Source: Candidatus Saccharimonadota bacterium (GTDB taxonomy: Bacteria; Patescibacteriota; Saccharimonadia; Saccharimonadales; Saccharimonadaceae). Taken from it: a DNA stretch of 64,000 nt. The position numbers and the translations under genes were made by a program. Each line of letters starts with the position of its first letter. The first letter of the stretch is position 1. The stretch spans positions 184,296 through 248,295 of the forward strand of contig JAFWSN010000001.1 of the NCBI GenBank assembly GCA_017519305.1. Reading direction: 5' to 3'. Shown here one piece after another: positions 1-64,000 of this stretch. Below the pieces are notes generated by a model. The model saw only the letters and a program-made list of their open reading frames with translations. It was not told the origin of the DNA and did no database searches.

Positions 1-1
1 C

Positions 2-550
2 ATCGAACTAACCCGCAACATCGCAACTCGTTTCAATAATCGTTTCGGCGATATCTTTACTGTGCCAGCCAAAACCGCTGACCAAGTTAAATTCATGCAT
101 ATGGACGAAGGTCTCCGTATTCGTGATCTTCTAAATCCAGAGAAAAAAATGAGCAAATCTACCGCTGCCGAAAATTCCAAGATTATGCTTGATGATGATC
201 CAGTTAGGGCTGCTAAAAAGATTATGTCCGCCACTACCGACTCTCTCGGCAAAATTAAATACGATATGTTTAATCAACCAGGTATTTCCAACCTCATGCA
301 AATCGAGGCGCTTGTTACCGACGTACCACTCCAGGATGTCATTTCTACCTGGGCTGGCGAAACTCACTATGGCGACCTCAAGCAAAAAGTTGCTTCATCC
401 GTTTCTGCCATGCTCACCGATTTCCAAACCAGAATGGCCGAAATTAAAGACGAAGACGTTTTGGCTCTTCTCGAAAAAGGTGAAGTCTACGCCAACGAAG
501 TAGCAAACAAGAAATTACTCGAAGTTCAAAAAGCCTTTAATTTGAGGTAA
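2..550 (+). CDS. trpS: Tryptophanyl-tRNA synthetase, C-terminal part (5' cut by window edge)
   Basis: Charges tRNA-Trp with tryptophan in the cytoplasm. The reading frame is open from base 2, so the gene begins upstream of the window. The visible part carries the class I KMSKS loop (KKMSKSTAAENSK) followed by the DDP-containing helix and the C-terminal anticodon-binding helical domain, as in bacterial TrpRS. There is an in-frame GTG at 62, but the residues before it (RFNNRFGDIF) are typical TrpRS sequence, so 62 is not the start. The next gene begins 3 bases after the stop and its probable ribosome binding site (TTGAGG) lies inside this gene, so the two are probably co-transcribed. Confidence 0.95.
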   Translation: MELTRNIATRFNNRFGDIFTVPAKTADQVKFMHMDEGLRIRDLLNPEKKMSKSTAAENSKIMLDDDPVRAAKKIMSATTDSLGKIKYDMFNQPGISNLMQIEALVTDVPLQDVISTWAGETHYGDLKQKVASSVSAMLTDFQTRMAEIKDEDVLALLEKGEVYANEVANKKLLEVQKAFNLR

Positions 551-553
551 TCC

Positions 554-1441
554 ATGATTATCACGGGCAAAAAATTTAGCAAACCAGATATGTCTCGCGT
601 GATTAACGGCGATACTGTTCTTGCTGAAGAACCGGAGCAGACACCGAAATTTCGCCTAGATCTTTTGCTGGTCAAAAAATATAAAAGCTACAATCGTGCT
701 ACCTTGCAAAAATTCGTTGAAGCTGGCTACGTCAAAGTCGACGGTAAAGTTGTGACTAAATCTAATGCTAAATTCGAAGATTCGGTCAAATTAGAATTAA
801 ATGTCCCGACCGAGCTCAAAAATTCTGATCTCATACCAAAAACTATCTACGAAGACGAAAATGTTCTAGTTTTAGACAAACCAGCCGGACTCCTCAGCAT
901 GGCTAAGGGAGAATATTGCCCAGAGAAAACCCTCGAAGACTACGGTCTTTTGGTGCATCGCTTGGATCGCGATACTTCCGGCGTAGTAATTTTGGCCAAA
1001 AATCCAGAAGTCCAAAGTTTTTTGAGAAAACAGTTCCAGGATCGTACGACCCATAAAACTTACTATGCCGTGGTTGAAGGTCACCCAAAGCACGACGAGG
1101 CTAACATTGATTTACCTATCGCGCGTGATTTAAAGCATAAAACCACCTTCCGTGTCGACGCGAATGGCCGCCCATCAGAAACCTACTATAAAGTCGTTAA
1201 AAGCGGCGAGCACACCTCGCTCGTCGAGCTCAAACCAAAGACTGGTCGCACGCACCAGCTCCGCGTCCATATGAAATATCTAGGTACACCAATTCTTGGA
1301 GACCAAGTTTATAGCGAGCATGCCGATAGGTATCCGCGTCTGTTCTTGCATGCAAAATCACTTGAAATAACTCTACCGGGTGGCAAGCGCGAAACTTTTG
1401 TGGCTGAGCTGCCGGAAGATTTTAATAATGTTCTTCGATAA
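554..1441 (+). CDS. RluA/RluD-family 23S rRNA pseudouridine synthase
   Basis: Isomerises uridines to pseudouridine in rRNA. The 295-residue protein has an N-terminal S4 RNA-binding domain (about residues 33-75), then the RluA catalytic domain with VLDKPAG near residue 106 and HRLDRDTSG at 135-143, where Asp138 is the expected catalytic residue. KTGRTHQLR and LFLHAK follow, as usual in the family. The ATG at 554 follows GAGG in the end of trpS at good spacing. The 3' end overlaps the next gene by 14 bases. Which uridines are modified cannot be told from the sequence, so no RluB/C/D symbol is given. Confidence 0.93.
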   Translation: MIITGKKFSKPDMSRVINGDTVLAEEPEQTPKFRLDLLLVKKYKSYNRATLQKFVEAGYVKVDGKVVTKSNAKFEDSVKLELNVPTELKNSDLIPKTIYEDENVLVLDKPAGLLSMAKGEYCPEKTLEDYGLLVHRLDRDTSGVVILAKNPEVQSFLRKQFQDRTTHKTYYAVVEGHPKHDEANIDLPIARDLKHKTTFRVDANGRPSETYYKVVKSGEHTSLVELKPKTGRTHQLRVHMKYLGTPILGDQVYSEHADRYPRLFLHAKSLEITLPGGKRETFVAELPEDFNNVLR

Positions 1442-2087
1442 TCTTTCTGAAATTAATGAATTAGCTGGCAGGGTGCAATGCGCGATTTTTGTCGTCCCAA
1501 ATTCTGCCGAGATCAACATTAAGAACGCTACCGTCATCGAGAAAGATAAAACCACGATTTCAATCGAGCAAATTCGTAACGTAATTTCGGATACCAGGAC
1601 CAAACAAAAGACTGCGCGCTATATTGTAATTAAACAAGCCGAAAAAATGACGCTCGAGGCCTGCAACGCCTTTTTAAAGAGTCTGGAAGAACCAAACGAG
1701 AATTATCACTACGTCTTACAAACCGAAAATCTTTCAAACATCATCCCGACTATTCGTAGTCGTGCCGAGATTTTTATTCTACGTATCAATAATCCGCTCG
1801 ATGCCGCACCGATTGCCACCGACGAAATCAAAAATCTAGCTAAACGCATGCTCGTCGCCAAGGATAAAGATTATATCGCCATCATGAACGATATCGTCAA
1901 GAAAAAAGACAACGTACGCGAAATTGCCCTTGAGGTTCTCAGCACGGCAATCGAAATTTCCTATAAGTCGTATTTTAAAACTAACAATCAAATGTTTTTG
2001 AAGAAGATTCCGAAACTGGTTAAAACCCACGAAAACATTTCGGCGAACGGGAACATAAAACTGCATCTCGTTGCGGATATGCTATAA
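1428..2087 (+). CDS. holB: DNA polymerase III delta'-like clamp-loader subunit
   Basis: A 219-residue AAA+-type clamp-loader subunit, expected to work with DnaX in loading the sliding clamp. Family signs are ACNAFLKSLEEP followed by the TIRSRAE motif (the SRC arginine-finger region, here SRA). The start at ATG 1428 (MFFDNLSEINELAG) is chosen because earlier in-frame starts lie deep inside the pseudouridine synthase. The protein is much shorter than E. coli delta' (334) and has no Walker A P-loop; delta' subunits often lack ATP binding. The N-terminal zinc module is also missing. The end carries the promoter of the following gene. Confidence 0.8.
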   Translation: MFFDNLSEINELAGRVQCAIFVVPNSAEINIKNATVIEKDKTTISIEQIRNVISDTRTKQKTARYIVIKQAEKMTLEACNAFLKSLEEPNENYHYVLQTENLSNIIPTIRSRAEIFILRINNPLDAAPIATDEIKNLAKRMLVAKDKDYIAIMNDIVKKKDNVREIALEVLSTAIEISYKSYFKTNNQMFLKKIPKLVKTHENISANGNIKLHLVADML

Positions 2088-2094
2088 TAAAAGC

Positions 2095-2871
2095 ATGACT
2101 GCTGTTTTTGTCATTATCATTTTTACTGTATTTCTAGCTTTCTTTTTTCCAATTCAGATTCGTCGCAAAAAAGAAGAAGAAAAATCACCAAAGTATAATG
2201 CTCAAATGAAAAAGCTTTGGCAAATTGCGCAATCCTCAATGAAGGAACGCAAGCCTCTTCGTGCCGAAAAAGCCCTGCTCACCATTTTGAAATTCGACGA
2301 AAAGAACGCCGCAGCTTATAACCGTCTAGGTATTCTTTATGCTAAATCCAAGAAATATGACGAAGCAGTAGAATGTTTTGAAATTGCTCAATCTCTCGAC
2401 AACAACCCATCTTCAATCCACAACGCTGGTCTAATCTATCTTGAAACCGGTGATTACGAGAAGGCGGTAATTGCCTTCGAGCAGGCTATTTCACTTGAAG
2501 GTGATGTGCCGGCTCGTTTCATCGCTTTGGCCAAAGCAGAAGAGAAGCTCGGTGACTACAAGAAAGCCGTGCAAGCACTCGAAAACGCTTACGAACTCGA
2601 TTGCAAAGTTACTACACTTCGCCAGATTCTAGCTATTTACGAAATTACTGGTGATGAGGAAAAGAAGGCCGAAACCGCTGCTCGTATCGAAGCGCAAGTC
2701 GAGAAAGACACTGCCAAGAAGACTGCGCCAAAGAAGCGCCTAGTAATCCGTCGGCCAAAACTCGCCAAAGCACCAAAAGTGCCAAAGGCCGCCAAAGAAC
2801 CAAAAGAGAAACCAGTCAGGCGTATTAAGCCATCCTCTATCAAATCCCACATCGGCAAGAAGCGTATTTAA
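2095..2871 (+). CDS. Membrane-anchored TPR protein with basic tail
   Basis: A 258-residue protein. One N-terminal membrane segment (MTAVFVIIIFTVFLAFFFP) is followed by at least four tetratricopeptide-like repeats (about residues 45-180; for example AAAYNRLGILYAKSKKYDEA) and a low-complexity Lys/Pro/Ala tail (about 205-258), which suggests binding to nucleic acid or an acidic partner on the cytoplasmic side. Start: TGCTATAAT ends at 2088, six bases before the ATG at 2095, so the mRNA is predicted to be leaderless. The specific partner is unknown. Confidence 0.8.
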   Translation: MTAVFVIIIFTVFLAFFFPIQIRRKKEEEKSPKYNAQMKKLWQIAQSSMKERKPLRAEKALLTILKFDEKNAAAYNRLGILYAKSKKYDEAVECFEIAQSLDNNPSSIHNAGLIYLETGDYEKAVIAFEQAISLEGDVPARFIALAKAEEKLGDYKKAVQALENAYELDCKVTTLRQILAIYEITGDEEKKAETAARIEAQVEKDTAKKTAPKKRLVIRRPKLAKAPKVPKAAKEPKEKPVRRIKPSSIKSHIGKKRI

Positions 2872-2886
2872 TGCTATAATATCCTT

Positions 2887-4002
2887 ATGGATATATTTTT
2901 AGCTATTTTGGGAGTAATTATTGTTGCGTTGCTCCTAGTTTTGATTTTCAAAAAACCAAAGATCGCCCTCGGTAAAGAGTTCGACCAGATGAACGAACGT
3001 ATGATTCGGGTTGAAGGCGAAATTAATAAGCTTAACCCAGCCATCGACCGTAATTTTCGTGAGAACCGAAAGGAAATTGCCGACAATCTAGAACGTTTGC
3101 AGAGCGGCAACGAAAAGAAGCTCGAAGAAATGCGTGAGACCGTCGACGAAAAGCTCAAGGCCTCAGTTGAAAAACGCTTTAACGAGAGTTTTAAGTCGAT
3201 TTCTACACAGCTTACTCAAGTCTATCAAGGCCTTGGCGAAATGAAGAACATGGCCAATGAAGTCGGCGACCTCAAAAAGGTAATGGAAGGCGTTAAAACT
3301 CGTGGTATTTACGGCGAAGTTCAGCTCGGTGCCATCATCGAAGATATGCTCAATAAGTCTCAATACGAAGAAAACATTATTACCAAACCAGGTTCCAATG
3401 ACCGTGTTGAGTTTGCTATTAAAATGCCGGGCAAAGAAGACAATGTATTCTTGCCAATCGACTCTAAATTCCCAGTTGAGAATTACTCGCGCCTGATTGC
3501 GGCTTACGATGCTGGCAGCAAAGCCGATATTCTAACTTATCAAAAAGCCTTGGCCAACGACGTCAAAGAGCAGGCTAAGAAGATTTCGACCAAATATCTC
3601 GAACCGCCAATGACTACCGACTTCGGTATTATGTTTGTTCCAACCGAGTCGCTCTATGCCGAAATCATCCGTATTCCGGGCCTTTCCGACGAGATCCGTA
3701 AAAAACATAGCGTCGCAATTGCTTCGCCATCTACTCTACCAGTGATGCTGAACGGCCTTGTAATGGGTTTCCGCACTCTCGCAATCGAGAAACGTTCTGC
3801 CGACGTCTGGAATACTCTTGGTGCCGTCAAGACTCAGTTTGGCAAATTCGGTGATCTCCTTGAAGGCGTTCAAAAGAAACTTCAAGAATCTGCTAACAAA
3901 ATTGAATCCGCCCGTACCACTTCTCGTCAAATTGAACGCAAGCTAAAAGACGTCGAAGAACTTCCAGAAGCTGAATCCGTTAAATTAATTGGCGAAGTCT
4001 AA
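2887..4002 (+). CDS. rmuC: DNA recombination protein RmuC
   Basis: RmuC-family protein of 371 residues: N-terminal membrane anchor (residues 2-21), a long coiled coil (about 35-130), then the PD-(D/E)XK-like nuclease core with GIYGEVQLGAIIEDML, the DSKFPVENYSRL segment and FVPTESLYAEI, all hallmarks of RmuC. The family limits inversions at short repeats in E. coli. An extended -10 (TGCTATAAT, 2872-2880) lies six bases before the ATG, so the transcript should be leaderless. It is separated from the convergent signal peptidase gene by a long hairpin. Confidence 0.93.
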   Translation: MDIFLAILGVIIVALLLVLIFKKPKIALGKEFDQMNERMIRVEGEINKLNPAIDRNFRENRKEIADNLERLQSGNEKKLEEMRETVDEKLKASVEKRFNESFKSISTQLTQVYQGLGEMKNMANEVGDLKKVMEGVKTRGIYGEVQLGAIIEDMLNKSQYEENIITKPGSNDRVEFAIKMPGKEDNVFLPIDSKFPVENYSRLIAAYDAGSKADILTYQKALANDVKEQAKKISTKYLEPPMTTDFGIMFVPTESLYAEIIRIPGLSDEIRKKHSVAIASPSTLPVMLNGLVMGFRTLAIEKRSADVWNTLGAVKTQFGKFGDLLEGVQKKLQESANKIESARTTSRQIERKLKDVEELPEAESVKLIGEV

Positions 4003-4005
4003 AAA

Positions 4006-4078
4006 GAATCCAAAAGTTGTTTCCTGAGACCTTGGGCTAGCGCCCGTGAGCGCTCCCGAAGGAAATACTTTTGGGTTC
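4006..4078. terminator. Long imperfect hairpin between convergent rmuC and lepB
   Basis: GAATCCAAAA (4006-4015) pairs with TTTTGGGTTC (4069-4078), then TTTCC pairs with GGAAA, with smaller GC-rich stems inside (GGGCTAGCGCCC and GAGCGCTC). It fills the whole 78-base gap between two convergent genes. It probably ends transcription from both sides, though it lacks a classic T-run, so a structured 3' UTR is also possible. Confidence 0.5.
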
Positions 4079-4080
4079 TA

Positions 4081-4716
4081 TTAGAATCCGCGCATCTTGT
4101 CGAACGGATAGAGCCTGAATAGTACCGGGCCCATAATTCGGCAATACGGAATCGTACCGAGTCCACTACGTGAATCAAGTGAGTTTAGCCCTTCGCGGTT
4201 GTCGCCAGACACGAATAATTCGCCGGCTGGCACAATAATATCCACATCGCCATAGGTGTATTCTTTTGGTCCAATGCCACCATCTTCGCGCCACTCGGTA
4301 TCATAAATGTGGCCTTCTGGGTATTCGTCGTTATAGACAGTTAAGATACCATCTTTCACTGTTACACGTTCGCCAGGAAAGGCTACGACGCGTTTAATAA
4401 TGTATTGGTCGTCAACATTGTCTGGCGGATCACAGGTAAGCGGGCCAGAGGCTTCGCCATTTGCGAAAACAATAATCTGTCCACGTTCCGGAACGTATTC
4501 TTCACCCTTAAAATGAGCAATAGATACGGCCAAGCGGTTAACGACAACGCGGTCGCCGTTCTGGAAAGTATTAAGCATACTGTTGCCGACTACGTTGTAA
4601 GAACGGTAGACGTAAGTGTTTAAGAAAATTGTACCAAGCACTACAGCGAGTAAAAAGCCGCCCAAGCTAAAAATATCTTTAAGAAGCGGGTGCTTTTGTG
4701 AAAATGTTGGTTCCAT
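4081..4716 (-). CDS. lepB: Signal peptidase I
   Basis: Cleaves signal peptides of exported proteins at the outer face of the membrane. The 211-residue protein has one N-terminal membrane segment (about 15-36), box B with the nucleophile (VVGNSMLNTF, Ser46), box D with the general base (YIIKRVVAFPGE, Lys108) and box E (SGDNREGLNSLDSR). ATG 4716 is preferred over ATG 4725: a TGATATAAT element (4729-4724) overlaps the upstream ATG and ends 7 bases before 4716, so the transcript probably begins at or next to 4716. It is divergent from the membrane protein at 4757 with a compact promoter pair between. Confidence 0.93.
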   Translation of the reverse strand: MEPTFSQKHPLLKDIFSLGGFLLAVVLGTIFLNTYVYRSYNVVGNSMLNTFQNGDRVVVNRLAVSIAHFKGEEYVPERGQIIVFANGEASGPLTCDPPDNVDDQYIIKRVVAFPGERVTVKDGILTVYNDEYPEGHIYDTEWREDGGIGPKEYTYGDVDIIVPAGELFVSGDNREGLNSLDSRSGLGTIPYCRIMGPVLFRLYPFDKMRGF

Positions 4717-4756
4717 AATGTACATTATATCATTAAATATTTGTTATAATATACTT

Positions 4757-5548
4757 ATGGCAGATTATATTTTGATTCGAAAGACTCGCAATGCGGCTAG
4801 CTCCGCCGTGCATGTTCTGCTTAACATCGTTTTTGGTATTGGTTCTGTAATGGTAACAGCACTCACTGGCAACCCAGTGATGGGCCTAATTCTGGTTGCG
4901 CTTTCTAAATGGCGCGTTTTTGCCGTCCGCCCACGCTACATTTGGACCAACTTCAAAGCCAACCTTATTGATTTCATCGTTGGCATTAGCGTTGTTCTGC
5001 TAGTCTATTTCTTTGGTCTTGGCACGAACGATATTTTAATCGCCGACATCATCTTAGCCGTCTTTTATTGCGCCTGGCTAATCTTGATCAAGCCGCTTAC
5101 TTCAGATAATGCCATCCTTGCTCAGGCTATGATAGCGGTGTTCCTAGGTTCATCAGCCGCCACAATCGCCTCCGCTAGCGCTGACCCAATCTTCTTGGTA
5201 ATATCTGCATTTATCATCGGCTACAGTGCCGCTCGTCATATTTTGGTTCAGGAAAACGACGAAAATAACGTCTTCTCGACTTTAGCGTCGGGCCTTATCT
5301 TTGCTGAAATTGCTTGGCTTTGCCACACCTGGATGATCGTCTACTCATATTCATTTATCGGTATTCGTATTCCGCAAATCGCAATTATTCTTACGGTATT
5401 TACCTTTATCTTCAGTGCTGTTCGCCGTGCAATTTTCCGCCATGAAGAAGAGTTTAAATTCTCGGATGTAGCCGCACCAATTATCTTTGGCGTGCTCATT
5501 ATTGGCGTAATCCTAATTTGGTTCAGTAATCCAATCTTTAATATTTAA
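4757..5548 (+). CDS. Multi-pass membrane protein, unknown
   Basis: A 263-residue integral membrane protein with about seven hydrophobic segments and short basic loops; no motif of a known transporter or enzyme is recognised. The start at ATG 4757 (MADYILIRKTRN) is fixed by TGTTATAAT ending at 4750, six bases upstream; longer in-frame starts would lie inside the divergent lepB promoter. The 3' end overlaps the convergent prmC gene by 11 bases. Confidence 0.75.
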   Translation: MADYILIRKTRNAASSAVHVLLNIVFGIGSVMVTALTGNPVMGLILVALSKWRVFAVRPRYIWTNFKANLIDFIVGISVVLLVYFFGLGTNDILIADIILAVFYCAWLILIKPLTSDNAILAQAMIAVFLGSSAATIASASADPIFLVISAFIIGYSAARHILVQENDENNVFSTLASGLIFAEIAWLCHTWMIVYSYSFIGIRIPQIAIILTVFTFIFSAVRRAIFRHEEEFKFSDVAAPIIFGVLIIGVILIWFSNPIFNI

Positions 5549-6317
5549 ACAAAGTAATGAAGTCGGCTGTTTTTTGATGCTTGGCGCCGTGCTGCCCGGC
5601 AAAGTCGATAACGGCCGGTTGTTCGGAGGGGTCAGACTCGAGCATTAAGTAGCCATGATAATCTTTTGCCTCAAGATCCAAAATAAGTTTTTTGATTAAT
5701 GCCAACCCGTTATCGTTGGCGAAAAGTGCTTGTTCTGGCTCATAGGCAAGCTCCGGGCTTAAGAAATCCCAGTTTTTATCAACGTATGGCAAATTGGCTA
5801 TAACAAGATCCGTGTCGTCGAGAGAAATGTTGCTGAGTAAATCTGATAGCTTGAGTTCGTCTAGTTTGGCCTCAAGCCTGACGGCGTTATGTCTAGCTAC
5901 AGCGAGTGCCGCCTCGCTAATATCTACTGCGCGCACTTTGGTGTCTGGTAACTCAAGTTTCGTCGTGATGGCAATGCAACCAGACCCGGTGCCAATCTCT
6001 AAAATACTTTTTGGCGACAACTCCTTAGCTAAATCAATAATCGTTTCGGTCTCCGGGCGGGGAATCAGAACATTTTCATTCACAAAAAACCCACGCCCAT
6101 AAAACTCCTTATAGTTAGTGAGATAAGCTAGTGGCATACGGTTCGCACGTTTTTTAACGAGCTCATCGGCGGCAAATTCTTGTTCCGATGTTAGCTCATC
6201 TAAATCGTGCGAGACAAAAAACACACGGTCTACGCCTAGTACATGGGCGAGAATCAATTCCGCATCGAGAGAGGGAATTATATCCTTAGTTTTCTTCAGC
6301 CATGAGCGAACGTTCAT
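5538..6317 (-). CDS. prmC: Release-factor glutamine methyltransferase
   Basis: PrmC/HemK methylates the Gln of the GGQ motif in release factors using S-adenosylmethionine. The 259-residue protein has an N-terminal helical domain (about 1-75) and a Rossmann methyltransferase core with ILEIGTGSGCIAI and the active-site motif VIANLPYVDKNW. The usual NPPY tetrapeptide is NLPY here; Asn, Pro3 and Tyr are kept. It sits directly downstream of prfA, its substrate, with a 32-base overlap, which supports translational coupling. Confidence 0.93.
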   Translation of the reverse strand: MNVRSWLKKTKDIIPSLDAELILAHVLGVDRVFFVSHDLDELTSEQEFAADELVKKRANRMPLAYLTNYKEFYGRGFFVNENVLIPRPETETIIDLAKELSPKSILEIGTGSGCIAITTKLELPDTKVRAVDISEAALAVARHNAVRLEAKLDELKLSDLLSNISLDDTDLVIANLPYVDKNWDFLSPELAYEPEQALFANDNGLALIKKLILDLEAKDYHGYLMLESDPSEQPAVIDFAGQHGAKHQKTADFITLFKY

Positions 6318-7332
6318 GTTTGGCCAGTTCAGTAATTAAATCGTCGATATCCCCATCCATCGCTGCTGAAACATTGGAGCGAGAATAGTGAATACGGTGG
6401 TCCGTAATGCGGTCTTGTGGAAAATTGTAAGTACGAATCTTCTCGGAGCGGTCACCACTGCCAATTAAGGACTTGCGGGCCTCGGAAGCGTTCTTTTGTT
6501 CTTCGGCTTTTTTGCGTTCAAGAAGTCTAGAGCGAAGAATATTCATAGCTTTAACACGGTTTTGTTGCTGCGAGCGTTCGTCTTGCATGGCAACGACTAA
6601 ACCAGTTGGGAGGTGGGTAATACGCACAGCAGAGTCAGTCGTGTTAACACCCTGACCGCCATGGCCGCCAGAACGATAAATATCGATGCGGAGATCTTCA
6701 GGTTTGATTTCGAGATCAGTTTCGGAAGCCTCTGGAAGTACAGCTACGGTTGCGGTAGAAGTGTGGATACGGCCTTGAGACTCGGTAACTGGTACGCGTT
6801 GTACGCGATGTACGCCACCCTCGAATTTAAGCTGGCCATAGGCACGGTCGCCAGAGACCTTAAAAAATACTTCTTTCATGCCGCCAGCTTCGTTTTCGTT
6901 TTCGGACATCAACTCGACTTTTAGACCGTGGCCCTCAGAATATTTTACATACATACGGTATAGTTCCCCCGCGAACAGGGAAGCTTCGTCGCCACCGGCG
7001 CCAGCACGAATTTCGATGATAGCCGGTTTATCGTCGGATGGGTCATGTGGCAAGAGCATCTCTTCGAGCTTTGCCTCCATATCAGCAATCTCGGTGGTCA
7101 AGCGTTCAATGTCGGCACGAGCAAGCTCACCGAGCTCCGGGTCATTAGCAAGCTCATGGGCTTCGGCTAGGTTGTTGCGATTAGTTTCTAGTGCGGAATT
7201 CAAATCCAAAATTGCTCGAATTTCGGCAGCACGACGTCCTTTGGCGGCGAAATCTGGGTCCGAAAAAGCATCTGGCCTAGCCAAAAAGCTTTCAATTTCG
7301 GTCAATTCAGATTGTAATTTATCAAAATCCAT
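6286..7332 (-). CDS. prfA: Peptide chain release factor 1
   Basis: Recognises UAA/UAG stop codons and triggers peptide release. The 348-residue protein has the N-terminal coiled-coil domain, the codon-reading tripeptide PxT as PVT in RVPVTESQGRIHTST, and the catalytic GGQ in SGGHGGQGVNTTDSAVR. PxT rather than SPF marks it as RF1, not RF2. TATAAT (minus strand 7344-7339) lies six bases from the ATG and inside the end of the upstream kinase gene, so a leaderless transcript is expected. prmC follows in the same operon. Confidence 0.96.
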   Translation of the reverse strand: MDFDKLQSELTEIESFLARPDAFSDPDFAAKGRRAAEIRAILDLNSALETNRNNLAEAHELANDPELGELARADIERLTTEIADMEAKLEEMLLPHDPSDDKPAIIEIRAGAGGDEASLFAGELYRMYVKYSEGHGLKVELMSENENEAGGMKEVFFKVSGDRAYGQLKFEGGVHRVQRVPVTESQGRIHTSTATVAVLPEASETDLEIKPEDLRIDIYRSGGHGGQGVNTTDSAVRITHLPTGLVVAMQDERSQQQNRVKAMNILRSRLLERKKAEEQKNASEARKSLIGSGDRSEKIRTYNFPQDRITDHRIHYSRSNVSAAMDGDIDDLITELAKHERSLMAEEN

Positions 7333-7339
7333 AAATTTA

Positions 7340-7828
7340 TTATACCAATTTCTCGACGAATTTAACGCCGCTATTATCTTTATTTTCGTAGAGTTCTACC
7401 GACGCATAGTTCTTCAGCTCATCTTCTGTGACCGGCTCTAAGCGCTTAAACATTGACTCCATTTCTTCTTCTGGAATTTGACGCTCACGGTTGCGGTTAT
7501 TGAGTAGGCAGAGTTCTTTGTCGGCTTTAACGATAATCAAATGAAAAGTATATTTTGGGAAGCGCTCAATAAACCAATCACGGTCTGCACGAGAGGGCGA
7601 ATTAGTGTCAATTAAGACGTCGGTACCGTCTTCCATTGCTGTGCGGATAGCAATGGCAAAAGCTTCCCAAACCTGTTCACGGTGTATATGCACCAGGTCC
7701 GAACCGAAAAATGCAGCATAAAAATCCTCGATCGACAAATAACGCAGGTTGCGTTCCTTTGCCAACCTTGTTGCTAGCGTAGTTTTGCCAGCGCCACACG
7801 GCCCAGACATCAAAAACAAGTTTGCCAT
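7340..7828 (-). CDS. Small P-loop kinase (AAA_33/zeta-toxin-like fold)
   Basis: A 162-residue nucleotide-binding protein with Walker A (MSGPCGAGKTTLA) at the N terminus, DVLIDTNSPSRADRDWF in the middle and RNRERQIPEEEM as a likely lid. This matches small polynucleotide- or nucleoside-kinase-like ATPases; the substrate is unknown. ATG 7828 (MANLFLMSG) is chosen because TATAAT (minus strand 7840-7835) ends six bases before it. It is divergent from tRNA-Val. A second kinase of this general type is encoded at 31907. Confidence 0.8.
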   Translation of the reverse strand: MANLFLMSGPCGAGKTTLATRLAKERNLRYLSIEDFYAAFFGSDLVHIHREQVWEAFAIAIRTAMEDGTDVLIDTNSPSRADRDWFIERFPKYTFHLIIVKADKELCLLNNRNRERQIPEEEMESMFKRLEPVTEDELKNYASVELYENKDNSGVKFVEKLV

Positions 7829-7866
7829 GCTTATATTATACCTCAAATATGTTATAATAGAGACAC

Positions 7867-7943
7867 GGATCTTTAGCTCAGTTGGCTAGAGCGTACGATT
7901 CACATTCGTAAGGTCACAGGTTCGAGCCCTGTAAGATCCACCA
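7867..7943 (+). tRNA. tRNA-Val (anticodon CAC)
   Basis: Full cloverleaf: acceptor GGATCTT/AAGATCC, D-arm with AGTTGGCTA, anticodon stem TACGA/TCGTA around loop TTCACAT, T-arm with TTCGAGC, discriminator A and an encoded CCA. Promoter TGTTATAAT lies just upstream (around 7850-7858). Confidence 0.96.
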
Positions 7944-7954
7944 AGAAGTATTTA

Positions 7955-7978
7955 AATCGGCAAAATGGCCGATTTTTT
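7955..7978 (+). terminator. Intrinsic terminator after tRNA-Val
   Basis: Stem AATCGGC/GCCGATT followed by a T-run. Confidence 0.85.
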
Positions 7979-8022
7979 AGTTATGTATAAATTTTAAAAT
8001 ACAAATCCTACAAACACAAACA

Positions 8023-10653
8023 TTATCTAGCAATACAGCGATAAGTTAAGCCATACGCGCCAAAAGCAGATATTTCAGACCCTAGCGCTGTTCCGCTAGA
8101 CCACGTAAATTGAGCTACAACAATACGGTTGGATTGACCATGGTAATCAGCAATAAAGTTCGTTCCATAGACTGCCTTACTAGTTTCATCATAATACGCA
8201 GGCGGTCTATTAATGCCGTTCACGGAATGCGTATATGGTTTATAACTTCCTGCAAACACATGCCTAAATATCCCAGATTTTGTAAATTCAGGGTAGTCTG
8301 TATAACTCTTACTCGGAGTGTAAGCGTCATACAACATATAGTATGATTTAGGCAATCTATCGGTAAGATATTCGCCTTGTTCATCCTTTAAGTTTTGACC
8401 TTCTGGAAGAGTCCATCCTTTTGGACAAATAGTATCTTGGGTACGGAAACCACTCCCCCCGTCATATGGATAGGTACCTGCCGAAAAAGCATAGAAAGAA
8501 TACAAATTGCCAGCAGATTGCCATAAATATTCATCAGAATCGCTCGTTGGACTATTGGCTCTATTTAGACCTACCTTCGTATAAGTGTCATTACCAACAT
8601 AATACTGCGATAATGGTTTAAAGGATAACTGTAAATTACTCGCCGCAGCAAGAGTGCCATATGAATAGCTAGAAACAGGATTAGGTATATTTTCAGTACT
8701 ACGAGCAGGAGTATAAGAAGACATAGTATTCAAATCGGTATTACTGCTAGTAAGTGTAGTGCCCGTCGAAAGATCTAGACCGAGATTTTGTGTCATCCAA
8801 CATTCACCATCGGCAAATTTAGCAACAAGATATTTCTTATTATCACGACTATCAATCAAAGCTTTTCTCGGGATATAGTTTGAGTCGCCATAGTGCGAAC
8901 CATCCCAGTCATCATTCCCCGCAGTAGCGAGACTACCAATTGGTGTAGTAGTATTAGCGCAAATCTGAGGAGTCATTTCTTGCATGTAGGTAATCGTATG
9001 CAAAGAAGGCGGCAGAGCATTTACTGTACATGTCGTATTGTTTGTGACATTGCTAACTATCACGGTGCCATTCGAGATAGTAGCATTCTGGCCGTTCGTA
9101 CAGTTTACGCTAGTAGGCAACGTATATTGGTCATCAGCTACGAGGTTTTCAAAAGTCGCATTAGCTCCTTTATTTACTGTAACCAAGCCATCGCCAGAGC
9201 CATTATTTACGACAAGCTCAACATCATAAGTTATCGGAGCGGTAGTAACGGTACAAACTGTATTAGAAGTAATGTTCTTAACCTCATAAGAATTGTTCGT
9301 TGTGATTATTTGTTGCCCATTAGTACACGAACCACCAGTAATCTTAAATTCGTCAGTATTATAATCTACGGATTCATAATAACCATTGCTGCCTTCATTC
9401 ACAAACGTGTGATCGAGCTCGGTCCCATTTTGGTCGTTTACGATAATCTCGTGCTGGTAATTAGCAGTAAATGTTAGGTTAGAATAAACTTGAGAAGGAT
9501 TGACTGTTACGTTTTCTTCACAGCCAGATATATCAGTGCCAGTCCAGCATTTAAAGTTAGCGGTGTTTTTGGTAGGGTTCACCAGCGTAAACAAAGCATC
9601 AGAAGGCTTAACGGAAGTAGGGTTTGGAGATGCCACGGTACCACCATTATAGTTATAGCTTACGCTATATGCTTTTTCGTCATAAAGTACCGTCACGCTC
9701 CAGTCGTCAAGAACTGGGGCATCAAAGTCTACATCTATATCAGTACCGGTAAACTTAAAACCCTTAACAGTGTAATTGCTTGGTGCTGGCATTCCTTCAA
9801 AGATGTCGCCAAAATATAGCATATCGTCAGCAATGTAATCGTCAGCACCAAACATTTCAGACGTAATATGCTCATCTTCACCAGTCATTGGATTTTTCCA
9901 GAAGACTTCACCATAGAAATAATCTCTTAGGCGGATTTCACTATTCAGATTAATATTTAGGCCCGAATAATCTTCTGCCACAGCACCCAAATTTAGGGCA
10001 AAGGAACCAGCGAAGACAACAGCAAGGATAGAAAGCGCCGCAACGCCTTTCTTTTTCTTTAGCAAAGCGACAACAAATACCACGCCGGCAAAAACAGCAA
10101 CAAATATAATAATACCTGGAACGGAATTGCCATCAATCGTCCCCACGGCGCTTGCACCGGTGTTAGGAACTAGGACAACATCATCTTTTTCAATAGCGCC
10201 GGTATGAAGATCTAGGTAGGAAATAGTGAAGGCCACATTATTATTCAGTGTGCGGTCAGAATCGTCGAGATGTTCTTGTATGTAAGTAATCGTAAGCTCG
10301 AGGTTGAGGGATTCTCCAGCATCAATTACTTCATCAGCATGATTGTCGTAAGAATATTCAACTAGTTCGTTAGAATTATCGTCTGTAATGTCGAGGATCT
10401 TAAAAGAAGTGCCAGTTGTGTTTTTGAGATCAAGATTATATTTTACGTAATCATCCAGTACATGGAAGACAATTGTGGAAGTAACAGTATTACCAGAAAC
10501 CGTCGGGTTCTCGGCGACGACGTCAGTAGATTTATTAACCACGGTCACATTTTGAACTGCAAGATGAGCCGCTGCATTTGCGGCGAAACACCAAATCAAT
10601 GGAACTGCTGAAATTACAACACCAATGACGGCGAGTTTAATCTTATCACTCAC
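8023..10653 (-). CDS. Large surface protein: internal VPNTG/membrane hairpin, InlB-like repeats, C-terminal FISUMP domain
   Basis: An 876-residue exported protein. Residues 1-29 form a signal/anchor segment. Residues 30-160 are a beta-rich extracellular domain ending in VPNTG (about 162-166), then a membrane segment (180-198), KKKK, and a second membrane or signal segment (203-225). After that come InlB B-repeat-like pieces (YNYNGGTVASPNPTSV, TFTANY) and a C-terminal FISUMP domain (about 600-876) with GECWMTQNLGLDL, CPKGWTLPEG and a final YRCIAR. The start is GTG 10653 after GGAGGAAAAG; an extended -10 (TGCTAAAAT) lies upstream. The N-terminal unit resembles a sortase substrate and the rest a second secreted protein, so it looks like an in-frame fusion. 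Probably acts in adhesion or binding at the cell surface; the ligand is unknown. Confidence 0.8.
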   Translation of the reverse strand: MSDKIKLAVIGVVISAVPLIWCFAANAAAHLAVQNVTVVNKSTDVVAENPTVSGNTVTSTIVFHVLDDYVKYNLDLKNTTGTSFKILDITDDNSNELVEYSYDNHADEVIDAGESLNLELTITYIQEHLDDSDRTLNNNVAFTISYLDLHTGAIEKDDVVLVPNTGASAVGTIDGNSVPGIIIFVAVFAGVVFVVALLKKKKGVAALSILAVVFAGSFALNLGAVAEDYSGLNINLNSEIRLRDYFYGEVFWKNPMTGEDEHITSEMFGADDYIADDMLYFGDIFEGMPAPSNYTVKGFKFTGTDIDVDFDAPVLDDWSVTVLYDEKAYSVSYNYNGGTVASPNPTSVKPSDALFTLVNPTKNTANFKCWTGTDISGCEENVTVNPSQVYSNLTFTANYQHEIIVNDQNGTELDHTFVNEGSNGYYESVDYNTDEFKITGGSCTNGQQIITTNNSYEVKNITSNTVCTVTTAPITYDVELVVNNGSGDGLVTVNKGANATFENLVADDQYTLPTSVNCTNGQNATISNGTVIVSNVTNNTTCTVNALPPSLHTITYMQEMTPQICANTTTPIGSLATAGNDDWDGSHYGDSNYIPRKALIDSRDNKKYLVAKFADGECWMTQNLGLDLSTGTTLTSSNTDLNTMSSYTPARSTENIPNPVSSYSYGTLAAASNLQLSFKPLSQYYVGNDTYTKVGLNRANSPTSDSDEYLWQSAGNLYSFYAFSAGTYPYDGGSGFRTQDTICPKGWTLPEGQNLKDEQGEYLTDRLPKSYYMLYDAYTPSKSYTDYPEFTKSGIFRHVFAGSYKPYTHSVNGINRPPAYYDETSKAVYGTNFIADYHGQSNRIVVAQFTWSSGTALGSEISAFGAYGLTYRCIAR

Positions 10654-10734
10654 TTTTCCTCCACACTTTTTAGTTATGCTTAAATTTTAGCACACGAAAA
10701 AATGTAGCACAAGCATTTTAAAAGCTCAAAATTA

Positions 10735-11130
10735 TTATCTTTCGCGGTAATTTTTAATCGCATCAGCGAGCGCTTGGTGGCCAAGCACTGAGCAGTGAAA
10801 TTTATGTTTTGGCAAGTTTCCGAGATAATCATCAATATCTTTGGCGGAGATTTTAAGAGCTTCGTCTAGGGTTTTTCCTTTGGCGAGTTCAGAAAGTGCC
10901 GAAGTCGAAGCGATGGCCGAAGCGCAACCATAAGTTTTCCAACGAATGTCTTCGATTTTGTCATCTTTTACCTTGATATACATCTTCATCTGGTCTCCGC
11001 AAATTGGGTTTCCGACCACGCCAACTGCGTCACATTTAAACTTCGATTCATCGCCGAACAGGAAATTGCGCGGATGCATAAAATGCTCTTTTACTATATC
11101 TGTGTAAATCCAATCTTGCCCTTCGTTCAT
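10735..11130 (-). CDS. iscU: Fe-S cluster scaffold protein (IscU/NifU N-terminal type)
   Basis: A 131-residue scaffold on which [2Fe-2S] clusters are built. Three conserved cysteines are in the expected places: GNPICGDQM, TYGCASAIAS and HKFHCSVLGH. The ATG overlaps the stop of the cysteine desulfurase gene by four bases (ATGA), so sulfur donor and scaffold are translationally coupled. SufU-type is an alternative name; it lacks the 18-20 residue insertion typical of SufU, which favours IscU. Confidence 0.9.
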   Translation of the reverse strand: MNEGQDWIYTDIVKEHFMHPRNFLFGDESKFKCDAVGVVGNPICGDQMKMYIKVKDDKIEDIRWKTYGCASAIASTSALSELAKGKTLDEALKISAKDIDDYLGNLPKHKFHCSVLGHQALADAIKNYRER

Positions 11131-12278
11131 TTTGTCTTCCTTTCTATCGTGCTAATTTTTTGTAGGCGATCGATAATGCCAGGTAGCACCTGCATAACCT
11201 TTTCAATGTCTGCTTCAGTATTATCTAGCCCAAACGAGAAACGAATAGACGAATGCGCAACTTCGGCGTCGCCAGTTTTTGCCATCAGGACATGGCTCGG
11301 CTTTATATCACCAGACGCGCAGGCCGAACCGGTCGAAACCACTATGCCTTCAGCGTCGAGATATAGCTGAATCGACTCTCCTTCGGCGGCCTGAAAAGAA
11401 GCATTAAGGATATTTGGCAGGGATTTGCCTGGGGCTATATCGGTATTGAGACTACTGCCTGGTATTTCAGTAAGAATTCTCCGCGCTAAGAGGTCGCGGA
11501 GCTTGCGAACGTGCGTATCGTATTGCTCCCAGCTCTTCTCGCACTGAATCTTTTTGAGAGCAGCACCGAAACCAATAATGCCAACAGTGTTATATGTGCC
11601 ACCACGACGTTTATTTTCCTGATTTCCGCCAATTATTAGTGGGGCGAACGGAACGCCCTCTTTAACATAAAGTGCGCCGACACCAATAGGCCCGCCAATT
11701 TTGTGCGCACTGAAAGTAGCGTAATCTAGACCGAGCTCGCAAACGTTAATTGGAATCTTACCGAGCACCTGCGTTAAATCCGAGTGTACATAGGCGCCAC
11801 GTCGGTCGGTTACTAATGGCTTACCCCATTCAGAAATCGGCTCAAAAAGCGAATCTTCTTTCGGGGTTGTAAGGCTTCGCGCTTCTTTTACAATTTTTTG
11901 AATATCTAAAATTTCGCCGATTTCATTATTGGCGAGCATATATGAATAGAGCTTTGGCAATTTGTTGCCAGAGACTTTGTCGGCAAGCTCTATGATTGAA
12001 TGGTGTTCAAGCGGCGACGTTTCGATCTGATGTCCGGCAAACGTGCGAACAATTGTATTGTTCGACTCACTGGCACCAGAAGTAAATATAATTTCAGAAG
12101 GTTTCGCGCCAATCAGTTTGGCTAAAGTTTTTCGCACCTCTTCGATTTCGTTCATCGCTAGGTGTCCAGGAGTATGTAGAGCCGATGCATTTGCAAAGAA
12201 ACGCGTTTCCGCGCCATGCATAGCATTAAGCACCTCTGGCAACATAGGCGATGTTGCCGCATAGTCCAAATACACCAT
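11127..12278 (-). CDS. iscS: Cysteine desulfurase (IscS/NifS type)
   Basis: PLP enzyme that takes sulfur from cysteine for Fe-S clusters and possibly tRNA thiolation. The 383-residue protein shows VYLDYAATSPM at the N terminus, the PLP-lysine motif FSAHKIGGPIGVGALYV and the active-site cysteine loop VSTGSACASGD. TGATATAAT on the minus strand (TATAAT 12293-12288) lies nine bases before the ATG, with no Shine-Dalgarno site. First gene of an operon with iscU. A second, SufS-type desulfurase is encoded at 54145. Confidence 0.94.
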   Translation of the reverse strand: MVYLDYAATSPMLPEVLNAMHGAETRFFANASALHTPGHLAMNEIEEVRKTLAKLIGAKPSEIIFTSGASESNNTIVRTFAGHQIETSPLEHHSIIELADKVSGNKLPKLYSYMLANNEIGEILDIQKIVKEARSLTTPKEDSLFEPISEWGKPLVTDRRGAYVHSDLTQVLGKIPINVCELGLDYATFSAHKIGGPIGVGALYVKEGVPFAPLIIGGNQENKRRGGTYNTVGIIGFGAALKKIQCEKSWEQYDTHVRKLRDLLARRILTEIPGSSLNTDIAPGKSLPNILNASFQAAEGESIQLYLDAEGIVVSTGSACASGDIKPSHVLMAKTGDAEVAHSSIRFSFGLDNTEADIEKVMQVLPGIIDRLQKISTIERKTK

Positions 12279-12295
12279 ATTCTGTTAATTATATC

Positions 12296-12358
12296 ATGAG
12301 GCGTAAGTTATTGCCTTCAGACGCATATCTTCTTTATATGCTGTTAAAACCTGGTTAA
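12296..12358 (+). CDS. Possible 20-residue micro-ORF followed by a plus-strand terminator
   Basis: ATG 12296 opens a short frame (MRRKLLPSDAY..., 20 codons plus TAA) that stops just before a plus-strand hairpin with a T-run. No other plus-strand gene is nearby to use that terminator. No clear ribosome binding site is seen and the -10 is weak (TTAATT or TATATC region), so this may equally be a short non-coding transcript or chance. Confidence 0.2.
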   Translation: MRRKLLPSDAYLLYMLLKPG

Positions 12359-12360
12359 TT

Positions 12361-12397
12361 GAGCCCCACCAAATCAAATTACCCGTGAGGGCTTTTT
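12361..12397 (+). terminator. Orphan plus-strand terminator
   Basis: GCCCCAC pairs imperfectly with GTGAGGGC and is followed by TTTTTATTTTATT. Both annotated neighbours are on the minus strand, so it must serve an unannotated plus-strand transcript or block antisense read-through. Confidence 0.5.
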
Positions 12398-12400
12398 ATT

Positions 12401-13051
12401 TTATTGGCCAAGTATTCGCTGGCCGCTATTGTCCACAATAATAACGGCTTCCTGATTGAGCGGCAAAGCCTGCAAGCCGGCATTTTCAATACGATGAATA
12501 TATTCTTTTGTAATTTCAAGATGTTTTGGAACGTCTGCATGAGGTATTAATTGATAATCCACTAGGCCAACGCCGTCGAATACCGCATCTGCTCCATAGA
12601 CTTCTGGGACACGTTCTGGCACGAGGTGGTCATGTCCATAAAATTTTATTGTTTTACAGATAGCCATTGTCCCGGCACTAAAGCCGCCGTACACATATTT
12701 ATCGTTTGCAAGGTCTTCTCGCAAAATTTTGTCAAAACCACTTAAATGATAGGCCGTCGTAAGTAGGAAAACATTTCCGCCACTGGCATATATCAAATCT
12801 GGGTTATAATCCTGAAGAAACCCCTTCAGCTCATCCGGTTTTTCAAAATAGTTTCGGAGATCCAACTCTTCGACTTCAAACCCAAGCTCAGATAGCATTG
12901 ACAATTTTTCCTTTAGATCGTTTGCACGCCTTTCTTCCGGATAATAATCGCGGGCATTCTCTATAAGGAGCGCCTTTCTGCCGTCGCCGACCAACTTTAA
13001 TAGTTCGTCCGTAAAGGGACCCAGGTTGTGACTCGCTAAGTATAATCTCAT
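12401..13051 (-). CDS. Peptidase E-like (S51 family) hydrolase
   Basis: A 216-residue class I glutamine-amidotransferase-fold protein. The S51 nucleophile elbow is visible as YGGFSAGTMA, preceded by ASGGNVFLL, matching alpha-aspartyl dipeptidase (PepE) and cyanophycinase relatives. PepE cleaves Asp-X dipeptides. Unlike most neighbours it has a short leader with AAAAAGGATT before ATG 13051, behind TGGTATAAT (TATAAT on minus strand 13076-13071). The exact substrate is not provable from sequence. Confidence 0.8.
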   Translation of the reverse strand: MRLYLASHNLGPFTDELLKLVGDGRKALLIENARDYYPEERRANDLKEKLSMLSELGFEVEELDLRNYFEKPDELKGFLQDYNPDLIYASGGNVFLLTTAYHLSGFDKILREDLANDKYVYGGFSAGTMAICKTIKFYGHDHLVPERVPEVYGADAVFDGVGLVDYQLIPHADVPKHLEITKEYIHRIENAGLQALPLNQEAVIIVDNSGQRILGQ

Positions 13052-13123
13052 TGCTTAATCCTTTTTACATATTATACCATTTTAGCCAATATCGGTATGG
13101 GTCGGCGTTTGGCCTAATTTTCT

Positions 13124-13157
13124 GGTAAAAAAATAAGCCGACCTAAGTCGACTTATT
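13124..13157 (-). terminator. Terminator of the archaemetzincin-like gene
   Basis: Read on the minus strand, AATAAGTCGAC/GTCGGCTTATT forms a stem followed by seven T residues. Confidence 0.75.
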
Positions 13158-13197
13158 TTGTATCAATCTCCTTTCCCTAGAGTAGCGGTTAAACCCG

Positions 13198-13824
13198 TCA
13201 GATATTACTTCTGCGAGCCTCTGCGAGGCAGAGCGGACAGTAAAGTCTGTGCAGTGCTCTAGCTGCTTTGGCGTGCTCCACGAACGCTTCCACTGTCAGG
13301 CCCTGCTGCATGATGCAGCCATATTGCGTGCAGTGGCTACCGAGATTCATCTCGGTCTTTTCGCGCCCAGGATGGGCGCAACCGAGGATGTGTCCCAGCT
13401 CATGCTGGACCACGGTCTTGATTGCGAGCTTACGCTCGTTCATAGGAAGGTTACGATAACGATAAACGCTCTGTACCGTAACTCTCGCACTGGGGCGAGC
13501 AACTCCGAAAACGAAGTTCATCCCCTTGAGGGAGAGATCGCGCCCCGTGAAGAGCACGTCGACGTGCGGCGAGCTCGTCTGCCACGGTTCGTTCTGCAGC
13601 AGGGCCAGTACGTCATTGGCGTTGACCTGCTTCGTCGGGAGCACTCCGGCATGATTGATGTACCAGTCTGCCGAGGAATAGTCTCCGCGGCACCAGGTTC
13701 CGGATCCGTAATTGAAGTAGATTCTGCCGGGGAAAACCTGACAGAATTCTTCCATGCCCTCGATAACGGCATCGGCTTCGACCTTTGTCAGGCCACTATC
13801 GTAACAAACATTAATCGGCATCAT
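13198..13824 (-). CDS. Archaemetzincin-like zinc metalloprotease
   Basis: A 208-residue protein with the metzincin site HELGHILGCAH (His141, Glu142, His145, His151) followed by the archaemetzincin cysteine pattern C-X4-C-X-M (Cys165, Cys170, Met172) and a late CPLC pair (Cys196, Cys199) that should bind a structural zinc. No signal peptide, so probably cytoplasmic. The start at ATG 13824 is set by GGAGGT eight bases upstream; the promoter TGGTATAAT (minus strand 13881-13876) gives a leader of about 45 nt. Base composition stands out: bases 13561-13620 hold 39 G+C of 60, well above the neighbours, which suggests horizontal acquisition. Confidence 0.8.
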   Translation of the reverse strand: MMPINVCYDSGLTKVEADAVIEGMEEFCQVFPGRIYFNYGSGTWCRGDYSSADWYINHAGVLPTKQVNANDVLALLQNEPWQTSSPHVDVLFTGRDLSLKGMNFVFGVARPSARVTVQSVYRYRNLPMNERKLAIKTVVQHELGHILGCAHPGREKTEMNLGSHCTQYGCIMQQGLTVEAFVEHAKAARALHRLYCPLCLAEARRSNI

Positions 13825-13917
13825 AAAAACGTACCTCCAAACTCCAAAGATTGATTTTAAAGTGCAATACGATATATTATACCACACTTTTGCTAAAAAA
13901 TCAATAAACATAACCGA

Positions 13918-13950
13918 CAAAAAGCCGCCACGAAAGGAAGTGGCGACTTT
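13918..13950 (-). terminator. Terminator of the 13961-14434 gene
   Basis: Minus strand: GTCGCCAC/GTGGCGGC stem followed by TTTTTG. Confidence 0.75.
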
Positions 13951-13960
13951 GTAGTTTAAT

Positions 13961-14434
13961 CTATTCGCAGAAGATATATTCCTCGTCGATGTAGCTGTAA
14001 TTTTCGATGAAGTCCACCAGCTCTTTATCAAGTTTAGAACATACCGGAAGGTTAATGGCGTCATTGAATACATTCCATGACTTCCATTCTGAATTTTTAA
14101 TTACGCTTCTAAAATAGACGTCAGTACCCCAAGCACCATCTACGCCGACAAGACCATGATTGATAATAGCGTAGAAATATTTGCCATCTTTCGTGGTGCC
14201 TTTTTTATAGAATTTAAGCTCGAGTTCATACTTATCGTTGGAACCATACTCGTCCCTGATAGATTTTTCCAGCTCGGTGAAGGCGGTTTCTTCATTGTCC
14301 GACTCTGCTGAGAAAATAGTGAATTTTGCGACAAGCGCAAAACCAATTACAGCCAAGACGGCGCAAATGATAGTCGCAATCTGCCAACAAAGTAGCTTAT
14401 TATTTTTCTTATTTGATGAAATTTTTTTAGGCAT
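13961..14434 (-). CDS. Small membrane-anchored extracytoplasmic protein, unknown
   Basis: A 157-residue protein with a basic N terminus (MPKKISSNKKNNK), one membrane segment (about 15-42) and a polar outer domain with two cysteines (LPVCSKLDKE and the C-terminal FCE) that could form a disulfide. No known domain is recognised. ATG 14434 is preceded by AAGGAGAATATCAA. Likely membrane-tethered outside the cell. Confidence 0.7.
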   Translation of the reverse strand: MPKKISSNKKNNKLLCWQIATIICAVLAVIGFALVAKFTIFSAESDNEETAFTELEKSIRDEYGSNDKYELELKFYKKGTTKDGKYFYAIINHGLVGVDGAWGTDVYFRSVIKNSEWKSWNVFNDAINLPVCSKLDKELVDFIENYSYIDEEYIFCE

Positions 14435-14494
14435 TTGATATTCTCCTTATGCTTTTATCATAACACAAGCCGCATGTAGATACGACCATTGATA

Positions 14495-14523
14495 CGCCTC
14501 AGGTATTTGCCTGGGGCTTTTTT
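14495..14523 (+). terminator. Terminator-like hairpin upstream of dut
   Basis: GCCTCAGG/CCTGGGGC with six T residues, plus-strand orientation, directly before the dut promoter. No plus-strand gene ends here, so it probably insulates dut from read-through or ends a short unannotated RNA. Confidence 0.6.
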
Positions 14524-14540
14524 GATGTATAATAAAAATA

Positions 14541-15002
14541 ATGAGGGATTTTGAAAAAATTAGTTTTGAACAGTTCTCGAAAGACGTAGCTCCAGACCAG
14601 GAACTTTACGACAGTATTATCATCCCACAGCGCAGTTCCAAGGCTACAGTCGGCTACGACATTCATTTATTGAACGATCTCAATCTTGAACCAGGCGAAA
14701 CAGCCAAACTTCCGACCGGTCTTAAGGCTCATTTTGGTGAGGATGAAGTACTGCTAATCGTTGTTCGCAGTGGCACTGGTTTTAAATATAATATTCGTCT
14801 CTGTAACCAAATCGGGGTAATTGATTCGGACTATTACAACAATCCAGACAACGAAGGCCACCTTTTTATCAGGGTACAAAACGAAGACGACAAACCGCAT
14901 AGTTTCAAACGCGGCGACGCGCTAGTTCAGGGTATTTTTATGAAATACCTTACTACCGACAATGATCAAAACCTCGGCAAAGAACGCCGTAGTACATATT
15001 AA
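14541..15002 (+). CDS. dut: dUTPase-family nucleotidohydrolase
   Basis: A 153-residue trimeric dUTPase-fold protein: KATVGYDIHL (motif 1 region), VVRSGTGFKYNIRL (motif 2), GVIDSDYYNNPDNEGHLFI (motif 3) and RGDALVQGIFMKY (motif 4). Removes dUTP and supplies dUMP. A dCTP deaminase is a less likely reading. TATAAT at 14528-14533 is seven bases before ATG 14541; no Shine-Dalgarno site. Confidence 0.87.
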   Translation: MRDFEKISFEQFSKDVAPDQELYDSIIIPQRSSKATVGYDIHLLNDLNLEPGETAKLPTGLKAHFGEDEVLLIVVRSGTGFKYNIRLCNQIGVIDSDYYNNPDNEGHLFIRVQNEDDKPHSFKRGDALVQGIFMKYLTTDNDQNLGKERRSTY

Positions 15003-15033
15003 ATGCTATAATAGAGATGTTACGAGGTCAAAA

Positions 15034-15711
15034 ATGTTGGAACTGCGAAATATTTCCTATGTAGTCGATGGACTCAAAATTTTGGACGACGTCTCGCTCA
15101 AAATCGAGACTGGCAATTTTTTGGCTATCACCGGCCCAAACGGCAGCGGCAAATCTACTTTAGCCCAGATTATCATGGGTATTAAAAAGCCGACCAGCGG
15201 CCAAATTTTATTGAATGGCGAAGATATTACCGAGCTTTCGATTACTGACCGCGCCAAAAAGGGAATCGCTTTTGCGTTTCAGCAGCCTGTTAAATTTAAG
15301 GGATTAACCGTCTTTGATCTGTTAGAAATCGCGAGTGGCGCCAAGCTCAAAAAATCATCCGCCGCCGAACTACTCGAAAAGGTTGGCTTAAACCCAGAGT
15401 ATCTTGAACGCGAACTTAGCTCTGCCCTCTCTGGTGGGGAATTAAAACGCATCGAAATCGCCACAGTACTAACCAGAAATGCTGATTTGATGATTTTTGA
15501 TGAGCCAGAAGCTGGCATCGACCTCTGGAGTTTTGAAAAATTAGTCGATATTTTAAGTGGGTTGTCTAACACCGCTATCGTCATTTCGCACCAAGAAAAA
15601 CTCCTGCAAGCCGCAAATGAGATCATTTTGCTAAAAAAAGGCAAAATCGCAGAACGCGGCAAAGCCAAAGATATCCTAAGGAAGCTTGAAGGGGGCAAAA
15701 ATGAATCTTAG
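15034..15711 (+). CDS. sufC: SufC, Fe-S assembly ABC ATPase
   Basis: ATPase of the SUF Fe-S scaffold complex; it pairs with SufB/SufD. The 225-residue protein has Walker A (TGPNGSGKSTLAQ), Q-loop (AFQQPVKFKG), signature LSGGELKR and Walker B (ADLMIFDEPEAGIDLW), the SufC-typical form. ATG 15034 (MLELRNISYVVDG) follows GAGGT at good spacing; TGCTATAAT (15005-15012) gives a leader of about 15 nt. It overlaps the next gene by 11 bases. Confidence 0.94.
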   Translation: MLELRNISYVVDGLKILDDVSLKIETGNFLAITGPNGSGKSTLAQIIMGIKKPTSGQILLNGEDITELSITDRAKKGIAFAFQQPVKFKGLTVFDLLEIASGAKLKKSSAAELLEKVGLNPEYLERELSSALSGGELKRIEIATVLTRNADLMIFDEPEAGIDLWSFEKLVDILSGLSNTAIVISHQEKLLQAANEIILLKKGKIAERGKAKDILRKLEGGKNES

Positions 15712-16624
15712 CAAGATCGAAAAACAGATTTTCTGTACTGTGGCCGGTGATTTTAAAATCCCAGATGGCGCCTATAACTTCCGTGTCAACGGCAAATCGG
15801 TGGGCCGCAGTTCCAGCGATAATATCGATGTAATTTCAAAAACCGATGTTAGCGGTCTAGACATTTTTATCAAGCCGAACACCAAAAACGAAGCCGTTCA
15901 TATCCCGGTGGCCATCAGCAAAACAGGCCTTAAAGAGGCAGTTTATAACGATTTTCATATCGGCGACAATGCCGACGTCACCATCGTGGCTGGCTGCGGT
16001 ATTTACAACTGTGGTGAGCTAGACTCAATTCATGATGGTATTCACCGCTTTTACGTTGGTAAAAACTCCAAGATTAAATATATTGAGAAACATTTTGGTT
16101 TCGGCGCTGGCGCCGGCGGCAAAATTTTAAACCCAGTTACAGAGGTATTTTTAGAAGAGGGGGCCGTCGCCGAGCTCTACATGGAACAAATTAAGGGCGT
16201 CGATTCGACCAAACGCCAAACTCGCGCCAAACTCAAGAAAGACGCCAAGTTATTCGTTAATGAGAGACTATTTACGCACGGTCGCCAAACCGCCATCAGC
16301 GAATACAAGATCGATCTTGCCGGCGAGAACTCCACCACTGATATCAATTCTCGTTCCATCGCTCAAGATATTTCTAGACAAACCTTCAGATCTAAGATTA
16401 TTGGTCGCAAAAAATGCCGTGGACACTCAGCCTGCGACGCTATTATTATGGATGGAGCATCCGTATTGGCTTTACCGGCCCTCGACGCCAAATGCGTCGA
16501 CGCAGAGCTTATTCATGAGGCCGCTATCGGCAAAATTGCCGGAGAAGAACTGACCAAATTGATGACACTCGGGCTCACTTACGCAGAAGCCGAATCAAAA
16601 ATTATCAATGGTTTTTTGAAATAA
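15701..16624 (+). CDS. SufB/SufD-family Fe-S scaffold subunit
   Basis: A 307-residue SufBD-fold protein made mostly of beta-helix, with GKKKCRGHSACDAIIMD-like core (RKKCRGHSACDAII), HEAAIGKIAGEELTKLM and the C-terminal AEAESKIINGFL motif that defines the family. It is shorter than E. coli SufB (495) or SufD (423) and is the only copy in the window, so a homodimer with SufC is plausible. Start ATG 15701 follows GAAGGGGGC inside the sufC end. The cysteine in KCRGHSAC could be the sulfur acceptor. Confidence 0.88.
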   Translation: MNLSKIEKQIFCTVAGDFKIPDGAYNFRVNGKSVGRSSSDNIDVISKTDVSGLDIFIKPNTKNEAVHIPVAISKTGLKEAVYNDFHIGDNADVTIVAGCGIYNCGELDSIHDGIHRFYVGKNSKIKYIEKHFGFGAGAGGKILNPVTEVFLEEGAVAELYMEQIKGVDSTKRQTRAKLKKDAKLFVNERLFTHGRQTAISEYKIDLAGENSTTDINSRSIAQDISRQTFRSKIIGRKKCRGHSACDAIIMDGASVLALPALDAKCVDAELIHEAAIGKIAGEELTKLMTLGLTYAEAESKIINGFLK

Positions 16625-16644
16625 TGTGTTATAATAAAAGCACT

Positions 16645-16729
16645 GCTGGAATCGTCTAGTGGCAATGACAAGAGACTGTAAATCTCTCGCCTTCGGGCTT
16701 CGTAGGTTCGAGTCCTACTTCCAGCACCA
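16645..16729 (+). tRNA. tRNA-Tyr (anticodon GTA)
   Basis: Class II tRNA: acceptor GCTGGAA/TTCCAGC, anticodon stem around CTGTAAA, long variable arm (CGCCTTCGGGCTTCG region), T-loop TTCGAGT, discriminator A, encoded CCA. TGTTATAAT lies about 10 bases upstream. Confidence 0.96.
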
Positions 16730-16742
16730 ATCTGAAATTATC

Positions 16743-16763
16743 GACCCTTCGGGGTCATTTTTT
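16743..16763 (+). terminator. Terminator after tRNA-Tyr
   Basis: GACCC/GGGTC hairpin followed by ATTTTTT. Confidence 0.8.
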
Positions 16764-16821
16764 CTCTGTCAAAAGATAGTCTTTTGCCAAAACACAAGCA
16801 CTGTGGTATATATAAATCATA

Positions 16822-17472
16822 ATGGTCACGTCAGACGGAACCGAAGCCAAAAAGAGACGCAAGTTCGACTTTTTTGAAGACGCAAAGCTCGATCTGTGGC
16901 AATGGGTAGGAGTCATTCTCCTAGTTATTGTTTTATCTGGTTTTGTTGGTTGGGCCTGGGAATTCATCTTGGCCGAAATCCAAGGCGGCCTCAAAAACTT
17001 CTATATCACCGGTGGTAACCTACTCCCATGGATGAATATTTACGCCTATGGTGCAATTTTGATTCTTCTCACATGCTATCGCCTACGTAAACGCCCTTGG
17101 CTAGTATTTCTCACTGGAGCTCTCACAACAGGGATACTCGAGCTATTTTCTGGCTGGCTAGTCTATACACTTTACGACGGCGCTCGCTATTGGGATTATT
17201 CCACTTCTTGGATAGGTATCGGCCATATTAACGGCTTCGTTTGCCCGGCTAGCGTCATCGTTTTTGGCCTAGGCGCCGTACTCTTGATTTACCAATTATT
17301 GCCTCGCTGCATCAACTTGGCGCATCAAATGTCCAAAAAAGCCTTCCTGACGCTCTCGATCTCTCTATTTACGATTATTTTAATAGACGACTCAATTAAT
17401 CTTGCCCTTAAAAACCTCGACATGCCAACAGCGCAAGACTTTTATCTTTCGCTCGGATGGATATTCCTGTAG
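16822..17472 (+). CDS. Membrane protein of the putative ABC-transporter permease CmpB family
   Basis: A 216-residue protein with about five membrane segments. The pattern GWAWEFIL, then NLLPWMNIYAYGAI, then GILELFSGWLVYTLYDGARYWDYS and GHINGFVCPASVIVFG matches the CmpB family (GW-x-x-E ... YG-x-G ... LE ... WDYS). The function of that family is poorly known. The N-terminal 25 residues are charged and cytoplasmic. The upstream -10 is weak (GTGGTATAT region), and no Shine-Dalgarno site is seen. Confidence 0.75.
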   Translation: MVTSDGTEAKKRRKFDFFEDAKLDLWQWVGVILLVIVLSGFVGWAWEFILAEIQGGLKNFYITGGNLLPWMNIYAYGAILILLTCYRLRKRPWLVFLTGALTTGILELFSGWLVYTLYDGARYWDYSTSWIGIGHINGFVCPASVIVFGLGAVLLIYQLLPRCINLAHQMSKKAFLTLSISLFTIILIDDSINLALKNLDMPTAQDFYLSLGWIFL

Positions 17473-17540
17473 GCCCTTCATATCCTGCCAAATATTGCAA
17501 AAATAAACAAAATCGTCTATAATCAAAAACTGTTAAGTGT

Positions 17541-17616
17541 GCCGCGATAGCTCAGTCGGTAGAGCGCATCCATGGTAAGGATGAGGTCACGAGTTCAAAT
17601 CTCGTTCGCGGCTCCA
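17541..17616 (+). tRNA. tRNA-Thr (anticodon GGT)
   Basis: Acceptor GCCGCGA/TCGCGGC, anticodon stem CATCC/GGATG around loop ATGGTAA, T-loop TTCAAAT, discriminator T, encoded CCA. A T-run directly follows. Confidence 0.95.
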
Positions 17617-17723
17617 TTTTTTTATGCATTAAAAACCCCGGATCTTTCTCGTCTGTCTGATCAGGGCTGAGCTCTGCTGAAAGGCGCACATTTTAGCTAA
17701 ATCGTAAATGATACACCTCTATT

Positions 17724-17757
17724 ACAAAAAGAAAACGCCGCTTTAAAAGCGACGTTG
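17724..17757 (-). terminator. Terminator of the degenerate-HD gene
   Basis: On the minus strand AACGTCGCTT/AAGCGGCGTT is followed by a T-rich tract. The rest of the 17617-17790 gap shows no other feature. Confidence 0.65.
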
Positions 17758-17790
17758 TTCATTCTTTTACAATGCGACTTCCTATGTGTT

Positions 17791-18801
17791 CTAGATAAGA
17801 CTACTCTTCAATATAATATTCGAAATACTCTTAAAGGTTGAGTCATAGCCAAATTTCAACTGGCTATAACGAATCCATGTCTCAGAGAAAGAACACCCTT
17901 CACTGAGCAGCTTTTTAATGTCAGGATTTTCCAGAGCTTTATTATTGGCCTGATTGTCAAGATTGACGCAACCAGTTTCATCATAATACTTAGCCTGGAA
18001 ATCCGTCTCAGTCTTGCCAACAAAGTTTGCAAAACACATGTTGTCACTGGTGTGATTCTGGATTGCTCTAAAGCGCTTAGTAAGCTGATCGGAAATGCCT
18101 AAGGGCTCCGTGAGTTTCGCAAATGCGTCACACTCGGCCTTTTTCTTCTCGGAAGAAGACATCTTAAAAAGCGGGACGTCTCCCAAGACGGCCGCCGGAA
18201 GATTATGAACGACAAGCGCCATGATAATCTTTTCCATGTCGGCGCCCTTGGAGTCACTGATGAGCCATCGATCTGCAATGTAAATAGCTAAAAACTGTGC
18301 TGCTACCGAATGAGTAGCTACAGTATCGACGAGGGTACTATTAACGCCCCAGTTAGCCCATCCAGCACGCAAATCGCCTAAAACTTTTCCGTCAATCTGT
18401 TTCAAAAATTTCTGTCCATCACTACTAACGTTCTCTGAATCTAAATAATAGCTAAGCTCAGTACACGATGTGGCAAAGAGAGCTTCGTCCGAATCTCCGC
18501 TCTCGTATTCATGAGCGAGCATACTACCCCAGTCAGAGCTTAAAAAGAGCTGTTCTTTTAACTCTTCATCATCCAGTCTGATACCGTCGTAAAGGATCAT
18601 TGCCATAACTCTAGGCAAATTTACTTTACAACCCCAATCGTCATAGATTGCTAAAGCAATCATCTGTGAAGCAAAGATATCACTAGCTAAACTAGAGTGA
18701 ATACTAGAAGAAAAATTACCGTTGGCGAAATCTGGAATAAAATATTCACCTGTCAACTTCAATTTCAAAATTCGTTTATATACATCTGCTAATTTCTGCA
18801 T
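17791..18801 (-). CDS. HD-domain-like protein with degenerate metal site
   Basis: A 336-residue protein whose central part resembles YfbR-type HD nucleotidases: ATHSVAAQFLAIYIA corresponds to the first His helix and VVHNLPAAVLGDVP to the HD-x-x-E-x-x-x-GD-x-P motif. The essential HD dyad reads HN and the catalytic Glu position is Ala, so catalysis is doubtful. The N-terminal part (SLASDIFASQMIALAI ... MAMILYDGIRL) looks like a second, even more decayed copy. ATG 18801 follows TGGAGGAACG, with a leader of about 45 nt behind TGTTATAAT. Possibly a binding or regulatory protein. Confidence 0.6.
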   Translation of the reverse strand: MQKLADVYKRILKLKLTGEYFIPDFANGNFSSSIHSSLASDIFASQMIALAIYDDWGCKVNLPRVMAMILYDGIRLDDEELKEQLFLSSDWGSMLAHEYESGDSDEALFATSCTELSYYLDSENVSSDGQKFLKQIDGKVLGDLRAGWANWGVNSTLVDTVATHSVAAQFLAIYIADRWLISDSKGADMEKIIMALVVHNLPAAVLGDVPLFKMSSSEKKKAECDAFAKLTEPLGISDQLTKRFRAIQNHTSDNMCFANFVGKTETDFQAKYYDETGCVNLDNQANNKALENPDIKKLLSEGCSFSETWIRYSQLKFGYDSTFKSISNIILKSSLI

Positions 18802-18928
18802 TCATCGTTCCTCCATATCGCATTGTAAAAGAACCGGGAACGAATCCCTTCGAAGATTATAACATAAAGGCGTAAAAAATCAATCTTATCTGGCACGCCG
18901 CCAGGCTCATTTGTGTTATAATCAAATC

Positions 18929-19648
18929 ATGAATAAGTTGGTGAAAAAAGGTTTTAGCGCCTACAAAATCTTTCTTAAAAACAAGATCGCAATGTCTCTT
19001 ATGATGTTGTTTTCCGGCATCATGATGTTTATTGCGGCATTAAATGGTCATGGCAACGACACCAAAACTCTACCACTCATGATCACGCTGGCCGGCGCCG
19101 GCTTATCTTTCTGGTCACTTTACCGACTTGGTTACGTTAAATCGACCTACGACAAAATCGACCGCGCCAACCGCCTGGAAAAAGACGCCACCAGAAAAGC
19201 TCTTTTCTTTCAGGTGGGCGAAGCCGCACTCTATGTTATCGTTGCAGCCTTGGGCATCTTCCTTCTCGTTAACGAAGGGTTCACTAATAAGATTCTTAAC
19301 CTAATGGCCGGCGGCTTCACCACTTTTAATGGTGTACTTGGCGCCATCAATACTTACAAGAAACGTGACAACAAGAATTTCCGCTGGAAGTTCACCCTTG
19401 GACTCACGATCGTCGAACTTTTACTCGGCCCATTCTTTATCTTTGCCCCAGAAATAGATGTCGCTTGGTATATTGCCATGGGCGCACTAACCACCGTTGC
19501 GGGCACTATCGAAGTCATCTCAGCTTTCACTAAAGACAACATCAAAAGCACTGTCAGAGACGGCAAAGATATTGTCCGCATCATGAAAGAAGATGATAAA
19601 AAACTAGAAGAACCAAAAAAGGAGGAACATGTTCAATCTGAAAAATAG
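18929..19648 (+). CDS. Membrane protein, unknown (DUF308/HdeD-like topology)
   Basis: A 239-residue protein with about six membrane helices in a regular pattern and a charged cytoplasmic tail (KEDDKKLEEPKKEEHVQSEK). The even helix spacing and short loops recall HdeD-like proteins, but no diagnostic motif is visible. ATG 18929 lies six bases after TGTTATAAT (18914-18922), hence leaderless. It overlaps the SDR gene by 20 bases and its tail carries that gene's AAGGAGGAAC ribosome binding site. Confidence 0.7.
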   Translation: MNKLVKKGFSAYKIFLKNKIAMSLMMLFSGIMMFIAALNGHGNDTKTLPLMITLAGAGLSFWSLYRLGYVKSTYDKIDRANRLEKDATRKALFFQVGEAALYVIVAALGIFLLVNEGFTNKILNLMAGGFTTFNGVLGAINTYKKRDNKNFRWKFTLGLTIVELLLGPFFIFAPEIDVAWYIAMGALTTVAGTIEVISAFTKDNIKSTVRDGKDIVRIMKEDDKKLEEPKKEEHVQSEK

Positions 19649-20390
19649 AGTAGCCGTTGTAACCGGAGCATCGAGCGGTCTTGGCCAACAAATGGCTCGC
19701 GCTTTCGCCCGTCAAGGTGCCGATCTTGCCATTTTGGCTCGTCGCGTCGAGCGCCTAGAAGATTTCAAAAAAGAGCTCGAAACAGAATACAAAATCAAAG
19801 TTTTAGCCGTCAAATGTGACGTCACCAGCACCGACGACATCAACGCTGCCGCCGAAGCCGTCAAAAAAGAATTTGGCAAAGTCGATATTCTTTTGAACTG
19901 CGCCGGCTCGTCCAAAGACAAAGGTGTCCTCGATATGACCGACGACGAATGGGATTTCACCATCGCCACTGACGAAACCTCGGTCTTCAAGATGTCTCGC
20001 GCTTTTGGCAATATCATGAAAGAGCAAAAATACGGCCGTATTATCAATATCGCTTCTATCTATGGCCTCGTTGGTAATGCCGAAATTCCAACCATCGCTT
20101 ATCACGCCAGCAAAGGCGCCGTGGTTAACTTTACTCGTGCTGCCGCCTGCGAACTCGCCGATTACGGCATCACCGTTAACGCTATCTGTCCAGGCTTCTT
20201 CTATACCGAACTCACTACCGAGGTCCTCGATACTGATTTCTTCAAGAAATTTGCCAACGCCCACGTGCCAATGAAACGCTACGGCGAAGCTGGTGAACTC
20301 GACGCCGCTGTAGTTTTCCTCGCTAGTGAAGAAGCTCGCTACGTCACCGGCGTAATCCTCCCGGTAGATGGTGGCTACACCGCAGCCTAA
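19629..20390 (+). CDS. Short-chain dehydrogenase/reductase
   Basis: A 253-residue classical SDR. Cofactor motif TGASSGLG near the N terminus, NCAG, catalytic Ser in NIASIYG, YHASK (Tyr/Lys pair) and the C-terminal TGVILPVDGGYTA. Closest in form to gluconate 5-dehydrogenase or FabG-like reductases; the substrate cannot be assigned. The Arg-Arg pair after the first strand (ARRVERLE) suggests NADP(H). It is coupled to the upstream membrane gene and ends at a strong terminator. Confidence 0.9.
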   Translation: MFNLKNRVAVVTGASSGLGQQMARAFARQGADLAILARRVERLEDFKKELETEYKIKVLAVKCDVTSTDDINAAAEAVKKEFGKVDILLNCAGSSKDKGVLDMTDDEWDFTIATDETSVFKMSRAFGNIMKEQKYGRIINIASIYGLVGNAEIPTIAYHASKGAVVNFTRAAACELADYGITVNAICPGFFYTELTTEVLDTDFFKKFANAHVPMKRYGEAGELDAAVVFLASEEARYVTGVILPVDGGYTAA

Positions 20391-20404
20391 ACTTGCTTCA
20401 AAAA

Positions 20405-20433
20405 ACCGCTGGGCAACCAGCGGTCTTTTTTTA
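20405..20433 (+). terminator. Terminator after the SDR gene
   Basis: CCGCTGG/CCAGCGG hairpin with a long T-run. Confidence 0.85.
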
Positions 20434-20449
20434 TGAAGGTGATAGTGAT

Positions 20450-21166
20450 TTAGAGAATCTTCGGCGTCTCACCGACAAGTTTCAGAGCTTTGCTCAGCTT
20501 ATCATCGAGACTCTTCAGATGTTCATAAGTAAGTCCTCCGCCATCATAACGGTCCAGAATTCTTCTATAAATCTTATAGCAAGCATCGTGGAACGGTGCA
20601 AGGTCGTTTTCCGTCATGATTCTAAGCGCAATAGCGATTGCTGCCGCAACATAGCGCGGTGCTTCTGGCATCATCATTCCGCCAAGGCCAGTACCAAGCT
20701 CAGTTATGACAAAAATGCTAACGCCTGCCCACTGATTAGTGGTACGAGTCGTATCACCTTCCCAGTGACCGTTGACGGGAGTAGAAATAGTCGGGGTAGA
20801 AGCCGCAAACCGGCCCTGATAAAAATCAAGGTCATAATCTATCCGTTCCGCGAACCGATCTTTTTCTTCACGTTTTTCCATCATGAACCGTCTAGCAAAA
20901 GCCCAACCGGCCATATCGGTACATTCTAGCTGTCCATTAGGCAAAGTACTTACTTCAACCTTTGGTTCTTCTGTACCCTTCGGGTAAGCCTTACCGGCAT
21001 CCTCGGAATAAACGACAAATTCTTTGGATTTTGTGTCAAGCTCTTGATGAATCAACACATGAACCTCACAGGTTACGCCCTGCCCACAATAGTGTTTCAG
21101 GGCATACTCTACCGCATAGCCCAACATTCGGGCCTTTTTTTCAGAAATATTGGCGCAATAGTACAT
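20450..21166 (-). CDS. Unknown cytoplasmic protein, second gene of an accessory pair
   Basis: A 238-residue soluble protein without signal peptide or membrane segment and without a domain I recognise. Visible features are an N-terminal MYYCANISEKKARMLGY segment, a GTGLGGMMMPEAPRYVAAA stretch and an amphipathic helical C terminus. ATG 21166 is chosen because AGGAGGT lies six bases upstream. That ribosome binding site overlaps the stop of the upstream gene, so the pair 21178-21774 / 20450-21166 forms an operon. Confidence 0.6.
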   Translation of the reverse strand: MYYCANISEKKARMLGYAVEYALKHYCGQGVTCEVHVLIHQELDTKSKEFVVYSEDAGKAYPKGTEEPKVEVSTLPNGQLECTDMAGWAFARRFMMEKREEKDRFAERIDYDLDFYQGRFAASTPTISTPVNGHWEGDTTRTTNQWAGVSIFVITELGTGLGGMMMPEAPRYVAAAIAIALRIMTENDLAPFHDACYKIYRRILDRYDGGGLTYEHLKSLDDKLSKALKLVGETPKIL

Positions 21167-21177
21167 AACAACACCTC

Positions 21178-21774
21178 CTAAATCTTGTGCCATTCTTTCG
21201 CCTCAATAATAAGACGATTGCCTTTCGGATGCCGTTTGAAAATCTTCGGCAACGGAAGGCCTTGCTCCTGGTAAAAAAATTCTATATCTGGTTGATCTTT
21301 GGAAAAGACTTTTCCATTGTGGACGATATAGAATTGTGATGACGCTCCCGAGTTATTAGCATATCCACTTGGTACGATTCGGAAAATATTTCCGTTTCTA
21401 GCGCGAATAATCGCCACCGACCAAGCAATATTGCCATTATCATTAATCTGTTTAGAGATTAAATCATAACTTGTCCCGTCCGGCGCCATGATGCGCCCGT
21501 TACCCAGACCTATTTCTAATCCCTGCGCAGAAAGAATTAGATAAAGATCGCCTCTGTCGTTTGGTTTTACTCTGTCTATTCTTGGCAAATTCGTCTGCGA
21601 ACGCCCCAAAGTATATTCTTTGAGCGTACGTTCTTCCGGAATTTCGTCCAAGCCTGAGACCGTCGGCAAAATCAATCGCCGACCAGTGTTGTTCGTTGCT
21701 AAGCAAAAACCCTTAATGGTTGAGTTTGCCAACTTGATTTCCTCGATCTGATAGCTCTTATTGGAATAAATCAT
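21178..21774 (-). CDS. Unknown protein, first gene of an accessory pair
   Basis: A 198-residue protein, mostly beta by composition, with no recognised domain; no signal peptide. ATG 21774 (MIYSNKSYQIEE) follows CAAGGAGGTG at eight bases. The promoter TGCTATAAT (minus strand TATAAT 21832-21827) leaves a leader of about 45 nt that contains CTCTTTTACAAGGAGG, close to TTCTTTTACAA in the leader of the degenerate-HD gene at 18801. Confidence 0.6.
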   Translation of the reverse strand: MIYSNKSYQIEEIKLANSTIKGFCLATNNTGRRLILPTVSGLDEIPEERTLKEYTLGRSQTNLPRIDRVKPNDRGDLYLILSAQGLEIGLGNGRIMAPDGTSYDLISKQINDNGNIAWSVAIIRARNGNIFRIVPSGYANNSGASSQFYIVHNGKVFSKDQPDIEFFYQEQGLPLPKIFKRHPKGNRLIIEAKEWHKI

Positions 21775-21941
21775 CCCTATCACCTCCTTGTAAAAGAGCC
21801 AAGCAAAAAATACTTCGTTGTCTATAATTATAGCATATTTAAGAGATAAAATCAATGCCAGCCATCAAAACGGTTGCAAAAAATAGTCAAATACGATATA
21901 ATCTACACACTATACGAATTTCTTGTAGGGGAGGTGAATAA

Positions 21942-22151
21942 ATGCACAAGATAAACGAAAAAGAAAGAATTCGGTTCGTATTGAACTTTGGTACTCATGA
22001 GGAAACCTATCTTAGACCGTTTAAGACCGGCGAATCCAGCAGAGAAGCAAGAAAGGCCTACAAAGGCTTCAAGGCACTGCCAATTCCACCCGTAGAGGTT
22101 CATTGCAGCCGCGTAACGATACCTGTAGATACTACAGAAGCTGCATGCTGA
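21942..22151 (+). CDS. Small protein (69 aa), unknown
   Basis: Short basic soluble protein (MHKINEKERIRFVLNFGTH...) with two cysteines near the C terminus. Strong expression signals support it: TATAAT at 21897-21902, GGGGAGGTGAATAAATG at the start and an intrinsic terminator right after the stop. No homology recognised. Confidence 0.6.
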   Translation: MHKINEKERIRFVLNFGTHEETYLRPFKTGESSREARKAYKGFKALPIPPVEVHCSRVTIPVDTTEAAC

Positions 22152-22173
22152 CATACAGTACCCCACACATTAA

Positions 22174-22201
22174 AAGCCCGAGCATAGCCTCGGGCCTTTT
22201 T
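22174..22201. terminator. Bidirectional terminator
   Basis: GCCCGAG/CTCGGGC stem with AAAA on the left and TTTTT on the right, shared by the convergent small genes at 21942 (+) and 22200 (-). Confidence 0.8.
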
Positions 22202-22400
22202 ACTCCATACTAGTCAAGTGCCAATGGTCGCCATATTCGCACTTATAAACCCCAAGTTTTCCGCCATGGTCATATTCGGCCACCTTAGCTGCCACCTCAG
22301 CCTCTTCGCGCGTAGCATAAATAATCTTGGCGGTTTCCCCGACCAAGCAACGCTTTGGCACGTACTCCAAGCTGGGCTGCAAATGTTTATGGCGATTCAT
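22200..22400 (-). CDS. Small protein (66 aa) with conserved aromatic C terminus
   Basis: MNRHKHLQPSLEYVPKR... with an Ala/Glu-rich helix in the middle and YKCEYGDHWHLTS at the end, a pattern seen in small proteins that end in C-x-x-x-x-HWHLT and may bind a metal. ATG 22400 is used because TGATAGAAT (minus strand TAGAAT 22413-22408) lies seven bases upstream; leaderless. Function unknown. Confidence 0.6.
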   Translation of the reverse strand: MNRHKHLQPSLEYVPKRCLVGETAKIIYATREEAEVAAKVAEYDHGGKLGVYKCEYGDHWHLTSME

Positions 22401-22455
22401 GGGTAAAATTCTATCATATTGTCTAAAATCCTCAAGCATGTTAATATAATCTCAT

Positions 22456-22531
22456 GCCGACTTAGCTCAGCTGGTAGAGCAACGGTTTTGTAAACCGTAG
22501 GTCGTCGGTTCAAACCCGACAGTCGGCTCCA
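22456..22531 (+). tRNA. tRNA-Thr (anticodon TGT)
   Basis: Acceptor GCCGACT/AGTCGGC, anticodon stem ACGGT/ACCGT around TTTGTAA, T-loop TTCAAAC, discriminator T, encoded CCA. TATAAT at 22445-22450. Its last bases are repeated downstream. Confidence 0.96.
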
Positions 22532-22702
22532 GTTTTACGAAGTAAAACCAGACACCGAAGGTGGCTGGATTTTTTGTTTTAACAAAAAATCTGGAGACGA
22601 GTGATAGCGAGCCTTGGCGAGCGTCCAGTCGGCTTTTACGCAGTAAAAAATCTGGAGCTGAGTGCTAGCGAGCACGTAGTGTGAGCGTCCAGTCGGCTTT
22701 TA
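22532..22702 (+). repeat. Tandem repeat carrying the tRNA-Thr 3' end
   Basis: Two copies (22584-22637 and 22645-22702) of a 54-58 base unit: AAAAAATCTGGAG, a GAGTG-TAGCGAGC core, GAGCGTCCAG, then AGTCGGCTTTTA. AGTCGGCT is the end of tRNA-Thr (22521-22528) and recurs at 22627-22634 and 22691-22698. TTTTACG-AGTAAAA also follows both the tRNA and the first copy. Within each unit CTGGA pairs with TCCAG, so each can fold into a hairpin. No ORF is apparent. Confidence 0.7.
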
Positions 22703-22797
22703 TACATAACCGCTTTTTTTACGCAACCGAACATGGTATAATGTAGCCAGAGGTAATTGGGCATATTTAGAGTACATTAAAAAAGGAGGTGACAAAT

Positions 22798-23214
22798 ATG
22801 GCTAGAGGACCGAACCATATTGCCGATAAGAAGAAAGACATCATCGTATATGTCGACACAAGGTTACCAAACGAACCGGCTCATTGTCACCTTTCCTATA
22901 AAGGAATTGACGTGGGTCAAATTTTGCTTGAAGCAGAAACTAAAGAGAAAGCGTTCAAGAAGGGGGGGATTCTTGGCATCTTTGGCAAAAAAGATCTTCG
23001 AGCAAAATTCGAGTTCGTTCCAATTGTCGAGGAAAAACAACTTGAGCACTTCATAGAAAGATATCATGATGATTGCTACAGAAACGCCGCTAGTAATGCG
23101 TCGGATGAAGAAGTAGAAAAAAATGCAAATATGATTGAAGTGGCAACAAGGTTTGCAAAATCACATATCGAGCTGCTTCTGCAGGAGCAGGCTAGTCTGA
23201 GTATGCGAAAATAG
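22798..23214 (+). CDS. Unknown soluble protein (138 aa)
   Basis: Charged protein (MARGPNHIADKKKDIIVYVD...) with a Gly-rich turn (KKGGILGIFGKKD) and a helical C terminus. No domain recognised. ATG 22798 is chosen over an in-frame ATG 9 bases earlier because AAAGGAGGTGACAAAT sits directly before it. Promoter TGGTATAAT (22734-22742) gives a leader of about 50 nt. A strong hairpin follows. Belongs to the class of accessory genes with Shine-Dalgarno sites. Confidence 0.65.
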   Translation: MARGPNHIADKKKDIIVYVDTRLPNEPAHCHLSYKGIDVGQILLEAETKEKAFKKGGILGIFGKKDLRAKFEFVPIVEEKQLEHFIERYHDDCYRNAASNASDEEVEKNANMIEVATRFAKSHIELLLQEQASLSMRK

Positions 23215-23242
23215 GCTAAACGCCTAACCTCCACACGCCCCT

Positions 23243-23272
23243 GGGCCCTTCGCCCTCTCAGAAGGGCCCTTT
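23243..23272 (+). terminator. Terminator after the 138-residue gene
   Basis: Perfect GGGCCCTTC/GAAGGGCCC stem followed by TTTC. Confidence 0.75.
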
Positions 23273-23323
23273 CTAATGCCTAAATCTTATTGTTGTAAAA
23301 TTTACAATTTAACATAAAAACTA

Positions 23324-23378
23324 TTGACTTCCCTACATATAGCGCCGTATAATCTTAACCAGACACTATATCTAGGGT
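23324..23378 (+). promoter_or_regulatory. nrdDG promoter with two NrdR-like boxes
   Basis: -35 TTGACT (23324-23329), 18-base spacer, -10 TATAAT (23348-23353). Two sites close to the NrdR consensus core CTATATATAG flank the -10: CTACATATAG (23333-23342) and CTATATCTAG (23366-23375), each with one mismatch. Their starts are 33 bases apart, about three helical turns, as known for NrdR box pairs. Binding would cover the core promoter and repress it. No nrdR gene is in the window. Confidence 0.75.
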
Positions 23379-23438
23379 CATACGTAAATAATATAAACAT
23401 GAATTATTTGAAATACATTTGAAGGAGGTATATTTCAT

Positions 23439-25778
23439 ATGTTCAAAAAAGTCGTCAAGCGTGACGGTAAAATCGTCAACTTTAACCCAGACAAAATCAC
23501 CGAGGCTATCGCTAAGGCTGGCCTTGCTACCGAAGAGTTCAAAGCTGACCGCGCTAAAGCCCTCGCCGACAAAGTAATCAAACGTGCCGAGGAGACCATC
23601 AAGGCACGCACCCCAAATGTCGAGCAAATCCAAGATATCGTTGAGCAAGTTTTGATGGAGTCAGCCTTCAAAAAGACCGCTCGCGCCTATATCAAATATC
23701 GCCAGGAGCGTTCTCGTGTTCGTGAAGCTAAATCAGACCTCATGAACATCTATAAGACGATTTCTTGCGCCGATGCATCCGAAGATTCCGACGTCAAACG
23801 CGGCAACGCTAACGTCGACGGCAACTCCGCCATGGGCAAAATGCTCCAGTTCGGTGCTGAAGGCTCCAAAGTCTTTGCTAAAACCCTCCTTCTTCGCCCA
23901 GACATCGCCGCTGCTCACAGCAATGGTGATATTCATATCCATGACCTAGATTTCTATGCAACTGGTACTTTGACCTGCTGCCAATCCGATCCGCTCAAAC
24001 TCTTTGAGACCGGCTTCAACACTGGTCACGGCTTCCTCCGTACCCCAAATTCCATTGGTTCTTACGCTGCGCTTGCCGCTATCTTGCTCCAAGCCAACCA
24101 AAACGAGCAGCACGGTGGTCAATCCATTCCAAACTTTGACTACGCTATGGCTCCAGGCGTCAACAAATCTTTCCGCAAAGCTTTGAAACGCAACCTCGAA
24201 AAATACAACAAGTTCGCCGACAAAGAACTTTCAATCAAAGTTACCGACGACATGTGCTACGGCGACGATGCCAAGCTCGAGAAGAAGAAATTCCCAAAGA
24301 GCGTCATCGAAGCTGCCAACGAAGACACCGAACGCGAAACTTTCCAAGCTATGGAAGGCTTCGTCCACAACCTCAACACCATGCACTCTCGTGCTGGTGC
24401 CCAGGTTCCATTCACCTCGATTAACTTCGGCACCGATACCACCCCAGCTGGTCGCCTCGTCTCTAAAGATTTACTCGAAGCTACCGCCAACGGTCTTGGT
24501 CATGGTGAAACCCCAATCTTCCCAATTTCTATCTTTAAGGTAAAAGAGGGAATCAACTACAACCCAGGTGATCCAAACTACGACCTCTTCAAGCGCTCTA
24601 TGGAAGTATCCGCCAAGCGCTTGTTCCCGAACTTCTGCTTTATCGATGCACCATACAACCTCAAGTATTACAAACCAGGTGACTATCGCACCGAAATCGC
24701 TACCATGGGCTGCCGCACCCGCGTCTTCGCTTCTGTTTTCCCAGAATCTGACGGTATCGTCACCGGCCGTGGTAACCTTTCTTTCACCACTTTGAACCTT
24801 GTTCGTATCGGTATCAAACATGGTATCGCTACCAAAGAACGCAAAGAGGCTGATTGGGAAGGCTTCTACAAAGAGCTCGACGAGAAGATGGACCTGATCC
24901 GCGACGAGCTTCTCGAGCGCTTCGAATTCCAAGCCAATCAACACGTCCGTAACTTCCCATTCCTGATGGGTCAAGGCAACTGGATGGGTTCCGAGAAACT
25001 TGGTCCAAACGATACGCTTCGCGATGTCATTAAGCACGGTACTCTTTCTATCGGCTTCATCGGCCTTGCCGAAACCCTCGTCGCTATGGTTGGCAAACAT
25101 CACGGTGAAGACGCCGACGCTCGTGAACTTGGTCTTGATATCATCACCCACATGCGTGAGAAATGTGACGAATACTGCAAGAAGTATCACCTAAACTTCT
25201 CGCTTCTCGCCACCCCAGCCGAAGGTCTCGCTGGTCGCTTCACCAAGATGGATCGCAAAGAATTCGGCAAACTCAAAGGCGTTACCGACCGCGAATTCTA
25301 CACCAACTCATTCCATGTGCCAGTCTACTACCCAATCTCCGCCTTCGAGAAAATCGAAATCGAGGCCCCGTATCACAACCTCTGTAACGCTGGCCACATT
25401 ACCTACATCGAGCTCGATGGTGATCCATCCCAGAATATCGACGCGTTCGAAGCCGTCATCCGCAAAATGCACGACTGCGGCATTGGTTACGGCTCCGTTA
25501 ACCACCCAGTAGACCGTGATCCAGTCTGTGGCTTCTCCGGTATCATCTCTGGCGACGTCTGTCCATCCTGCGGCCGCAAAGAAGGTGACATTCCATTCGA
25601 ACGTCTCCGCCGCATCACTGGCTACCTCGTAGGCACCCTTGATCGTTGGAACGACGCTAAGAAGGCTGAAGAGAAAGCCCGTGTCAAACACAACGTCAAT
25701 GGATGCTATACTAAAGAAGAGAAATCTGCTCGTGAAGCAGCTAAGAAAACTTCAAAATCCATGAAAGGTAAAAAATAA
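23439..25778 (+). CDS. nrdD: Anaerobic ribonucleoside-triphosphate reductase (class III)
   Basis: Makes deoxyribonucleotides from ribonucleoside triphosphates with a glycyl radical. The 779-residue protein has an N-terminal ATP cone (VVKRDGKIVNFNPDKI), the barrel core, a C-terminal zinc site (CGFSGI ... VCPSCGRKEG) and the radical-bearing segment RRITGYLVGTLDRWN. The start is ATG 23439 after AAGGAGGTATATTTCAT. nrdG follows with the stop and start sharing one base. This is the only ribonucleotide reductase in the window, suggesting life at low oxygen. Confidence 0.95.
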   Translation: MFKKVVKRDGKIVNFNPDKITEAIAKAGLATEEFKADRAKALADKVIKRAEETIKARTPNVEQIQDIVEQVLMESAFKKTARAYIKYRQERSRVREAKSDLMNIYKTISCADASEDSDVKRGNANVDGNSAMGKMLQFGAEGSKVFAKTLLLRPDIAAAHSNGDIHIHDLDFYATGTLTCCQSDPLKLFETGFNTGHGFLRTPNSIGSYAALAAILLQANQNEQHGGQSIPNFDYAMAPGVNKSFRKALKRNLEKYNKFADKELSIKVTDDMCYGDDAKLEKKKFPKSVIEAANEDTERETFQAMEGFVHNLNTMHSRAGAQVPFTSINFGTDTTPAGRLVSKDLLEATANGLGHGETPIFPISIFKVKEGINYNPGDPNYDLFKRSMEVSAKRLFPNFCFIDAPYNLKYYKPGDYRTEIATMGCRTRVFASVFPESDGIVTGRGNLSFTTLNLVRIGIKHGIATKERKEADWEGFYKELDEKMDLIRDELLERFEFQANQHVRNFPFLMGQGNWMGSEKLGPNDTLRDVIKHGTLSIGFIGLAETLVAMVGKHHGEDADARELGLDIITHMREKCDEYCKKYHLNFSLLATPAEGLAGRFTKMDRKEFGKLKGVTDREFYTNSFHVPVYYPISAFEKIEIEAPYHNLCNAGHITYIELDGDPSQNIDAFEAVIRKMHDCGIGYGSVNHPVDRDPVCGFSGIISGDVCPSCGRKEGDIPFERLRRITGYLVGTLDRWNDAKKAEEKARVKHNVNGCYTKEEKSAREAAKKTSKSMKGKK

Positions 25779-26269
25779 TGCAAATTCGCCTCAGCGGTCC
25801 AATCGAACACGATAGTATCGTCAACGGCTACGGCCTGCGCGCCGTAGTCTGGACCCAGGGTTGCCCAAACCACTGTAAAGGTTGCCAAAACCCAGAAACT
25901 TGGGATTTCAACGGTGGTACTTTGGTCGATGTCGAGCAGGTCAAAGAAGAGCTCCGTGCTCTCAAAGGCCAAGCCGGCATCACCTTCTGTGGTGGCGAAC
26001 CATTTGTCCAGCCAGAAGCTTGCAAGGAAATCGCTGATTTCTGCCGCAATGAGCTCGGCTGGAACGTCTGGAGCTTCTCCGGTTTTACGTATGAGCAAAT
26101 CAAAAAGTACGGTGGGGCAGCCTGGGAATTTCTTAAATCTCTCGATGCTCTGATTGACGGACCATTCATCTTGGAGCAACGTGATTTATCACTCAAATTC
26201 CGTGGCTCTAAAAATCAAAGACTATTACACCTAGAAGTTGGCACAGGCAAAATCCTGTCCGAAGAATAA
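25778..26269 (+). CDS. nrdG: Anaerobic ribonucleotide reductase activating protein
   Basis: Radical SAM enzyme that installs the glycyl radical in NrdD. The 163-residue protein has the cluster motif CPNHCKGC (the CX3CX2C spacing), then FCGGEPF for SAM binding and a family-typical C terminus. Length is normal for NrdG. ATG 25778 overlaps the nrdD stop by one base, so translation is coupled. It needs a [4Fe-4S] cluster, presumably supplied by the SUF/ISC genes elsewhere in the window. Confidence 0.94.
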   Translation: MQIRLSGPIEHDSIVNGYGLRAVVWTQGCPNHCKGCQNPETWDFNGGTLVDVEQVKEELRALKGQAGITFCGGEPFVQPEACKEIADFCRNELGWNVWSFSGFTYEQIKKYGGAAWEFLKSLDALIDGPFILEQRDLSLKFRGSKNQRLLHLEVGTGKILSEE

Positions 26270-26289
26270 AACCCTGTTATAATAAAACC

Positions 26290-27063
26290 ATGAGGATTAC
26301 AGTTTTAGGTGCGGGTGCATTTGGCTCAGCCCTTGGGCATATTTTGGAAGCCAAAAAACACGAAGTAACCTACTTTTCATTAGCGAGCAAAATTACCCTA
26401 GAAGAATCTCTAAAAGACGCCGAGATGATTATTTTGGCCATCCCGTCCAAAGCCATAGACGAAATGTTGCCGAAGCTGCCCAAAAATATTCCGTTAGTCG
26501 TCGCGACCAAAGGAATTCTTGATACTTCCATCTTTAAAGATTTCGAAGATGTTATGGTGCTTTCTGGTCCTGGCTTTGCGGCCGACATCGAAAAGCACGT
26601 CAAAACCACCCTTACCGCTACCGACCCTAGAATCCGTGATCTTTTTGAAACTCCTTGGCTCAAGTTTGAACTCACCGCCGACGAAAAAGGAGTTTTACTT
26701 TGTGGCGCGCTCAAAAACATTTACGCTATCTACGCCGGTTGGCACAACCTTAAGCCGGGCACGGACAAATATAACAACTTTATTGAAACAGTTATTCAGG
26801 AATTCAAACTTATTCTGTTTTACAACGGCGCCAATCCTAAAACTGCCGAACTACTATGCGGCCGCGGTGATTTAATTTTGACCTGTGATTTTCCATCTAG
26901 AAATTACGAATTCGGGCAAGGGCTTATTGCTGGCAAAACCAAACCAGCAAAAACCGTCGAGGGGGTTACCGCATTAAAACGCGTCAAAGCCGGCGAACTC
27001 AAAGTCCCGCCTGCCGCCGGTATTTTACGAGAGCTAATCAGGGAGAGTGACGCATGGGCTTAA
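26290..27063 (+). CDS. gpsA: NAD(P)-dependent glycerol-3-phosphate dehydrogenase-like, short
   Basis: Reduces dihydroxyacetone phosphate to sn-glycerol-3-phosphate for phospholipids. Rossmann motif LGAGAFGSALG at the N terminus, VVATKGI, LSGPGFA, GALKNIYAIYAGW (catalytic Lys region) and SRNYEFGQGL match GpsA. At 257 residues it is about 70 shorter than usual; much of the middle and C-terminal domain is trimmed. TATAAT 26278-26283 is six bases before ATG 26290 (TGTTATAAT), so leaderless. Ten-base overlap with the helicase gene. Confidence 0.85.
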   Translation: MRITVLGAGAFGSALGHILEAKKHEVTYFSLASKITLEESLKDAEMIILAIPSKAIDEMLPKLPKNIPLVVATKGILDTSIFKDFEDVMVLSGPGFAADIEKHVKTTLTATDPRIRDLFETPWLKFELTADEKGVLLCGALKNIYAIYAGWHNLKPGTDKYNNFIETVIQEFKLILFYNGANPKTAELLCGRGDLILTCDFPSRNYEFGQGLIAGKTKPAKTVEGVTALKRVKAGELKVPPAAGILRELIRESDAWA

Positions 27064-30000
27064 ATCAAAATCAAAAAGCGGCCGTAGAATACCTAGACGG
27101 TCCACTCTTAGTTTTGGCTGGTCCTGGTACTGGTAAAACTCAGCTGCTTTCAAGTAAAGTCGCCTATATCCTCGAGAATACCGACACGAATCCAGAAAAT
27201 ATTTTGTGTCTCACCTTTACCGAATCCGGCGCCACTAACATGCGTGAACGTCTCGGCAGTATCATGGGCGGCAAAGACAGTAGCAAAGTCAATATCAGTA
27301 CCTACCACGCCTTCGGTTCGGAAATCCTAACTCAGTACAAAAATTATTCCGATTCTTACTCCCGCAAACTCGACTCCGCCATTGAAGATGTCACCAAGTT
27401 CAAAATCATTAAAGATATTCAAGCGCATCTACCAGGCACCGACATCATGCGTGGTGACAATATTAAAGATATTATCGATACCATTTCTTCCGCCAAGTCT
27501 GCCCGCCTTACCGCTGACGACCTCAAAATAGTCGCCAAGCAAAACCTCGAAGATTCTAAAGCCATCAGCGATTTTGCTTCGCTTTATTTAAAACAAATCG
27601 TACCGCGTGATTATCGCAATTCCCTAAACAATGCCTATCTGCCAATCCTAAACGAACTCAAAAAATTCGAGAATATTCCACCAATCCTAAAAGGTGTTGA
27701 ACGCTCAATTAAACTACTGATTAACGACCTCGAAAAAGCCGTCGACGAAGCTTCTGTCACCGAGAAAATCACGCCACTTTCAGGCTGGAAAGATGCCTAT
27801 TTTGAAAAAGATGAGCATGGCAATTATCGCTTAAAAGACCGCATCGCCAACAAAAAACTGGCTAGCCTTGCCAACATCATGGAACAATACGAAGCGCGCT
27901 TACGCCGCGACGGTCTTTATGATTTTGACGACATGATTGAGGAGGCTGTGCGCGTATTAAAAGAAGATGAGGGCTTCCGCCTTACACTGTCCGAACGTTA
28001 TCAATTTATTTTGCTCGACGAGTTCCAAGATACTAACCCGTCGCAATTCGAAATTATTAAACAAATTACCGATTACGAAAAACCGCTCATTATGGCCGTA
28101 GGTGACGACGACCAGGCAATTTATGAATTTCAGGGCGCTTCAGCCACCACTTTGATCGAATTCCAAGATCACTACCACGCCGAAGTAATCCCTCTAGTCG
28201 ACAACTATCGTAGCTCGCAGGAAGTCCTAGACTTTTCCAAACACGTCATCGACCAAATTGACGACAATACCCGCTTCGGCGAAAAATCCTTGCATGCCGT
28301 CAACAATAATCCTGCCGTGTCGCAGATTTCGCGCCACGAATTTTTATCTTCCGACGCCGAATATGCCTTTGTGGCCGAAGAAATCGCCAAACTAATTAGA
28401 AGCGGTATTAAACAGAGCGACATCGCCATTATCGCGCCAAAACACAAATACATCTTGCCAGTTCTGCCATATTTAAAGAGCCAAAACCTCATTAATATTT
28501 CCTACGAAAAGCGCGACAACTTACTCGAAAACCCTGAGATTCACGCCATCATCACTATTTCTCGCTTCATTTACGATGTTGCAAACGGCAAAACGCCACA
28601 AACCAGTATCCTAGAAATTCTTTCGTACCCATTCTGGGGCGTTTCGATGCTGACCGTGCTCAAAACCTTTGACAACGCCCGCATCACCCCGAGCGAAGCC
28701 TTCGTTAAAATGTCTGAATCGGAAGACGAAAAACTGAGATTCATTGCCGATTTACTCGCCGAACTCGTTGCTAAAGCCTTTGATACACCAATTAATATCT
28801 TTATCAACTATTTAATTGGCGCCGCCAAAATCCGCGACTTTAATTCGCCAATTATTCGATATTATTCCGCAAAAGGCGACTATGACTCGTATCAGCTTTA
28901 TGAAAACTTGGCATTGCTACTCAGCAAAGTAGACCGTTACCTCACCGAAGACCGCGTAGCCAAGCTTGCCGATCTTGTTGCCATGATCAACGATTATGAA
29001 GCTGCCGATTTGCCAATTTCCGAAGCTAGCCCATATCGCGACCTCGAGGATGCCGTGCAGATTCTTTCCGCTCACAAAGCCAAAGGCCTCGAGTTTAAAT
29101 ATGTTTTCTTGATTGCCGCCGATCATTCCGCCTGGGGCAAGGGAAAGGGAAATAACAATCTTTTGTCATTGCCGAAAAACCTCTTACAAATCCGTCATAC
29201 CGGCACCACGGACGGCGAACGTTTGAGGTTACTGTACGTTGCTATTACTCGTGCCAAGGAACATTTGATTATTACTAACTCGCGCAGAGATTTCAACGAC
29301 AAGTCGCCAGAAAGACTCGAATATCTTGGTGAGTTTGTCCAAAATACCGATAGTGGTGAACGCGTAATTAGTCCATATATTCCAAACGGTACCGTCAATT
29401 GTCATTATCAAGAAGTTGATCCGTTTACTTTGGAGAGCAATTTACGTAATTGGCTCACACCATACCTTGCACCATCGCCAGATATGCGCGCCATTTATAA
29501 AACCAAGGTCGAGAATTATCGTTTATCCGCTTCGTCACTCACTAGTTTCATCGACATCGTCTACGCTGGTCCAGTTGAATTCTTTAAACAGCAAATTCTG
29601 CGCGCGCCAAGGGAACCGGCCACCGAGCAAATCATCTTCGGCGACTTAATTCACAAAACTTTCGAAAAAGTTACAAACGACAAAATTTCTGATGAAAAAG
29701 CTATCGAATTCTTCCTATCCGAACTAGACAAAACTGCCGTCGAGCCAGAAGTTGCTGCCGCCTTGCGCGAACGCGGTCCAAAAGATTTAGCCGTTTCACT
29801 TGCCGCTTTCCGTAATGTTCTAAATAGTGGTAAGGCCGAGGTTAACCTCTCGCCAGAAAAGCTCGCCATGGAAGGCGTTCCACTCACTGGTAAAATCGAC
29901 CACATCACCGTAGATGATATAAATAAAACTATCGAGATTTATGACTTCAAGACCGGCAATTATCACAAAGAAAAGTGGGACAGCAAACCGACCCTATTCA

Positions 30001-30314
30001 AATATATGCTTCAGCTTGGGTTCTATAGGCTCCTGCTCAATCTTTCGCCAACCTATTCTAAATATCGTATTGAAAAAGCTCATATCCTTTTTGTGACACC
30101 AGACAAAGACGGCGAAGTTCATGATAAAATCTACGAGTTCAATGCCGCCGACGAGGAATTATTAATTAAGCTCATCAAATCAGTTCACCAACATATTACC
30201 AGCCTCGACTTCCTGGATGACCCACAACTATTCATCGAGCCAGACGACAGTCGCGGCATCAAAGACATCAAGAAATTTATCGAACTTATGCTTGCAAAAA
30301 CCGCCCAAAAGTAG
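27054..30314 (+). CDS. UvrD/Rep-type helicase fused to a RecB-like nuclease
   Basis: A 1086-residue SF1A helicase: Walker A AGPGTGKTQLL, Walker B LLDEFQDTNPSQFEII, motif III GDDDQAIYEFQGA, motif IV VDNYRSS, motif V SAHKAKGLEF and motif VI LLYVAITRAKEH. The C-terminal 250 residues add a PD-(D/E)XK nuclease (GKIDHITV ... IEIYDFKTGNYH ... YMLQLGFYRLLL). Such fusions resemble AddA/PcrA-nuclease proteins that process double-strand breaks or foreign DNA. No partner subunit is nearby. Starts inside the gpsA end. Confidence 0.93.
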   Translation: MGLNQNQKAAVEYLDGPLLVLAGPGTGKTQLLSSKVAYILENTDTNPENILCLTFTESGATNMRERLGSIMGGKDSSKVNISTYHAFGSEILTQYKNYSDSYSRKLDSAIEDVTKFKIIKDIQAHLPGTDIMRGDNIKDIIDTISSAKSARLTADDLKIVAKQNLEDSKAISDFASLYLKQIVPRDYRNSLNNAYLPILNELKKFENIPPILKGVERSIKLLINDLEKAVDEASVTEKITPLSGWKDAYFEKDEHGNYRLKDRIANKKLASLANIMEQYEARLRRDGLYDFDDMIEEAVRVLKEDEGFRLTLSERYQFILLDEFQDTNPSQFEIIKQITDYEKPLIMAVGDDDQAIYEFQGASATTLIEFQDHYHAEVIPLVDNYRSSQEVLDFSKHVIDQIDDNTRFGEKSLHAVNNNPAVSQISRHEFLSSDAEYAFVAEEIAKLIRSGIKQSDIAIIAPKHKYILPVLPYLKSQNLINISYEKRDNLLENPEIHAIITISRFIYDVANGKTPQTSILEILSYPFWGVSMLTVLKTFDNARITPSEAFVKMSESEDEKLRFIADLLAELVAKAFDTPINIFINYLIGAAKIRDFNSPIIRYYSAKGDYDSYQLYENLALLLSKVDRYLTEDRVAKLADLVAMINDYEAADLPISEASPYRDLEDAVQILSAHKAKGLEFKYVFLIAADHSAWGKGKGNNNLLSLPKNLLQIRHTGTTDGERLRLLYVAITRAKEHLIITNSRRDFNDKSPERLEYLGEFVQNTDSGERVISPYIPNGTVNCHYQEVDPFTLESNLRNWLTPYLAPSPDMRAIYKTKVENYRLSASSLTSFIDIVYAGPVEFFKQQILRAPREPATEQIIFGDLIHKTFEKVTNDKISDEKAIEFFLSELDKTAVEPEVAAALRERGPKDLAVSLAAFRNVLNSGKAEVNLSPEKLAMEGVPLTGKIDHITVDDINKTIEIYDFKTGNYHKEKWDSKPTLFKYMLQLGFYRLLLNLSPTYSKYRIEKAHILFVTPDKDGEVHDKIYEFNAADEELLIKLIKSVHQHITSLDFLDDPQLFIEPDDSRGIKDIKKFIELMLAKTAQK

Positions 30315-30371
30315 TATCATACGGGGAATCTCCGTCTTGGAGAAATCGTACATTGAAAGGTGGTGTTATGC

Positions 30372-30539
30372 GTGGGCGAGTTAATTATTAAGGATGCCGC
30401 TACTGGCCAATCCTATAAATTCCAACCGACCGCTCAAGGTTATGCTGAAGCCGATAGAAAGGTGCAAGAAATTAACCAGAATGGTCACAGCGTCATCAGC
30501 CCAGACCTCAAACGTCTGAGCGATTACTTCGGTCGTTAA
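30372..30539 (+). CDS. Small protein (55 aa), GTG start
   Basis: GTG 30372 opens a frame reading MGELIIKDAATGQSYKF... and ending ...DLKRLSDYFGR. AAAGGTGGTG lies upstream, and an intrinsic terminator follows the TAA by about 20 bases. An ATG at 30368 in another frame gives only seven codons. The protein is soluble with a likely beta hairpin then helix. No homology recognised. Confidence 0.6.
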   Translation: MGELIIKDAATGQSYKFQPTAQGYAEADRKVQEINQNGHSVISPDLKRLSDYFGR

Positions 30540-30560
30540 TACACAAGTCCCATCTTCGTA

Positions 30561-30585
30561 AAGGCCCTCAAGCGAGGGCCTTTTT
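30561..30585 (+). terminator. Terminator after the 55-residue gene
   Basis: GGCCCTC/GAGGGCC hairpin with five T residues. Confidence 0.85.
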
Positions 30586-30589
30586 ATAC

Positions 30590-30618
30590 TTGACTTAGCC
30601 AGGAGAATACTATATACT
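30590..30618 (+). promoter_or_regulatory. Strong promoter for the 30.6 kb ncRNA
   Basis: TTGACT (30590-30595), exactly 17 bases, TATACT (30613-30618). One of few promoters in the window with a clear -35 element. Confidence 0.75.
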
Positions 30619-30624
30619 CCTATT

Positions 30625-30933
30625 CACAAGTCTGCATCAACTTGTCTCGAAGTCTGGCATAGCAATATGCAGCGAAGGCCCCTACCGGCCTGATGCACCC
30701 GGTAGGATCCGAGTTTAGCGCGCAAAGCTCGCACATTACACTATAGAAAGGAAGGTATAGACCAATGGGTTATTTCAAGGCTCCGATGGTCAGGAGCTAG
30801 TAAGTTGAGACTGGAGACCAAAACCTATGAAACCACAAACAATACTTAACCACTGGTTTTTCCGGTGATGGAACCGCCGGAAGCCCTTTCTATCAAACTC
30901 TCTTGGGGGAGACGTTCTGCGCCTCCCCTTTTT
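30625..30933 (+). ncRNA. Candidate structured non-coding RNA, about 310 nt
   Basis: Between a consensus promoter and a strong terminator (GGGGAG/CTCCCC with five T residues, 30906-30933) lies about 300 bases with no ORF of useful size. Stems visible: CTACCGG/CCGGTAG with GATGC in its loop, GCATCA (near 30634) complementary to TGATGC in that loop (possible pseudoknot or switch), GAGTTTAGC/GCTC, GGTC/GACC and TTCCGG/CCGGAA. A possible 11-codon frame (30765-30800, MGYFKAPMVRS) follows GGAAGG. It does not show the signature bases of tmRNA, RNase P, SRP or 6S RNA. Confidence 0.55.
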
Positions 30934-30988
30934 AATACCGCTTTTTTCTTTACTTTTCGAAATAGATATGATAAAATAGTCAACAATT

Positions 30989-31198
30989 ATGGCAAAAAAG
31001 AATAATACTAAGCGCAAACTCGTTGGCCTCGTTTCTGAGGAGTCTGGTGTCCGTGCTTACTACACCAAGAAGAATACGATGAATACTCCTGATAAGCTTT
31101 CTCTTAAGAAGTACGATCCAGTTCTTCGCAAACACGTTGTTTTCACCGAGACCAAGAAAAACCTCGGCCGCAACGAAGTCAAAGAAAAGAAACGCTAA
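30989..31198 (+). CDS. rpmG: 50S ribosomal protein L33, cysteine-free form
   Basis: A 69-residue protein matching L33: [38 protein letters not shown]. The four zinc-binding cysteines of the C+ form are absent, so this is the C- type that does not bind zinc. N- and C-terminal extensions are rich in Lys/Asn. A -10-like TAAAAT lies about 11 bases before ATG 30989, without a Shine-Dalgarno site. Terminator hairpin AAGCCCTCAGGGGCTT follows the stop. Confidence 0.9.
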
Positions 31199-31226
31199 AA
31201 TAAGCCCTCAGGGGCTTATTTTTTAT
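31199..31226 (+). terminator. Terminator after rpmG
   Basis: AATAAGCCC/GGGCTTATT hairpin with T-run. Confidence 0.85.
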
Positions 31227-31245
31227 GTTATAATATACTCACGCT

Positions 31246-31320
31246 AGGGGCGTAGTACAACGGTTAGTATAGCGGTCTCCAAAACCGTAGATATGGGTTC
31301 AATTCCTGTCGCCCCTGCCA
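31246..31320 (+). tRNA. tRNA-Trp (anticodon CCA)
   Basis: Acceptor AGGGGCG/CGCCCCT, anticodon stem GCGGT/ACCGT around CTCCAAA, T-loop TTCAATT, discriminator G, encoded CCA. TGTTATAAT (31226-31234) upstream; a hairpin AAAAGTAGC/GCTACTTTT with T-run (31330-31355) ends it. Confidence 0.96.
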
Positions 31321-31373
31321 TTAGATTATAAAAGTAGCTCATGCTACTTTTTTCAGGCTATAATATTCTTGTA

Positions 31374-31874
31374 ATGGATAATTATGTTTGTAAAATAGCT
31401 AGTCTAGACGAAGTTGCGTCTATGTTTGATTTTTATATAGAAAACGATACAGAAGAAAGGCAAAACTGGATAATATGGAAAGAGCATGCGCTAGACAATA
31501 TCAAGAATAACAGAACGATCAATTATCACGGGCTACTGAACGGGAAAATTATCTGTGAGGCTACCGCTGCAATCGATGGAAAAAATATACAAAACTCGGA
31601 AGGATTGATAGACACCGAAACGGCATATTTACTGGCATTTCGAACTCTACCCGAGTATAGAGGGCAAGGATATTTCTCGAAATTATTTAGTTTTATGATT
31701 AACGACCTAAAATCTAGAGGGTACAAATACGCAACAATCGGCGTCGAACCAAATGAAATAAAGAACAAAAGCATCTACGAGCATTATGGGTTTTTGGAGC
31801 ATATCAAAACCGCTCAAGAAAAATATCCGGACGGAACAACGATTAATGTTGAATATTACAGAAAAAGCATCTAA
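31374..31874 (+). CDS. GNAT-family N-acetyltransferase
   Basis: A 166-residue GCN5-type acetyltransferase with the acetyl-CoA motif A LPEYRGQGYFSKLFSFM and the C-terminal NKSIYEHYGFLEH. Substrate unknown. TATAAT at 31359-31364 lies nine bases before ATG 31374, so the longer in-frame start upstream is not used. Codon use is more AT-rich than neighbours, which hints at later acquisition. Confidence 0.85.
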   Translation: MDNYVCKIASLDEVASMFDFYIENDTEERQNWIIWKEHALDNIKNNRTINYHGLLNGKIICEATAAIDGKNIQNSEGLIDTETAYLLAFRTLPEYRGQGYFSKLFSFMINDLKSRGYKYATIGVEPNEIKNKSIYEHYGFLEHIKTAQEKYPDGTTINVEYYRKSI

Positions 31875-31906
31875 TTCTATAGATTGTGTGCTACAATAAA
31901 AATATT

Positions 31907-32389
31907 ATGGAAGGTAAAAAAATACAGCCACGCGCACTCCTTATCTTTGGTGCCCCTTGTAGTGGTAAATCAACATTTGCGGAAAAATTCGCCAAGCGTT
32001 TCGACATCGCTTATTACGAGCTAGAAGAGCTCAAAAACAACTATAATCTCACCGGCAAAGCCGTTCTCATGCTCGTCGAGCAAATCGCCAAGACTGGCCA
32101 GACTATCGTCATTGAAGGCTGCATCGGTACCGAAAAAGAGCGCGAAGAGATTCGTCGCATCTTAAAGGCAAAAGACTATCTTGTTTCAACCGTCTGGGTT
32201 CAAACCGACGTTGCAACCATCCGTTCACGCCTCAAATCCAAATATAAAACCGTCACTAAGGCCAAAGAAGTTTACGATTCTACCGTTCCTCGTCTCGAGG
32301 CTCCATCCGATCTCGAATCACCAATCATCCTCTCTGGCAAACATACTTTTGAAACTCAGCTCAAACATATTTTGGCTGCTTTGTCTTAA
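31907..32389 (+). CDS. Small P-loop kinase
   Basis: A 160-residue ATP-binding protein with Walker A FGAPCSGKSTFAEKF, TIVIEGCIGTEKERE in the middle and TIRSRLKSKYKT as a possible lid; similar in design to the kinase at 7340. Substrate unknown. TACAAT (31892-31897) is nine bases before ATG 31907. The stop overlaps the next start (TAATG). Confidence 0.8.
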   Translation: MEGKKIQPRALLIFGAPCSGKSTFAEKFAKRFDIAYYELEELKNNYNLTGKAVLMLVEQIAKTGQTIVIEGCIGTEKEREEIRRILKAKDYLVSTVWVQTDVATIRSRLKSKYKTVTKAKEVYDSTVPRLEAPSDLESPIILSGKHTFETQLKHILAALS

Positions 32390-32934
32390 TGATTTTAGAA
32401 GATCCCGAATTTGGCGAAGTCATCATTCGCAAAAGCCCGCTCGCAAGAAGCGTACGTTTTTCAGTCTCCACTTCTGGACGGTTGCAAATGTCCGTCCCTG
32501 GGCACACTTCCAATTTTCTCGTTAAGAGATTTCTTAATCTAAACCGCAAAACCATCCGCGAAAAATTACCGGTCAAAGATCCGAGCACTCAACGCGCCCG
32601 TGATTTTCAGAAAAAAGCCCTCACCAAAAAGGCCAAAGAAAATCTTCCAGCCCGCCTAGAATATTTCGCTAAAAAATACGGCTATAAATACGAAAAATGC
32701 CGTCTTTCCCACGCCAATACGCGCTGGGGCAGCTGTTCCACCAGCGGCACAATTTCGCTAAATATCGGCTTAATGAAACTGCCCGAAGTACTCCGCGATT
32801 ACGTTATTTTGCATGAACTGGCCCATCTTAATCATATGGACCATTCAACTGCTTTTTGGGCCGAAGTCGAATCACACGACAAAAATTATCGCGAGCATCG
32901 CCGCAAAATTAAACACTTTAGCCCTGGAGTTTAA
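32389..32934 (+). CDS. YgjP-type (WLM/SprT-like) metallopeptidase
   Basis: A 181-residue protein with the zinc site HELAHLNHMDHSTAFW close to the C terminus, preceded by RWGSCSTSGTISLN, the standard YgjP/DUF45 arrangement. HExxH plus the later HxxxFW are all present. Family members associate with restriction or repair loci but the substrate is unproven. No signal peptide, so cytoplasmic. Translationally coupled to the kinase; ends four bases into the convergent sortase gene. Confidence 0.85.
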   Translation: MILEDPEFGEVIIRKSPLARSVRFSVSTSGRLQMSVPGHTSNFLVKRFLNLNRKTIREKLPVKDPSTQRARDFQKKALTKKAKENLPARLEYFAKKYGYKYEKCRLSHANTRWGSCSTSGTISLNIGLMKLPEVLRDYVILHELAHLNHMDHSTAFWAEVESHDKNYREHRRKIKHFSPGV

Positions 32935-33590
32935 TACTCGTAAGCAAAGAGAAGCGTACGGTGAGTAGCATTACCGTCACCGTATGGGGTACCAGCACAA
33001 GTCATAATTGAAATATCGTAGCTCACGCCGCCATATTTAGCCATTGCAATATTTGACATGTTATTTGCCAAGGCGTCGTCATTTGGGACTGTCACAACGT
33101 AGGCCACCTGGTAATTATGGCTAATTCCGTCAAGATTAATCGAGAAAGTCGAGCCAACCGGCACACCAGCCAAACCACCAAGCACGTAGCTATAATTGTG
33201 GCCATAGAAGAAGCGACCATCGTAACGGCCACGAATAAACTGCGCTACGCGATTGCCGGCATTAATTGTCGTATCATTAGAGGCGAAAATATCAATTGTG
33301 CGACCCAAAATCGAAATATAGTTGGCACGAGCAACATAATTTGTCTGTGCCGCTGGAGCATGATAAGTATAGGTAACTTCATAATTCGTATTAAGATCCG
33401 CCGCTACCGGCTCAATTTCTGGAGAAACCTCATCCAAAGTATTTGTTTCAAGACCAGAAGTTACATCGGTCTGATCTGGCTTAGCGGCAGCAAGTGGAGT
33501 TTTCTCGTTTGCACAAAAAGACCCGAAAATCGCAAGAGATAACAAAAATACCGCGGATACTATACCTCCGCGGCTAAAAATAGCCTTCAT
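32931..33590 (-). CDS. Sortase-like transpeptidase
   Basis: A 219-residue protein with an N-terminal membrane anchor (about 8-27), a linker rich in Ala/Pro/Glu, and a sortase-like beta barrel with FFYGHNYSYVLGGL (His131), SIMTCAG (Cys198, equivalent to TLxTC) and THRTLLF (Arg211). The His-Cys-Arg triad is complete. Sortases attach surface proteins carrying LPxTG-like signals; the surface protein at 8023 has an internal VPNTG. Start: ATG 33590; a TTG at 33596 is better spaced from GGGAG and may be used. Promoter TGCTATAAT (TATAAT minus strand 33631-33626). Confidence 0.75.
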   Translation of the reverse strand: MKAIFSRGGIVSAVFLLSLAIFGSFCANEKTPLAAAKPDQTDVTSGLETNTLDEVSPEIEPVAADLNTNYEVTYTYHAPAAQTNYVARANYISILGRTIDIFASNDTTINAGNRVAQFIRGRYDGRFFYGHNYSYVLGGLAGVPVGSTFSINLDGISHNYQVAYVVTVPNDDALANNMSNIAMAKYGGVSYDISIMTCAGTPYGDGNATHRTLLFAYEY

Positions 33591-33702
33591 ATACAAACAT
33601 AACTCCCTAAATGTATATGCTATATATTATAGCACAAAAACCATAAAAAGTAAAGTCTCACCGGAGCAAAACGATATAGTATAATTCTAAAAAAGGAGTT
33701 TT

Positions 33703-34242
33703 ATGGAATTAAAAGGTACTCAGACTGAGAAAAATTTACAGGCCGCCTTCGCCGGCGAGTCTCAAGCCAGAAACAAATATACTTATTTTGCCTCTAAAGC
33801 CAAGAAGGACGGTTATGAACAAATCGCCGCTATCTTTGAGGAAACCGCCAACAACGAGAAAGAACACGCCAAAATGTGGTTCAAACTACTCGAGGGTGGC
33901 GCCGTCAAATCTACCCTTGAAAACCTTGCTGCCGCTGCCGACGGCGAGAACTACGAATGGACCGATATGTATACTGATTTTGCCAAAACCGCTCGCGAAG
34001 AAGGCTTTGACGATATCGCCGACAAATTTGAAGCCGTCGCGGCAATCGAAAAGCACCACGAAGAGCGCTATCGCAAGTTACTCCAAAATATCAACGACAA
34101 AAAAGTCTTCTCTAAAGACGGCGATACTATTTGGATCTGCCGCAACTGTGGCCACATCGTCATCGGCAAAGACGCTCCAGAAGTTTGCCCAGTCTGCGCC
34201 CACCCTCAATCCTACTTCGAGGTTAAAGCGAACAACTTTTAA
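33703..34242 (+). CDS. rbr: Rubrerythrin
   Basis: A 179-residue diiron peroxidase that protects against H2O2. N-terminal ferritin-like helix bundle with the EXXH ligands ([29 protein letters not shown]) and a C-terminal rubredoxin-type iron site CRNCGH ... CPVCAH. Cytoplasmic. Preceded by AAAAAGGAG and a TATAAT about 20 bases upstream. Fits an organism that uses class III ribonucleotide reductase yet meets oxygen in its niche. Confidence 0.95.
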
Positions 34243-34295
34243 AAAGTCTTTACGCTTATGCTTTTTCATGTATAATAAAAAGCAAAGGAGACTTT

Positions 34296-34454
34296 ATGCC
34301 TACTAAGAAAACAGCTAAGCCAGCAGCTAAAAAAGCCTGCTGCAAGAAAAATTGCAACTGCGTCAAAGATACCAGCTTCAAAACTGGCCTCATCGTAGTA
34401 ATTGCATGCGTCACCGGACTTATCGTTTTCGGAACCTATTTCTTCACGAAATAG
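34296..34454 (+). CDS. Single-pass membrane microprotein with cysteine cluster (52 aa)
   Basis: MPTKKTAKPAAKKACCKKNC... : a Lys/Ala-rich N terminus, a cluster CCKKNCNC (residues 15-22), then one membrane helix (about 31-48) and a short TK tail. The cysteines would lie on the cytoplasmic side and could bind a metal. Expression signals are strong: TATAAT (34271-34276), AAAGGAG before ATG 34296 and a terminator after the stop. It directly follows rubrerythrin, so a role in metal or redox handling is possible but unproven. Confidence 0.65.
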   Translation: MPTKKTAKPAAKKACCKKNCNCVKDTSFKTGLIVVIACVTGLIVFGTYFFTK

Positions 34455-34460
34455 TTTTTA

Positions 34461-34497
34461 GCAAATAAACTCTGTTTTTTAGCAGAGTTTATTTTGT
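34461..34497 (+). terminator. Terminator after the microprotein gene
   Basis: AATAAACTCTG/CAGAGTTTATT hairpin followed by TTG. Confidence 0.75.
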
Positions 34498-34513
34498 TCT
34501 ATCTATGTTATTA

Positions 34514-34542
34514 TTGACAAAAATCAAAATGTATGAGATAAT
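34514..34542 (+). promoter_or_regulatory. Promoter with -35 for the beta-helix gene
   Basis: TTGACA (34514-34519), 17 bases, GATAAT (34537-34542). The leader to ATG 34647 is about 100 nt and holds a GACT/AGTC stem and AAAGGGGGG. Confidence 0.65.
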
Positions 34543-34646
34543 AACAAAAGGGGTTGTTTTTTTATTTTATTTAAAGGCACTATTAGACTTCTTAAGGGAT
34601 GGAGTCTATCGTTCTTTTAAATCAGCAAGCGAAAGGGGGGATCCAA

Positions 34647-35363
34647 ATGAAAAAATATGATTTGGATCGAGGCGACCGCCTCATTAAAAACGGCAAAAAG
34701 CTCTATCGAGTTATCGCACTAAAGGATATCCCACGCCACGGTATCAAAGCCGGCGACAAAGGCGGCTATATCCAATTCAAAAAGAACCTTTCACAATATG
34801 GTTCGGCTTGGGTGGACGAACGCGCTATCGTAATGGGGAATGCGCGAGTCGAAGGTAGAGCGCTAGTTTACGGTGACGTAGTTTTAACAGATAATGCCAT
34901 AGTAAAAGGTGACGCTAAGATTGGTGGCAACACCGCAATCTCTGGTGACACTGTCATTTTCGGAAAAGTTTCAATCGACAACACCGTTTGTGTATGGAAA
35001 GACTCCGCTTGTGGAGCCCTTGCATACGCAAGCCGGAACGCCGAACTCGAAGCCAAATATAGCCGCATCGAGATTTCCGGAAAGACAACCATCTTTGACG
35101 AGGTCGAAATTACTGGCAATGTCATCGTCAGAAATTCAATCTTATTTGGTAAACTACGCCTGTATGGAAATTCCTCCGTTATCGATTGTGCTGGCAGAAT
35201 CCATAATAACGGAATGATTTCCTTCAGAATTGGCGCATACAGCGCCGAATGCTTAACCTTCAAGAAACGCGGACTTATCGTTTGCGCCTCTACGTCTAAG
35301 GTTAAGATCAAGAAAGTTGAATCCGCCAAAGCTGACAAAAACGCCATTACCGCTGTCAGCTAA
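34647..35363 (+). CDS. Left-handed beta-helix (hexapeptide-repeat) protein
   Basis: A 238-residue protein. After MKKYDLDRGDRLIKNGKKLYR and a segment KAGDKGGYI come at least eight hexapeptide-type rungs (AWVDERAIVMGNARVEGRAL and onward), a layout shared with YdcK-like and many phage-associated putative acyltransferases. No catalytic His of LpxA-type enzymes is evident, so a structural or binding role is as likely as an enzyme. ATG 34647 follows GAAAGGGGGGATCCAA; an upstream in-frame ATG at 34599 has no ribosome binding site. Confidence 0.7.
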   Translation: MKKYDLDRGDRLIKNGKKLYRVIALKDIPRHGIKAGDKGGYIQFKKNLSQYGSAWVDERAIVMGNARVEGRALVYGDVVLTDNAIVKGDAKIGGNTAISGDTVIFGKVSIDNTVCVWKDSACGALAYASRNAELEAKYSRIEISGKTTIFDEVEITGNVIVRNSILFGKLRLYGNSSVIDCAGRIHNNGMISFRIGAYSAECLTFKKRGLIVCASTSKVKIKKVESAKADKNAITAVS

Positions 35364-35387
35364 GGCAAGGTTCATAAATCCCTCTTG

Positions 35388-35417
35388 TACGAGGCCCTGC
35401 TACCCGCGGGGCCTTTT
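35388..35417 (+). terminator. Terminator after the beta-helix gene
   Basis: AGGCCC/GGGGCCT hairpin with six T residues. Confidence 0.75.
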
Positions 35418-35444
35418 TTATTTCTTTGATGCTATAATGAAAAT

Positions 35445-36194
35445 ATGCAAGATGATTCTTTTATCACGAACCCAGAAATTATTAATCCTAAAGTGAACTC
35501 AGAACCAAACGTTGCAGCAGCTAACAACTGGAACGCAGCTATGACCGACGCCCCAGAATATGCCGGTGATTCATCGGAAAATATTAACACCGCCCCCGCA
35601 CCAATCGCCGAAGCCCCTCAGCTACCGGGCGAGCAAGATGATGATGGCATCGAGAACGCCTCTGCTATTATTAATTATGGCCTAGACGCCGCCGCTCGCA
35701 CTCTTGGCGTTGAAGCAGTCGCTCAAATGATTAAGAATTTTGATTGCGCCGGCTCAGAAGACCCAATTAGAGATCTCTATAACGCTCTCGGTATTGATAC
35801 TAAAGAGGAGCGTCAAGAGCTTCACGATGTTCGCCGCGCCAACATGGGCACCGAGACCGAATTCCGCGAAGAATTCAACGTTCCAGCCCCATCCAAGTAC
35901 AAGAGAGAAGCCGCCATCAAAGCAATTCAGGATATGAAAGAATTAATTTCTGAAGTTGAAGGTGCCGACCCAGCTTACGCCGCCATGCGCAACGAGACCT
36001 CCGGTCAAGGTTACTTCGCTCACGCCGTCGAAGGATACGAAAAACAAGGATTCGTCGAATTGTTCCGAGCTCTCAAGAAACAAAGGGAAGAATATAACAA
36101 AGCCCAAGCAGCTCAACCAGAAGGTAACCAGATCATTGAAAAAACGACCGATGAAAACGCCACAATAGAAAAAACAACAGATACACAAAATTGA
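35445..36194 (+). CDS. Acidic hydrophilic protein, unknown
   Basis: A 249-residue protein with no membrane segment. The N-terminal 70 residues are Asn/Ala/Pro-rich and disordered in appearance; the centre (ENASAIINYGLDAAARTLGV onward) is helical; the C-terminal 30 residues repeat EKTTDENATIEKTTDT. No domain recognised. TGCTATAAT (TATAAT 35433-35438) lies six bases before ATG 35445, leaderless. The promoter of the next gene overlaps its stop. Confidence 0.6.
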   Translation: MQDDSFITNPEIINPKVNSEPNVAAANNWNAAMTDAPEYAGDSSENINTAPAPIAEAPQLPGEQDDDGIENASAIINYGLDAAARTLGVEAVAQMIKNFDCAGSEDPIRDLYNALGIDTKEERQELHDVRRANMGTETEFREEFNVPAPSKYKREAAIKAIQDMKELISEVEGADPAYAAMRNETSGQGYFAHAVEGYEKQGFVELFRALKKQREEYNKAQAAQPEGNQIIEKTTDENATIEKTTDTQN

Positions 36195-36321
36195 CAAAAC
36201 TAAGTTTTTATGCTAAAATAAAAATATAGAATAAGGTCGGCCCCACAGGGGTCACAGTACGTTAAAATCACCTATTTCTTTAGGATTTTTTGTGCTGCTT
36301 TTTTGAAGAAGGAGAGAAAAA
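36191..36321 (+). promoter_or_regulatory. Promoter and attenuator-like leader of the HD gene
   Basis: TTGACA (36191-36196), 17 bases, TAAAAT (36214-36219). The leader of about 95 nt has a GGCCCC/GGGGTC hairpin (36238-36252) and then a hairpin AAATCACCTA/TAGGATTT with a T-run (36264-36291), which looks like an intrinsic terminator before the gene. AAGGAGAGAAAAAA precedes ATG 36322. Confidence 0.6.
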
Positions 36322-37128
36322 ATGAACAGTATTATGAAGGACATTAGGTACCTGTGTAACAGCACATCACTGATAAGAGCTTATCAGTACAACGGCCACG
36401 CAACTGGCCATCCAGACATCGACCGTCTGTTCTTCTCGAGAAGAAACGGCGGCATTCCGAGTTCTAACAGCATTGCGGATTGGTTCCGCTTTCTGGGAAA
36501 ATCCGACGCCCTAACCGATGCCATTTATGGTAAGCCGGACGAAAACGGGAACATCGTTTATCCGTTCGCGGTAGACAAACATCCTGACGGCATCAAAGAG
36601 TACGTCGGTCCAATCGGCGATCAGCACAGCCGCTGGCACCTGGAGACGTTGCAGGAACACGTCGCCATGGTAACAGTTCGACTGATTCGAGCTGGTTTGT
36701 CCGAGATCGAAGCGACTACTCTTGCGGTACTGCACGACATCGGCAAAAAGTACACCGCCGGCACCAACAAGCATGGTGAAGCGTGCTTCTACGGCCACGC
36801 AGCCATGGGTGCAATTTTAACGGCCATCCAGGCTCGCTGCCTCCCGTGGTTTACCACCACATGGGAGCACCGTACTGCCGTTGGGCTAGTCTACGGCCAC
36901 ACCTTCCCGTATTCGGAATGGCCTGGCCATCCGGGGAAGAAAGAAGAATATTTCCTTGAACTAGTGGAGCTATTCAGGGGCGAAGCCAGCTTCGCCAACC
37001 GTACCATGCAACTCATCGAAATATTCAATACAGCCGATATCGGCTGTAAAACTTCTGAAGAGCTCGCGGAGGCCCGTAAACCCGGTGGCATCATCGAGGA
37101 AGGCTGGGCGCTACTCATGAGCAAATAA
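36322..37128 (+). CDS. HD-domain phosphohydrolase
   Basis: A 268-residue protein with a complete HD site: His in TLQEHVAMVTV, the dyad in VLHDIGKKYTAG, a later His in FYGHAAMGAI and Asp in the C-terminal NTADIG. HD proteins hydrolyse phosphomonoesters or nucleotides using divalent metals; the substrate is unknown. Base composition is clearly more GC-rich than housekeeping neighbours, like the archaemetzincin gene. Expression may be controlled by the hairpin in its leader. Confidence 0.75.
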   Translation: MNSIMKDIRYLCNSTSLIRAYQYNGHATGHPDIDRLFFSRRNGGIPSSNSIADWFRFLGKSDALTDAIYGKPDENGNIVYPFAVDKHPDGIKEYVGPIGDQHSRWHLETLQEHVAMVTVRLIRAGLSEIEATTLAVLHDIGKKYTAGTNKHGEACFYGHAAMGAILTAIQARCLPWFTTTWEHRTAVGLVYGHTFPYSEWPGHPGKKEEYFLELVELFRGEASFANRTMQLIEIFNTADIGCKTSEELAEARKPGGIIEEGWALLMSK

Positions 37129-37149
37129 TCCCCTAGAGAAAAAGTGACC

Positions 37150-37180
37150 AAAAAAGTCCCGCTCGTGCGGGACTTTTTTC
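37150..37180. terminator. Bidirectional terminator
   Basis: AAAAAGTCCCGC/GCGGGACTTTTTT, shared by the convergent HD and E2-like genes. Confidence 0.85.
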
Positions 37181-37188
37181 TTATAGGC

Positions 37189-38061
37189 TTAGCGCAATTC
37201 CGGCATATCGATTTTTTCACCGGCCGGCTTTTCGAGTAACTCCGGATTAGATAAAAGATATTGCAACATCTTGGCAGACTTTGCAAAATAATAACCATCC
37301 GCAATGCGCTCGTCAAAATTCATACCCCATTCACAAATTTTACGCACTTCGCGTTTTTTACCATCAATTATTTCTTCGTCTTTAATTTCACCCATCGTAA
37401 GAAGGGAAGAGGCGTTACCGAAATCGGTAATATTATGAAAAATTGCACCACACTCAATCGACCCGAGGTTTGAAACGATTGCCGTACTATAATAAAGATT
37501 GTCTTTAGCAAGAGATTTTGGCAAAATACCCTTCTTGTCAGTCCACTTAAACATGCCGACTATCGGCACACGAATCAAATTCGGCAGTTTACCCAAAACA
37601 TCAATCGCCGAGTTGGCGCCTTTTTTGTCTACATTACCAGTTCTGGCATTGCGGAAACTAGCCACCTTTTCACGAACTTTTTTGCCAAGAGTATAAATAT
37701 CATCATTCTTTTCGATCGGAATCATCACCATCATTTCTTCTGAATGGTCATCGAAACTCACTTTAGCCACAAACGAAAGTACAACTTTTTCGTGCTCCCA
37801 AATATGACGATTGGCTACAAAATAATTCAATGTTGGACGGTTATAAATGGTTTTTCCGATCGCAGCAAGAAAAGCGTGGAAAAAAGTTACGTCTTCGCCA
37901 GCTTTTTTCTTGGTCTCGATATACTTAACAAGCTCCGTCACATCCATTTTCTGATTGATAAAAACATCGCTCACACTACGATGCGGTTTAAGATCGATAC
38001 TAATCTGGCTGAGACCTGGTACCCCTTTTACTCGATGAGCTCCACCGTATTTTCTAGACAT
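37189..38061 (-). CDS. CAT/E2-like acyltransferase-fold protein with altered active site
   Basis: A 290-residue protein similar to the catalytic domain of dihydrolipoamide acyltransferases and chloramphenicol acetyltransferase. The family motif H-x-x-x-D-G near the C terminus reads FDERIADGYYFAKS, so the catalytic His is Glu. There is no lipoyl or E1/E3-binding domain and no dehydrogenase partner nearby. The fold may be kept for another role. ATG 38061 follows GAGGAGGATT. Confidence 0.7.
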   Translation of the reverse strand: MSRKYGGAHRVKGVPGLSQISIDLKPHRSVSDVFINQKMDVTELVKYIETKKKAGEDVTFFHAFLAAIGKTIYNRPTLNYFVANRHIWEHEKVVLSFVAKVSFDDHSEEMMVMIPIEKNDDIYTLGKKVREKVASFRNARTGNVDKKGANSAIDVLGKLPNLIRVPIVGMFKWTDKKGILPKSLAKDNLYYSTAIVSNLGSIECGAIFHNITDFGNASSLLTMGEIKDEEIIDGKKREVRKICEWGMNFDERIADGYYFAKSAKMLQYLLSNPELLEKPAGEKIDMPELR

Positions 38062-38116
38062 AATCCTCCTCTTTCGAAAGTTCTAATATAATAATATCAC
38101 TACAAATGTTTGACCG

Positions 38117-38148
38117 CAAAAAGCCTAGATTTATCGTCTAGGCTTTTT
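38117..38148. terminator. Bidirectional terminator in a divergent region
   Basis: AAAAAGCCTAGA/TCTAGGCTTTTT. It lies between divergent genes, so it must serve something else; on the minus strand it follows a 30-codon ORF. Confidence 0.8.
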
Positions 38149-38153
38149 GAATT

Positions 38154-38246
38154 TTATAGTTTAACATCAGTCTTCAAACGCCATCCGACAAATATCAAGC
38201 CGTTCCGGCAAAATAGCATCATATTTTTAACAAAGTCGTCTTCCAT
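38154..38246 (-). CDS. Candidate 30-residue hydrophobic microprotein
   Basis: Minus-strand frame MEDDFVKNMMLFCRNGLIFV... ending in WRLKTDVKL, stop 38154. An acidic start, a hydrophobic centre and a basic end suit a small membrane or interface peptide. Its TAA is six bases before a strong terminator, and no other gene explains that terminator. The promoter is weak by eye (TACAAC about 10 bases upstream). Confidence 0.4.
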   Translation of the reverse strand: MEDDFVKNMMLFCRNGLIFVGWRLKTDVKL

Positions 38247-38275
38247 TCTTGTTATGGTTGTACTATAATAAAAGT

Positions 38276-41194
38276 ATGCGAGAGTGTGGAGGAAGGCCCT
38301 TAAAAGGGTTATTTAGAGGAGTACTATTATTAGTCTTGCTCGCAATTTCTAGCCTGTTTTTTGCGAACGGGTCGGTTTTTGCCATCTCTTCACTATCAAT
38401 ATCTGTTTCTTCAGACAACGTAGACATAAGTCTTTTTCCGGGCCAGTTTAAAACTGCAAACCAAACCATCAACGCCTCAACCACCAGTATCGCCGGCTAC
38501 CAAATTAAACTCGCCACCCTTGGCTCATCTTCGGCACTCGTCGAGCAATCAGACAACACAAGAATCATCCCTACTTTTATGTTACCTGGCGGAACCACCA
38601 GCATACCGGTTGCGGACCTTGGTGATGGCTACGGCTACAGCATAGACGGTGGCGCAACTTTCTCCCCAATGCCAGAACCATCAGCTTCACCTATTACACT
38701 TTTCAACACCACTTCCGCCGGCAGCAATGAACACACGCTAACATACGGCGTTAAAATTCCAGCAGACACCATAGCCGGCACCTATAGTAATACATTTGAA
38801 ATTACGGTCGTTGCAAACCTAGAAGTTTGTCCTGCTGGAAACATTTGCTATTTTGGTAACGGTGACGACGGTACCGGAACTATGGACAGTCAAGCTGCCG
38901 ACTCTAACACGGACGTAACTCTACGCGCCTCCAACTTCTCACTGACAGATCACGGTTTTGCTGGTTGGAATACAGAGAGAGATGGTACCGGCACCAATTA
39001 TGGACCTAACGAAACTATCACGACTGGCGACCTTTCGTCAGACGGACTACGCCTATACGCCAACTGGATCCAATCTACCGGCAATCTACAAGGTTGGGAC
39101 GGTTGCGACGCTCTAAACCAAGGTGACATTATCGCTCTTACGGATACCCGCGACGGCAACACATATGCAATTACTAAATATGCAGACGGCCGTTGTTGGA
39201 TGATGGAAAATCTTCGCCTAGACCTCTCTTCACCAGACCTAGAAATCAGCAGTCTCAATACCAACAACCCGACTACCACTTTCATTGATACTATTAATAA
39301 TAATCACCCGTCCTCATCCAATAGTTTCTGTGCCGATAGCGATCTTCCATGCATAAACCGAGTGCTTCACAACACCAACAATACTAACCGCAACCTAACA
39401 GCTTCCTATAATGTAAACGGCACACCTAGCTCGTGGTACTCCTACGGCAACTATTACAACTGGTACACCATCACTGCTGGTAACGGTACCCTGGAAGATT
39501 CTACGACAGGCATAACGATAAACGGCGACATTTGCCCATCCGACTGGAGACTCCCGACTGGCTACAGTAAAACCGGCGATTTCGGAAAACTCGACATCGC
39601 CATGGGCGGACAAGGTGTAAACGTCTCGGGCGATGCCGAAGGTGCTCTAGCTACATTGCGTTGGCGCGCATACCCGCTAAACTTCATCTATAGCGGTGAA
39701 ATAAAAGCTGGCGCCGTTGCGAACCGCGCCATTTCGGCCAGTTCCGCCACCCGAAATGTAGGTGGCAATGAACGCGCCACTTATAACCTTTGGCTCAAAG
39801 TCGACGGCGTTCATATGAGCAGCAATGCCACTTATAAAAACCGTGGCCAAACCGCACGCTGCGTTTATAGAGGAAGCTTCAACGTAAACGGTAATATTCA
39901 TTACGACGCTAACGGCGGAACCGGCACGATGACGGATGAAACTGATGTCAATTTCGACACAGCAGCAGCCGCCCATAATGAATTCGCTAAACCATATTCG
40001 GCTTTCTCCGGCTGGAACACCAAAGCAAATGGCAAAGGTGTAACCGTAGCCGAAAACACCCTAGTCACCAGCGCAGCTGAAAGTCTATCTCTCACAAACG
40101 GCGACACGCTTACGCTCTACGCAATCTGGAAACCAGTCTATATTTTGGTCTACGACGGCAACGGTGCCGATGCTGGCTCCATGAGCTCAGCCACAGTTAG
40201 CCCACTCACAACCGGCAAACAGCAGCTAGTCGCCTCGAACTTCTCCCGTTCTGGCTACGGCTTTGCTGGTTGGAGCTTAGACAGCAACGCGGGTACTAAA
40301 CTGCAAAATGGCCAATCAGTTAAAGTATACGGGCCTAACGAAATCGTCAATATCGATACCGCCTTCCTAACTAACGCTGATTCTGTTACGCATCAACTCA
40401 CCCTCTATGCCGTATGGCTCCCAGAAGATGCTACCCACACCATGCAATCATTCAGCGCCACAGAGTGTGGAGTTCTAAGCATCGGCAGCACTTTGGCGCT
40501 TAGAGATATTCGCGACAACAACACTTATACTATCGCCAAGCTAGAAGATGGCAATTGTTGGATGGTTGAAAACCTCCGCCTCGACCCATCTACTACTACT
40601 TTTGACAGTAGCAACACCAACTCTCCTACCGCAAGCTTTACCGCAAACGCCCCAAGTTCCGCTACTTCCAACACGCTATGTAATACGAATAATAGCGCCT
40701 GCATAGACTCGATTCGCTTCAACTCGAACAATATTAATCGCAGCCTCCCTGCGTCGCACGACAGCAACACGACAAATCAGTCATGGTACGGCTACGGTGT
40801 AATGTATAACTGGTACACCGCGACGGCCGGCAACGGTAACTACGCCATGAGCACCGGTAGTGCAACCGGCGACATCTGTCCATCTGGATGGCGTTTACCA
40901 ACCGGCGGCAATAACGGTGAATTCGCCACGCTCAATAGGCTTGCCAACAACAACTCAACCAACTCCACTACTGGGTTAGTCAAATTCCCGAACAACATCA
41001 TCCGTTCTGGCGACTATAATCACACTGTGCCTGAAGGGCGTGGCGTCTACAGCCGCTATTGGAGTTCTACACCTAGCAACAACGCCAACGCCTACAGATT
41101 CGGAATCGCTAGTAGCTCTTCTTCCGAAATAGTTACGCCAACCGGCGCATACAACAAGTGGGATGCTTTCGCAATCCGTTGTGTTGCAAAATAA
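38276..41194 (+). CDS. Secreted protein with two FISUMP domains and InlB-type repeats (972 aa)
   Basis: Sec signal peptide (LFRGVLLLVLLAISSLFFANGSVFA region is hydrophobic, residues 12-36), then a beta-sandwich domain (37-185), an InlB B-type repeat (HGFAGWNTERDGTG), FISUMP domain 1 (ITKYADGRCWMMENLRLDL ... ICPSDWRLP ... ARCVYRG), two more InlB-like repeats (YDANGGTGTM, YDGNGADAGSM) and FISUMP domain 2 (LEDGNCWMVENLRLD ... ICPSGWRLP ... RYWSSTP ... AIRCVAK). No C-terminal anchor. TATAAT 38264-38269 is six bases before ATG 38276, leaderless. Likely a host-contact or adhesion protein; the ligand is unknown. Confidence 0.85.
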   Translation: MRECGGRPLKGLFRGVLLLVLLAISSLFFANGSVFAISSLSISVSSDNVDISLFPGQFKTANQTINASTTSIAGYQIKLATLGSSSALVEQSDNTRIIPTFMLPGGTTSIPVADLGDGYGYSIDGGATFSPMPEPSASPITLFNTTSAGSNEHTLTYGVKIPADTIAGTYSNTFEITVVANLEVCPAGNICYFGNGDDGTGTMDSQAADSNTDVTLRASNFSLTDHGFAGWNTERDGTGTNYGPNETITTGDLSSDGLRLYANWIQSTGNLQGWDGCDALNQGDIIALTDTRDGNTYAITKYADGRCWMMENLRLDLSSPDLEISSLNTNNPTTTFIDTINNNHPSSSNSFCADSDLPCINRVLHNTNNTNRNLTASYNVNGTPSSWYSYGNYYNWYTITAGNGTLEDSTTGITINGDICPSDWRLPTGYSKTGDFGKLDIAMGGQGVNVSGDAEGALATLRWRAYPLNFIYSGEIKAGAVANRAISASSATRNVGGNERATYNLWLKVDGVHMSSNATYKNRGQTARCVYRGSFNVNGNIHYDANGGTGTMTDETDVNFDTAAAAHNEFAKPYSAFSGWNTKANGKGVTVAENTLVTSAAESLSLTNGDTLTLYAIWKPVYILVYDGNGADAGSMSSATVSPLTTGKQQLVASNFSRSGYGFAGWSLDSNAGTKLQNGQSVKVYGPNEIVNIDTAFLTNADSVTHQLTLYAVWLPEDATHTMQSFSATECGVLSIGSTLALRDIRDNNTYTIAKLEDGNCWMVENLRLDPSTTTFDSSNTNSPTASFTANAPSSATSNTLCNTNNSACIDSIRFNSNNINRSLPASHDSNTTNQSWYGYGVMYNWYTATAGNGNYAMSTGSATGDICPSGWRLPTGGNNGEFATLNRLANNNSTNSTTGLVKFPNNIIRSGDYNHTVPEGRGVYSRYWSSTPSNNANAYRFGIASSSSSEIVTPTGAYNKWDAFAIRCVAK

Positions 41195-41198
41195 CAAT

Positions 41199-41230
41199 AA
41201 AAAATATCCAACATAAGTTGGGTATTTTTT
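41199..41230 (+). terminator. Terminator after the FISUMP gene
   Basis: AAAAAATATCCAAC/GTTGGGTATTTTTT. Confidence 0.85.
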
Positions 41231-41238
41231 ATGGCTGT

Positions 41239-41367
41239 CCTAGAGCGACCAATTACGAACCAATCTATCTAGTTATTGACTGGTTGGTCGAGAATCCAAA
41301 AGAAACATTTGCACCCGAGGACTACATAAGGAGTTCTGGCAACTTAATTCTAGACTATAAGTATTAA
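41239..41367 (+). pseudogene. Possible gene remnant at the island edge
   Basis: An open stretch encoding NYEPIYLVIDWLVENP ... YIRSSGNLILDYKY ends at a TAA but has no start codon of its own after the FISUMP terminator. It reads like the C-terminal end of a protein cut by a rearrangement. The surrounding 41231-41478 region holds only this and the minus-strand terminator at 41403. Confidence 0.25.
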
Positions 41368-41402
41368 TTCCGAGCACAAGGAATAATACTACGAACCACG
41401 AA

Positions 41403-41440
41403 CGAAAAAAGGGAGTTTTCCATCAGGTGGCGGCTCCCCA
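41403..41440 (-). terminator. Terminator of the 41479-42183 gene
   Basis: Minus strand: GGGAG/CTCCC stem followed by TTTTTT. Confidence 0.55.
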
Positions 41441-41478
41441 CGCAGCAAGCCATCCTGTGTGTAAACTCTCTAAACAAG

Positions 41479-42183
41479 CTAATTAATAGGTTGCCAATGT
41501 AGGCTTCTAATCCTACCTTCGCTTGCTGCTAGAATAGGCTTCACGAAATCTCTATTAAAGATACGGAGAATATCGCAGATGTTAGCTACGCAAATACCTA
41601 AATCAGCTTTAATACTAGGATAAAAGTAGCTTTTTTCTATCCGATAGACTAAAGCCGTATCTTTTGGATTATCTCCATTGTGGATATATTTCCCGTACAT
41701 AAATACCTTTAGAATCTCCGAATATGTAGTTATCGATACCTTGTCTATGTCGTATCGAGTTCCTATTTTCGCCGAGTTTTCGTGCTTATTATTAATATCA
41801 TATGCATCCCAGAGTTTCTTATACCACTTCATGCATTCGCTAAACTCACGATTATTCTTAAGCTGTTTACTAATTATTTTTCTAATTTTATAAAAGCAAA
41901 TCGAATCCTTATTTAGCATGAATGGTCGCAACTCGTTTATAGAGGCAGAAAGCCTCAATTCAGTCGGAATGTTTATATTTTTAGTCGATTTCTTGTTCGA
42001 AGGCATCGAATATGATATTTGCATTTCATTATAGAATGGTTTTGCAAATTCCAAGAGTCTTTCGACATGCCTATCGAACGCCCATAACGCCAAAAGTTCG
42101 TCATCAGAAATATCAAGTTCTTCTGTTTTCTTAAATGTAACAAGATGCTCTTTTCCATCCATCTCAAACTTGATTGTATCCAT
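41479..42183 (-). CDS. Unknown protein beside the restriction-modification genes
   Basis: A 234-residue soluble protein, helical by composition (FDRHVERLLEFAKPFYNEM, ISKQLKNNREFSECMKWYKKL). No domain recognised. TATAAT (minus strand 42195-42190) lies six bases before ATG 42183, and the restriction gene starts divergently 56 bases away with the same promoter form. Its position suggests an accessory or regulatory role in the island, which is only an inference. Confidence 0.6.
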   Translation of the reverse strand: MDTIKFEMDGKEHLVTFKKTEELDISDDELLALWAFDRHVERLLEFAKPFYNEMQISYSMPSNKKSTKNINIPTELRLSASINELRPFMLNKDSICFYKIRKIISKQLKNNREFSECMKWYKKLWDAYDINNKHENSAKIGTRYDIDKVSITTYSEILKVFMYGKYIHNGDNPKDTALVYRIEKSYFYPSIKADLGICVANICDILRIFNRDFVKPILAASEGRIRSLHWQPIN

Positions 42184-42238
42184 ACTTAAATTATACCTCT
42201 ACCACTTAAAAACTTGCATTTAATGATATAATTAAAGT

Positions 42239-43630
42239 ATGGAAACTGCTTACGATAAAACAAGCGCCAAGAGCATTGAAGAATATGCTCGTTTGTTAAT
42301 CGGCAAGACCTTTCAAGATGTCATTGAAGCAGATTCTGACGGCTTCAGTAATCTAGATGATGGCGGTTTTAGTAAAAAAGGCGGCTTAGGCAATCTTCTC
42401 GAAGAAAGATATTTTCACTACGGGTCAAATAGTGATGCTAGACCAGACTTTCCAGAAGCCGGCGTAGAACTAAAAACTACACCCTATAAAATTAATTCCA
42501 AAGGCGAGAAAGTAGCAAAAGAGCGACTCGTTATAACAATGATTGACTATATGAATGTCATAAATGAGGCATTCGATGAAAGTCATCTATGGCTGAAAGC
42601 TCGCTTAATGCTTCTGATTTACTATCTATACCAAAAAGAAATCACGAATCGGCTTAATTATCGAATCGACTATGTTTCTTTATTCACTCCACCAGAAGAG
42701 GATTTAGAGATAATCAAAGAAGATTACGAGAAAATTGTCAATAAGATTCGAAACGGATTAGCGCATGAGCTCTCGGAGGCAGATACGATGTACTTAGCCG
42801 CCTGCACTAAATCCAGCGATTCATCGGTTAGGAGGCAACAGCCTAATAGCGATATTCCGGCAAAACCTAGGGCTTTTTCTCTCAAGAGCTCATATATGAC
42901 TTATGTCTTAAACAACTATATTATCCCAAGCTCTTCTAAGGTTTCTAAAGTAGACGCAATCGTTAATAACGGGCATATAGTTTCATTCGATAAGTATGTT
43001 TATGATAAAATCGCCGAATATCGTGGTCGTTCAATAGAAGAATTGTGCAACGAATTCAATATTCCTTCCGACACTCCAGCTAAGAACCTTGGAGCCATAA
43101 TTGCTTATCGGATTTTAGGCGTTAAAAGCAACTCCGCCGAAGAGTTTGTTAAAGCAGGAATAAAAGTCAAAACCATTCGTGTTAACGCAAATAATACTAT
43201 TACGGAAAGCATGTCGTTCCCAGCAATGTCTTTCAATAAAATCGCATCTGAAGAATGGGAGGAAAGCGACTTTTATCAATTACTGACCGAGACAAAGTTT
43301 TTCTTTGTCGTGTTCAAATATGACGAAAATAATACTCTGAGATTGTTGGGGTGCAAGTTTTGGAATATGCCAGGCTCTGATTTAAGTGAAGTAGAATCTG
43401 TCTGGAATAAAACAAAACAACTAATTAATGGCGGCTTAGTAATTGAGCGAATTAACGGCAAATACACCAGTAACTTTCCAAAAGCTTCAGAGAATTCCGT
43501 AAGCCATGTCCGTCCACATGCAAGAAATGCCGAAGATGTCGATATACTACCCGATGGTCGTGTGTTCCCTAAGCAATGTTTCTGGCTCAATAATTCGTAT
43601 ATTCTGAGCCAAATACAAGATCTTCTATAG
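42239..43630 (+). CDS. Type II restriction endonuclease, Sau3AI/MutH family
   Basis: A 463-residue enzyme. The N-terminal MutH-like nuclease domain has KGGLGNLLEERYF and RPDFPEAGVELKTTPY; Asp70, Glu77 and Lys79 form the D-(X)6-E-X-K site. Sau3AI has two such domains, the second degenerate, and the length here fits. Relatives cut GATC, so GATC is the likely but unproven target. TGATATAAT (TATAAT 42227-42232) is six bases before ATG 42239. The cognate-looking methyltransferase follows. Confidence 0.88.
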   Translation: METAYDKTSAKSIEEYARLLIGKTFQDVIEADSDGFSNLDDGGFSKKGGLGNLLEERYFHYGSNSDARPDFPEAGVELKTTPYKINSKGEKVAKERLVITMIDYMNVINEAFDESHLWLKARLMLLIYYLYQKEITNRLNYRIDYVSLFTPPEEDLEIIKEDYEKIVNKIRNGLAHELSEADTMYLAACTKSSDSSVRRQQPNSDIPAKPRAFSLKSSYMTYVLNNYIIPSSSKVSKVDAIVNNGHIVSFDKYVYDKIAEYRGRSIEELCNEFNIPSDTPAKNLGAIIAYRILGVKSNSAEEFVKAGIKVKTIRVNANNTITESMSFPAMSFNKIASEEWEESDFYQLLTETKFFFVVFKYDENNTLRLLGCKFWNMPGSDLSEVESVWNKTKQLINGGLVIERINGKYTSNFPKASENSVSHVRPHARNAEDVDILPDGRVFPKQCFWLNNSYILSQIQDLL

Positions 43631-43700
43631 GCCTCTGGCTATTCACGATATATGCATTTTGTGGTATAATTTAAGGTGTTAATTAAGTTGGAGGTACTCC

Positions 43701-44921
43701 GTGTCTAAGGAGAAAATTCGAGTCGTAGAATTGTTCGCTGGCGTCGGTGGTTTCCGTGTTGGATTCGAAAAGAGTTCCCCTATTTTTGATACGGTGTGGG
43801 CTAACCAATGGGAGCCAGGACAAAAAGGACAATGGGCTTATAAATGCTATGTCAAAAACTTTGGCAGTCCAGAAAAATGCTCAAACGAGGATATTGCAAC
43901 CGTAATAGAAAAAGCACCCGAGCATGATTTGCTTTGTGGCGGCTTTCCTTGCCAGGATTATTCTGTAGCACATACTGGAGCACAAGGCATCGAAGGCAAA
44001 AAAGGTGTCTTATGGTGGTCTATTAATGAAATCGTCAAACTACGCCATCCTAATTACATATTGCTCGAGAATGTTGATAGATTGCTGAAATCTCCAGCTA
44101 AACAAAGAGGGCGTGATTTTGGCGTGATTTTGCGATGCTTAATGGACGAAGGTTATTTTGTCGAATGGAGGGTTATTAATGGAGCCGAATATGGCTATGC
44201 ACAACGACGCAGAAGGACATTTATTCTCGCCTATAAACAAGGCACCAACCTCCACAAGTCCTTAGAAAAACAAATCGAAAAAGAAGATGGCATGAAGAAT
44301 TGGATTCTTTCTGATGGCGTCTTCGGAACAGCTTTCCCAGTCGACAAAGAGTCAATCAAACGCTCAAAAGAAGCTGATGTTTCAACCTATAAAGATCTCG
44401 TTGATTTAACTGATAACTTCTCGGCACAATTAAACAATGCCGGCGTAATGGCGAATGGCAAAATTCTATCAATCGAAACAACCCCGATTTACGAGAAACC
44501 AACTACTTTATCTGAAATAGTTGAGCGTGATGGAGTTGATGAACATTATTTTATTTCTGACGACAAAATGAATAAATGGACTTATCTCAAGGGTTCAAAG
44601 AAAATCGAAAGAACTTCTGGCACTGGATACAAATACACATTTTCGGAGGGCGCAATTGCATTTCCAGACCCACTAGATAGACCAGCAAGAACAATGCTTA
44701 CAAGCGAAAGCTCACTTAATCGTAGCACACATGTAATCGAAGACCCAAAGACTAAGAAGCTACGCAAGCTTACTCCGATTGAGTGCGAACGCATCAATGG
44801 CTTTCCAGATAATTGGACAAAAACCGACATGCCAGAACGCCAGCGATATTTTATCATGGGCAACGCATTAGTCGTACCGATTATCGAGAGGATAGCGAAC
44901 GAGCTAAAGAAAAGACTCTAG
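43701..44921 (+). CDS. DNA (cytosine-5) methyltransferase of the R-M system
   Basis: A 406-residue m5C methyltransferase: motif I VVELFAGVGGFRVGF, motif IV with nucleophile GGFPCQDYSVA (Cys84), motif VI LLENVDRLL, motif VIII YAQRRRRTF and motifs IX-X near ERINGFPDNW and YFIMGNALVVP. It should protect sites of the neighbouring Sau3AI-type enzyme by methylating cytosine. GTG 43701 follows TTGGAGGTACTCC; TGGTATAAT (43662-43670) is its own promoter, separate from the nuclease. Confidence 0.93.
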   Translation: MSKEKIRVVELFAGVGGFRVGFEKSSPIFDTVWANQWEPGQKGQWAYKCYVKNFGSPEKCSNEDIATVIEKAPEHDLLCGGFPCQDYSVAHTGAQGIEGKKGVLWWSINEIVKLRHPNYILLENVDRLLKSPAKQRGRDFGVILRCLMDEGYFVEWRVINGAEYGYAQRRRRTFILAYKQGTNLHKSLEKQIEKEDGMKNWILSDGVFGTAFPVDKESIKRSKEADVSTYKDLVDLTDNFSAQLNNAGVMANGKILSIETTPIYEKPTTLSEIVERDGVDEHYFISDDKMNKWTYLKGSKKIERTSGTGYKYTFSEGAIAFPDPLDRPARTMLTSESSLNRSTHVIEDPKTKKLRKLTPIECERINGFPDNWTKTDMPERQRYFIMGNALVVPIIERIANELKKRL

Positions 44922-44958
44922 TGCTTGCATAAAACTAGCAAGAGAATAAAATTATATT

Positions 44959-45006
44959 AATAGGCTAGTCAGTTAGCGGCAATCTGACGCTTCTAGCCTA
45001 TTTTTG
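44959..45006 (+). terminator. Terminator after the methyltransferase
   Basis: AATAGGCTAGTCAG pairs with CTGAC and CTAGCCTATT around a loop, followed by TTTTTG. Confidence 0.75.
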
Positions 45007-45051
45007 TGCAAAAATGACAAATAAACTACAGCATAAATCACCTCTGTAAAA

Positions 45052-45195
45052 ATCGGAAGAAAATCGGTTAAAAGATGCTGTAAAACCCTGCAACAACCTA
45101 CCCCCGTAAAATGTGGACAAAATGTGGTCGATTTTTAACCGAAAAAGTCGGACGAAACTCGGCTATCGTATCACAAAAAGGCGGACAAAAGGTGG
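45052..45195 (+). repeat. Four 16-bp elements, each a 5-mer pair at 11-bp period
   Basis: ATCGG-AAGAAA-ATCGG (45052-45067), TGTGG-ACAAAA-TGTGG (45112-45127), GTCGG-ACGAAA-CTCGG (45147-45162) and GGCGG-ACAAAA-GGTGG (45180-45195). Each contains a GG-bearing 5-mer repeated 11 bases later around an A-rich centre. An inverted pair CGGTTAAAA (45065-45073) / TTTTAACCG (45133-45141) lies among them. The last copy covers the -35 region of the promoter at 45203-45211. No coding frame is open across the block. Confidence 0.6.
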
Positions 45196-45202
45196 ATGCT
45201 TA

Positions 45203-45263
45203 TGGTAAAATATAAGTAGTCAATAGTGCTCGAATGTAGAAATACATTTCGGGCTTTTTTGTT
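45203..45263 (+). promoter_or_regulatory. Promoter followed by an early terminator
   Basis: TGGTAAAAT (45203-45211) is followed about 15 bases later by a hairpin CGAATGTA/TACATTTCG and TTTTTT (45230-45259). A transcript would stop after roughly 45 nt unless it reads through to the small ORF and recombinase. Further on, GCAGACT/AGTCTGC and GGGCTAG/CTAGCCC (45290-45345) form nested stems that would partly hide the small ORF's ribosome binding site. Confidence 0.5.
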
Positions 45264-45348
45264 GGCTACGACAAGCGAATGAGTGGGCTTCGCAGACTGG
45301 GCTAGAAATAGCGCTATTCTAGCCCCGACACAAGCGCAGGAGTCTGCC

Positions 45349-45492
45349 ATGGACGATTGTAGCGAAGATGGCATTAAGAACCTTATGGAGACATTATCGG
45401 TACTAGACAGCATCGTAGTGACTCCAGAAAGAATAAAACAGAATTCAGTTTGCGAAGTAGGCAAATCGGGACGAGTTCTATTCTACTACTAG
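45349..45492 (+). CDS. Small ORF upstream of the recombinase (47 aa)
   Basis: MDDCSEDGIKNLMETLSVLD... with a mixed, soluble composition and the ending GRVLFYY. ATG 45349 has AGGAG at seven bases; a longer GTG start at 45283 would use the hairpin region as coding sequence and has no ribosome binding site. It could be a directionality or control factor of the element, by position only. Confidence 0.45.
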   Translation: MDDCSEDGIKNLMETLSVLDSIVVTPERIKQNSVCEVGKSGRVLFYY

Positions 45493-45590
45493 GAACAAGG
45501 CGATTGGCGTAATCCAGTCGCCTTTCTCTTTGATGAAGCGCAAAATCTCGGAATTATGTTATAATATATCTAATTAATAAGGATGTTGGC

Positions 45591-47186
45591 GTGCCCGAAA
45601 TCAGAGTGAACAACGAACCCCCTGCCCTAAGATATGTTCTATATGCTCGTAAATCTTCCGAAGATAGTCGAGCTCAAGTTAAATCAATTCCAGACCAAAT
45701 CGAAGACTGCATGAACTTTGCCCGAGCCAAAGGTCTTATTGTCGTCGATGTAGTAAAAGAGGCTGCATCTGCAAAGAAATCTAAGAATCGCCCGTTGTTT
45801 ACTAAGATGCTCAAAGATTTCGAGAAAAAGAAATACGATGGCATTATTGCGTGGCATCCAGATAGACTTTCCCGTAACTCGCTCGAATCTGGCATGATTG
45901 TCGATATGGTCGATAATGATGTGATTAAAGACCTTAAATTCCCAACCATGAACTTCGAGAATACGGCGAGCGGCAAGATGTTACTGGGCATTCTTTTTAC
46001 TATGTCAAAGGAATACTCAGAACACCTTAGCGAGAATGTGAAGCGTGGTATGGACTCCAATCTCCAACAGGGTAAATCTTCTGGTGTTCGCAAATGGGGT
46101 TACCAAAGGAATAATACGACTGGTCTATATGAGCCAGATGAAAACTTTAATCATATTCGTAAGGTTTGGGATATTGTCATTGATGGTGGCACTCAGAGAG
46201 ATGCCCTCGCCTATGTTAAGCTCCACGATGTCCATATGATGACTAAAATCAACGAAAGGAATAAAGTCTCAAAGCGTGTTGGCATGGATAAAGGAACTAT
46301 TAGCCGCATTCTTAAAGATCCATTCTATTACGGTATTTTAATCCAAGCTGGCACTAAGGTTGATTTAAGAGAAGTCACTCCAAACTTTAAGCCAATGATT
46401 TCCGAGGCTGAATATCTAGCCGTTCAAGAAGACACGAAATTCAAAGCTCGTAGAATCCATCCACTTCTAAAGGAAGGCGAGACAGATAAAGAGCAAGTAT
46501 TTATTCCATTTCGTAAGTTTATTAGGTGCAAAGAATGTGGTCGTTTCATGTATGCGAGCCGTAGCAAAAGTCGTCATGGCGATTATTTCTTGTATTATTG
46601 TTGCCGTAATCCAGAATGTTCTCATCCACAAGGACAAGTTAGAGGCAAAGTTATAGTCGATTATATGTGCAATGTCCTAGAACAATTCAAGGCTACAGAA
46701 ATCGATTATAAAAGCTATTCCAAACGGGTCGATAAATACATTAACAAAAAGCTCGAGGATTTGCAGTTTGAACGCCACAGCCTTATAGGAACCAAGTCTA
46801 AGCTCGAAAGGGACTTACGGGAGCTCTCAGAGCGTTACGGGAAGCTTTTAGAAAAGGCTGATACCCCAAAAATCGTGCTAGACCAAATTAAAGAACAGCT
46901 TGAAGAAAAACAGGTTAAGATTATCGACTTAAACGAAGAGCTTCAGAAGGTAGAAGCTAGGATTTTTGACCCAGACCAGCTACGAATGAGTCAAGAAAAC
47001 TTTACGAACCTGATTACTAACGGTGCCGATAAGATGAGAGCTGGCTCTTCGCTCGAAAAAGACATTTTAGCTCGTAGAATTTTTACGAACCTAGAAATTG
47101 GAGCTCAAAAAAGGCTCTTCCACCTCTGTAGAGAGCCCTTCAATTTTCTGGTCAATGATGATAAATTCCTTAATGGCTGGGGATGA
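45591..47186 (+). CDS. Large serine recombinase
   Basis: A 531-residue site-specific recombinase. N-terminal resolvase domain with YARKSSED (catalytic Ser22) and WHPDRLSRN; recombinase domain with FYYGILIQAG; zinc ribbon CKECGRFMY ... YCCRNPEC; then a long coiled coil (about 380-470). This is the layout of phage-type integrases and ICE/IME recombinases. GTG 45591 follows AAGGATG; TATAAT lies about 30 bases upstream. The 3' end overlaps the 3' end of a minus-strand tRNA-Gln-like gene, suggesting an attachment site there. Confidence 0.93.
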   Translation: MPEIRVNNEPPALRYVLYARKSSEDSRAQVKSIPDQIEDCMNFARAKGLIVVDVVKEAASAKKSKNRPLFTKMLKDFEKKKYDGIIAWHPDRLSRNSLESGMIVDMVDNDVIKDLKFPTMNFENTASGKMLLGILFTMSKEYSEHLSENVKRGMDSNLQQGKSSGVRKWGYQRNNTTGLYEPDENFNHIRKVWDIVIDGGTQRDALAYVKLHDVHMMTKINERNKVSKRVGMDKGTISRILKDPFYYGILIQAGTKVDLREVTPNFKPMISEAEYLAVQEDTKFKARRIHPLLKEGETDKEQVFIPFRKFIRCKECGRFMYASRSKSRHGDYFLYYCCRNPECSHPQGQVRGKVIVDYMCNVLEQFKATEIDYKSYSKRVDKYINKKLEDLQFERHSLIGTKSKLERDLRELSERYGKLLEKADTPKIVLDQIKEQLEEKQVKIIDLNEELQKVEARIFDPDQLRMSQENFTNLITNGADKMRAGSSLEKDILARRIFTNLEIGAQKRLFHLCREPFNFLVNDDKFLNGWG

Positions 47187-47248
47187 GGGATTCGAACCCC
47201 CGAATGGTGGGACCAGAACCCGCTGCCTTACCACTTGGCGACGCTCCA
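47174..47248 (-). tRNA. tRNA-Gln-like gene (anticodon CTG), degenerate
   Basis: On the minus strand the D-arm GCCAAGTGGTAAGGC, loop TTCTGGT, variable CATTC, T-loop TTCGAAT and GCCA end match tRNA-Gln. But the acceptor is TGGAGCG against ATCCCCA (three mismatches) and the anticodon stem GCGGG/CCCAC has one. The 5' arm would pair perfectly with CGCTCCA. The 3' end lies within the recombinase coding region. A minus-strand TATAAT is present upstream. Either a pseudo-tRNA or one whose 3' end was replaced by integration. Confidence 0.7.
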
Positions 47249-47348
47249 TCAAGTGTTAACTCCGCTAATTATACTACAAAATGTCGATTTTGACCACATT
47301 AAGACAAAACGTTAGCACTTACAATCCCTGTGTTATAATCAAACTACC

Positions 47349-48308
47349 ATGAGTAAAAAACTAACCTTCACTCCGTCCGAACTCGAAAAACTTCCGGCCG
47401 AAAAAATTATCGATAAGATTCAGCACCAGAACTATTCTTTGCTTAAATCTCTTGGCGGGGAAAAACTCCGCAAAGAAATGGTACCGGTAGGCAAAGTCTG
47501 TCATATAGCCATCAATCATTTCTATCACGCTAAACCAGGAACCGACACCAATAAACGCTTAGAAAAAGCTCACAAAAAAATCGTCAAATCTTTGTCCAAG
47601 ATTACGCCTGTTATCTTTGACGAAACCAAGCTCAAAACTTCCAAAAACGGCCTCGTTATTGGCTTTAATCACCCCAGCCTCGGCGAAATCGGCCGCATTT
47701 TGCTTATCAAATTCAAATATATGAGCGACAAGCCAGTTCTTTTCCCGGTTAACTTACCGTGGTATGAAGCTTTAGCCAGAGATTATGATCGTTTAAAGGA
47801 TCTTGGCATTATTATCACGCCAACCATCACACCGGCCACCTGGAACAAGTTAAATATCAAAGAAGGTCACAAACTTTACGAGTCTGCTTCGACCATTAAG
47901 CGCCGCTTCCGCGAAATTTACACCGAATTATCTGAAGAGATCATCAAAAACGGCGGCATCATCTTTGTTGCGCCATCTGCCACTAGACAGCGCACTGTTT
48001 TCAAGACCAAAGCCGTCTACGACAAAAAGGAAGAGATAATCCCGACCATGTCCATCCTTGCCATCAAACTCCTTGCGGACAACAAAACCAACTGTGACTT
48101 CTTGCCATTTTCCGTTCTACCGCCAAAAAACTTCAAACGTGGACTCAATCTTTTTAAAAAATACCAACTCTTTGCCGGCGAACCAATGACAGCTACCGAA
48201 ATCCGCGCCAAATACTTCAAGACTAATAACCCAAAACGCCTCGACAATTTCGATTACGATTTCCATATTCGCATCGCTGAAAAATTGCCAAAAGATTTCT
48301 GGTATTAA
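47349..48308 (+). CDS. Acyltransferase-like protein
   Basis: A 319-residue protein with VIGFNHPSLGEIGRILLIKF, which resembles the NHxxxxD motif of PlsC-type acyltransferases but with Glu in place of Asp, and a later FVAPSATRQR block similar to the glycerol-phosphate binding EGTRS site. No membrane segment is obvious. Likely acts on lipid intermediates; uncertain. TGTTATAAT (TATAAT 47334-47339) lies nine bases before ATG 47349. Confidence 0.6.
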   Translation: MSKKLTFTPSELEKLPAEKIIDKIQHQNYSLLKSLGGEKLRKEMVPVGKVCHIAINHFYHAKPGTDTNKRLEKAHKKIVKSLSKITPVIFDETKLKTSKNGLVIGFNHPSLGEIGRILLIKFKYMSDKPVLFPVNLPWYEALARDYDRLKDLGIIITPTITPATWNKLNIKEGHKLYESASTIKRRFREIYTELSEEIIKNGGIIFVAPSATRQRTVFKTKAVYDKKEEIIPTMSILAIKLLADNKTNCDFLPFSVLPPKNFKRGLNLFKKYQLFAGEPMTATEIRAKYFKTNNPKRLDNFDYDFHIRIAEKLPKDFWY

Positions 48309-48345
48309 TCTAATAAAATCCATTTACAAGCCCCTTGTTTTTTGC

Positions 48346-48380
48346 TATACTATTGACAAGTCTGGTAACAGACTTTTTTT
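48346..48380 (+). promoter_or_regulatory. secE operon promoter with 5'-end hairpin
   Basis: TGCTATACT (48343-48351) predicts a start near 48358, right at AGTCTG/CAGACT (48359-48374) plus a T-run. This is either the terminator of the upstream gene or an attenuator or 5'-protective stem on the secE-nusG-rplK mRNA. AAGGAG follows before ATG 48396. Confidence 0.55.
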
Positions 48381-48395
48381 AATAAGGAGTTAAAA

Positions 48396-48782
48396 ATGGC
48401 CAAAGCGAAAATTACTCGCATCAAAGCTAACGACTCTAAAAAAGCCGATACGAATGCCGCTGAGCCGGTCATTACTCGGAAAAAAGTCGTCTTAAAAGAC
48501 AAAAAAGCTGAACAAAAAGACAAAAAAGCCAAAAAGCAAGCCGAAAAGAAAGCGGTCAAAGAAAAAAGTGGCAAAAAACCATTCATTCTCATCCGTCCTT
48601 TCTGCTTCATTGGTCGCTATTTCCGCGATTCATGGCGTGAAATCCGCCAGGTTCGTTGGCCAAATCGCAAAGCAACTTGGAAGATGGTCTTTGCAGTCTT
48701 AGTCTACACTGCAATCTTCGTCGTCTTACTCGTTTTGCTCGACATGCTATTTAAATTTATATTTAATCAAATTCTAGGATAA
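48396..48782 (+). CDS. secE: Preprotein translocase subunit SecE, with basic N-terminal extension
   Basis: Small essential subunit of SecYEG. The C-terminal 55 residues carry the SecE core YFRDSWREIRQVRWPNRK and one membrane helix (VFAVLVYTAIFVVLLVLLDM). The first 65 residues are an unusual Lys/Ala-rich cytoplasmic extension (DKKAEQKDKKAKKQAEKKA). Bacterial single-helix SecE proteins are commonly about 60-65 residues; this one is 128. Followed by nusG nine bases downstream, as in most bacteria. Confidence 0.92.
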   Translation: MAKAKITRIKANDSKKADTNAAEPVITRKKVVLKDKKAEQKDKKAKKQAEKKAVKEKSGKKPFILIRPFCFIGRYFRDSWREIRQVRWPNRKATWKMVFAVLVYTAIFVVLLVLLDMLFKFIFNQILG

Positions 48783-48790
48783 GGAGAATT

Positions 48791-49336
48791 ATGGCAGTAA
48801 ACCGTTATGATGACACCCGCGCGTGGTACGCAATTTCTACCTACAGCGGATACGAAGACAAAGTTGCCGATTCCATTAACCAACGCGTCAATACCGTTGA
48901 AATGGCCGACAAAATCTTCGAGGCAATCGTGCCAAAAGAAAAACAAATCGAAATTAAAAACGGTAAACGCAAAGTCGTAGACCGCAAAATCCTCCAAGGT
49001 TATGTCTTGGTTGAAATGAAACTTTCTGATGAAACTTGGTACATCATCCGCAACACCCCAGGTGTAACCGGTTTTATTGGTACCGGCACTCAGCCAACCC
49101 CAGTTTCTGAAAAGGAAATCACCAAAATCAAGAAACGTATGGGTGTAGAAGATCCAAAATTCTCCGTCAAATACGAAATTGGCGAAGTTGTATCCATCAC
49201 CGATGGCCCATTCAAAGGTTTCGATGGTACCGTTTCTGAGATCGATGCCGCCAAAGGCAAACTCAAAGTTATGGTCTCGATGTTTGGTCGCGAAACACCA
49301 GTCGAACTCGACGCTTTGCAGGTTAAGCAATTGTAA
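48791..49336 (+). CDS. nusG: Transcription termination/antitermination protein NusG
   Basis: A 181-residue NusG: NGN domain (WYAISTYSGYEDKVADSI ... GYVLVEM ... NTPGVTGFIG) and a C-terminal KOW domain (GEVVSITDGPFKGFDGTV). Couples RNA polymerase with Rho or the ribosome. ATG follows AAGGAGAATT. Operon with secE. Confidence 0.96.
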   Translation: MAVNRYDDTRAWYAISTYSGYEDKVADSINQRVNTVEMADKIFEAIVPKEKQIEIKNGKRKVVDRKILQGYVLVEMKLSDETWYIIRNTPGVTGFIGTGTQPTPVSEKEITKIKKRMGVEDPKFSVKYEIGEVVSITDGPFKGFDGTVSEIDAAKGKLKVMVSMFGRETPVELDALQVKQL

Positions 49337-49397
49337 TTTTATTAAAAATATAGTATAATGTCTGAGTTACGTACTCGGAAAGAGGAAAAATATTATC

Positions 49398-49826
49398 ATG
49401 GCAGAAAAGAAAGTCATCGGCAACTTGAAGTTGCGTATCCCTGGCGGTAAGGCCACCGCTGGACCTCCGGTTGGTTCAACCCTTGGTCAATGGGGACTTA
49501 ACATGATGGATTTCATCAATCCATTCAACGAAAAAACCAAAGATTTCATGGGCAAGAACGTTATCGTTCATATCAAAGTCTACGAAGATCGCACTTTCGA
49601 TTGGGTCTGTCTCGGACAACCAGTCGACGACCTCATCCGTGAAGCTATCAAAATCGAAAAAGGTTCTGGTAAGCCAAACGTCGATAAGGTTGGCAAAATC
49701 ACTCGTGCTCAGCTCGAAGAAATCGCCAACAAAAAGATGGACCAACTCAATGCAAATGACATTGAAGGCGCTATCAAAATCGTTGCCGGTACCGCTCGTT
49801 CAATGGGCGTAACCGTCGAAGACTAA
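49398..49826 (+). CDS. rplK: 50S ribosomal protein L11
   Basis: A 142-residue L11: GNLKLRIPGGKATAGPPVGS and the C-terminal RNA-binding domain ending in GTARSMGVTVED. Binds the GTPase centre of 23S rRNA. It has its own TATAAT (49354-49359) with a short hairpin leader CTGAGT/ACTCGG and AAGAGGAAAA before ATG 49398. Confidence 0.97.
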   Translation: MAEKKVIGNLKLRIPGGKATAGPPVGSTLGQWGLNMMDFINPFNEKTKDFMGKNVIVHIKVYEDRTFDWVCLGQPVDDLIREAIKIEKGSGKPNVDKVGKITRAQLEEIANKKMDQLNANDIEGAIKIVAGTARSMGVTVED

Positions 49827-49831
49827 TAGGA

Positions 49832-49881
49832 AAAAGCAACTCCAATTTGGGGTTGCTTTTTTGCTCATTTTTTGCTATAAT
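49832..49881 (+). promoter_or_regulatory. rplK terminator followed by rplA promoter
   Basis: AAAAGCAAC/GTTGCTTTT hairpin (49832-49860) ends rplK, then TGCTATAAT (49873-49881) starts rplA transcription with a leader of about 55 nt. rplK and rplA are thus separate units here, unlike the usual L11 operon. Confidence 0.7.
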
Positions 49882-49942
49882 TCATCCATTATTAATCATG
49901 TTGGGAGGCCAATGGCCGCTATTACCACAGAAAGGATTCAAA

Positions 49943-50884
49943 ATGACCAAAGAAGAGGTCAAATCTACCGAAGCTGCTGACGAAGCAGTCAAAGCTACCG
50001 AAGAAGCCGTCGAAGCCGTCGAAGAAGTAGCTGATCAAGAGGAAAAATTTGCCAAAGCTGGCAAACGCTCCAAAAAACACGTCGAAGAAGTTAAGGCCGA
50101 AGAAGAGCGCCAAGCTAAAAAAGCTGAACGCGCCGCTGAAGAAAAAGCTGCCGCCGAAAAACCAAAAGGCGCCAAACCAGTTACTCGTCCAAAAATTGAA
50201 CGCCGCGGTAAGAAATATCAAGAAGCTGCTAAGCTCGTCGAAAAAGGCAAAGAATACAGCCTTAAAGATGCTATTGAATTAGCTATTAAGACCAACTCTG
50301 CTAAATTTGATGCTAGCGTTGAAGCCCACGTCCGCCTCGGTGTTGATCCACGCCAAGCTGATCAAAACATCCGTACCACTATCGTTTTGCCAAACGGCAA
50401 CGGTAAAACCGTTCGTGTCGCTGTCTTTGCTCCACTTGATGTTTGCAAAGCTGCCAAAGCCGCTGGTGCCGATATCGCTGAAGACGAAGAGTTCATCAAA
50501 CAACTCGAAAAAGGTGTTATCGATTTCGATATCCTTATTTCTACCCCAGCCTATATGCCAAAACTTGGTAAATTCGCTCGCCTTCTTGGTCCAAAAGGTC
50601 TCATGCCAAATCCAAAAGCTGGCACCGTTACCATGGATGTCGAAAAAGCTGTTAAAGAATCTAAAGCTGGTAAGGTTGAATACCGCGTCGACAAACAAGC
50701 CATTGTTCACATCGGCTTCGGCAAAGTTTCCTTTGGCGCCGACAAACTTCTCGAGAATGCCAATGTATTCTTCGAAAGCTTGAAGGCTCAAAAACCAGCC
50801 AGCCTTAAAGGCACCTATGTTAAATCTGTATTTATCACCACTACTATGGGCCCATCCATCGCAGTTGAAAATCTTTACAAATAA
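49943..50884 (+). CDS. rplA: 50S ribosomal protein L1 with charged N-terminal extension
   Basis: L1 forms the mobile stalk of the large subunit and can repress its own mRNA. The core begins near residue 88 ([20 protein letters not shown]) and contains [20 protein letters not shown] and [20 protein letters not shown]. The first 85 residues are a Glu/Ala/Lys-rich extension; the protein has 313 residues against about 230 normally. ATG 49943 follows GAAAGGATTC. Confidence 0.95.
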
Positions 50885-50888
50885 TAGG

Positions 50889-50931
50889 TAAAAAGAGGCG
50901 CCAGTCAATTGACGATTGGCGCCTTTTTTGT
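50889..50931 (+). terminator. Terminator after rplA
   Basis: GGCGCCA/TGGCGCC hairpin with TTTTTT; the next gene's promoter begins immediately after. Confidence 0.85.
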
Positions 50932-50945
50932 GCTACAATATGCTT

Positions 50946-51488
50946 ATGGAAAACTATGAAATAATTTTAGCGCTCATTCTTGGCGCGTTCGTCTGTCTTT
51001 TTGGCTACAAACTCAAGAAGATAGTCTTTTTCATCGCATGGTTTTTGATCGGCTATACTTTAATGAGTCGCTTCATGCCATTTATTAACGCTAACGCCCC
51101 AGCTATTGCTGAAAACGGCCTTTGGCAATTTCTCTTACCGATTGCCGGCGGCCTTCTGCTCTCGCTACTTGGCTTCTCGATCGAGAAACTCTGCGTCGGT
51201 TTGCTTTGTTTCTTTGCTACAGTTGCCGTCGCGATTTCGCAATTCGGTATCAGTGGGGAAGTCATCGGTATCGCCTGTATCATTGGTGCTATCCTTGGCG
51301 CAGTCGCTGTAAATATGATTAAGCCTGCAACCATCGTCATTACGGCAATAGCCGGTGCGCTCGTCGCAACCGATGCAATTTTTGCGTTAACCACTGCAAT
51401 CCCACACGAATATTATATTTTTGTTATAATAGGAATTGCCGCAGTAGGCGCACTATTTCAATTTAGTAACACAAAACATAGTGATTAA
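50946..51488 (+). CDS. Multi-pass membrane protein, DUF4203-like topology
   Basis: A 180-residue protein with about six short membrane helices (for example ILALILGAFVCLFGYKL) rich in Gly/Ala/Ile. It resembles small TMEM198/DUF4203-type proteins in pattern only; no catalytic residues. TGCTACAAT (TACAAT 50934-50939) is six bases before ATG 50946, leaderless. Sits between rplA and rplJ. Confidence 0.65.
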   Translation: MENYEIILALILGAFVCLFGYKLKKIVFFIAWFLIGYTLMSRFMPFINANAPAIAENGLWQFLLPIAGGLLLSLLGFSIEKLCVGLLCFFATVAVAISQFGISGEVIGIACIIGAILGAVAVNMIKPATIVITAIAGALVATDAIFALTTAIPHEYYIFVIIGIAAVGALFQFSNTKHSD

Positions 51489-51504
51489 TAATTAAGGAGG
51501 CAAA

Positions 51505-52545
51505 ATGCCAGAAGAAACAACTAAAAAAGCTCCGGAGCAAGCAGCTCCAGCAGAAGCCCCAGCAGCTCCAGCAGAAGCTCCAGCAGCTGCCGCTCCAGCT
51601 CCAACCAAATCAAAGAAAGGCAAGATTATTGCTATCGTTTGCGCAATCGTCGTCGTGCTCGGCGGTGTAGGTGCAGCAATCGCATTGCTCCTGCTCAATA
51701 ATTCCGACAAACTCGTTTGTAGCACCAACTACGGCGAAATTACCCTCGCCTTCAACGACAACGACATCGTCGGTCTTTCTGTTGCTGGTGTAGACTTCGA
51801 TATGAATCTCGACACCCTCAAATCTTATCAAAAAATGAGCGGTCTCTCACCACGTGACTATGTCAAGACAATCGGCAAGACCCTTGAAACTAGCCTAGGT
51901 ACCACCTGCAAAATTAATGGCGAAGCTCTTACCCCAGAAAGCAACAACCAAAACAACAATCCATACGATTACAAGAACCTTTTCAACTTCGACAACGAAG
52001 AGGAAGAAGAAGAGGACGATGATGATTACGACTACAGCAGCCTCTTCCCAAGCAACGACAATAGCAATAAGCAAAGCTCTTCTCTTGGAAGCTGTGGTTC
52101 GGCTGAAGAATGTATCAACTCTCTCAGCATCGACGACGATATGACCGTCGAACAATACAACAAAGCTATTGGCTTCGACGGCGTCCTTGATGACGGTTAT
52201 CAATCCGAATATACCAAGACCTACGTCTGGAAATTCAGCAACGGCGACGAACTTACCGCTGAATTCTCTAGCTACGGTGGCGTCGAAATCGAAGTAGAAT
52301 ACAACCGTTCTGCCCACGCCGGCAATGGTGATATCGACGGCTACAGCTCAATCGAAGACAGAGTCAAAGGTGGCGTTTCATACGATGAGCTCAAAGCTGC
52401 CCTCGGCGGTAAAGATGGTCTCTTGTCTGCAAAAAGCGACTACAGCACCAAACGCATCTGGATCGGCTCAGACTCTAGGAGATACATTGAAGCCAGAATC
52501 AGCAATAGCACCAACCAAGTCACATCTGTCTTCGGACAAAAATAA
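51505..52545 (+). CDS. Membrane-anchored extracytoplasmic protein with acidic low-complexity stretch
   Basis: A 346-residue protein: a cytoplasmic Ala/Pro/Glu-rich N terminus (PAEAPAAPAEAPAAAAPAP), one membrane segment (about 40-65), then an outer domain with an acid run EEEEEEDDDDYDYSS, a probable disulfide pair (GSCGSAEECINS) and a C-terminal domain that could be two similar halves (DDMTVEQYNKAIGFDGVL / GGVSYDELKAALGGKDGLL). The acidic run may bind calcium or keep domains apart. AAGGAGGCAAA precedes ATG 51505; no promoter is seen, so it is probably co-transcribed with the upstream gene. Confidence 0.7.
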   Translation: MPEETTKKAPEQAAPAEAPAAPAEAPAAAAPAPTKSKKGKIIAIVCAIVVVLGGVGAAIALLLLNNSDKLVCSTNYGEITLAFNDNDIVGLSVAGVDFDMNLDTLKSYQKMSGLSPRDYVKTIGKTLETSLGTTCKINGEALTPESNNQNNNPYDYKNLFNFDNEEEEEEDDDDYDYSSLFPSNDNSNKQSSSLGSCGSAEECINSLSIDDDMTVEQYNKAIGFDGVLDDGYQSEYTKTYVWKFSNGDELTAEFSSYGGVEIEVEYNRSAHAGNGDIDGYSSIEDRVKGGVSYDELKAALGGKDGLLSAKSDYSTKRIWIGSDSRRYIEARISNSTNQVTSVFGQK

Positions 52546-52554
52546 GACTAGATA

Positions 52555-52590
52555 AAAAAATATCACCCCGCGGGGTGATATTTTTTATTC
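52555..52590. terminator. Bidirectional terminator
   Basis: AAAAAATATCACCCC/GGGGTGATATTTTTT between convergent genes. Confidence 0.85.
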
Positions 52591-53016
52591 GTGATGATAT
52601 TTGCTGCCGCTTAAAATTTCCTGAGCTCGATAAATTTGCTCAGTCACCATCACTCGAAACAGCATATGGGGGAAGACCAACTTCGAAAAAGACCAAACCA
52701 GGTCAGCTTTCGACCTAATTTCATCGTCGAACCCGTAAGCCCCGCCAATAATAATCGTCACATTTTTACTGTAGTTAAAGCTATTCTCAAGAACCTGAGC
52801 GAATTCCGGCGAACCAAGCATCTTTCCGCGCTCATCACACAAAATCACAAAATCCCGCCCCGAAAACGGCCATTTTTTGAGCTCTGCGGTAAGTTTATCC
52901 TCATCCATCACTTCCCATTTTAGATCAAACGGCTTCTTAAGACGCTTCTCATACTCGTTGGTTAGTTCCTGATACGCTCCGCTCGTTTTCTTGCCGCCAG
53001 CCAAAATTTTAATCAT
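52585..53016 (-). CDS. rlmH: 23S rRNA (pseudouridine1915-N3)-methyltransferase
   Basis: A 143-residue SPOUT-fold methyltransferase: ILAGGKKTSGAYQEL at the N terminus, IIIGGAYGFDDEI (SAM-binding knot) and HMLFRVMVTEQIYRAQEI with the final YHHE. Acts on helix 69 of 23S rRNA. AGGAGAAAATGCA precedes the ATG; its -10 (minus strand TATAAT 53048-53043) overlaps the -10 of the divergent rplJ promoter. Confidence 0.95.
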   Translation of the reverse strand: MIKILAGGKKTSGAYQELTNEYEKRLKKPFDLKWEVMDEDKLTAELKKWPFSGRDFVILCDERGKMLGSPEFAQVLENSFNYSKNVTIIIGGAYGFDDEIRSKADLVWSFSKLVFPHMLFRVMVTEQIYRAQEILSGSKYHHE

Positions 53017-53038
53017 TGCATTTTCTCCTAATATTTGC

Positions 53039-53177
53039 TATAATTATACCAGTTACCAAAGACAGTGGCGAGGGTTCACCCTTTAATCATGCCACCGAGG
53101 CAAATTCTTGTTTTTATTTGGTGACGCTGTTTAACAGTTTAGCTAACCATGTCAAAATTTAACCAAAGGAACTTTTT
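53039..53177 (+). promoter_or_regulatory. rplJL promoter and L10-type autoregulatory leader
   Basis: TGCTATAAT (TATAAT 53039-53044), then a leader of about 125 nt holding AAAGACAGTGGCGAGGG and TAATCATGCCACCGAGGCAA, which match the L10 leader motif (GTGGC pairs with GCCAC, kink-turn-like GAGG). In known cases L10(L12)4 binds this leader and represses translation. AAAGGAACTTTTT precedes ATG 53178. Confidence 0.75.
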
Positions 53178-53669
53178 ATGGCAATTTCAAAAGATAAAAA
53201 GACTACATTGGTTGCTGATTTGACCGAACTCTTGAATAACTCAAAAATGGTTACCTACGCCAAATACGAAGGTCTTACCGTAGCTGAGCTCCAAGAGCTT
53301 CGCAAACTCGCTCGCGAATCCGACGTCAAAATCAAAGTCGTTAAAAACCGTCTCTTGAAAGTTGCGATGAAAGAAATCGCTGCCTACAAAGACACCGAAA
53401 CGACTGGTCTTACTGGCCAATTGCTTTATGCAATCGGTTCAGACGAAGATTTTAGCGCTGCTAAAGTTCTTGCTAAATTCGCCAAAACTCACAACAAAAT
53501 GGAGCTTATTGGTGGCTTTAACAACGAAGGCGCAAATCTTTCTAAAGAAGAAGTCGTCGCGCTCGGCTCTTTGCCAACCAAGAACGAACTTATCGCCCAA
53601 GTGGTCGATACTCTTCTTTCTGGCATCAATGGCATCGTTTCCGGACTCGAAAACCGCGAAGCAAAATAA
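53178..53669 (+). CDS. rplJ: 50S ribosomal protein L10
   Basis: A 163-residue L10: LVADLTELLNNSKMVTYAKY, LRKLARESDVKIKVVKNRL and the C-terminal helix that binds L7/L12 dimers. Cotranscribed with rplL 36 bases downstream. Confidence 0.96.
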   Translation: MAISKDKKTTLVADLTELLNNSKMVTYAKYEGLTVAELQELRKLARESDVKIKVVKNRLLKVAMKEIAAYKDTETTGLTGQLLYAIGSDEDFSAAKVLAKFAKTHNKMELIGGFNNEGANLSKEEVVALGSLPTKNELIAQVVDTLLSGINGIVSGLENREAK

Positions 53670-53705
53670 GCAATCAATTTTATATATTATTAATAAGGAG
53701 ATACT

Positions 53706-54077
53706 ATGGCTACCGATATTAAAAAATTGGCCGAAGAGCTCGTCAATATGACCGTTCTCGAAGTCAATGAACTCAAAACCGTCCTTAAGGACGAATATGG
53801 CATCGAGCCAGCTGCAGCTGTTGCTGTTGTTGCTGATGGTGGTGCCGCTGCTGCCGATGAAGGCAAATCTGAATTTGATGTCGTCCTCAAGGACGCTGGC
53901 GCTCAAAAGATCGCCGTTATTAAGGCTGTTAAGGAAGCTACTGGACTTGGTCTTGGCGAAGCTAAGGCTATTGTCGATGGCGCCCCTGCAACCGTCAAAG
54001 AAAAAGTCGCTAAAGCTGATGCCGAAGCTATGAAGAAAGCTCTCGAAGAAGCTGGCGCAACTGTCGAACTCGCTTAA
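53706..54077 (+). CDS. rplL: 50S ribosomal protein L7/L12
   Basis: A 123-residue L7/L12: N-terminal dimer domain ([21 protein letters not shown]), Ala/Gly hinge, and the C-terminal factor-binding domain ([35 protein letters not shown]). AAGGAG precedes the ATG. A terminator AATCCCC/GGGGATT with T-run (54109-54130) follows. Confidence 0.97.
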
Positions 54078-54144
54078 TCGATATTTAAAGTTAGCTAACT
54101 GACAAAGAATCCCCTCCGGGGGATTTTTTGTTATAATAAATCTT

Positions 54145-55308
54145 ATGAATGATTTTGATTATTTAGGTAAAAACAATATTTATCTCGACAGTGCCTGCCA
54201 ATCGCTCCGCCCACGCCCAGTTATCGATGCTATCAATGATTACTATCTTCATTTCAATGCTTGCGGCGAACGCGCCAAATATAAGTGGGGTCGCATCACC
54301 GACGAAAAAATCGACTCCGTACGCGAAAAAGTCCTGAAGTTTTTGAAGCTAAAATCAAAAGAATATACTGTCTCATTTACCCTCAACACCACCTACGGTA
54401 TTAACTTATTATTAAACCAACTCGACCCTTCAATTTTCGACAAAGTCATGACATCAGAAATCGAGCACAACTCGCCATTTCTCTCAACCATGGCTTTTGC
54501 CGAACGCACCGGCGTACCTCGCATCGTCATGAAAAGAAACGACGATGGTTTGATTCCAATCGATGATTACGATTTTAAAAATGCTCTCGTCGTCATAAAC
54601 TGTGCTAGTAACTTTGATGGCCGCAAGCTCGGCAATATCGATGAACTCATTAAGAAAGTCCACAAGGCTGGCGGCATTATCATTATCGATGCAGCCCAAG
54701 CCATGGCCCACAGTCATGATATTCTCGAAAAGACCGACGCTGATGCTATTTGTTTTTCCGCCCACAAGCTCTACGCCCCATCACTCGGCGTAATCGTTTG
54801 GAAAAAAGATTTACTAAAGAATCTTAAGACCTATTTCGTTGGTGGCGGTATGGTTGATGACGTCGATAAAGAATCTTACAAGCTTTCCGCCGATTCACCA
54901 AATCATATTTATACCAAATTCGAATCCGGCCTCCAGGCCTGGGGCGAAATCATTGGCCTTGGCGCCGCGCTCGATTGGCTAAACAATCTTAAAAAATCTG
55001 ACCACGAACGCCTCGCGGAAAACTACAACGAACTATATAACTTCCTTAAATCATCAAATAAAGTCCATCTCGTCAACAACGAAGCCAATCCAACCATCAG
55101 TTTCTATATTGACGGCGTCGATTCGCATTTGCTCGGTGAGGCCCTCTCGCGCGAGGGAATTATGGCTCGCACCGGTTACTTCTGCGCCCACTATTTCCTA
55201 GATCATGTCTGCCATTATCCACCGCTCATTCGTTTCTCCATGGGTTACCATACAACAAAAGCAGACATCGAAAAGGTCAAAACTGCTCTCGCTAAAATCC
55301 TGAAGTAG
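54145..55308 (+). CDS. sufS: SufS-like cysteine desulfurase
   Basis: A 387-residue class V aminotransferase: YLDSACQSLRP at the N terminus, DAAQAMAHSHDI, PLP-lysine motif FSAHKLYAPSLGVIVW and the active-site Cys in RTGYFCAHYFL, the position used in group II (SufS) desulfurases. It probably feeds SufC-SufB encoded about 39 kb away. TGTTATAAT (TATAAT 54132-54137) lies seven bases before ATG 54145. Confidence 0.88.
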   Translation: MNDFDYLGKNNIYLDSACQSLRPRPVIDAINDYYLHFNACGERAKYKWGRITDEKIDSVREKVLKFLKLKSKEYTVSFTLNTTYGINLLLNQLDPSIFDKVMTSEIEHNSPFLSTMAFAERTGVPRIVMKRNDDGLIPIDDYDFKNALVVINCASNFDGRKLGNIDELIKKVHKAGGIIIIDAAQAMAHSHDILEKTDADAICFSAHKLYAPSLGVIVWKKDLLKNLKTYFVGGGMVDDVDKESYKLSADSPNHIYTKFESGLQAWGEIIGLGAALDWLNNLKKSDHERLAENYNELYNFLKSSNKVHLVNNEANPTISFYIDGVDSHLLGEALSREGIMARTGYFCAHYFLDHVCHYPPLIRFSMGYHTTKADIEKVKTALAKILK

Positions 55309-55326
55309 TGCTACTATTTATATATT

Positions 55327-56382
55327 ATGGTGTGTATAGCTGCGTTTATTATTTTGGCGATTATCGGTATTTTTGTTGCTATTATTTCCATTTTTAAACG
55401 CGAAGTCGGCAAGAAATATCTCCAGATGCTCAAAAAATCCTGGGGCTGTCTCGGCAAAAAAATTCGTCTCCAAAAATGCGAGACCGGATTTAAGGAAGAC
55501 GTCAAAAACACTCTACTTAGCCGCGTCATTATTAAACATCCGACCTGGATCAAACCTCTCAGTGTCATTATTGAGGTCGTTTCAGTCATTATCGTTGTTG
55601 TTGCGGTCTGGGCGCTCCTCACTGCCATCAAATCTCTGCTTGCTCTCTGGACACTTGGCACCTGTAACGTTACTAAGCCAGCCGCTTGCTCGCTCGGCGC
55701 CGAAGTTTGCAGTATCGACGAATCCGAACCGTCCAATATCTTCGAGGCTACCGGTCGCTGGTTTGAGGAATGGGGTGAAATTTTTGCTGCCATTCCTGAT
55801 AAATTCCGCAACTACGACGCTGATAGTTTTGATTTTTACACTATCGAGATATCATCAAACGACCAACCAACCGCTATCGACATCGTCGACCCAGGCTGCT
55901 CGGTCTGCCTACGTTCCTACAGGAATCAAAAAACCTCTGGTTTCTTCGACCAGTATCATACCAAAATTGTTTTCTTTGCTATCCAGAATCCAGACGGCAG
56001 TTATAAGTTTAAAAACTCTGAACTTCTCGTCCGCACTGCAATTGCCTTAAACGAGATTAAGTCAGAGCTCGCCGCGAAATTTATCGACGCTATTTTTACC
56101 GGTAAAAGTTCAGACGAAAAATATGAAAATCAATCTTACCAAGGCATATTTAACGAAGTTTCTAGCGAAGAGGCCGAGAGAATCATTAACCAAATCTTCG
56201 GCATCATCGAACTCAGTAAAACTGATTATGGAACAGTCAAAAATACCATTTATTCTGATCGTGTCACCGAAATTATGAACAAGAATAAAGCCATCGTCGA
56301 GAACGAAATCCACGCTAAAGGCATCCCTACCATGCTCTACGACGGCGTCAAACATACTGGCTTATACAAATTACCAGAATGA
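55327..56382 (+). CDS. Membrane-anchored DsbA-like thioredoxin-fold protein
   Basis: A 351-residue protein with two N-terminal membrane segments (about 4-23 and 77-110) and a thioredoxin-fold domain with the redox pair CSVC (Cys191, Cys194, in DIVDPGCSVCLRSY) and a cis-Pro motif KGIPTMLYDG near the C terminus. The insert between strands is helical, as in DsbA. The domain would face outside, suiting oxidative folding of exported proteins such as the cysteine-bearing FISUMP proteins. Extra cysteines at 113, 121 and 128 lie after the second helix. A weak TATATA region precedes the ATG. Confidence 0.75.
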   Translation: MVCIAAFIILAIIGIFVAIISIFKREVGKKYLQMLKKSWGCLGKKIRLQKCETGFKEDVKNTLLSRVIIKHPTWIKPLSVIIEVVSVIIVVVAVWALLTAIKSLLALWTLGTCNVTKPAACSLGAEVCSIDESEPSNIFEATGRWFEEWGEIFAAIPDKFRNYDADSFDFYTIEISSNDQPTAIDIVDPGCSVCLRSYRNQKTSGFFDQYHTKIVFFAIQNPDGSYKFKNSELLVRTAIALNEIKSELAAKFIDAIFTGKSSDEKYENQSYQGIFNEVSSEEAERIINQIFGIIELSKTDYGTVKNTIYSDRVTEIMNKNKAIVENEIHAKGIPTMLYDGVKHTGLYKLPE

Positions 56383-56516
56383 AAATGTTTTATTTACAAC
56401 ATTTTTCGCCCTACCACTGTTTTTTCGGTGGAAAACATTCAAAGAAAAATCTTGACATGATTTTGGCCCAGATATAATATAATATTAATACTATATTTTA
56501 GACAGGATGCGAGGTG

Positions 56517-57044
56517 ATGTCTGAACTACCAGAAAAACAAATAAAGCGTTTACGCAGCCTCATCAGCGAAGCTGAGACTAATTTGGCTGCTGCAAAAGAA
56601 TTATTAAACTCTGTTATCGGCGACGGTGACGTCATTACTGCTCCAAGCAGCTCTGTAGTTAGCACCGCTGAAGGCAAAATCATTGAAGGTATTTTCGATG
56701 GCCAAATTATGATTGGTCCAGATGGTAAGAACTATCCAGTCCCAGCCAACTATGCTTCCAAATCGAAGCTTGTTGAAGGCGACATTATGAAGCTTACTAT
56801 TACCGAAGATGGCAAATTCCTCTACAAGCAAATTGGCCCAATCGAACGTAAGACTGTCATCGGCACTCTTACTCATCACGACGACAAATACTTTGTAGAA
56901 GTTGCTGGCAAAGAGTACGAAATTCTTTATGCGTCGGTTACTTACTTCCACCTACGTGAAGGTTCTCAAGTTTCCGTAGTGATTCCAGCCGATCCAGAAA
57001 AGGCGAAACTTGCCAACTGGGCCGCAGTCGAAGCCGCTCTCTAA
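56517..57044 (+). CDS. Conserved-looking hypothetical protein (175 aa)
   Basis: N-terminal coiled coil (QIKRLRSLISEAETNLAAAKEL) and a central beta-rich part with EGIFDGQIMIGPDGKNYPVP, VEGDIMKLTI and IGPIERKTVIGTL, ending in SVVIPADPEKAKLANWAAVE. The first part recalls GreA coiled coils, but the GreA C-terminal FKBP-like domain is absent. No function assigned. ATG 56517 follows GATGCGAGGTG. Promoter: TTGACA (56453-56458) and TATAAT-rich sequence 15-20 bases downstream. A terminator (57049-57073) follows. Confidence 0.65.
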   Translation: MSELPEKQIKRLRSLISEAETNLAAAKELLNSVIGDGDVITAPSSSVVSTAEGKIIEGIFDGQIMIGPDGKNYPVPANYASKSKLVEGDIMKLTITEDGKFLYKQIGPIERKTVIGTLTHHDDKYFVEVAGKEYEILYASVTYFHLREGSQVSVVIPADPEKAKLANWAAVEAAL

Positions 57045-57048
57045 AAAA

Positions 57049-57073
57049 CCGCCCCGAAAGGGGCAGTTTTTTT
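57049..57073 (+). terminator. Terminator before dnaX
   Basis: CCGCCCC/GGGGCAG hairpin with a T-run. Confidence 0.8.
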
Positions 57074-57091
57074 ATGCTATAATAAATTCAT

Positions 57092-58504
57092 ATGGGAAAG
57101 GCGTTGTATCGAAAATATCGTCCAAAATGTCTTGCCGAAGTAATCGGTGAAGGCCAAGTCGTCGATACTCTCAAAAAAGCGCTCGAGACCAAAAACATCT
57201 CTCATGCCTATCTCTTTGTCGGACCACGCGGTTGTGGCAAAACTTCCGTCGCCCGCATCTTCGCTCACGAAATCAACGAATTCAAATACGAACTCGAAGA
57301 CAATTACGTTGACATTATCGAAATCGATGGCGCTTCAAACCGTGGCATCGACAATATCAGGGAACTACGCGAAAAAGTCGCCATCGCTCCATCCGAAGGC
57401 AAATACAAGGTCTATATTATCGACGAAGTTCATATGCTTACTAAAGAAGCCTTCAATGCTCTGCTCAAAACTCTCGAGGAGCCGCCAAAACACGCCGTGT
57501 TTATTATGGCCACGACTGATGCTTACAAGGTTCCAATCACAATTACATCACGCGCCCAAGTTTTTACATTTGGTCTTGCTGACGCTAAAACTATGTTTGA
57601 CTACGTAAAGGGAGTTGTCGCTAAAGAAAAAATCAACATCGACGACGACGCCTTAAATCTTATCGTCAAGCGTGGTGGCGGTTCATTTCGCGACACACTA
57701 TCTTTAATCGACCAAATTGCGAATTTTGGCACCGACAAAATTACTAAAGATTTCATTCTTAAGACCTTCGGTTTGCCAGAAGATGAATTAATTAGCAACC
57801 TGCTTGCCGCCTATGCTGCTGGTGACATTAATAGTATTACTGATATTTTAAAAAATCTCTTCAATGCCAATACTAAAGCCGAAACTATCGCCGAAGAATT
57901 AATCAATCAAATCCTCGCCGACCCAAAACCAATTTACTTCAAGTTGTTAGATAGTCTCACTGGTGTCAAAAGTCCTTTTGCTGAAGCAAAATTACTCGTT
58001 GCGCTCACCGAATCATTGCAAGTAGCACCAGTGACCGTAAAACTAGCTGCGGCTCCAGCACCAAAAGTTGTCGCCAGCCCAGTAGTCGCAAAACCAGCCC
58101 CAGCCAAACCAGTTGCCGCTCAGCCAGCCCCGACCAAAGAAACACCGGCCACAGAAGCACCGGCTCCGAAGCCAGTCATGGAAGGCAGTGAGTTTGACTG
58201 GAATACTTTCGTTGATAATGTTAGTGCTAAAAACAATGCCGTTTCAGCTCAACTCCAAAAAGCCAAACATACTTTCGACGGCGACACCTTGCACATTTAT
58301 CCAATGAAACGTATCGTCAGAACGATTCTCGAACGTCCAAACAATAAGTCATTAATCATCAGCATGCTTGGTGGTGTTAAATTAGAGTTACATGATGCGG
58401 ACGAACAGCCAAACATCAAGGAAAATCCCTTAGTTTCAAAAATTTCTGCTATAATGGGTGGAGCAGAGGAGGTCAAAAAAGATGGCGGAAAAACCCCATT
58501 CTGA
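57092..58504 (+). CDS. dnaX: DNA polymerase III gamma/tau subunit, zinc module missing
   Basis: Clamp-loader ATPase of 470 residues: YRKYRPKCLAEVIGE, Walker A VGPRGCGKTSVA, Walker B VYIIDEVHMLT, FNALLKTLEEPP and TSRAQVFTF. Between Walker A and EIDGASNRGIDNIREL the usual four-cysteine zinc module is gone. An Ala/Pro linker (about 315-360) leads to a C-terminal domain. TGCTATAAT (TATAAT 57078-57083) is eight bases before ATG 57092. Confidence 0.93.
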   Translation: MGKALYRKYRPKCLAEVIGEGQVVDTLKKALETKNISHAYLFVGPRGCGKTSVARIFAHEINEFKYELEDNYVDIIEIDGASNRGIDNIRELREKVAIAPSEGKYKVYIIDEVHMLTKEAFNALLKTLEEPPKHAVFIMATTDAYKVPITITSRAQVFTFGLADAKTMFDYVKGVVAKEKINIDDDALNLIVKRGGGSFRDTLSLIDQIANFGTDKITKDFILKTFGLPEDELISNLLAAYAAGDINSITDILKNLFNANTKAETIAEELINQILADPKPIYFKLLDSLTGVKSPFAEAKLLVALTESLQVAPVTVKLAAAPAPKVVASPVVAKPAPAKPVAAQPAPTKETPATEAPAPKPVMEGSEFDWNTFVDNVSAKNNAVSAQLQKAKHTFDGDTLHIYPMKRIVRTILERPNNKSLIISMLGGVKLELHDADEQPNIKENPLVSKISAIMGGAEEVKKDGGKTPF

Positions 58505-59846
58505 TAGCGGTCGCATACCACCACAGGATATTGCAGCCGAAAAATCATTGCTTGGCGCAATCTTGATTTCTGATGGTGATGAAATTTTTCCAGAAATTCT
58601 GACCATCATCCAAACACAAGATTTCTACGACAAAAATCACCAAACGATTTTTGACGCCATGATCAGCCTTTATAACAAACATCAACCAATTGATACCCTC
58701 ACTCTTACCGATGAACTCAAATCCGTTAAAAAACTCAAAGAAATCGGTGGCGCTCCATATTTGGTCGAACTATCCAACTTTGTGCCAACAGCTTCACACG
58801 CCAAAGCCTACGCCAGCATCATCGAAAAAGCATCCGTCCGTCGCAGGCTCATTGGCGCCGGCAGTGTTATCGTGGATAAAGCTTTTGCAGACGATTCTGA
58901 CGTACTCGATTTAATCGGCAACGCCGAACAGGAACTATTCAAAGTTTCCAACAAACTCGTCAAAAATGATTATGCACCAATTGAAGAACTCCTTGCTGAT
59001 GCTTTTGAACGTATCGACGACCTACGTAAAAATAAAGGTGCTTTACGCGGTCTCAAGTCCGGCTTCCGTGATCTTGATAATAAAACTGCCGGTTTCCAAA
59101 AAGGTGACCTCGTTATCGTCGGTGCTCGCCCGGCCATGGGTAAAACTACTTTCGCACAAAACATTGCCTACAATATTGCTAAATATAACAACAAAGGCGT
59201 CTTATTCTTCTCGATGGAGATGGCCGCCGACGAAATTATCGATCGCATCATCTCCGACGTTTCCGGAGTTGACAACTGGCACATCCGTACTGGTAACGTT
59301 TCTGACGAAGAATATTCTCGCATTACTGATGCTCTCGGCGAACTAGACGATTTGCCACTCTACATCGACGATACGAGCTCGATGAACATTATGGAACTCC
59401 GCAACAAAGCCCGTCGCGCTGTACACGATCACGATATCGGCATTATCATTATCGACTATTTACAGCTCATTCAAGGCTCCAACCGTTATGCCGGAAACCG
59501 CGTTCAGGAAGTCTCCGAAGTTTCTCGTGGTCTTAAAATTCTCGCTCGCGAGCTCAAAGTTCCAGTCATCGCCTTGGCACAGCTTTCCCGTAACGTCACC
59601 GGCCGCGACGATCCACGCCCAGTCTTGTCCGACCTTCGTGATTCTGGTTCCATCGAGCAGGACGCCGACCTTGTCGTCTTCCTTCACCGTCCAGACTATT
59701 ACAAAATTCATGATGACAATTACGAAGACACCCACATTACCGAACTTATTATCGCTAAGCACCGCCATGGTGCCGTGGGCAAGATCGAGCTCTACTTCCA
59801 CCCGGAACTTCTCCGTTTTATGTCGCTAGACAAAACCAGGGAATAA
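58482..59846 (+). CDS. dnaB: Replicative DNA helicase
   Basis: A 454-residue DnaB: N-terminal domain (PPQDIAAEKSLLGAIL), then RecA-like core with Walker A GARPAMGKTTFAQ, Walker B IIIIDYLQLIQG and LSRNVTGRDDPRPVLSDLRD. ATG 58482 is chosen from GAGGAGG upstream; it overlaps dnaX by 23 bases, and a TGCTATAAT inside the dnaX end (58447-58455) may give it a separate promoter. Confidence 0.96.
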   Translation: MAEKPHSDSGRIPPQDIAAEKSLLGAILISDGDEIFPEILTIIQTQDFYDKNHQTIFDAMISLYNKHQPIDTLTLTDELKSVKKLKEIGGAPYLVELSNFVPTASHAKAYASIIEKASVRRRLIGAGSVIVDKAFADDSDVLDLIGNAEQELFKVSNKLVKNDYAPIEELLADAFERIDDLRKNKGALRGLKSGFRDLDNKTAGFQKGDLVIVGARPAMGKTTFAQNIAYNIAKYNNKGVLFFSMEMAADEIIDRIISDVSGVDNWHIRTGNVSDEEYSRITDALGELDDLPLYIDDTSSMNIMELRNKARRAVHDHDIGIIIIDYLQLIQGSNRYAGNRVQEVSEVSRGLKILARELKVPVIALAQLSRNVTGRDDPRPVLSDLRDSGSIEQDADLVVFLHRPDYYKIHDDNYEDTHITELIIAKHRHGAVGKIELYFHPELLRFMSLDKTRE

Positions 59847-59861
59847 CGCTATACTGGTTAT

Positions 59862-61307
59862 GTGAAGAAAATTATTATTTCTAAACTTTTTTTGTACAAG
59901 CACCGCTTTGTTATTGGCTATATCTTACTCGGGCTAGCCTTCGTCGGATTACTCTTTTTGGTTCCACTGATTGCTCAGAAAAATCTTTCTAGCGCCGAAA
60001 TGGAATCAGCTGTTAGCTCGTATAATCTTGAACCAGATGCCGTCTTCAATGGTGATTTAGTCAATCTCCCATACCGTCTTTTACAAAAAGTTTCTATTAT
60101 GGCTTTTGGGTTAACACCGTTTGCAATTAAATTGCCAAATATTCTGATTGGTATTTTACTTGGCTTCTTATTGATATTGATTCTCAACCGCTGGTTTAAA
60201 AACAACGTGTCACTTCTGGCATCAATTCTCATGATTTTATCAACATTATTCTTGTCGCTCATCGGCACCGGCACTCCACTCATCATGTTAGTGTTCTGGC
60301 CGACCCTACTACTCTGGCTAGGTTCCAAAATTCAAGGAGAAAAACGCCCAGAACCAATTTTCTGTTTCGCCTTTGCTTTATCGCTACTGTTTTCAATCTT
60401 TACGCCGTACATGGTGTATTTCGCCATCCTTTGCGTTGTGTTTGCCATTTCGCAACCACATCTTCGTTTCGTCATTAAGCGTCTACCAAAAATTCCACTC
60501 GTCATTATTGGTTTATTTGTACTCGCTGGTATCGCTCTCGTAGTCCTTAGCATCATTAAGGCCCCGAGCGTCGCTCTCGAATTACTATTCGCGAAAAACT
60601 TCTCGACTTCCGAATTTCTTCATAATGTCTCGACTGGTTTCACACCAATCTTCTCTTGGAATAACGGCCCGGAAGGCGCCTTCCTTTCGCCGCTCATCAG
60701 TTTGCCGACCTTCGCTTTAGTGTTGATTGGTCTTTTCTCGACCACCAAAGGTTTCTTTGCTTCCAGAAACTCCATTGCCACATTGCTGCTCATTTTTACC
60801 GTCGTCATTACCGGATTTAACCCGAGTTCAATCGTCTTCATTATCATCCCGCTTGCCATCCTAGTTGCACACGGTCTCAAATATGTTCTCGAAAAATGGT
60901 ACGGTCTTTTCCCAGAAAACCCATACGCTCGCATCTCAGCGCTCATTCCGTTATCGATTTTGTTCGCCGTTATGATTTTGCCAAACCTACTCCAAAATAT
61001 GTACGGCTACCGCTTCAACCCAAGTGTCGCGCATTATTACACGAATAACTTATCGATTATCCGTGACAAACTAACCGACGAGACTATCATCGCTGAGCCA
61101 GATTCACTCGAATACAAATTCTACAAAATTCTCGAAGATTCCACCGAAATCAAAGTTTCGTCTGAAATCACCACCAGCAAAGCATTGGCCTTCTTAAAGA
61201 AACCAGAAAAGAAGCCAGAAGGCTACAAGCTTTCACGCATAATCACCTCGGAAAAATCAGACAACTCTGATATAATATATCTATATACAGTAGTAGAAGG
61301 AGAATAA
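59862..61307 (+). CDS. Membrane glycosyltransferase-like protein (GT-C/ArnT-like)
   Basis: A 481-residue protein with about ten membrane helices. After the first helix comes an outer loop with NLSSAEMESAVSSYNLEPD and LVNLPYRLLQK, recalling the first loop of GT39/GT83 dolichol- or undecaprenyl-phosphate-sugar transferases where an acidic residue is catalytic. The helices are followed by an outer C-terminal domain. Function uncertain. GTG 59862 lies six bases after TATACT (59850-59855): a leaderless GTG start. Confidence 0.65.
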   Translation: MKKIIISKLFLYKHRFVIGYILLGLAFVGLLFLVPLIAQKNLSSAEMESAVSSYNLEPDAVFNGDLVNLPYRLLQKVSIMAFGLTPFAIKLPNILIGILLGFLLILILNRWFKNNVSLLASILMILSTLFLSLIGTGTPLIMLVFWPTLLLWLGSKIQGEKRPEPIFCFAFALSLLFSIFTPYMVYFAILCVVFAISQPHLRFVIKRLPKIPLVIIGLFVLAGIALVVLSIIKAPSVALELLFAKNFSTSEFLHNVSTGFTPIFSWNNGPEGAFLSPLISLPTFALVLIGLFSTTKGFFASRNSIATLLLIFTVVITGFNPSSIVFIIIPLAILVAHGLKYVLEKWYGLFPENPYARISALIPLSILFAVMILPNLLQNMYGYRFNPSVAHYYTNNLSIIRDKLTDETIIAEPDSLEYKFYKILEDSTEIKVSSEITTSKALAFLKKPEKKPEGYKLSRIITSEKSDNSDIIYLYTVVEGE

Positions 61308-61310
61308 ACC

Positions 61311-61607
61311 ATGGGTCAAACAATGGACCAAATGAAAATGTTGAACCAACTCAGGAAGGCTCAAAAAGAATTAAAGAACGAAATTGTTGAAGTTGAAGCT
61401 GGCGACGGCGCTGTTGTCGTCCAAATCACCGGCGAGCTCAAAGTCCGCAAAGTCACCATCGATCCAGAAAAAGTCGACCTTGACGATATCCACGAACTCG
61501 AACGCTGGATTGAAAACTGTATGCGCGACGGCTTTGCCAAAGCTCAAGAAATCGCTACCGACAAAATGAAACCACTCATGGGTGGTCTTGGTAATCTAGG
61601 ATTCTAA
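61311..61607 (+). CDS. YbaB/EbfC-family nucleoid-associated protein
   Basis: A 98-residue DNA-binding protein: coiled-coil N terminus (MLNQLRKAQKELKNEI), VVVQITGELKVRKVTI and the C-terminal MKPLMGGLGNLGF. AAGGAGAATAAACC precedes ATG 61311. recR starts at the base after its stop, the usual ybaB-recR pair. Confidence 0.93.
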   Translation: MGQTMDQMKMLNQLRKAQKELKNEIVEVEAGDGAVVVQITGELKVRKVTIDPEKVDLDDIHELERWIENCMRDGFAKAQEIATDKMKPLMGGLGNLGF

Positions 61608-62213
61608 ATGTTACCGCGGGCGCTTGAAGACGCCGTTGAAGCGTTGAGTCATTTGCCTGGCGTAGGTCCGCGCACTGCTGAGCGCTACGCTTACTATCTT
61701 TTTCGTTCCAGTCCAAACGTCGCGAAAAATCTAGCCGAAGCTATTAATGATTTGCACGATAAAGTTAAATCTTGCCCAGTGACTTTCGCTTTGATTGATG
61801 CCAACGAAGAAATTTCGCCGCTCTATAGCGACCCCGCACGTGACAAAACCACTGTACTAGTAGTCGAGGAACCACTCGATATTTATGCTATCGAACAAAC
61901 TAAGGGCTATAAAGGCACTTACCATGTACTAGGCGGCGCTTTTTCGCCAATCGACGGTATTACGCCAGACGAGCTTCACATCAAAGAACTCGTAGAGCGT
62001 GTTAAGACCGACGGCGTTAAAGAAGTTATCATCGCCACTAACCCTTCAATCGAGGGCGAAGGAACTGCACTTCTTATCGAAAAAATTTTGCACGAAGAAA
62101 ATAAAGATCTCAAAATCACTCGCCTCGCACGCGGTTTGCCACTTGGCGTTGATCTGTCCTATGCCGATCAAATCACTCTTTCTGCCGCACTTGAAAACCG
62201 CACCAATCTTTAA
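61608..62213 (+). CDS. recR: Recombination protein RecR, zinc finger lost
   Basis: A 201-residue RecR: helix-hairpin-helix LSHLPGVGPRTAERYAYYL, Toprim domain (VLVVEEPLDIYAIE ... YHVLGGAFSPIDGI ... TNPSIEGEGTALLI) and ARGLPLGVDLSYAD at the end. The Cys4 zinc finger normally between them is reduced to one cysteine (VKSCPVTF), though the length of the segment is kept. Works with RecO/RecF in gap repair. Confidence 0.95.
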   Translation: MLPRALEDAVEALSHLPGVGPRTAERYAYYLFRSSPNVAKNLAEAINDLHDKVKSCPVTFALIDANEEISPLYSDPARDKTTVLVVEEPLDIYAIEQTKGYKGTYHVLGGAFSPIDGITPDELHIKELVERVKTDGVKEVIIATNPSIEGEGTALLIEKILHEENKDLKITRLARGLPLGVDLSYADQITLSAALENRTNL

Positions 62214-62259
62214 TCTTTTTTTGCTACAACAGTGTTATAATCAAGCCAAGGAGAGCAAT

Positions 62260-62943
62260 ATGTCAAAGAGTTTTCAAACCAGACTTCTAGCTTCGTTAGC
62301 TTTACTTGCTATTGCTGCTGCTACTATTTTTACGTTGGATAGTATGCCTTTTAAAATCTTCTACGGCGTTTTTGCCATTGTTGCTGGCATCGAATTACTC
62401 AGCTTTTTCAAGAATAAAGTTAGTTTTTGGCATATTTTATTGGTCCTTATTGAATTAGCTCTGCTCGTATTCGGGTCAATCTTTATTGCCAGAATCACTG
62501 CACTACAAATCATCTTAATAATCTTTGGCGTCTGCGGCTACGACGTCTTCGCCTATATTTTCGGCGGTCTACTTGGCGGCAAAATCTTTAAAAAATCCCG
62601 CCCATTCCGCTTTGTTTCGAAAAACAAAACTTGGGAGGGGACTTTCCTTGGGCTCGCCAGCTCGTTCCTTCTCGTTGGCGCCATCTTGCTCGCCTGCAAC
62701 TCATACGATTACATCTTTCTGGCATCCGGAATTTTTGCCTTAATGGGAGATTTGCTTGAAAGCTTCATTAAACGCCAATTCAAAATCAAAGATTCGGGTG
62801 AAATTCTTGTCACCAACAAAATCTTCGACAAACTCGAAATTCTAGTCGGTGGCAAAGGTGGTCACGGCGGCTATCTCGACCGCATTGATTCTATGGCCTT
62901 CGCTAACACCGTGATGTTTGTACTATTTTTGCTGATCTTTTAG
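62260..62943 (+). CDS. cdsA: Phosphatidate cytidylyltransferase
   Basis: Makes CDP-diacylglycerol, the phospholipid precursor. A 227-residue membrane protein with about six helices and the C-terminal CDS signature, here SFIKRQFKIKDSGEIL ... GGHGGYLDRIDS. KTWEG in the middle is also typical. TGTTATAAT lies upstream and AAGGAGAGCAAT precedes ATG 62260. The end overlaps the convergent phosphatase gene by 21 bases. Confidence 0.92.
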   Translation: MSKSFQTRLLASLALLAIAAATIFTLDSMPFKIFYGVFAIVAGIELLSFFKNKVSFWHILLVLIELALLVFGSIFIARITALQIILIIFGVCGYDVFAYIFGGLLGGKIFKKSRPFRFVSKNKTWEGTFLGLASSFLLVGAILLACNSYDYIFLASGIFALMGDLLESFIKRQFKIKDSGEILVTNKIFDKLEILVGGKGGHGGYLDRIDSMAFANTVMFVLFLLIF

Positions 62944-63369
62944 ATAACTTTTACGATGCTCAACTTTCCAAGCTCTAATGCCAGCAAATTTAGCCGCCAA
63001 AAGATCGGTAGAATATTTATCGCCTAACATGGCGGTATTTTTCTTGGCAATTTTTAGCTCTTTACGTGTGCGGGTAAGGTGAGTACTGAGTGGCTTTTTA
63101 GCCCACCAAACACAGCGAATGCCATATGGTTCGCTAAAACTCTGAACACGCTTTTTGAAAATATTATTCGAAACAATGACTAGCTCTACGCCAGCACTTT
63201 TTACATCTTTGATCCATTCTTCAAGGCCTTCAACCGGCTCACTAGAAAGGCGCTCCGTCAGGGTATTATCAAGGTCACAAAGAAGCAATTTAATTTTTTC
63301 TGCTCGCAAAACCTCTGGCGTCACGTCCTCAAAACGATCAAACTTCCTATCTACTAATAGAATACTCAT
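62923..63369 (-). CDS. YqeG-family HAD phosphatase
   Basis: A 148-residue HAD-IIIA protein: motif I LLLCDLDNTL, motif II VIVSNN, Lys in WWAKKPL and motif III AMLGDKYSTDLLAA. YqeG-type proteins relate to phosphatidylglycerophosphate phosphatase (GEP4), so placement beside cdsA suggests a role in phospholipid synthesis. TATAAT (minus strand 63381-63376, as TGTTATAAT) is six bases before ATG 63369. Confidence 0.87.
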   Translation of the reverse strand: MSILLVDRKFDRFEDVTPEVLRAEKIKLLLCDLDNTLTERLSSEPVEGLEEWIKDVKSAGVELVIVSNNIFKKRVQSFSEPYGIRCVWWAKKPLSTHLTRTRKELKIAKKNTAMLGDKYSTDLLAAKFAGIRAWKVEHRKSYLKDQQK

Positions 63370-63408
63370 GGAATGATTATAACACAGCCCATATGGTATA
63401 ATTTAAGC

Positions 63409-64000
63409 ATGTATAGTGTTTTTTCAGATTTTATTAAAGACAAGCAGTCTATCTGCATCATTCAGGCCGAAAATCCGGACGGCGATTCGCTCGGTTCCGC
63501 AATCGCGCTGGATTATCTTTTGAGAGACAAGGATGTAAGTCTTTATTGCCCGGTAGATATTCCAAAATACCTACACTATTTTGCTGATTGGTCCCGCGTT
63601 ACGAACGAATTTAATTTTAGAGCCGACGGCTACATTATTGTTGATACCGCCGCCGAAATCCTAATTAGCAAATTAATGGAAGATGCCGCAATTAAAAACC
63701 GCCTATTTGCTGCGCCGGTCCTTGTTCTCGATCACCACGAAACCGCCGACGATCTTAGCTTCCCACACGAGAGTATTATCGAAACACTACCAGCTTGCTG
63801 TAGCTTAATTTATCGCATCGCTAAATCTGAAAATATCCCAATCGACAAATCAGCCGCCGAAGCAATCTTCCAAGGCATTTTGTCTGATACTTTGGGCCTC
63901 ACTAGCGCTTCGGTTTCATCGGATACATTCCTAGTTTCGGCCGAACTTACCGACCTTGGCGCCAACATTTCCGAGCTTGAAGAACGCCGTCGTGAATTCA
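63409..64000 (+). CDS. DHH-family phosphoesterase (NrnA-like), 3' cut by window edge
   Basis: Open frame to the window end. Motif I ENPDGDSLGSAIAL, motif II IIVDTA and the DHH motif VLDHHETADD, followed by the family-typical SDTLGL. Such enzymes degrade nanoRNA, pAp or cyclic dinucleotide products. TGGTATAAT (TATAAT 63397-63402) lies six bases before ATG 63409; this leaderless promoter faces that of the YqeG gene across 39 bases. Confidence 0.87.
   Translation, partial: MYSVFSDFIKDKQSICIIQAENPDGDSLGSAIALDYLLRDKDVSLYCPVDIPKYLHYFADWSRVTNEFNFRADGYIIVDTAAEILISKLMEDAAIKNRLFAAPVLVLDHHETADDLSFPHESIIETLPACCSLIYRIAKSENIPIDKSAAEAIFQGILSDTLGLTSASVSSDTFLVSAELTDLGANISELEERRREF

Follow-up and report, generated by a model that had tools for sequence, protein, structure and literature searches.

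A putative stand-alone structured RNA between a UvrD-family helicase gene and rpmG in a small Saccharibacteria clade

Locus and transcription unit

The window analysed, a stretch of 64,000 nt, belongs to a genome of 786 kb (G000), in which the candidate RNA unit is chromosomal (30590-30933; Table 1). The locus comprises, in this order, the gene of a UvrD-family helicase, a 55-codon ORF with its own terminator, the RNA unit and rpmG, encoding ribosomal protein L33. The terminator of the RNA is separated from rpmG by 55 nt, and one tRNA-Trp lies about 300 nt downstream of the RNA. The initial annotation had read the unit as an independent one with a consensus promoter and a strong terminator, and this description held: a sigma-70-type promoter with 10 of 12 consensus positions precedes about 309 non-coding nt ending in an intrinsic terminator (GGGGGAGACGTTCTGCGCCTCCCCTTTTT). 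Both promoter and terminator were conserved among the carriers of the RNA (the window, G163 and G153), the promoter being identical in G163 (TTGACT/TATACT) and perfect in G153 (TTGACA-17-TATAAT).

Table 1. Features of the candidate RNA unit and its neighbours, in positions of the window.
Feature	Position	Strand	Basis or remark
UvrD-family helicase	27054-30314		Upstream context
Small ORF, 55 aa	30372..30539	+	Upstream context, outside the RNA; GTG start, strong SD
Terminator of the small ORF	30560-30583		Upstream of the RNA unit
Sigma-70-type promoter, TTGACT-17-TATACT	30590..30618	+	10/12 consensus matches; kept in G163, perfect in G153
Structured RNA, ~309 nt	30625..30933	+	No long ORF; 5' end placed from the promoter
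P1 hairpin, ACAAGT-CTGCATCA-ACTTGT	30626..30645	+	MFE; compensatory changes in G153, L057
P1 loop segment, TGCATCA	30633-30639	+	Perfect complement of the P3 loop segment
P2 hairpin, GCATA-GCAA-TATGC	30657..30670	+	MFE and alignment; missing in G153
P3 hairpin, CCTACCGG-CCTGATGCAC-CCGGTAGG	30681..30706	+	MFE, shuffle test, covariation
P3 loop segment, TGATGCA	30691-30697	+	Complementary to the P1 loop
P4 hairpin, CGAGTTT/AAGCTCG	30710..30731	+	Directly before CACATT; compatible changes in G163, other stem in G153
Closing helix P5, 5' strand, ATAGAAAGG	30743..30751	+	MFE; pairs with CCTTTCTAT
Most conserved segment, GAAAGGAAGGTATAGACCAATG	30746..30767	+	SD-like purines, GGT-ATAG-ACC mini-hairpin, AUG
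11-codon ORF, MGYFKAPMVRS	30765..30800	+	ATG at 30765, TAG ends at 30800; unconserved
3' hairpin, TTTCCGG...CCGGAAG	30859..30883	+	MFE
Closing helix P5, 3' strand, CCTTTCTAT	30885..30893	+	MFE
Intrinsic terminator of the RNA unit	30905..30933	+	Sequence and fold
rpmG (ribosomal protein L33) with its own promoter	30949..31198	+	Downstream context; gene at 30989-31198

Across the genus, a variable set of small ORFs occurs downstream of the helicase (30315-30560 in the window and the same interval in L003-L031). Common to them are GAAAGGGGGTGA, a strong ribosome-binding site, and a promoter that lies within the end of the helicase gene, and some are cysteine-rich and zinc-finger-like. Similar T-rich tails flank the RNA unit in the window (30580-30600 and 30929-30945) and likewise in L053, and in G153 the tail CTCTTTTTTATT stands on both sides. 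These tails may be no more than terminator tracts, or may be the trace of a duplication or insertion.

Distribution in the genus and a probable phage relative

Among 174 genomes of the genus, the RNA was carried by the window genome, by G163 (a 90% copy) and by G153 (a strongly diverged copy of 591 nt with its own terminator), with no convincing match in the other 171. All three copies lie at one locus, between the small ORF and rpmG; at the other listed loci with kept synteny, the helicase-rpmG interval has small ORFs and a terminator only. The G153 copy could be aligned to the window RNA in the 5' domain only, up to GAAAGAGAGGTATAGACCAATG. As the helicase fragment is still 92% (G163) and 88% (G153) identical to that of the window, the RNA evolves far faster than its neighbour. 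In the helicase tree the three carriers form a single clade (support 100/100), which points to one gain.

In the de novo covariance-model search of related genomes proposed in the initial annotation, models run over the genus, 393 genomes from the order and 393 from the class gave no further convincing copies. Outside the genus, a probable phage relative, L057, was matched. The marginal model hits (L106, L114-L116, L120 and L121) were rejected, as their count equals the chance expectation for the genomes searched, and G165, which has an exact 14-nt motif in another context without the RNA, was also judged a chance match.

L057 lies on a rumen phage contig with genes for an RNA ligase, a polynucleotide kinase, a thymidylate synthase and many tRNAs, and scored 33.8 bits with the window/G163 covariance model. 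The candidate heads a tRNA array and ends at the first tRNA of that array. It possesses an upstream promoter (TTGACA-TATACT), a perfect 8-bp P1 with a loop (CTGCAGCA) near-identical to the P1 loop of the window, and a 22-nt motif exactly common to it and the G153 copy. Because L057 was located through the common motif, only its P1 counts as independent evidence. Chance produced P1-like hairpins with a 7/8 loop match only about twice in the 1.2 Mb of other sequence examined, and L057 is therefore probably a true relative.

An exact motif scan of all GTDB contigs returned the carriers G163 and G153 and six other contigs, most of the latter chance-like. The motif-only Clostridia candidates L058/L102 and L059/L101, which lack the P1 hairpin, were rejected as homologues. 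DNA similarity search of phages and plasmids gave no match to the RNA. Motif scans of IMG/VR added no further member, the matches being mostly gene starts or coding sequence and judged chance; in L055, the motif opens an ORF resembling an HNH-type endonuclease. Combined P1 and motif patterns returned none in IMG/VR.

Inside the L057 tRNA array, a sub-threshold Y RNA-like (YrlA) match was noted on the minus strand (L057:1884-1993). The rumen phage contig also encodes a DUF2828/DUF7788 protein (L117:15805-16911, minus strand) that appears Ro-like and matches vWA weakly (phrog_850, RNA-binding protein). A recurrent 20-codon ORF, MVFVICLVVVCLLAWYSDPY and close variants, was found behind GTTAACTAGCAAAGGTATAGACCAATGG in IMG/VR sequences L077, L079-L081, L083, L089 and L090.

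Fold, covariation and the conserved segment

The abundance of complementary segments noted in the initial annotation was borne out by folding: the window RNA has an MFE of -95.1 kcal/mol, and its shuffles gave -83.5 +/- 4.0, none of the 100 reaching so low a value (z = -2.9). The annotated pairing of GCATCA with TGATGC is real and spans 7 nt rather than 6 (TGCATCA/TGATGCA), both segments lying in hairpin loops (P1 and P3); a perfectly complementary pair of predicted loops that long occurred in 0 of 300 dinucleotide shuffles. The pseudoknot and the two exclusive folds envisaged for it are both viable: G153 keeps the hairpins, while RNAalifold, applied to the close copies of the window and G163 only, chose to join the loop segments in a long-range helix, breaking no pair. 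In G153, 6 of the 7 loop-loop pairs are possible (GAACCUC/GAGGAUC, read by eye), a level that is not rare by chance. A predicted kissing contact between the two loops, with both hairpins formed, fits both data sets.

Four sequences were aligned under guidance of the model. Of the cells in this alignment, 97.8% were paired, and nine pairs had changed on both sides, compared to 2.6 in shuffles (0 of 500 as high); slid controls reached 2 pairs at most. The alignment is fitted to the structure and thus biased towards it. MAFFT could not align the three full RNAs beyond the 5' domain, so the evidence for covariation comes from the model-guided alignment, to which the Saccharibacteria give two clearly separate sequences only (the window and G163 are 90% alike, and G153 can hardly be aligned beyond that domain). 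Compensation is plain by eye in P1 (ACAAGT/ACTTGT in the window; ACTTGT/ACAAGT and AAGAGT/ACTCTT) and in P3 (CTACCGG/CCGGTAG in the window; CTTTGCC/GGCGAAG). P4 shows two compatible changes in G163, and a different stem stands directly before CACATT in G153; P5 has a shifted register in G163 and 7 bp in G153; in P3, G163 has a single mismatched pair (C-A). Covariation, on which the initial annotation had made its candidate depend, is thus present as compensatory or compatible changes in P1, P3 and P4.

The best-conserved part of the RNA is ribosome-binding-like, GAAAG(GA/AG)AGGTATAGACCAATG. The 11-codon ORF annotated at this place is present with GGAAGG upstream of it, but its reading frame is not conserved in G153, where 14 unrelated codons follow (MQSSRNSAKLHLFE); the phage contig has two (MG), and G163 adds no information because its DNA is identical to that of the window. 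The mini-ORF is probably not the function of the RNA, and the SD-to-AUG stretch may be kept for ribosome binding or for the GGT-ATAG-ACC hairpin.

This conserved segment coincides exactly with the SD-to-AUG stretch, as would be expected if the unit had arisen as a tandem copy of the adjoining small-ORF unit and then decayed to a relic or mini-mRNA that kept promoter, SD and AUG and lost its coding sequence. Small ORFs of relatives in the interval begin TATAGAAAGGGGGTGA-ATG, similar to TATAGAAAGGAAGGT...ATG in the window, and the T-rich terminator tails of the units are alike. Such an origin is nevertheless unlikely: compensatory changes preserve the hairpins upstream of the SD, G153 has retained or even bettered the promoter, for which a relic has no use, and the unit showed no similarity to the coding sequence of the small ORF.

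Slightly less credible is a cis-acting attenuator of rpmG, in which a leader ORF and alternative pairings would control passage through the terminator into the L33 gene. The unit shares with leader-peptide attenuators its layout of a promoter, an SD-like short ORF, alternative pairings and a terminator before a ribosomal protein gene, and differs from them in that the ORF is unconserved (the leader peptide is unrelated in G153), the rpmG promoter follows the terminator, in a region kept in many relatives without the RNA, and 171 of the 174 genus genomes have no convincing copy of the element. Attenuation is unlikely because rpmG has its own promoter and nearly all relatives do without the element. 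An mRNA for a short functional peptide (a dual-function sRNA), suggested by SD-like purines and a properly spaced AUG in the best-conserved stretch, is very improbable, as the window, G153 and phage peptides show neither similarity nor conservation of length.

Known RNA families and proposed reading

The window RNA matched no Rfam family at gathering score or meaningfully below it (best sub-threshold match, E = 1.8). Models for tmRNA, RNase P, SRP and 6S RNA, whose marks had been found missing from the sequence at the outset, gave no match, at E up to 10 for SRP and 6S RNA; the tmRNA of the genome lies elsewhere (G000:C2:13652-14006), as does its RNase P RNA. The short internal reading frame recalls tmRNA, but the window RNA has no tRNA-like ends. 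ROOL and GOLLD models gave no match to the window, G153 or phage copies at E up to 10. Literature search found no stand-alone ncRNA beyond the universal ones described for Saccharibacteria. Elsewhere in the window, a ribosomal protein L10 leader (RF00557; 53038-53187) scored barely above gathering score.

ROOL and GOLLD are phage- or prophage-encoded RNAs of unknown function that occur near tRNA islands (often so for ROOL), ROOL being of rumen origin and having kissing loops (PMC12286853). The window RNA resembles them in its own promoter, compact fold, predicted loop-loop pairing and probable relative in a phage tRNA array, and L057 recalls ROOL by its place at the head of such an array in a rumen phage contig. 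As to location, the window copy is chromosomal, whereas the probable relative L057 lies in the phage array. Sizes differ: a ROOL structure determined by cryo-EM has 659 nt and many GOLLD members exceed 800 nt, compared to about 309 nt for the RNA in the window and 591 nt in G153. In life-style, though not in family, these two RNAs come closest to it (PMC12286853).

The absence of an Rfam match, the conserved promoter and terminator, the single locus in three genomes and the compensatory changes uphold the original proposal of an unknown structured RNA. Overall, the unit is likely a real, independent structured RNA that fits no described class; its distribution is narrow and patchy, and a link to phages is likely. 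In the preferred reading, given a probability of about 0.6, a gene that stands alone and evolves very fast encodes a trans-acting structured RNA outside the described families, and from its sequence we infer how it would work. The RNA would be transcribed from its own promoter, and a kissing contact of the P1 loop with the P3 loop, or else an exclusive helix formed by these segments, would organise a 5' domain presenting the conserved SD-like/AUG segment. This segment (candidate site GAAAGGAAGG) may touch the 30S ribosome or start a dispensable mini-ORF, and the RNA would act as a molecule and not via a peptide. The ancestor of the small Saccharibacteria clade probably acquired it once, from a phage-like source. 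A bolder version is speculative and rather improbable: that it represents a new phage-type RNA class common to rumen Clostridia phages and gut or rumen Saccharibacteria, and that the 5' domain of these RNAs, with its kissing loops, exposes a ribosome-binding-like segment through which they act on translation or the 30S subunit.

If the preferred reading is true, a fast-evolving RNA gained by one clade and with apparent rumen phage kin would suggest that phages and these reduced epibionts exchange RNAs, and the orphan phage RNAs such as ROOL and GOLLD would gain a small and tractable example.
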